A stretch of 21,491 nt of DNA from a virus (IMGVR_UViG_3300009151_000469:1-21491), one strand, 5' to 3'. Positions 1 to 21,491 are shown, numbered from the stretch's first letter. Translations and numbers: made by a program. The notes: a model not told the origin generated them from the letters alone.

Positions 1-266
1 GCTGTTACGTTTGTCCAGGACACGGTAGTTGTACCGATGGCTTTCATCTCAAGGTACCACACCGAGACGCCATCACTTGGAACACCGATAAAGGTAATTG
101 CCAAGTTTGCGACAGGGGATGCAATTCTTACTAGTCCACCGTTAGTTGGATTGATGGAGTAAGCTCCGCCAAGACCAGTGTAGCTTTGAATGCGTGAAGA
201 GTATGCAGCGCCGTTTACAGCATCGTTAGATTGCTGTAGCGTCTGTGGTACCATTGAGATTGCCAC
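1..266 (-). CDS. Putative phage structural protein, partial (3' end outside window)
   Basis: An open minus-strand frame of 88 codons starts at a GTG at 264..266 and runs off the left edge. The start is chosen because AAAGGA lies about ten bases upstream, just past the stop of the preceding 83-residue gene. An in-frame ATG at 252..254 is an alternative. The protein begins AISMVPQTLQQSNDAVNGAA and continues with alternating polar and hydrophobic residues typical of a beta-rich tail protein. No catalytic motif, signal peptide or membrane segment is visible. It is the most downstream gene seen of the minus-strand tail and adhesin run, so a virion or tail-fibre role is likely from position. The family is not recognised. 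Confidence 0.7.
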   Translation of the reverse strand, partial: MAISMVPQTLQQSNDAVNGAAYSSRIQSYTGLGGAYSINPTNGGLVRIASPVANLAITFIGVPSDGVSVWYLEMKAIGTTTVSWTNVT

Positions 267-291
267 TATTATTTATCCTTTGCTTGGATTA

Positions 292-543
292 TTATTCAGG
301 TGATGCTTCAATTGAAAGTGAAGAGTCAAACCCACTGCCATTCCACTCTGCCTTAGCAGCGTCAGAAATCTTTGGTGGATAGAACGTTCCGCCTTCATAT
401 GTCCAGCCTCGTGATGGTGTAACGACGTTTGTAGATATCTCAACCGCGTCAAAGAGCTCGGTCATGTTGCCGAGCCCTTCTTCGCTGTCGGAAACAACAA
501 CGTTAACTACATCTACACCAGAGATTAGCGCGAATTTAGCCAT
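292..543 (-). CDS. Small tail-region protein of the G-W-T-Y type, 83 aa
   Basis: The protein starts MAKFALISGVDVVNVVVSDS, and its middle carries GWTYEGGTFYPP (residues 46-57). This combination of an N-terminal beta hairpin with V-V-N-V-V-V-x-D and a later G-W-T-Y-x-G-x-x-F-x-P-P is one I associate with small proteins next to tail-fibre genes in aquatic T4-like phages. Their function is not established. A clear ribosome site (AAAGGAGAAAC) precedes the ATG, and the gene sits 28 bases after the glycine-rich adhesin. It may be an adhesin accessory, chaperone or small decoration protein; none of these can be shown here. A partial relative lies at the far right end of the window, at 21346..21491. 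Confidence 0.8.
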   Translation of the reverse strand: MAKFALISGVDVVNVVVSDSEEGLGNMTELFDAVEISTNVVTPSRGWTYEGGTFYPPKISDAAKAEWNGSGFDSSLSIEASPE

Positions 544-571
544 TTATGTTTCTCCTTTTCGATCAGTTAAC

Positions 572-3500
572 TTAAACTACAGCTTTGTCGAAGTAGCGAA
601 CGATAGCAAGACCATCGCCGCCATTTCCACCGTATGGTTGGTATGCATAGTACTGGCAGTCTGAAATATCGACGTAAACTACGTCGCCAGCATCAAAGTA
701 CAAGAACTCCCAGCAGACATCGAAGTATGCTGCGTTATCAGGAGCTGGAACTGTCTGCCAGCCTGATGGAACAGTTGAACCTGCAGTGTTACCTGAGGCT
801 GTACCTGCGATGTAGTTGTTGGTTGTAATTGCAGAGAATTGAATATCGTACGTTGGACGATCTTCGCGGATGATAACACCCTGGTAGTTCTTCCAACGAA
901 CTGTTGGACGAACGCGCTTTGGCAGACCAGAGAAGTTATTGCTTGTTACGCCTGTTGGTGCAGTCTGAAGACGAGCACCGACGATAGGGAAGATAAGTGC
1001 AGTGCGTGGAAGGATTGGGAATGCCTGCCATGCTGTTACTACCTTTGCGTTTCCAACGTCTTGAATCGTAACCTGTAGACCGTATGTACCACCGGCAATG
1101 TTAGCAGGTGATGACTGCTGAATTGCCTGAGCGTTATACAACGCTGTCCACTTGTAGGCATCTGAGGTGATCGTGTCATACGCAACGGCTGTACCAGCTG
1201 ATACGTGCTGACGAGTTGTTTGTGGAGTGTTACCGAGGTTTGCACCACCACCACCACCGCCGCCGCCGGTGTTAACAACACCGTCGATACCGCGTGAGTA
1301 ATAGTCAACTACACCAGCTGCTTGCGTTGAGTTGTAAGCAACGAGCCATGTTCCGCCGCCCTTACCGCCGCCCGCGTTTCCGCGACCAGGTACTGTTGCA
1401 AACTGCGTGGTGCTTGTCCAACCTGCGCCGCCACCGCCACCTGCTAGTGGGATACCGTATGCAGATCCGCTGTTAAGACCAGATGGGATAACACCTGGGC
1501 CACCGTCACCGGCAGCAGAAGGCATGTAAGCGTTAGTGCTCGAGCCTGTTGTAGACGTGTTCCACATTGCGTATCCACCAGCGTTTCCACGCATTGGGAA
1601 CGTCTGGAACGACGATCCAGCTGTTGAGTTCCAACCAGAGCCATATGTAAATGACGTTGTTGCGCTGTTAGTTGGCATGTACATAATTCCGTTACCGCCA
1701 ATGCCACCTGCGCCGCCACCGCCACCTGCTAGTGTAGGAAGAGTACCAAGTGTGCCTGAGGCACCAGCAGCGTGTCCGCCGTTGTTTGCACCTTCAAGGC
1801 CGTATAGCCAAGCTGACACCGAGGTGTTATAGGTTCCGCCACCGCCGCCGCCTTCAGCAGCAACTGTTGCGGACGTTACGATTGGAGACATTCCTGGCTG
1901 GCCAGCATATGTGTACGTACCATCGTTTGCACGCTTTAGAACTGTTGAAGTTGCCGCAAGTTCAAGCTGTGGATACATTAGGTAGAATTCCATCGTCGTA
2001 CCTGTTGCAGACTGTGCTGCCTGGTACGCGGTAGCGCCTAGACGCATCCACGCGGTTCCTGTTGGAGCCTGTGCGGATACACCGATACGTACCGGGTACG
2101 ATGATTGTGGCATCTGAGCCGTTGTAGATGCAACCGTTGTGATTGGAAGAACGTTGGATAGACCAAGGCTGCGACCAAGTGAGTTGTAATCCTTGTCAAA
2201 GTACTCGAGGAACGCTTGCACTGGGCGATACTGCTGTGCGGTACCACCTGCAACCGCAAAGAGAGTACCAGTGTACGTGTTTCCTGCGATAGACTTAACA
2301 AAGCGATGTCCAACCTCAAGGTCAGACCCTGCTGTTGAGTTTGTCTGCAGAACAAGAACGTTATCATAAGCGTAAAGTGGCTGCTGGTAAGCTGTAACAG
2401 ATCCACCAACCTCAAGCTGCATGTTGTCGAACCAGAACACGGTGCTTGCCTGCTGTAGAACGATCGTAGGGTAGATAAGCTGTCCCCATGATCCGTAGCC
2501 GTAAACGCCGTTTGCAGTTGACGCAGAGAACGAAGGGGTTGTGAACGTGCCTGAAATACGACGCCATCCAGTCTGACCAACAGTTTGGTTAGATCCTAGG
2601 ATTTGAGTACCTGTTGGCGTTGCAAACGTTAGAGGCACGGCTGTAATAGCAGCTGTTGTTGCCAAGCTAAGTGTTAATACGTTTCCAGAGACACCTGTAA
2701 TTAGCGCACCTGACGCCATACCTGTACCAGTTACACTCATACCAATTAGAAGCTGCGATGCGTCTGTAACTGTTACGGTTGTTGCCGTGTTTGCAGCTGT
2801 TCCGTTAACTGTTACTGATCCACCAAAGCCGACCATTGGAGTAGGCGTTATCTGACGGACGAAGAATCCGTTAGCTGTACCGGCATCAATTGATGACGTT
2901 GTACCAGTTGAGGTGTTACCTGTTGTGTACGACGTGTTTGATTGCGCCATGTAGCCACCAGACGACACCGAGGTTGAACGAAGCTGGAATAGGATCGGTG
3001 TCGATGAGGACACTGCCAAGTTAGCTGATACGTACACGGACAAGCTGTAGGTTTGACCTGGTTGATAAGGAATACCAGCAAAGCCGTTGTTTGTCGTAGA
3101 CGCTGTAACGCTAGACGTGTTGTTAAGGTTTGACCAGTTGAGCCACGTTGGGTTACCGGTTGAGATAGCTGAACCTGTTGTTGCCTGTAGAGCGTTAAGT
3201 CCGAAGGTTCCAGTGTATGAGAACGTTACAGACTGCGCTGATAGGACGTTGGTTGTAGGCGTTGATACAGTTACCTGTGTAAGGCTATCAATGCTAAGAA
3301 TGACCGCGCCTGTTCCGATACCTGAACCGATAACAAACATTCCAACCTGCAGGTTAGTTGTGTCGCTTACCGTTAGCGTTGAAGAGCTTTGAGCCGCTGT
3401 CACGGTACGAGTAAATGGTACCTGCATTTCAGCCAACTTGGTAGGAATACCGGCGTTGGTGATTGAAAGTGTTGCAGCGTTTGTTCCGTATACGCGAATG

Positions 3501-4309
3501 TAGTTTGATGACAGCGTTGTTGCATCTTCAAGCTGCGCAACCTGAGGCTGCAGCAAGTTGTTAGATAGATTTTGTGTGTTTGGCGACGATACGGAGTTAA
3601 GTCCCATAGCGTTGCTGAGATACGTACCATTAGATACGTTATTGTAGAAGATTGAGCCTTGCTTAACGTTAGCTGTACCTTGGTCAAAGCGGACAACCAC
3701 GTTTACCGCTGTTGAGGTGTTAGCTACAGAGAGAGTAACTACGTTGCCTGATACAGAAACTACCTGGGTGTTTGTTCCAAGGTTAGTACCTGATACCAAC
3801 TGACCGGCTGTGATTCCGTTTGCGTTAGGGAACACGATAATAGATGAAGCGCTAGCTGCACCTGTTGCGTAGCGGAAGATGACGTCAGCGTCCCACTGGG
3901 CAAAGGAGTAGTCAAAGTTAGAGTTGGTTAGGTAGTTTGCTATGGTAATATTACCAAATGTTGTAGTACCACCGTTACCGCCTGGAAGGGTGTTTGTGTA
4001 GTCAGACGCGGACGCGATTGCGCCTTGTCCACCTTGTCCACCTGCACCGATGTTAATCGCGTAGCTAGTACCTGGAGACACGTCAACGTTCTTGACTACA
4101 ACTGCTCCACCACCACCACCGCCACCTGCACCGATATCAGAACCGCCACCGCCACCGCCACCTGCACCGACAAGAATTACCTGTGCGCTTGTGACGCCAG
4201 TTGGTGCTGTCCATGTGCCGTTTGCTGCGAAGGTTGCCTCTTTGATTGTTACACGACTGGAGTTGTCGTTAGGAAAGACAATAAAGTCTTTACTTGAGGA
4301 GATCGCCAT
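572..4309 (-). CDS. Glycine-rich modular tail adhesin / receptor-binding protein candidate, 1245 aa
   Basis: Residues about 24-119 look like the start of a phage glycine-rich domain: F-x-A-N-G-T-W-T-A-P-T-G-V-T, then Gly runs at 50-68, then V-S-P-G-T-S-Y-A-I-N-I-G-A-G-G. Glycine-rich segments resume at 819-1026, and the usual closing strand (G-G-D-G-L-A-I-V-R-Y) ends the chain at 1230-1239. Between these parts sit non-glycine modules. About 121-207 resembles a jelly-roll opening followed by a short beta module. Further beta modules lie at 308-365 and 508-563. A carbohydrate-binding-like beta sandwich ends in W-F-D-N-M-Q-L-E (626-633), another ends in Y-P-Q-L-E-L (779-784), and a further domain fills about 1030-1222. 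Polyglycine II bundles form the tips of some phage adhesins (T-even gp38 is the known precedent), so host-surface contact is the likely role. The ribosome site GGAAGG precedes the ATG. Function is inferred from composition and context. Confidence 0.82.
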   Translation of the reverse strand: MAISSSKDFIVFPNDNSSRVTIKEATFAANGTWTAPTGVTSAQVILVGAGGGGGGGSDIGAGGGGGGGAVVVKNVDVSPGTSYAINIGAGGQGGQGAIASASDYTNTLPGGNGGTTTFGNITIANYLTNSNFDYSFAQWDADVIFRYATGAASASSIIVFPNANGITAGQLVSGTNLGTNTQVVSVSGNVVTLSVANTSTAVNVVVRFDQGTANVKQGSIFYNNVSNGTYLSNAMGLNSVSSPNTQNLSNNLLQPQVAQLEDATTLSSNYIRVYGTNAATLSITNAGIPTKLAEMQVPFTRTVTAAQSSSTLTVSDTTNLQVGMFVIGSGIGTGAVILSIDSLTQVTVSTPTTNVLSAQSVTFSYTGTFGLNALQATTGSAISTGNPTWLNWSNLNNTSSVTASTTNNGFAGIPYQPGQTYSLSVYVSANLAVSSSTPILFQLRSTSVSSGGYMAQSNTSYTTGNTSTGTTSSIDAGTANGFFVRQITPTPMVGFGGSVTVNGTAANTATTVTVTDASQLLIGMSVTGTGMASGALITGVSGNVLTLSLATTAAITAVPLTFATPTGTQILGSNQTVGQTGWRRISGTFTTPSFSASTANGVYGYGSWGQLIYPTIVLQQASTVFWFDNMQLEVGGSVTAYQQPLYAYDNVLVLQTNSTAGSDLEVGHRFVKSIAGNTYTGTLFAVAGGTAQQYRPVQAFLEYFDKDYNSLGRSLGLSNVLPITTVASTTAQMPQSSYPVRIGVSAQAPTGTAWMRLGATAYQAAQSATGTTMEFYLMYPQLELAATSTVLKRANDGTYTYAGQPGMSPIVTSATVAAEGGGGGGTYNTSVSAWLYGLEGANNGGHAAGASGTLGTLPTLAGGGGGAGGIGGNGIMYMPTNSATTSFTYGSGWNSTAGSSFQTFPMRGNAGGYAMWNTSTTGSSTNAYMPSAAGDGGPGVIPSGLNSGSAYGIPLAGGGGGAGWTSTTQFATVPGRGNAGGGKGGGTWLVAYNSTQAAGVVDYYSRGIDGVVNTGGGGGGGGANLGNTPQTTRQHVSAGTAVAYDTITSDAYKWTALYNAQAIQQSSPANIAGGTYGLQVTIQDVGNAKVVTAWQAFPILPRTALIFPIVGARLQTAPTGVTSNNFSGLPKRVRPTVRWKNYQGVIIREDRPTYDIQFSAITTNNYIAGTASGNTAGSTVPSGWQTVPAPDNAAYFDVCWEFLYFDAGDVVYVDISDCQYYAYQPYGGNGGDGLAIVRYFDKAVV
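2621..2788 (-). repeat. Short beta module copy 3 in the glycine-rich adhesin
   Basis: Residues 508-563 of the 1245-residue protein read T-V-T-V-x-D-A-S-Q-L-x-I-G-M-S-V-T-G-T-G-M-A-S-G-A, then V-S-G-N-V-L-T-L-S. Two further copies lie upstream in the same protein (3215..3388 and 3689..3847), and one lies in the separate 1205-residue protein (5665..5871). The repeat is visible in protein, not as exact DNA identity. Confidence 0.65.
3215..3388 (-). repeat. Short beta module copy 2 in the glycine-rich adhesin
   Basis: Residues 308-365 read T-L-T-V-S-D-T-T-N-L-Q-V-G-M-F-V-I-G-S-G-I-G-T-G-A, then V-T-V-S and a closing V-T-F-S-Y strand. It aligns by eye with copy 3 over most of its length. Confidence 0.65.
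3689..3847 (-). repeat. Short beta module copy 1 in the glycine-rich adhesin
   Basis: Residues 155-207 contain G-I-T-A-G-Q-L-V-S-G-T-N-L-G-T-N-T and V-S-G-N-V-V-T-L-S, closing with V-V-V-R-F. This is the most diverged copy: the usual G-M is G-Q, and the opening strand is shorter. Confidence 0.55.
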
Positions 4310-4325
4310 TGTTTAGATACCTTCC

Positions 4326-4631
4326 TTAGTTAACGAGAACGCCAGAGATGAGGAAATCCACCGCTGCTGCTGCGTCTGCTGTGACTGAAATTGTTTCAGT
4401 TGCGTTTAGAACCTGACGTGTGTCAAAGTTCACTGTTCCGTTTGCAGGGATCTGCAGGCCGGTGCAAAATGAAAGTCCGTTAAGCAATACGGTAAATGTA
4501 CGCGTGTTGGACGTCTTGTTTGATGCTGTGATGCTTGTTACGATTGCAGTGTTTGATGCTGGAACTGAATACGTTGAGGAATCAGTTAAAGCAGCGGTTC
4601 CTGCACGAAAACGAACGACTGTTGTTGCCAT
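4326..4631 (-). CDS. Small beta-rich structural protein, 101 aa
   Basis: The sequence is almost all short beta strands: Y-S-V-P-A-S-N-T-A-I-V-T-S-I (residues 21-34), T-F-T-V-L-L-N-G (45-52), I-P-A-N-G-T-V-N-F-D (61-70), and a closing F-L-I-S-G-V. This Y-x-V-P-A-x-x-T-A-x-V-x-S pattern is one I recognise from small proteins of unknown function in phage tail regions. They may be decoration or fibre-associated proteins. The ATG shares its A with the TAA stop of the preceding 112-residue gene (TAATG), which indicates translational coupling. There is no enzyme motif, signal peptide or membrane helix. Function is inferred only from neighbours. Confidence 0.8.
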   Translation of the reverse strand: MATTVVRFRAGTAALTDSSTYSVPASNTAIVTSITASNKTSNTRTFTVLLNGLSFCTGLQIPANGTVNFDTRQVLNATETISVTADAAAAVDFLISGVLVN

Positions 4632-4969
4632 TATGCGAGTACCCCCATATAGCTAAGGATTGATAGTGAGTTTGATTCGGTTTGAATAGCAGTTAACTTG
4701 GTAGTTCCTGCCGAGTTGACTGCTGCTACCTGAGTGGTACCTGCAGTGTTGACCGCTGAAACCTGTGTGGTTCCGGCAGACGAGATTGAAGTGAGCTGGG
4801 TGTTGGTAGCAGCCACGATGTCGCTAACTCCAAGAAGAGTTCCCAACGTTTCGAGGGCTTTGGCAACAAACACCAAGTCTTGGGCGCTGTATGTACTTGC
4901 GGATAAGCTGTCTGTAATCTCTTGCTTTACCGCAGTAATCTGCGTTCCAAGTGATGAATAATCAGCCAT
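4631..4969 (-). CDS. Alpha-helical phage protein with 11-residue repeats, 112 aa
   Basis: The N-terminal half is predicted helical (I-T-A-V-K-Q-E-I-T-D, then D-L-V-F-V-A-K-A-L-E-T-L-G-T-L-L-G-V). Residues 60-92 are three consecutive 11-residue repeats of the form x-A-V-N-x-A-G-T-T-x-V. An 11-residue period fits a right-handed coiled coil. The D-L-V-F-V-A-K-A-L-E-x-L-G-x-L-L-G-V segment resembles small structural proteins in aquatic tailed phages that I cannot name further. The ribosome site AGGTAG precedes the ATG. The gene follows the 1205-residue structural gene after a 77-base gap containing a hairpin, and is coupled to the 101-residue gene. It could be a fibre trimerisation element or connector; this is inferred. 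Confidence 0.78.
   Translation of the reverse strand: MADYSSLGTQITAVKQEITDSLSASTYSAQDLVFVAKALETLGTLLGVSDIVAATNTQLTSISSAGTTQVSAVNTAGTTQVAAVNSAGTTKLTAIQTESNSLSILSYMGVLA
4694..4792 (-). repeat. Three tandem 11-residue (33-base) coding repeats
   Basis: Residues 60-92 of the 112-residue protein divide exactly into TSISSAGTTQV, SAVNTAGTTQV and AAVNSAGTTKL. The invariant core is A-G-T-T, with hydrophobic residues at positions 3 and 11. Confidence 0.8.
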
Positions 4970-5007
4970 TTACTACCTACTTTCCTTGCTCGATTATTGA
5001 TGTAAAT

Positions 5008-5050
5008 ATAACATGACTCGAAACTTTTAAGTGTGTCTTTGTCATGTTAT
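5008..5050 (-). terminator. 10-bp inverted repeat at the end of the 1205-aa gene, possible weak terminator or processing hairpin
   Basis: ATAACATGAC at 5008..5017 is matched perfectly by GTCATGTTAT at 5041..5050, with a 23-base loop. The right arm overlaps the TAA stop of the 1205-residue gene. No clear run of T follows on the minus strand, so an intrinsic terminator is doubtful. An RNA-processing site, mRNA-stabilising hairpin or protein-binding site fits equally well. Confidence 0.4.
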
Positions 5051-8000
5051 GCCTGGGCTTCTGACCATGAAATACGGGCAGAGATGTTAGATGCAACTGT
5101 TCCGATATTTGTCGCAAGAATGATAAGTACGTCTGGTCCCGCTGGGAATCCAGGAGTAGATACCGTTCCGTTGCCGCTAAGAATGGAGTTTCCAAGTTCG
5201 CGGATACCGGTTAGGTCGTATACAGATGAGTTGTACGCGTTGGCACCAGCGCCGTTTTCCGTGAAGAATGAGAACACGGAATCGCCGCCGTTTACCCAGC
5301 CACTAGGAGCTGCTGAGGTAATTGTTCCAGTTCCACCAGGAGCTGCAACGTTTAGAGACGAGTTAATCGTGATCTGACTTGCGGTAGGAACGATGGTGAT
5401 CGGTGCGTATGGAACGTTGTAACCAGTCTGCCCAGTGAAGCCAGTGACCGTGACGTACTGGCCTACAGAGAACGCGTGGTTAGAAGATGTTGTGTACGTA
5501 ATAGATGATCCGTTTGATGACGCAACTGTTGAGCTGATCGAGTAGTTAGGAACACCGCCGCCACCAATGCCGGTGTTGTCAAAGTAGAACACCTGTGCCA
5601 GTGAGTTAAGACCAGGAATATCACGACCCCAGTCATCTGGGATGCCTGAGTATCCAGCCATTGGAGTGTACGTTGCCGTTCCGCCCTGTGTAACGGTGTT
5701 AAGCGCGGCAGCGGACATCGTGATTACCGAGCCTTGAACGGCTGCAACCGTCGTGTTAGCTGCAAACGAGGATGCCATACTAGAGGTACCGGTAATTACC
5801 ATACCGGTGACGATACCCGTCATACCGCCGTTTTGTCCGATGTCATTAACGATCATCTGATTTGCACCTTGTGAGATTGACACGTTGGCACGAGTAATTG
5901 CTAGTTGATTAACTGTCCAGTTAGTATAGCCAAACTGTGCTGGGTTCATAAGAACGTCAATACGGAACGCTCCGTTGGTCTGAACACCAATTGACTTAAG
6001 TGCAAGTTGCATGCGGTTAAGAAGTTCACGCTGTCCAAAGTTACGTCCGAGAGCGTTATCAACTGATGGCGCTACGCGAAGAGCAACAAGAGGACGAGCG
6101 ATACCTGGCTGAACTGCTAGGTACTTAGTCATACCTCCTGTGAAGAGAGGCAAGAGATCAGCGTCATAGCGGCCGTCCATGATAACGGACGAGCCCCAGT
6201 GTTGAATGATTGGCGAGCAGGTGATTCCGATGGTTTGAACTGCAACCTGTGAGTCACCACCTGAGCCTGTAAACGATGAGTCGGTAACAAAGATTACCTG
6301 ATCTGTTGTTCCAGCGATTGTAAACGGACGGTCAGGATACGCGTAGGTAATTGACTGACGACGCTGAACTGTTAGAGGATATGCCTTAACAGTGTTGTTG
6401 TAGTCGCCGATCTGCGTATACTTCATGATCTCGCCGTTGACGTCATCCTTTACCCAAAGGTAACCATTTGGTGGCCAATCGTGGGTATTTTCAATGTAGA
6501 TGGTAGTGTCGTTTGGCCCAAGAGTACCACCGCGAATACCTGAGGCACCTGCAACCATTCGAGTGTTCTGAATTGGCTCGGTTGTTACCTCATAGCGAGC
6601 TGGAAGGTTACCAGACTTTTGATAGGCAAGCTGGTTGGAGTTGTTTTGCGGCCAACGGTGACAGTAGACGACCTTTCCACCCTTAGCACGCATACCGAAA
6701 CGAATTGTTCCAGCGCCATACCAGGAGTAATCGATGAAGATCATCTGCATCTTAGTAACGTCAAGGTGATAACCTGATGGACCATCTCCATCAAACTTAT
6801 CTAGGTTCCACTCGTCTTGAGCTACACGGATAATCTGGCTGAGAGTTGCGCGAACTCCGATAGTTGTCGCACCCTTATAGGCAGGTGAGATTGTCAGTGA
6901 TGTGTCAGAGTTAACGTTGATGATCTTGTAGCTCGAGCCTTTGATAACAATCATGTCGTTTGTTACTAACTGCTCGCGGAAGAGCGTTGAAACTCCCACA
7001 ACTCTGTTAGAACCAAAGGTCACGTTAAGACGACCTTGGATCAACTTCTCAGAGTGACGACGAGCAACGTACATTTCTTGTCCATCATACTCAAACCAGA
7101 ATCCGTTTTGATCGTCAAAAAGACCCGCACGAGTTGCAGCGCCATACCACGTATGCGCGTGAGCATAGATGTTTGGACCAGCTGATCTTAAGTCGTGGTA
7201 AGGAACTGTAGATGTAAGAAGTACCTGGTATTGGAAGGTGTTGCTATCAGTTACAGCTGTAACTGGCCAAAGTCCATTAAACGGATTGTAAGTTTCATTA
7301 ACCTGTGCGTTCTCTATAAGAATCTCTGCGCCAACTTGAAGGCCATGATCCTCTACGCAAACTACGGTGACCGTAGCGAGCTGACCGGAGGTACCGGTGT
7401 TAAGAGAAAGTGAGTCAATGTTATACGTTGGAGTAAACTTACAACCTGTTGAGAACTGAACTGACTTACCAGCCTGGTAACGGAAGTAACGACGTGTCTG
7501 ACGAATTGTCTGTGAACCAGGAACTGGAAGCACTGTAGCGAGAGCTACACCGGCGTCATAAGGACGATGAATGATGTATCCTTCAGACTTAACGATAATG
7601 CGTGCAGTAACTGGAACGGTAACGCTTGTCTGAACGCGGCCAAGACTAAAGATCATCTGACGAACGTTAGGGACCTTTGACACGTAGTAGTCACCGTCAA
7701 CTGAGTTTGTACCAGAGATCGAGATCGGTGTGCCTGGGAATAAACCGTGAGGGTTTGTAAATGTAATGGTGATGTTAGACGCTGGAGTTGCAGAGTCAGA
7801 CACCGCCTGGAACGTGTTCATCGTGTTCTTAGAGCCGGTGTACGCACCAAGTCCTGGGTAATCTCCGCCTGGAATATGCGAAGATGAATACGTATCTCCA
7901 GCGTAGACAGCGGTAAGGTTTGGATAGATAATTTCTCCAGCAACCTGACCCTTAGCGTAGTATCTAAACGAGTATGAGGTAGGGGCGTCGTAGACAGCAA

Positions 8001-8664
8001 ACGTACCCTCACCCTTTTGGTTAAGAGATTCTTGAACGGACACGATGTTACCAGCGACAAGTCCATGAGGAACCGTCGTTGTTATAAGCATAAGAGACTT
8101 AGGCGTTGTTCCATCACCAAAGATAGAGGAAACTTGAAGTGAGTTACCGCCACCTGGCTTAGGGAAGAACGAAGGGTAGTTTTGAGTTAGGAAAAGAGCT
8201 TCCCACTTAGATGGCTGCACTGAGTATTCAAAGTCAGTGTCCATCATTGACTGTGGAAGAGACGCGCGAAGCTTCTGCGCGCCGTCTAGAAGAGTATCCT
8301 CAAAGTCAACAACCTGCTCGTAATCGTCAACCATAACTGAGATGTAATCTGTTGCGCTCATCTGGGAACAGTTAAACTTAAACTTTACGTATGTTCCGTA
8401 CATTGTCTTCTGGAACGTTGATGGAGCAGCGCCGTCCATTGGAGATGACTTTTGGTCAATAGAGTCTAGGATGCTCGTGCTACCAAGCATCTCGTACTCT
8501 GCAAATCCTTTAGTAGAGTCAGAGAAGTTGTAGATGATGGTGTTTGTTGTTACGTTTGTAACAAGCATTAGACGCTCAGGGCGAACCCAACGTTGTTCAA
8601 TCGTAAGAGAGTTATCTGCAGGATCGAAAATATAATCCGATTCCTTAATAATGTTACGTGACAC
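5047..8664 (-). CDS. Large modular virion structural protein (tail/baseplate-associated), 1205 aa
   Basis: The N-terminal 240 residues include D-T-D-F-E-Y-S-V-Q-P-S-K-W-E (142-155), and later come G-Y-I-I-H-R-P-Y-D-A-G-V (362-373) and R-R-Y-F-R-Y-Q-A-G-K (391-400). I associate this set with very large structural proteins of aquatic T4-like phages, of uncertain place in the virion. At least four short modules share H-G-L or H-A-F followed by x-x-G-x-x-V-x-V (around 200, 306, 440 and 1063). One G-M-V-I-T-G-T module (932-1000) matches modules in the glycine-rich adhesin. The start is GTG, preceded by GGAAGGA that overlaps the end of the upstream gene. There is no signal peptide or membrane segment. 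The role is inferred from similarity and position among fibre genes. Confidence 0.8.
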   Translation of the reverse strand: MSRNIIKESDYIFDPADNSLTIEQRWVRPERLMLVTNVTTNTIIYNFSDSTKGFAEYEMLGSTSILDSIDQKSSPMDGAAPSTFQKTMYGTYVKFKFNCSQMSATDYISVMVDDYEQVVDFEDTLLDGAQKLRASLPQSMMDTDFEYSVQPSKWEALFLTQNYPSFFPKPGGGNSLQVSSIFGDGTTPKSLMLITTTVPHGLVAGNIVSVQESLNQKGEGTFAVYDAPTSYSFRYYAKGQVAGEIIYPNLTAVYAGDTYSSSHIPGGDYPGLGAYTGSKNTMNTFQAVSDSATPASNITITFTNPHGLFPGTPISISGTNSVDGDYYVSKVPNVRQMIFSLGRVQTSVTVPVTARIIVKSEGYIIHRPYDAGVALATVLPVPGSQTIRQTRRYFRYQAGKSVQFSTGCKFTPTYNIDSLSLNTGTSGQLATVTVVCVEDHGLQVGAEILIENAQVNETYNPFNGLWPVTAVTDSNTFQYQVLLTSTVPYHDLRSAGPNIYAHAHTWYGAATRAGLFDDQNGFWFEYDGQEMYVARRHSEKLIQGRLNVTFGSNRVVGVSTLFREQLVTNDMIVIKGSSYKIINVNSDTSLTISPAYKGATTIGVRATLSQIIRVAQDEWNLDKFDGDGPSGYHLDVTKMQMIFIDYSWYGAGTIRFGMRAKGGKVVYCHRWPQNNSNQLAYQKSGNLPARYEVTTEPIQNTRMVAGASGIRGGTLGPNDTTIYIENTHDWPPNGYLWVKDDVNGEIMKYTQIGDYNNTVKAYPLTVQRRQSITYAYPDRPFTIAGTTDQVIFVTDSSFTGSGGDSQVAVQTIGITCSPIIQHWGSSVIMDGRYDADLLPLFTGGMTKYLAVQPGIARPLVALRVAPSVDNALGRNFGQRELLNRMQLALKSIGVQTNGAFRIDVLMNPAQFGYTNWTVNQLAITRANVSISQGANQMIVNDIGQNGGMTGIVTGMVITGTSSMASSFAANTTVAAVQGSVITMSAAALNTVTQGGTATYTPMAGYSGIPDDWGRDIPGLNSLAQVFYFDNTGIGGGGVPNYSISSTVASSNGSSITYTTSSNHAFSVGQYVTVTGFTGQTGYNVPYAPITIVPTASQITINSSLNVAAPGGTGTITSAAPSGWVNGGDSVFSFFTENGAGANAYNSSVYDLTGIRELGNSILSGNGTVSTPGFPAGPDVLIILATNIGTVASNISARISWSEAQA
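5665..5871 (-). repeat. Short beta module in the 1205-aa protein matching those of the adhesin
   Basis: Residues 932-1000 contain G-M-V-I-T-G-T-S-S-M, then V-A-A-V-Q-G-S-V-I-T-M-S and a closing T-A-T-Y-T. The layout matches the G-M-x-V-x-G-x-G / V-x-G-x-V-x-T-L-S modules of the 1245-residue protein, although the loop between the two conserved parts is longer. Confidence 0.5.
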
Positions 8665-8676
8665 TTAGATCCTTCC

Positions 8677-9084
8677 TTACAAGAAGCTCAAAGGTGAAAC
8701 CACATTTGAGGTTAGGTTTACCAGCTGCTCGGTTGTTGTTGACTTAGGGAAAAATATACCAAGGTTTAGCAGAGCGTCCATCTTTAAGAGATTAGAAACA
8801 CCGCCGTCTCCCGCAGGACCGGTTGGTCCAATGTTGCCTTGTGGGCCTGTTGCACCGGTTGAACCAGCAGCTCCATTTGAGCCTGCAGAGCCTGCGGCGC
8901 CTGTAGAACCCGTTGGGCCTGCAGGACCAGATGAGTACGAAAGAGTTGCCCAGAAGTCATTGCCGTTACCGACCTTGAACAGTCCGGTGTCGAGCTCTAG
9001 CCCGAGCTCACCTTCAGCTAACTTTGGGTTAGCAGAAGTCCATTGCGCGGCGCTGCCGCGTCTAAATTGGACTATTGATGCCAT
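8677..9084 (-). CDS. Mtd-N-like adaptor with short collagen stalk, 135 aa
   Basis: Residues 1-48 (V-Q-F-R-R-G-S-A-A-Q-W, L-A-E-G-E-L-G-L-E-L-D-T, F-K-V-G-N-G) match the pattern of the small N-terminal domain found in many phage fibres, known from the Bordetella phage major tropism determinant. Residues 53-94 are about fourteen Gly-X-Y triplets. The last 40 residues are non-collagen, with a hydrophobic end (V-V-S-P-L-S-F-L), and could be a trimerisation tail. The start shares one base with the stop of the giant collagen gene (TAATG), with GGAGGAG just upstream. At 135 residues it is far shorter than most fibre proteins with this N-terminus. It is likely a virion attachment adaptor or short fibre that works with its neighbour; this is inferred. 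Confidence 0.85.
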   Translation of the reverse strand: MASIVQFRRGSAAQWTSANPKLAEGELGLELDTGLFKVGNGNDFWATLSYSSGPAGPTGSTGAAGSAGSNGAAGSTGATGPQGNIGPTGPAGDGGVSNLLKMDALLNLGIFFPKSTTTEQLVNLTSNVVSPLSFL

Positions 9085-12000
9085 TATCTAGTTACTCCTC
9101 CGCAGTCGATTGTTACTAAGCCGCCGTAGTTAGTAGTTGGACTGCCAGCGTCTACGTTGATCATTGTATTGCCTGGTGTACCAGCTGCACCAGGTGAACC
9201 GGTAGCACCGGTAGCACCTGTTGAGCCTTGAAGACCAGGGCTTCCCATAACCTCAACCCAGGTGGAGTTGGTGTATGTGAAGACCTGCATTGTATCGGTG
9301 TTGAACCAAAGATTTCCATTAACAGGACTAGCTGGTGGTGTTGCGCTTTGAACTGTAAACGCACCTTGTGCGCCGGTAGGACCAACAGTTCCCGTTGGAC
9401 CAGTAACTCCTTGAACACCTTGCGAGCCAGTTGGGCCAGTAGGTCCTTGAGGACCGGTATCACCGATGTCACCAGTGCGAGCAAAGGTAATAATTACGTC
9501 TTCAGTGTCGGTAAACGTTCCACTACCGGATACATACTGTGTAACTACCTTCAGGTAGTTTGAGCCTGAAGTAAGCGCTCCAGTAATTGCAAATAAAGCA
9601 AACTTAGATGCGTCAATTTTATCTGTAATTCTAAAGTGGCCCTTGATGGCACTCGTTGAATCATCGATAGTTTGTAGGAAGTTATTAACGTTTATGCTGT
9701 TAATATCACTTGTGCTAATATAAAGTCGAGTTACTGACGCAGGTGTTGCGTTGTTAAACTTTAACTTTCCAGACGTTGGATCTGAGTCTGTAGTGTTCGT
9801 GCTAAATAAGTAGTCAAACGCGGCTCCACCAAAGTTACCAGTTTCGCCCTTTGCACCGGTTGGACCTACAGCGCCTGTCGCACCAGTGATACCCGTAGGT
9901 CCCATTGGACCTGTAAGACCAATGACACCTTGGTTACCTTGTGCACCGGTTGGTCCTGTTGAGCCTGTAGGACCGGTGTTTCCTGTTGGACCGGTTACAC
10001 CTTGAATTCCTTGTGTACCGGTAGGGCCAGTAACTCCCTGTGGGCCTTGTGGACCGGTTGGTCCGACGATACCTTGAATACCTTGAACACCGGTAGGACC
10101 AGTAGGACCAGTGTATCCTTGAATGCCCTGTGAGCCCGTAGCACCTGTTGCACCCGTAGCACCAATCGCACCTGTTGGTCCGGTGATGCTATTTCCTTGT
10201 GGACCTTGCGCACCTGTTGGACCAGTGTTACCAAGTAAGCCTTGAGGACCTGTAGGTCCAAGATTTCCTGTAGGACCAGTTGCACCTGATGGACCGGTTG
10301 TTCCCGTAGGGCCTTGCTGTCCTGTAGGTCCCTGGATACCAGTTGGGCCTTGAATGCTTCCAACGTTTACCCATGAATAAGACGTACCAGACCAGACGTA
10401 GAGATCTCCAACAACTAAGTAACCGTCACCGGCTGCACCAGTTGGGTGTGCAGCAAGAAGTGCTGCGAACGTTGCGTACTGTCCCTTGATGGTAATACTT
10501 GTACCAGCAGCACCAGTCGAACCAGTTGGGCCTGTTGAACCGACGCCTGTTGGGCCGGTTGGACCAGGTACAGTTGACTGCGCGCCTGTCGCACCTGTTG
10601 GGCCGGTAGGTCCCGCGATACCTTGTGAACCTTGAACACCTTGTGAGCCGGTAGCGCCGGTAGCACCAGTTACGCCGATTGAACCTGTAGGTCCAAGGTT
10701 TCCTTGTGGACCAATAGGTCCCTGTGCACCTGTCGCACCGGTTGGTCCGACGTTTCCTTGTGGACCTGTGTAGCCGGTTGGGCCTGTGACACCTTGGATA
10801 CCTTGGTAGCCTTGAACACCTGTAGGACCCTGTGGACCTGTAGCACCAACTGCACCTGTAGGACCTGTAACCATTGACGCTGCACCGGTAGCACCAATGC
10901 TACCTGTAGGACCTTGAGGTCCAGTTGCGCCTGTTGGGAGAACAACGCGGTCAACGTAGTACCAGCCTGAGCTGTTGTTCCAAATCATTGCAGCAGGTGG
11001 ATACGCTGTGCCGTCTACATAAACAAGAGCCCAGGCATTTGAGTAGTCAGCGCCAGGCCAAGGATAGTTAGTTCTAAAATCATTTAAGTTTGTCCATGAA
11101 CCAAGGAACGTAGCTGGAAGGCCTCTTGAACCTGTAGCACCAGTTGGACCAGTGTCACCGACGGTACCAACTGCACCATCTAGGTTTACTGTCCAATATG
11201 CATACGTGCCAGAACCAGTTTTACGAAGAACGTTAACTGTAAGAACACCGGTGCCTGCGTCGTATGTTACGACGTCAGCAATCATGTAATTTGATGAGTT
11301 ATATGCAACAATAACTGTCTGTGCAGTTGAGTAAGCAAGACCTGTCTGAATTGTTAGATAGATTTGACCAGTTGAAACCATTGACAACGTTGTTGTCGAT
11401 GTTGCCTTATATCTATCACCGATTGGACCAGTACTTCCAGTCGCACCTGTAGGTCCCTGCGAACCTGTAGGTCCTGCAACAGTACTCGCCGCACCTGTAG
11501 CACCTGTTGGTCCTTGACTTCCTGTTGCACCAGTTGCACCAGCAGTTCCTTGAGGACCTTGCGCGCCTGTCGCGCCCGTTGGGCCTGTTACGCCTTGTGG
11601 GCCAGTTACACCTTGTAAGCCTTGGCTTCCTTGTGGACCGGTTGATCCCTGTGAGCCAGTCGCACCTGTTGCGCCCGTCGGGCCAGATACTCCTTGAATG
11701 CCTTGTGGACCAGTCGCGCCCGTTGGGCCAACGGAACCTGTAGGTCCCTGTGAGCCGGTAGCGCCTGTCGCGCCAGTCGCACCTGTTGCGCCTGTTGCGC
11801 CAGCACCCGTTGCTCCAGTCGAGCCCGTAGGTCCTTGGATGTTTCCAACGCTAATCCACGCGGACGTGTTAACTGACCAAACGTAAAGAACACCGCTTAC
11901 TAAGTAGCCGTCACCTGCGCTACCAGTTGGGTGCGCTGTTTGAAGATCAGAGAATAAAGTGTAGCTTCCACGAATTGTTACGCCGGTTCCTTGAGCACCA

Positions 12001-13718
12001 GTTGCGCCTGTTGCACCTGTTGGACCAGTAACTCCTTGAACACCTTGCGAGCCGGTAGCACCAGTTAAACCTGTAGGACCAGTTACACCTTGGATACCTT
12101 GTAAGCCGGTAGCGCCTGTCGCACCAACAGCACCTGTTGCACCGACAGAGCCAGTCGCACCGGTGATGCCTGTCGCACCTTGCGCACCGGTTGGGCCGGT
12201 GATTGATGCGCCGGTTGGTCCTTGTGCACCCGTCGCGCCGGTGACACCTTGTAAACCTTGATAACCTGTAGGGCCAGTTGCACCAGGCGAACCTTGAATG
12301 CCTTGAGTTCCTGTTGCGCCTGTTGCACCAGTAGGTCCAGTTACTGTGCTAGCAGCGCCAGTACTTCCAGTTGCACCTGTTGGTCCGACTGAACCAGTCG
12401 GTCCAACAACAGTACTCGCTGCTCCTGTTGCACCGGTTGGTCCTTGCGAACCTGTTGGGCCAACGGAACCTGTAGGTCCTGTGACTGTTGAGGCAGCACC
12501 TGTTGCACCTGTTGCACCTGTTGGACCGACGCTACCCGTTGGCCCAGCGACTGTGCTTGCGGCACCTGTAGGTCCAGTGCTTCCTGTTGCGCCGGTTGGA
12601 CCAGTCGCACCTGCGTACCCTTGAATACCTTGTACACCTTGTGTACCTTGAGAACCTTGAGGTCCTTGTGCGCCAGTCGCACCAACTAATCCTTGTGGAC
12701 CTTGAACGCCTTGTAGACCTTGTTGTCCTTGTGAACCTGTTGCACCCGTTGGACCCGTCGAGCCAGTTGCGCCAATCGCGCCTGTCGGTCCTGTAATAGA
12801 TGCGCCTGTAGGTCCTTGTGAACCCGTAGGTCCTTGGATGTTTCCAACGTCAAGCCAGTTGCCTGTTGTGCTAGACCAAACATAAAGTTCACCAGCGACT
12901 AGGTAGCCATCTCCGTTGCTGCCTGTTGGATGTGCAGCGATTAAAGCCGAGAGAGTATTGTATGAACCAAGAATCTTTACTGACGTTCCTGCAGGTCCTG
13001 TTGGTCCTGTTGCGCCAGCTCCCGTAGCACCTGTTGCACCTGTAGGTCCTTGCGAACCTGTAGGTCCTGTGACTGTTGATGCTGCGCCCGTTGCACCGGT
13101 CGCACCTGTTGGACCGGAGACACCTTGCGGACCAGTAATACCTTGAACGCCTTGCGCTCCTTGAGGTCCTACGTTTCCTTGCGGTCCAGTTGGTCCTGCA
13201 ATGCCTGTTGGACCAGTAGGTCCTGCAATACTAGATGCAGCGCCTGTTGGGCCGGTTGGTCCGCCGGCAGGGCCTGTAGGTCCAGACGCACCACGTGGTC
13301 CAGTTGCGCCAATGTCACCCTTAGGGCCAATAGGTCCGCGAGCCGTGCTAGCTGAAAGACTGATTCCGTTGTATGGAGAGTCAATGGCAAGAGTCTTTGA
13401 AAGATCGACTGCACTGCCATCACCGTAAGTTAATTGAATAAAGAATTTTTCTGGGCGAACACCGTAAAGGCGAACGTCTACTTCATACGCCCAGTTAAGT
13501 GGTTGAAGATTTGCATTGTCAGTACAAGGTAGAACTACGCTAAATGCACCTTGAGAATCTAAGGTGGCAACTACCGTAGTCTCGATGATAATCGTTCCTA
13601 CGTTGTCAATAACTGGAGACGTAGGAGTAAATGTTACTCTGCCCTTGGCAGGAACTCCCTTTGAGGTAACGTAACGTCCGTATACTCTACGAGTATTGAC
13701 ATTGTTAGGTAAAGTCAC
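9084..13718 (-). CDS. Giant collagen-like minor tail protein / fibre, 1544 aa
   Basis: Residues 1-124 form a beta domain ([20 protein letters not shown], then [12 protein letters not shown] and N-W-A-Y-E-V) of the type that opens many mycobacteriophage minor tail proteins. From 127 to about 1513 the chain is mostly Gly-X-Y, by eye roughly 300 triplets, rich in G-P-T, G-A-T and G-x-Q. Thr is common in Y and Pro is rare there, as in bacterial collagens. Non-collagen beads interrupt it: three near-identical cassettes plus a diverged fourth (separate entries), and domains at about 766-852, 1294-1415 and 1452-1492. The last contains [10 protein letters not shown], a common phage-fibre motif. The protein ends with a short [11 protein letters not shown] segment. 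The start is GTG after CGGAG. A trimeric host-contact fibre is likely. Thr glycosylation, as in Bacillus BclA, is conceivable. Confidence 0.9.
10353..10502 (-). repeat. Collagen-interrupting cassette, copy 3
   Basis: Residues 1073-1122 contain [26 protein letters not shown] and W-V-N-V-G-S-I-Q, followed at once by GPTG. It aligns along its length with copies 1 and 2. Two aromatic strands and a G-D-G-Y turn suggest a small beta fold, perhaps sugar-binding or trimer-nucleating. Confidence 0.85.
10929..11120 (-). repeat. Diverged fourth cassette in the collagen protein
   Basis: Residues 867-930 run F-L-G-S-W-T-N-L, then [24 protein letters not shown] and L-P-T-G. The order of strands, the Trp positions and the closing P-T-G match the three conserved cassettes, with an insertion in the middle. 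Homology is judged by eye and is less certain than for the others. Confidence 0.5.
11838..11987 (-). repeat. Collagen-interrupting cassette, copy 2
   Basis: Residues 578-627 contain [26 protein letters not shown] and W-I-S-V-G-N-I-Q, followed by GPTG. Confidence 0.85.
12834..12983 (-). repeat. Collagen-interrupting cassette, copy 1
   Basis: Residues 246-295 contain [26 protein letters not shown] and W-L-D-V-G-N-I-Q, followed by GPTG. It is the copy closest to the N-terminal domain. Confidence 0.85.
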
Positions 13719-13824
13719 TCGAACTCCGTTCCCACCTGGATGGAACTAGTGTTGAATAGGGGAGTCTATCCAGCACACACTACTTGCAAATATAAGTAGA
13801 TAGTACCAATAGATTCTAAAGTTG
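13719..13824 (-). promoter_or_regulatory. Intergenic gap before the collagen gene with a small hairpin
   Basis: This 106-base gap is the largest between minus-strand genes from the left edge to the metallophosphoesterase, so a late promoter could lie here. CTACTT (13780..13785) pairs with AAGTAG (13794..13799) across eight bases. No convincing -35/-10 pair is visible. The only certain element is the GGAG ribosome site just before the GTG start at 13718. Confidence 0.3.
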
Positions 13825-14181
13825 TTATGGACTTGGAGGCCCAAAACCTACTGTTTGTTTTGTAGATGTGGTTATATTACCATCATCATCTACCTCGTCT
13901 GGGTCTTCACTGTAAGCACCCATTGCCGCATAGACAGCTGCTCCAACCCAGTGTTCTTCTGAGTCCACCGTACTTGTTGCCATCACTAGCTGAGATGCTG
14001 AAAGCATTGCGGCAACTGTTGTTGGCGGTATTACGTCGTCTAAGTCAAGTATTCCAGCCCAAACAACTCCAATGCGTGTAATGTCATCAGATTGTTCAAC
14101 CTCTGGCTTTGTGACGATGCTTTCTGCCTCACGTAGGACTCTCTTGCGAGGATCGGAGGACTTCTTGCGGTTTCGTATCAT
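13825..14181 (-). CDS. DUF6378-like phage protein, 118 aa
   Basis: Residues about 15-91 fit the small helical domain I know as DUF6378: an R-x-x-R start, I-T-R-I-G-V-V-W-A-G-I-L (34-45), I-P-P-T-T-V-A-A-M-L-S-A-S-Q-L (51-65) and H-W-V-G-A-A-V-Y-A-A-M-G-A (77-89). The last 25 residues are an acidic then Gly/Pro-rich tail. The domain occurs in many phages, and its function is unknown. The gene lies 23 bases after the metallophosphoesterase in the same direction. The ribosome site is weak (GGCGG well upstream), so expression may depend on the neighbour. An alternative reading is a small head or packaging accessory, for which nothing in the sequence argues. Confidence 0.7.
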   Translation of the reverse strand: MIRNRKKSSDPRKRVLREAESIVTKPEVEQSDDITRIGVVWAGILDLDDVIPPTTVAAMLSASQLVMATSTVDSEEHWVGAAVYAAMGAYSEDPDEVDDDGNITTSTKQTVGFGPPSP

Positions 14182-14204
14182 GTGTACGACACCGCCTTAG
14201 ATAG

Positions 14205-15383
14205 TTAGGAAACGATACTTAGATCTCTGCGGGGATCGTGACCTTTACCTATAAGCATGGTCAAGACTCCTGTATTAGATTCTAATCCGTTTCTATCTCT
14301 GAACCAGGCAGAACCTGGGTCAACTGTTGGACATTGCGCCCAGAACCGTGGGCCAACGTCAAGCGCTCTAAAGTGGTGGTAGTGACCAGATAACCAAACG
14401 TCACAGTTGCCAAGTGCGGTCTGACCTGCCGCTTGATTAGACAGGTATTTAACTACGTCCTTACCTGTTTGATGCCCGTGGAACAGACCTAGCATACTTC
14501 CACAGACCTCGATGGCAAGCGTTTGATGATCCTTTGAAGGAAATCTAAACTCTACGTGTGATAACGCGTTGATCTCTGCGCAGGTGTCTTGAACCGCGCT
14601 TGCGATGTCAGTGTTCCAACCTTCGGCTGGATCTAGTGCCATTTGACGGCTAACCTCATCGTGGTTTCCGTTTATCACCGCGACAATTACCCTGTCCGCT
14701 AGGGGAGCAAACGCCTTAACCTGCGATAGAAGAAGTCTGCGGCCAACTCGTATTTGTTCGGTAAGTCCCATGTCTGATGCGGAGTGGCTTTGCAGACGTC
14801 CATGTTGAGAAACAATTCCCTCAACGTGATCTCCAAGTAGTGCGATAACTACCGTCCCAACGCTACGACCAATCTTTCTTAGTTCACTTAGTCGTGTTAC
14901 GGCACCGTCGGTAGCGTCAAGAAGACGCTGAATAGTCTCTGATGTACCTTCACCGTTTGCCTTTTTACCTAGCTGCTGATCACTTGGGGCAAATACAAAC
15001 GCAAGTTCACCTGACGTAACTTTAGCTGATCTACCTGGTTTCCATTTATCTAACGTAGATACAAGTTCAGCGATGTCTTCCTTGCTTGCTTGTTCAGCTG
15101 CAACTGGAATAACAGATGCACGAAAGGCTTCTAGCCATTCCCCGTCCCACCGTTGCCAGCGAGATTTACGTACCGAGGTGACCTTCCACTGAGAAGGATC
15201 CAGCTTAAACTCGTTGAGAAGATCGTCCGCATCTGGGCTGTTGCCTTCTGGACGTGCGGTAGATATTAGATAGCCGCCGTCTTCGTCTATCTCCATGCGG
15301 GGACGCCAATTTTCTGGCGTGTTAAGAACTCGATGATCAGACCCTGATGGCCCTGCTTTCGCTAGCTTTTCGGAAAGTGACAT
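14205..15383 (-). CDS. Actinophage-type metallophosphoesterase, 392 aa
   Basis: Metallophosphoesterase motifs appear in order: S-D-Q-Q-L-G-K (134-140, metal site I), L-L-G-D-H-V-E-G (182-189, site II), N-G-N-H-D-E (238-243, site III), F-H-G-H-Q (301-305) and S-G-H-Y-H-H (332-337). Site I has D-x-Q in place of the usual D-x-H, a variant I recall from phage members. The N-terminal 120 residues (E-F-K-L-D-P-S-Q-W-K-V, S-R-W-Q-R-W-D-G-E-W-L) match the leader domain of actinobacteriophage relatives. The enzyme should bind two metals and cut a phosphoester. The natural substrate is unknown; nucleic-acid processing is possible. It starts with M-S-L-S-E-K-L, like the gene just upstream. The ATG is 15 bases after that gene's stop. 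Confidence 0.88.
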   Translation of the reverse strand: MSLSEKLAKAGPSGSDHRVLNTPENWRPRMEIDEDGGYLISTARPEGNSPDADDLLNEFKLDPSQWKVTSVRKSRWQRWDGEWLEAFRASVIPVAAEQASKEDIAELVSTLDKWKPGRSAKVTSGELAFVFAPSDQQLGKKANGEGTSETIQRLLDATDGAVTRLSELRKIGRSVGTVVIALLGDHVEGIVSQHGRLQSHSASDMGLTEQIRVGRRLLLSQVKAFAPLADRVIVAVINGNHDEVSRQMALDPAEGWNTDIASAVQDTCAEINALSHVEFRFPSKDHQTLAIEVCGSMLGLFHGHQTGKDVVKYLSNQAAGQTALGNCDVWLSGHYHHFRALDVGPRFWAQCPTVDPGSAWFRDRNGLESNTGVLTMLIGKGHDPRRDLSIVS

Positions 15384-15398
15384 CTGCTAGACTTTTCC

Positions 15399-15677
15399 TT
15401 ACTTGCCGTACTTAGGGCTTGACCCAAAACACCGACATATTCCTCGGCGATGCTTAGTTACGGCTGAGTCTCCTACGTCAAAACCTTCGTCTCTAAGTGC
15501 GGTAGCAATCGCCGTGTTGGGCAGTCTTCCTGGAGTTCCATATGGCATATCCATAACTTCACCAAGCTTGATTCTGTCTTCTTTTGACAGTTGAGTTCCA
15601 GTAAGCAACGTACCAATTTTGCATGGAAGTCCCGCTCCTGCAGGGGTTGCTTCCGATAAACGCTCTGCTAGTGACAT
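15399..15677 (-). CDS. Small R-H-R-R-G-x-C phage protein, 92 aa
   Basis: The C-terminal half reads as a helix-turn-helix-like segment: T-A-I-A-T-A-L-R-D-E-G-F-D-V-G (55-69), D-S-A-V-T-K-H-R-R-G (70-79), then I-C-R-C-F-G. Small proteins with A-I-A-x-A-L-x-x-x-G-x-x-V followed by V-x-R-H-R-R-G-x-C-x-C precede metallophosphoesterase genes in many actinobacteriophages. Their role is unknown, though DNA binding is plausible and a link to packaging has been suggested for similar layouts. The two cysteines could bind metal only together with other ligands. The ribosome site is GGGG eight bases before the ATG. The gene is first after a 231-base AT-rich gap and reads into the metallophosphoesterase. 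Confidence 0.75.
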   Translation of the reverse strand: MSLAERLSEATPAGAGLPCKIGTLLTGTQLSKEDRIKLGEVMDMPYGTPGRLPNTAIATALRDEGFDVGDSAVTKHRRGICRCFGSSPKYGK

Positions 15678-15723
15678 ATAGTTACCCCTAACTAGTCTCC
15701 TATACGCGGAATGCGCGAGTACA

Positions 15724-15736
15724 ACTATATACTATA
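15724..15736 (-). promoter_or_regulatory. Two TATAGT -10 candidates for the metallophosphoesterase operon
   Basis: ACTATA occurs at 15724..15729 and again at 15731..15736, reading TATAGT on the minus strand, about 50 bases upstream of the 92-residue gene. Position and sequence fit a -10 box, but no good -35 is visible at standard spacing. Confidence 0.4.
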
Positions 15737-15818
15737 AGTGAGCACTTTAGAATACACTTAAGGAAAAAGTTTTGAAGGATTACAAATGTACACTTAGTAA
15801 ACTATAAAGGTACAATAA

Positions 15819-15835
15819 ACAGTTCTTAGAACTGT
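15819..15835. promoter_or_regulatory. Perfect 17-bp palindrome, candidate operator
   Basis: ACAGTTCT-T-AGAACTGT has eight-base arms around one central base. It lies in the AT-rich gap between the metallophosphoesterase operon and the membrane-protein gene. No T-run follows on either strand, so an operator is more likely than a terminator. The half-site ACAGTTCTT recurs at 21107..21114 (last base aside), in the leader of the serine recombinase. Confidence 0.45.
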
Positions 15836-15870
15836 AACATTAAAGATATTTTATAGAAAGTAATTATATT

Positions 15871-15897
15871 AAAAACTAAAGCAAGAAAACTGCTTTA
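15871..15897 (-). terminator. Putative intrinsic terminator after the membrane-protein gene (possibly bidirectional)
   Basis: TAAAGCA (15877..15883) pairs with TGCTTTA (15891..15897) around a seven-base loop. On the minus strand the hairpin starts 12 bases past the TAA of the 114-residue gene and is followed by a run of five T (15871..15875). On the plus strand it is followed by TAC and T-rich sequence. The stem is short and AT-rich, so efficiency may be modest. Confidence 0.55.
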
Positions 15898-15908
15898 TAC
15901 TTTATTTT

Positions 15909-16253
15909 TTAGGCTGACTTTCTTTTTCTTACTGCCTTGACTGGTGATACCTTAACCGCTGGTTGTCCTAGCATTGTTAATAGGACTTCCTTTATAATCT
16001 TTACCTCTGCCGATGTTTCCTTGGCGCAAAGGGTTAAATCGTTTACCCGGTCTGCTAGTGAATCCCCGCCATTTTCCCATAACTGGTGCTCTACACGATT
16101 AAGACGCTCAGACAGTGTTCGCCCGTCTTCGTCTACTCCTAGGTTTTCGTCCATACGTCGTGCAATTCGATACACTGCCACAACCGCGCCAAAAATAACG
16201 CCAAGTGCGGTAAGCATTCCGGCAATAGAAAGAATAGTATTAGTAGGACTCAT
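15909..16253 (-). CDS. Membrane protein with coiled coil; holin or spanin-like candidate, 114 aa
   Basis: Residues 6-28 (I-L-S-I-A-G-M-L-T-A-L-G-V-I-F-G-A-V-V-A-V) form one strong membrane helix, followed by a basic I-A-R-R-M. Residues 44-95 look like a coiled coil with a central N-G-G-D-S-L-A-D-R-V turn. The tail is basic (V-R-K-R-K-S-A). An N-terminal anchor, R-V-E-H-Q-L and N-G-G-x-S-L-x-D-R-V are features I recall from small membrane proteins near lysis genes of actinobacteriophages, some labelled DUF2746. A holin, antiholin or spanin-like role is the best guess, but no endolysin gene is in view. The start follows GGAAG. It is the first minus-strand gene at the divergent control region and ends at a putative terminator. 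Confidence 0.75.
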   Translation of the reverse strand: MSPTNTILSIAGMLTALGVIFGAVVAVYRIARRMDENLGVDEDGRTLSERLNRVEHQLWENGGDSLADRVNDLTLCAKETSAEVKIIKEVLLTMLGQPAVKVSPVKAVRKRKSA

Positions 16254-16288
16254 TTACTTCACTTCCGATAGCACGGGTAGAATAATTA

Positions 16289-16294
16289 ACTATA
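16289..16294 (-). promoter_or_regulatory. TATAGT -10 candidate for the membrane-protein gene
   Basis: The minus strand reads TATAGT 35 bases upstream of the ATG at 16253. That places a start of transcription in the short leader. No convincing -35 is seen. Confidence 0.35.
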
Positions 16295-16372
16295 AACCGT
16301 TATGTATGGTAGGATAGGTAAATAACTGCAAATTGGTGTATCGGTGTACTTTGTAAAACTTTACTGAAAGCG

Positions 16373-16419
16373 TTGTTACAAATGCGGTAGATACCCGTTA
16401 TAGTGGTCTTGTTACAAAT
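16373..16419 (+). promoter_or_regulatory. Rightward promoter with two flanking TTGTTACAAAT repeats
   Basis: TATAGT (16399..16404) is a good -10. TTACAA, 17 bases upstream (16376..16381), is a weak -35. The same 11-mer TTGTTACAAAT occurs at 16373..16383, over the -35, and at 16409..16419, over the expected start of transcription, exactly 36 bases apart. Its core TTGT-T-ACAA is a palindrome. This layout suggests operators for a repressor of the replication operon. The HTH protein encoded just downstream is one candidate; a repressor encoded elsewhere is another. Confidence 0.5.
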
Positions 16420-16445
16420 TCCGCAAACTAACTAAACTGCTTTTG

Positions 16446-16463
16446 CTCATCGGAAAAGATGAG
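16446..16463 (+). promoter_or_regulatory. Leader hairpin that could compete with the ribosome site
   Basis: CTCATC (16446..16451) pairs with GATGAG (16458..16463) over a six-base loop in the leader of the replication operon. A second GATGAG at 16504..16509 overlaps the ribosome site GAGAGG (16507..16512) of the first gene. The left arm can therefore pair with either copy, giving two exclusive structures. Confidence 0.4.
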
Positions 16464-16520
16464 TAATAATAGTTGTCTATCAACGGTTTTGTATAACTGA
16501 AGTGATGAGAGGTTTTTAAG

Positions 16521-16736
16521 ATGCAGCAGACACAGCGACGAATGAGCGTAAGAAGCGTTGCCCTAGCGTATGGAATTCCAGCAAGAACTGTTGCTCGTGC
16601 TGTAGGCACTGGAGAACTTCCATCAGTTATAACTACGACTGAGACCGGTCGTGAGCGCGCCTATATCTCTGCGGACGATGCAGAAAAGTGGTTTGATTCA
16701 CTTCATGTAACTTCGCGCGAGAAGGTGCGTGCCTAA
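16521..16736 (+). CDS. Small HTH DNA-binding protein (AlpA/excisionase-like), 71 aa
   Basis: Residues 8-36 (M-S-V-R-S-V-A-L-A-Y-G-I-P-A-R-T-V-A-R-A-V) form a helix-turn-helix of the MerR/AlpA/excisionase type. A G-R-E-R-A-Y-I wing follows (43-49), then D-D-A-E-K-W-F-D-S-L, the usual last helix that ends the fold. At 71 residues it is the normal size for excisionase or AlpA-like regulators. The ribosome site GAGAGG precedes the ATG by eight bases. As the first gene of the plus-strand operon, with repeated candidate operators 100 to 150 bases upstream, it may regulate its own operon. It could also act as a directionality factor or replication-origin binder. The prim-pol gene starts three bases after its stop. 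Confidence 0.78.
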   Translation: MQQTQRRMSVRSVALAYGIPARTVARAVGTGELPSVITTTETGRERAYISADDAEKWFDSLHVTSREKVRA

Positions 16737-16739
16737 TAC

Positions 16740-19355
16740 ATGTCATCTTGGGAGTCAGCAACAGGTAGAATTCAACCAGCCGCTCAGTGGTATGCATCGC
16801 AGGGGTGGAAGATTCTTCCATGTTACGGAATTGTAGCCGGGCGTTGTACGTGTAACGGAACTCACGGAGAGCCTAAGGATGTCGGCAAGCACCCATCAAT
16901 TCCAGAGTGGAACACTCGTGCAACGTCTGACGTTGAGACAGTTACGCACTGGTGGGACTCAATGGCAGACAACAACGTTGGTGTTCATTGCCAGCCAAGT
17001 GGATTTTTTGTAATTGACATTGACCCACGCTCCGATGGCCCTGCGTCATTTGAAAGATTTGAAGCTTTGCTTGAAGGAGCACTTCCTCCAACAGTTGAGG
17101 CGCTTACTGGTGAGTATAACTACAACGGAAAGCCAACGCGTGGACGTCACCTCTTCTATAAGTGCGATGAAAACGAAGCGCTTGTAGGAAATCTTATTAA
17201 GTCGGGTCTTAAGGGAATCGACATTAAGCACAATGGTTACGTCTTAATTGCGCCATCGCGACACTTTTCCGGTACATGCTATGACTGGGCTCCAGGAAAA
17301 GCTCCGTGGGAAATTGAGATGGCTGAGGCTCCCGAGGAACTTCTCTCTGCACTTCGTAAGCGTGGTCGTCGTTCCGGCACAAGCTTAGGTGATGCCGAGT
17401 GGGGTTGGCTTGACGGACTAGACTTTGGTGGAGAAAAGGTTGACATTGAACGTCTTCTTGAAGAAGGAATTGACGAAGGCTCTCGTGCTGTAGATCTATA
17501 CTCTATGACTTGCGCACTTGCGAATAAGTTCCCAGTACACACTGAGGCTGGTAAGCTTGCTGTTGAGACAATGATGATTCGCTTTAACGCCGAGAAGGTA
17601 CGTCCTCCGCTGCCTCTTGAAGGTCAAGGCGGATTACTTATGCACGTTCGTCGTGCTATTGACTTTGTTCTTAATAATCCAAAGACCGAGCGCATGTGGC
17701 CAGGACTACAAGAATGGGCACAAAAATCTCAAGAGGAGTCACGCTCTAGCGTTATTGAAAAGAAACCTGCTGAGAAAACTCACTACGAGACAAATGACTC
17801 AACAAATCTTTTACCTGGAACAGTCGGTGGAACTGTAAACACGTCTATACAAGACGGAGATTCATTACAGAGCGCGTCTAATCTTTCTAATATTGACGTT
17901 CCTAAGGACCCTGATGCCATCGGTGACGGCGAAGGCGGCGAACCTGGTAAGCGCACACTTTCAGACACAGGTAATGGCCGTCGTCTTGTAGACTCGTTTG
18001 GTCCAGCAGTTCGATATACACCTGGACTTGGTTGGTTCCACTGGGACGGTGGATACTGGAAACCTGACGTAGAAAATCTTGAAATGCGCGAGCTTGCAAA
18101 GAAACTTGCACCAGTCATTGCATCCGAGGTTGTTAACTACGATGACGCTGAAAAACAATCAGAGGTTATTAAGTGGGCTCAACAAGCAAAATCAAACTCT
18201 CGGTTAGCAAGTGCAATTGAGTCTGCTACGTCAGATCCACGCATTCTTGTTGGAGTTGAGAACTGGGACTCAGACGAGCATCTACTTGGTGTATCCAATG
18301 GAGTTATTGACCTACGCACTGGAGAGCTCTTAAAAGGACGTCCAGACCTCTATATTACCCGTCGTGCACCTGTTTCATACACACAAGGAATGCGTAATAT
18401 CCGTTGGGAGCAGTTCTTAGATTTTGCTACTGGTGGAGATAAAGAATTCCAAGATTGGTTGCAACGTGCTGCTGGTTACTCACTGACTGGTTTACGAACT
18501 CACGATGTTATGTTTTTAGTTTATGGACCTCCAGGTTCAGGTAAGAACACTATGGTTGAAGCTTTAGTTAAGTGCATGGGCACTCAGCAGTATGCTTGGC
18601 CTTTAGATTCATCTATTCTTGCACAAGGAGACGGTCAAGCTCACGGTTCAGATCTTTATCACTGGGCTGAGTTACGTGGACGTCGAATGGTATGGGTTGA
18701 CGAGCTCCCAGACAATGAACGAATTAAAGAAAACTCAATTAAGAAACTTACAGGTTCATCTGAAATCTCCGCGCGTTCACCTGGAGAAAAACCATTTACG
18801 TTTCAATCGCGCGCAAAACTTTGGATTACTACTAATCACCGTCCTATCATTACTGATGATGCGATGTGGCGTCGTATTCGACCTGTTCCTTTGAACAAGG
18901 TGCCTGAATCTCCAGATCCAGAATTAAAGGCGTATATCTTTGACCCTGAAGGCGCGCTACCTGCAGTTCTATCCTGGGCAGTTGAGGGTGCTATTAAGCT
19001 TCTTGGCTCAAGTGCGCGCGACGGTCTTGGTTGGTGCAAGGTCGTAAGCGAGGCTTCTGATATCTATCGTAAGAATGAAGATCGCATTGGCATCTTCTTA
19101 AATGAAGAAACAAAGGAGTCTGAAGGTTCATCACTACAGATTAAGGCTCTATACTCTGTGTATCGACTGTGGAGTGAAGAGCGTGGTGAACGCCCGATGA
19201 CACAAATAGCGTTTCAACGTAAGCTATCTGATCGAGGTGACAACATCGAAGGTCTTGGCTCTCGCGCTGAAATTAAAGGACGCCTACTTATCCCAAGAGC
19301 AGTGCCAACAGGAGATGTAGACTGGGCGCAGGCAACGCGCTTTGGAAGACTATAG
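16740..19355 (+). CDS. Bifunctional prim-pol / D5-type SF3 helicase, 871 aa
   Basis: The N-terminal part (about 10-205) is a prim-pol domain of the PF09250 type. It has G-R-C-T-C-N-G-T-H and V-G-K-H-P near 34-52, V-I-D-I-D-P-R (91-97, catalytic Asp pair), T-R-G-R-H-L-F-Y-K (133-141) and G-I-D-I-K-H-N-G-Y-V-L-I-A-P-S (159-173). A hydrophilic linker spans about 325-410, and a D5 N-type region about 410-580. The SF3 helicase has Walker A G-P-P-G-S-G-K-N-T (596-604), Walker B V-W-V-D-E (651-655), sensor-type W-I-T-T-N-H (695-700) and a following W-R-R-I-R-P (710-715). It should prime and unwind DNA at the phage origin. The start follows the HTH gene stop by three bases without a strong ribosome site, which points to coupling. 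Confidence 0.93.
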   Translation: MSSWESATGRIQPAAQWYASQGWKILPCYGIVAGRCTCNGTHGEPKDVGKHPSIPEWNTRATSDVETVTHWWDSMADNNVGVHCQPSGFFVIDIDPRSDGPASFERFEALLEGALPPTVEALTGEYNYNGKPTRGRHLFYKCDENEALVGNLIKSGLKGIDIKHNGYVLIAPSRHFSGTCYDWAPGKAPWEIEMAEAPEELLSALRKRGRRSGTSLGDAEWGWLDGLDFGGEKVDIERLLEEGIDEGSRAVDLYSMTCALANKFPVHTEAGKLAVETMMIRFNAEKVRPPLPLEGQGGLLMHVRRAIDFVLNNPKTERMWPGLQEWAQKSQEESRSSVIEKKPAEKTHYETNDSTNLLPGTVGGTVNTSIQDGDSLQSASNLSNIDVPKDPDAIGDGEGGEPGKRTLSDTGNGRRLVDSFGPAVRYTPGLGWFHWDGGYWKPDVENLEMRELAKKLAPVIASEVVNYDDAEKQSEVIKWAQQAKSNSRLASAIESATSDPRILVGVENWDSDEHLLGVSNGVIDLRTGELLKGRPDLYITRRAPVSYTQGMRNIRWEQFLDFATGGDKEFQDWLQRAAGYSLTGLRTHDVMFLVYGPPGSGKNTMVEALVKCMGTQQYAWPLDSSILAQGDGQAHGSDLYHWAELRGRRMVWVDELPDNERIKENSIKKLTGSSEISARSPGEKPFTFQSRAKLWITTNHRPIITDDAMWRRIRPVPLNKVPESPDPELKAYIFDPEGALPAVLSWAVEGAIKLLGSSARDGLGWCKVVSEASDIYRKNEDRIGIFLNEETKESEGSSLQIKALYSVYRLWSEERGERPMTQIAFQRKLSDRGDNIEGLGSRAEIKGRLLIPRAVPTGDVDWAQATRFGRL

Positions 19356-19365
19356 GAGAGGTACA

Positions 19366-19614
19366 ATGGGAGAACAGAACTATCCGTTTGGAATTGACTG
19401 GTCAACGTACAACCAAGTTAAACTAGAACTTACATCTGAGCAGCGAGAAAAAACATATAAGGAAATAAATAAGGTAATTGAACAATCTCAAGAGCGTGGG
19501 CTAAACAACCACTTTATCAGTGGATTAGAGCTTGCTGCAAACATAGCCTTGTTTGGTGCAGAGGACCTTATAAACTACAAGAAAAAGATAGAGGACATAC
19601 CACATGACGAATAA
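19366..19614 (+). CDS. Small helical protein of unknown function, 82 aa
   Basis: The ATG at 19366 is chosen because GGAGAGG lies seven bases before it. An in-frame ATG at 19342 would overlap the prim-pol end and has no ribosome site. The protein begins MGEQNYPFGIDWSTY and is then mostly charged helix (L-T-S-E-Q-R-E-K-T-Y-K-E-I-N-K-V-I-E), a more hydrophobic helix (F-I-S-G-L-E-L-A-A-N-I-A-L-F), and an acidic end. I do not recognise the family. No cysteines, membrane segment or catalytic motif are present. It sits 10 bases after the prim-pol gene and overlaps the DUF4406 gene by 11 bases, so it is expressed as part of the replication operon. Confidence 0.82.
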   Translation: MGEQNYPFGIDWSTYNQVKLELTSEQREKTYKEINKVIEQSQERGLNNHFISGLELAANIALFGAEDLINYKKKIEDIPHDE

Positions 19615-20023
19615 GAAGCCTAAGATAACAATTTACCTATCTGGTCCTATGACTGGCAAGGTTGACTACAACTACCCGCTATTTAACCAAGTAGCATCCG
19701 AGGTTCGTGCCTTAGGCTACCGTTGCATTAACCCTGCTGAGTTTTATGGTGGACACGGGGATAGAACACGTCAAGAGTATATGCGTAAGTCAGTTCAAGC
19801 AGTGTTAAATTCTACGCACATGATCTTGCTGCCTGATTGGCGAGATAGCACTGGTGCCACACTCGAATGCGCTATTGCAAATGAAATTGGCATGACAATT
19901 CAAGAATATAAGACCGAGCCACCTACAGACGAGATCGTGGCAACTGGCGCTGGAGACGATGAGGTTCCGCCTGTCGATGGCACAGTAGAGGTTGTAGAAG
20001 CAGAGGAAGTTTCCGTTGAGTAA
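19604..20023 (+). CDS. DUF4406 / nucleoside deoxyribosyltransferase-like protein, 139 aa
   Basis: Residues 8-99 fit DUF4406: I-Y-L-S-G-P-M-T-G (10-18), N-Y-P-L-F-N (23-28), C-I-N-P-A-E (41-46), L-L-P-D-W-R-D-S-T-G-A (75-85) and L-E-C-A-I-A-N-E-I-G-M (87-97). The fold is related to nucleoside 2-deoxyribosyltransferases. Glu88, in the S-x-G-x-x-x-E region, stands where the catalytic Glu of that superfamily lies, so nucleotide or N-glycoside chemistry is possible. The true substrate of this family is not known to me. The last 40 residues form an acidic, probably disordered tail (G-A-G-D-D-E, V-V-E-A-E-E) not needed for the fold. The gene overlaps its neighbours by 11 and 8 bases. Confidence 0.85.
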   Translation: MTNKKPKITIYLSGPMTGKVDYNYPLFNQVASEVRALGYRCINPAEFYGGHGDRTRQEYMRKSVQAVLNSTHMILLPDWRDSTGATLECAIANEIGMTIQEYKTEPPTDEIVATGAGDDEVPPVDGTVEVVEAEEVSVE

Positions 20024-20321
20024 TCACGAGGTAGACGTTTCTGGGTTTATTACAATATCACTTAACGCATTGGGAGATCCAAGAACACCTACCCTAGGCG
20101 ATGTTCGTTCGTGGATCATTAAGTGCGATGAACTCCGTATATCAGATGATACCGAGCTTCTTGAAGGAATGCTTTCAATTGATATAGCAGTAGGAGATAT
20201 AGAGCCTATCACCTGTGGCGAGTGTAACTTAGATGATGTTCTTGTAGTTATCCACGATTGCCAGGGGTTTGTACCTCAAAAAGAAACACCAAAGAAACAG
20301 GATAAAAAGAAGAAAAAGTAG
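20016..20321 (+). CDS. Unknown phage protein with lysine-rich tail, 101 aa, TTG start
   Basis: The frame opens with TTG at 20016, about eight bases after AGAGGAAG and overlapping the end of the DUF4406 gene. No in-frame ATG occurs before residue 52, so TTG is the best start. The body contains T-L-G-D-V-R-S-W-I-I-K-C-D-E-L (26-40), I-S-D-D-T-E-L (42-48) and D-I-A-V-G-D-I. This resembles small phage proteins of unknown function with a T-L-x-D-L-R-x-F-L-x-x-L and P-D-D-T-x-L pattern. It ends K-K-Q-D-K-K-K-K-K. It also has C-G-E-C (67-70). As the last gene of the operon it is followed by a strong terminator. A nucleic-acid or partner-binding tail is likely, by inference. Confidence 0.8.
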   Translation: MSNHEVDVSGFITISLNALGDPRTPTLGDVRSWIIKCDELRISDDTELLEGMLSIDIAVGDIEPITCGECNLDDVLVVIHDCQGFVPQKETPKKQDKKKKK

Positions 20322-20333
20322 GTACTTTTATAT

Positions 20334-20339
20334 TATAGT
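20334..20339 (+). promoter_or_regulatory. TATAGT -10 candidate upstream of the terminator hairpins
   Basis: TATAGT lies 13 bases after the stop of the lysine-tailed gene, inside TTTTATATTATAGTT. If active, it would produce a short RNA that ends at the terminator about 80 bases later. No -35 is evident, so this is weak. Confidence 0.25.
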
Positions 20340-20361
20340 TCATCTACGGATTAAGAGCGTT

Positions 20362-20387
20362 CTTGGGAGAGAGGCGTTCATCCCAAG
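20362..20387 (+). other. Upstream hairpin overlapping the base of the terminator
   Basis: CTTGGGA (20362..20368) pairs with TCCCAAG (20381..20387) around a 12-base loop. Its right arm shares AAG with the left foot of the following terminator stem, so the two hairpins cannot both be complete. Confidence 0.5.
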
Positions 20388-20424
20388 GGGCTGGGTGGAA
20401 ACACCTAGCCCCTTTCTTATTTAT
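20385..20424 (+). terminator. Strong intrinsic terminator of the replication operon
   Basis: A 13-base-pair stem (AAGGGGCTGGGTG with CACCTAGCCCCTT, one G-T pair) carries a GAAA loop and is followed by TCTTATTTAT. The stem lies 63 bases past the last plus-strand stop and three bases from the stop of the convergent recombinase gene, so it probably separates the two units. Confidence 0.88.
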
Positions 20425-21076
20425 CCTTAAGAAAGTTGAGTGTCTTACGAATAGTAGATCCGTGCCACTCGCCGCCTAATGCAGTTGGGACGTTATCAGC
20501 GTTTAGCGCTGCTGCTATCGCGTGGTATGACATGCCCTTCTCGCGTTCCGTTCTTATACGCTCAAGCGTCTCCTGAGACACTTTTGTCTTAGGTCCAAGG
20601 TCTACACCCCAAACTTTTCCGGTGTCCCTACGATACTTGTGGACCTCCCTTTGACGCGACGCAATAACTGATCTTTCCATCTCGGCAAGAGCTGACATGA
20701 TTGTCACTACGAAGCGCCCTTGATAAGAAGATGTATCAAGATTTAAGTCTAACAGTACAAGTCTCCAACCTTTGTTGTTAGCTCTGTCGATGATACTTAG
20801 GAAGTCCTTTGTAGATCTAGCTAAACGATCTACGCGAGTAACGAACAACGCGGAGGCTTCACCGGACTCAAGACGTTCAAGTGATGACCTAAGAGCTGGT
20901 CGACCTTTAATAGACTTACCCGAGCGACCCTCCTCTCGGACTAGTTCCATATCAGTAAACCCTGCCAACGTAGCCGCGTTGCGCAGTTCTTTCTCCTGAG
21001 CATCTAGTGAAATACCATCAGTAACCTGCATCTGAGTAGACACTCGAGCGTAGAGAAGAGCTAATCCTTCAGCCAT
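20417..21076 (-). CDS. Small serine recombinase (resolvase/invertase family), 219 aa
   Basis: The catalytic domain is complete: Y-A-R-V-S-T-Q (9-15, nucleophile Ser13), R-E-E-G-R-S-G-K (47-54), V-T-R-V-D-R-L-A-R-S (79-88), and F-V-V-T-I-M-S-A-L-A-E-M-E-R (122-135) on the long helix. The C-terminal part has V-S-Q-E-T-L-E-R-I-R, then G-M-S-Y-H-A-I-A-A-A-L-N and G-G-E-W-H-G-S-T-I-R, a winged-helix-like DNA binder. At 219 residues it is far shorter than phage serine integrases (about 450 to 550) and lacks a zinc ribbon. Resolution or inversion is therefore more likely than integration. The ribosome site AGGAG lies seven bases before the ATG. The leader has three TGTACA sites. Confidence 0.9.
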   Translation of the reverse strand: MAEGLALLYARVSTQMQVTDGISLDAQEKELRNAATLAGFTDMELVREEGRSGKSIKGRPALRSSLERLESGEASALFVTRVDRLARSTKDFLSIIDRANNKGWRLVLLDLNLDTSSYQGRFVVTIMSALAEMERSVIASRQREVHKYRRDTGKVWGVDLGPKTKVSQETLERIRTEREKGMSYHAIAAALNADNVPTALGGEWHGSTIRKTLNFLKDK

Positions 21077-21102
21077 TTGAACTCCTGTTCATTGCTATAA
21101 AT

Positions 21103-21175
21103 TGTACAGTTCTTCCAGTTTTATAACCTTAATGTACAAAACTTTACCTATAAAATGAAGGAATAGCGATGTACA
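21103..21175 (-). promoter_or_regulatory. Three TGTACA palindromes in the recombinase leader
   Basis: TGTACA occurs at 21103..21108, 21133..21138 and 21170..21175, spacings of 30 and 37 bases, directly upstream of the recombinase start. One more lies at 15787..15792 in another intergenic gap. They could be operator half-sites or recombinase binding subsites. A clear -10/-35 pair was not found. Confidence 0.4.
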
Positions 21176-21226
21176 CCCTTCAAATTAAGGATGTATGATT
21201 ATAGCAGGTTTTTATACGTGATATAC

Positions 21227-21270
21227 TACTTCTTGCTTTATAACATTTCAACTTCCGAGTAGAAGAAGTA
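21227..21270. other. 8-bp inverted repeat in the recombinase leader
   Basis: TACTTCTT (21227..21234) and AAGAAGTA (21263..21270) are perfect complements 28 bases apart. Partial matches continue on both sides (ATATAC on the left, TATATTAGTAGT on the right). It may be a recombinase site or an operator; the sequence is AT-rich, so chance is possible. Confidence 0.3.
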
Positions 21271-21345
21271 TATTAGTAGTAAAGTAGAACTGCGCCGTTT
21301 CTGCTGTTACTGCAGTTACGGGAGATGATGGAGTGATAGCGGATA

Positions 21346-21491
21346 CTAAACACTAGGTTGAGCAAATTGCCCTGTCTCTGCATCGTAAGTCCAATCAATT
21401 CCCGCTGGGTTATCATCAGTGTATTCAATTAACTCTGCGCCCATAACCATAGACGCCTCTTCTTTATTATCAGCAACAATTATATTAGTTA
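21346..21491 (-). CDS. Small G-W-T-Y-type tail-region protein, partial (5' end outside window)
   Basis: A minus-strand frame enters from the right edge and ends at TAG (21346..21348). Its 48 visible codons include T-N-I-I-V-A-D-N-K-E-E-A, then G-A-E-L-I-E-Y-T, D-W-T-Y-D-A-E-T-G-Q-F and a final Q-P-S-V. The V-A-D near the start and W-T-Y-D-x-x-T-G-x-F-x-x-P near the end match the pattern of the 83-residue protein at 292..543, so both belong to the same broad class of small phage proteins found beside tail genes. It implies that structural genes continue to the right. Function unknown. Confidence 0.72.
   Translation of the reverse strand, partial: TNIIVADNKEEASMVMGAELIEYTDDNPAGIDWTYDAETGQFAQPSV

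Follow-up and report, generated by a model that had tools for sequence, protein, structure and literature searches.

Whether the glycine-rich product of a long gene in a metagenomic virus contig is a single domain into which other modules were inserted, or a row of separate domains joined by glycine spacers, is the question raised by this locus (IMGVR_UViG_3300009151_000469; the whole stretch of 21,491 nucleotides analyzed is referred to as the window). The gene occupies a single frame on the minus strand, an orientation that the original prediction did not state; host binding is its likely function, and the product is referred to below as the adhesin. The translated chain contains the glycine-rich stretches quoted in that prediction (residues 24–119 and 819–1026), the quoted last strand (GGDGLAIVRY, residues 1230–1239) and both of the sandwich endings, WFDNMQLE at approximately 626–633 and YPQLEL at approximately 779–784. 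Scans of IMG/VR revealed some thirty homologues from other contigs with the same layout and intact frames, which already refute an assembly or gene-fusion artefact of a single contig; this explanation, which the origin of the window as a 21 kb metagenomic contig might have favored, was assigned a negligible probability. The full-length homologues (1104–1250 aa, as well as L139–L143 with 1288–1293 aa as stop-to-stop frames) all began with MAIS..KD.IVFPNDNSGR and kept both inserts. The conserved leader (residues 1–23) possibly has a role in attachment to the virion. Searches of GenBank phages (tblastn, blastn) and of GTDB genomes revealed no relative of the adhesin. The features of the locus are given in Table 1.

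Table 1. Features of the putative adhesin gene and of the ORF downstream of it, with coordinates in the window
Feature	Residues	Position	Strand	Basis
Whole gene	1–1245	572..4309	-	1245 aa plus stop; homologues 1104–1250 aa, intact frames
Conserved leader MAISSSKDFIVFPNDNSSRVTIK	1–23	4241..4309	-	Most alignment columns >90% conserved (25 homologues)
Glycine-rich domain, first part	24–120	3950..4240	-	Strands and first two glycine hairpins; PF21722 profile 6–89
Insert 1 (~690 aa)	121–811	1877..3949	-	AlphaFold2 prediction
Outer CBM-like sandwich A, first piece	121–148	3866..3949	-	CBM22 1h6x match; boundaries approximate
Small repeat module 1 (VTGTG type), inside A	149–209	3683..3865	-	Profile, 68.0 bits; six-strand pattern
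Outer sandwich A, second piece/linker	210–248	3566..3682	-	AlphaFold2 and structure match; boundaries approximate
Inner CBM4-like sandwich B, ends in VFWFDNMQLEVG	249–645	2375..3565	-	1gui and 4gwm matches; CBM_4_9, 23.5 bits
Small repeat module 2, inside B	301–368	3206..3409	-	Profile match
Small repeat module 3, inside B	502–566	2612..2806	-	Profile match
Outer sandwich A, last piece, ends in MYPQLEL	646–791	1937..2374	-	AlphaFold2 and structure match
Glycine-rich domain, middle part	812–1026	1232..1876	-	PF21722 aligned end to end in relatives once the inserts are removed; low AlphaFold2 confidence
Insert 2, CBM16/22/4-like jelly roll	1027–1225	635..1231	-	Structure match of L002 model
Glycine-rich domain, last strand GGNGGDGLAIVRYF	1226–1245	575..634	-	PF21722 gain in L002 and hhalign join
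83-aa ORF downstream of adhesin		292..543	-	phrog_14370; E = 0.009 (weak) in window, 6 × 10−7 in L002

In the intact chain, Pfam recognizes residues 31–123 only as the Gly_rich_2 family (PF21722; profile 6–89 of 226, E = 4 × 10−10), and annotation based on Pfam thus covers only about 90 of the 1245 residues of the adhesin, which should serve as a warning. According to the sequence comparisons, residues 24–120, 812–1026 and 1226–1240 may be read as one discontinuous domain of this family. The PF21722 score of each of the nine chains examined with and without the inserts rose by 8–31 bits on their removal: in the window, from 40.4 (above the curated cut-off of 24.3 bits) to 58.6 bits, and in the relatives, from 55.6 to 77.6 (L002), 53.9 to 75.4 (L077), 41.1 to 71.6 (L015), 43.1 to 72.4 (L017), 50.3 to 70.7 (L005), 45.8 to 67.6 (L028), 54.6 to 68.9 (L062) and 61.1 to 69.4 bits (L069). 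These scores support the earlier claim of a single glycine-rich domain opened at two points. The excised chains of L002, L062, L077, L069 and L151 were aligned with PF21722 end to end (profile 6/7–225 of 226; 2–225 for L151), and the excised window chain was aligned in two stretches, not one. Such end-to-end alignment in five chains argues against the alternative that a row of beta sandwiches is separated by glycine-rich stretches serving as mutually independent spacers, either flexible or of low complexity.

It should be noted that the controls bear on this alternative in both directions. In L002, the N part alone scored 61.1 bits and the N and middle parts without the last strand 56.9 bits; the last 15 residues added 20.7 bits, and only when joined to the middle part, which would not be expected of unrelated spacers. 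When the middle part of L002 was altered, the score was 49–55 bits after shuffling, 61.9 bits after rotation and 70.4 bits after reversal (77.6 bits unaltered). Composition therefore contributes to the core score, since the reversed middle part still gives 70.4 bits, although in two stretches. When the separate pieces were compared with our own local HMM of 39 ordinary, uninterrupted domains, the first part was clearly recognized (64.5 bits), and the middle part was not distinguished from shuffled sequences of the same composition (188 of 500 reached its score). Thus, much of the middle score is explained by composition, as the spacer explanation would have it, and it is in the order of the middle part that the one-domain reading is weakest. 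Meanwhile, the family-wide identity of the middle part averages 61% with a minimum of 44%, the highest floor except for the two end pieces of the core, and this conservation is unlike the behavior of a spacer. With these points taken together, the spacer explanation was judged improbable. Matches of phmmer to an scFv linker and to protocadherin were rejected as chance resemblance of polyglycine.

The original prediction had also proposed comparison with insert-free relatives, and a search with the N part revealed 39 distinct ordinary domains, uninterrupted and approximately 140–300 aa long, in other viral contigs. None of the relatives found lacked insert 1 while retaining a middle part of the adhesin type. 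The first part of the adhesin domain matched the ordinary domains in hhalign with a score of 137.8 (E = 1.8 × 10−23). The ordinary domains mostly end with (A/V)NTGGGGGGG, a short tip and GGSGIVI.Y; at the corresponding place, the window has VNTGGGGGGGG, approximately 200 aa, and then GGNGGDGLAIVRY. In an hhalign scan of all joins, the last strand was singled out (37.0 versus a background of 23.1 ± 2.6), and in the few rows with higher scores, the first part was aligned with the profile region to which it belongs. The same scan did not single out the join at insert 1. The join at insert 2 is clear from the comparison of domain ends.

A profile of eight diverse ordinary domains matched gp24 of cyanophage Pam3 end to end (7yfw, 7ypx; profile 4–192 versus chain 85–274, E = 5 × 10−7), which by profile would place the two in the same glycine-rich family; the window chain alone had no Pam3 match in the sequence search, and the link runs via the ordinary domains. 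In the Pam3 tail fiber, the strands of a TNF-like sandwich continue into six loops rich in glycine, and the receptor site is proposed to lie at the tips of these loops (PMC9608196). By homology with this fold, insert 2 would be located at the tip of the last Pam3-type loop, and insert 1 would follow the strand that leads back from the second loop and precede the next run of glycines, probably on the base side of the core. The original prediction had placed the inserts in loops, which agrees with the position expected for insert 2 but not with that expected for insert 1, between a beta strand and a glycine run. In the AlphaFold2 prediction for relative L002 (residues 24–1223), the inserts were predicted well, and the glycine middle had pLDDT < 50. 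This low value counts in favor of the spacer explanation, and packing of the core as a single domain consequently rests on sequence and homology, not on the model. The Pam3 domain differs in being uninterrupted, about 190 residues long and free of CBM inserts, and its fiber possesses a helical shaft at the N terminus and a chaperone of its own; a helical trimerization shaft of the Pam3 type is absent from the adhesin, in which only 23 residues precede the glycine-rich domain.

AlphaFold2 prediction for window residues 118–816 (pLDDT 81.5, pTM 0.79) showed that insert 1 is, in the model, a CBM22-like sandwich (A) enclosing a second, CBM4-like sandwich (B), with three modules of approximately 60 residues inside. 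The claim that the approximately 700-residue insert resembles carbohydrate-binding beta sandwiches is thereby retained at the level of fold, whereas the modules are nested rather than placed in a row, with one sandwich inside the other and three small repeats within. The outer sandwich, assembled from both ends of the insert (window model 4..674), was aligned with CBM22 1h6x over 154 of 159 residues (Z = 12.9); its exact split is inferred, because match ranges give the first and last aligned residues only. The inner sandwich matched CBM4 1gui (Z = 10.8; L002 model 228..609) and 4gwm (promeprin; window model 132..528). With the modules excised, sandwich B reached 23.5 bits (E = 8 × 10−5) for Pfam CBM_4_9 (PF02018), below the cut-off of 25.9; intact insert 1 had no CBM_4_9 match in Pfam, and none of the Pfam CBM families passed its cut-off on the adhesin. 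When insert 1 was compared with PDB sequences, no match was found, and a BFVD search yielded many multi-domain phage proteins, none of which was aligned as a whole.

Modules 1–3 were each predicted to have six strands with the same spacing, and modules 2 and 3 matched each other in hhalign with E = 4.5 × 10−17. Module 2 was absent in the subgroup of L106, L148 and L151 and, as judged by eye, in L150. A further VTGTG-type module was found near the C-terminal end of a neighboring virion structural protein in four relatives (L006, L015, L028 and L106; the window counterpart is the protein encoded at 5047–8664), and the module therefore seems to occur in more than one tail gene.

Insert 2 consists of approximately 200 aa where the last glycine hairpin ordinarily has only a short tip; it was aligned with CBM16 2zey over 141 of 145 residues (L002 model 999..1178; Z = 13.0), and the next-ranked matches of this model were CBM22, CBM4 and CBM-like domains of phage tailspikes. 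At the fold level, insert 2 is thus modeled as a CBM-type beta sandwich, and the assignment of both inserts to this class, as originally predicted, is borne out by structure matches of the predicted models. The inserts also matched the CBM-like domains of phage tailspikes K2-2 and CBA120 TSP4 (Z = 11.6–12.8).

The architecture could be correct and the sandwiches nevertheless be structural decoration or protein binders serving virion stability or fiber attachment, not sugar binders. CBM-like folds are common in virions, fold likeness shows no function, and sandwiches other than CBMs (meprin, ephrin receptor, cyclases) also matched the inserts with Z > 10. The top matches, however, were mostly glycan-binding modules and phage tailspikes acting on glycans, and for the CBM-bearing "evolved Dits" of siphophages infecting Gram-positive bacteria, binding to host cells has been demonstrated (PMC7291167). 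A role other than sugar binding is accordingly regarded as the less likely one, although it deserves more weight than the spacer explanation.

These proteins also provide the closest precedent for the design, which the original prediction had called unusual. In evolved Dits, one or two CBMs are located in loops of another tail domain, and the CBM of BppA is similar to 1GUI, a CBM4 structure matched by sandwich B of the adhesin as well. Grafting of CBMs into tail-protein loops is therefore not unusual in itself, and it is the depth of nesting that is: CBM-in-CBM nesting is not described in the passages of PMC7291167 consulted. The carrier also differs, being the galectin domain of Dit in one case and the glycine-rich PF21722 domain in the other, and profile searches of the adhesin gave no match to the Dit family (N-terminal belt plus galectin domain). 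Salmonella phage S16 gp38 (6F45; PMC6851490) has a similar glycine-rich lattice, with hypervariable tips as the receptor site, but is much smaller and has no inserts; its helical attachment domain Gp38_N (PF21721) reached 13–14 bits in the adhesin against a cut-off of 25, and in the wrong place. Each part is thus already known, and as far as the literature searched shows, the glycine-rich tip carrier and the depth of nesting, both kept in the group, are new.

The adhesin gene is preceded by a cassette encoding a virion structural protein of 1205 aa (5047–8664; phrog_5838, E = 4 × 10−199) and proteins of 112 and 101 aa, and the order in L002 is identical. The product of the 83-aa ORF downstream, whose small family (phrog_14370) adjoins the adhesin in L002 as well, is possibly a chaperone or accessory protein. 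Over 65% of its length, the primase shared 80% identity with its counterpart in Actinomycetia phage DSL-LC01 (OQ999401); Microbacterium phages came next. DSL-LC01 was assembled from lake water with a predicted actinobacterial host (PMC10611076), and the host of the window phage would likewise be a freshwater actinobacterium. DSL-LC01 has a similar gene order, but no homologue of the adhesin was found there, and its 2853-aa structural protein has its own ALK-like glycine-rich stretch. This protein (L125:28221–36782), annotated as "ALK tyrosine kinase receptor", is the apparent counterpart of the 1205-aa virion protein of the window; the stretch lies near residues 190–455, and the 1205-aa protein is without one. 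The window also encodes a 1544-aa protein consisting mostly of collagen-like G-x-y repeats interrupted by small repeated inserts (9084–13718), a 135-aa protein in which collagen repeats come after a Major tropism determinant N-terminal domain (8677–9084; PF18454) and, near the contig end, a member of the serine recombinase/DNA invertase family (20417–21076; phrog_125, phrog_95), either an integrase or a tail-gene invertase. Rfam and tRNA searches found none.

The gene probably encodes a phage tail-tip or tail-fiber adhesin with a Pam3-gp24-type core and CBM-type inserts, serving multivalent sugar-directed adsorption. Its base would be one domain of a TNF-like sandwich with glycine-rich loops, built from the three core segments; the last glycine hairpin would carry the CBM-type sandwich of insert 2 instead of its distal tip, and insert 1 would add a CBM-like sandwich around a second one, both further opened by the small repeated module. 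The glycine core may act as a stiff hub presenting several putative sugar-binding surfaces to the envelope of a freshwater actinobacterium, and multivalent adsorption is therefore proposed. The analysis itself establishes which domains are present, their order, their conservation and the fold class of the inserts; the packing of the core as a unit, the places of the inserts on the solved fold, sugar binding, the part played in adsorption and the host are inferred. The more specific proposal of a four-level nest kept across the phage group (glycine lattice, CBM-like sandwich, CBM-like sandwich, small modules) together with a CBM-like domain at the lattice tip, in which the core is a rigid hub with at least three putative glycan-binding surfaces, was held to be evenly balanced between right and wrong. 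If true, the Pam3-type glycine-rich receptor-binding domain, a related form of which occurs in T-even phages, would accommodate large inserted domains at the tip of a loop as well as at a turn of the base; specificity would be gained by domain insertion and not solely by changes in hypervariable tips; and the principle of evolved Dits would extend to another carrier fold. In phages of uncultured actinobacteria from fresh water, the adhesin would be a candidate for the receptor-binding protein.
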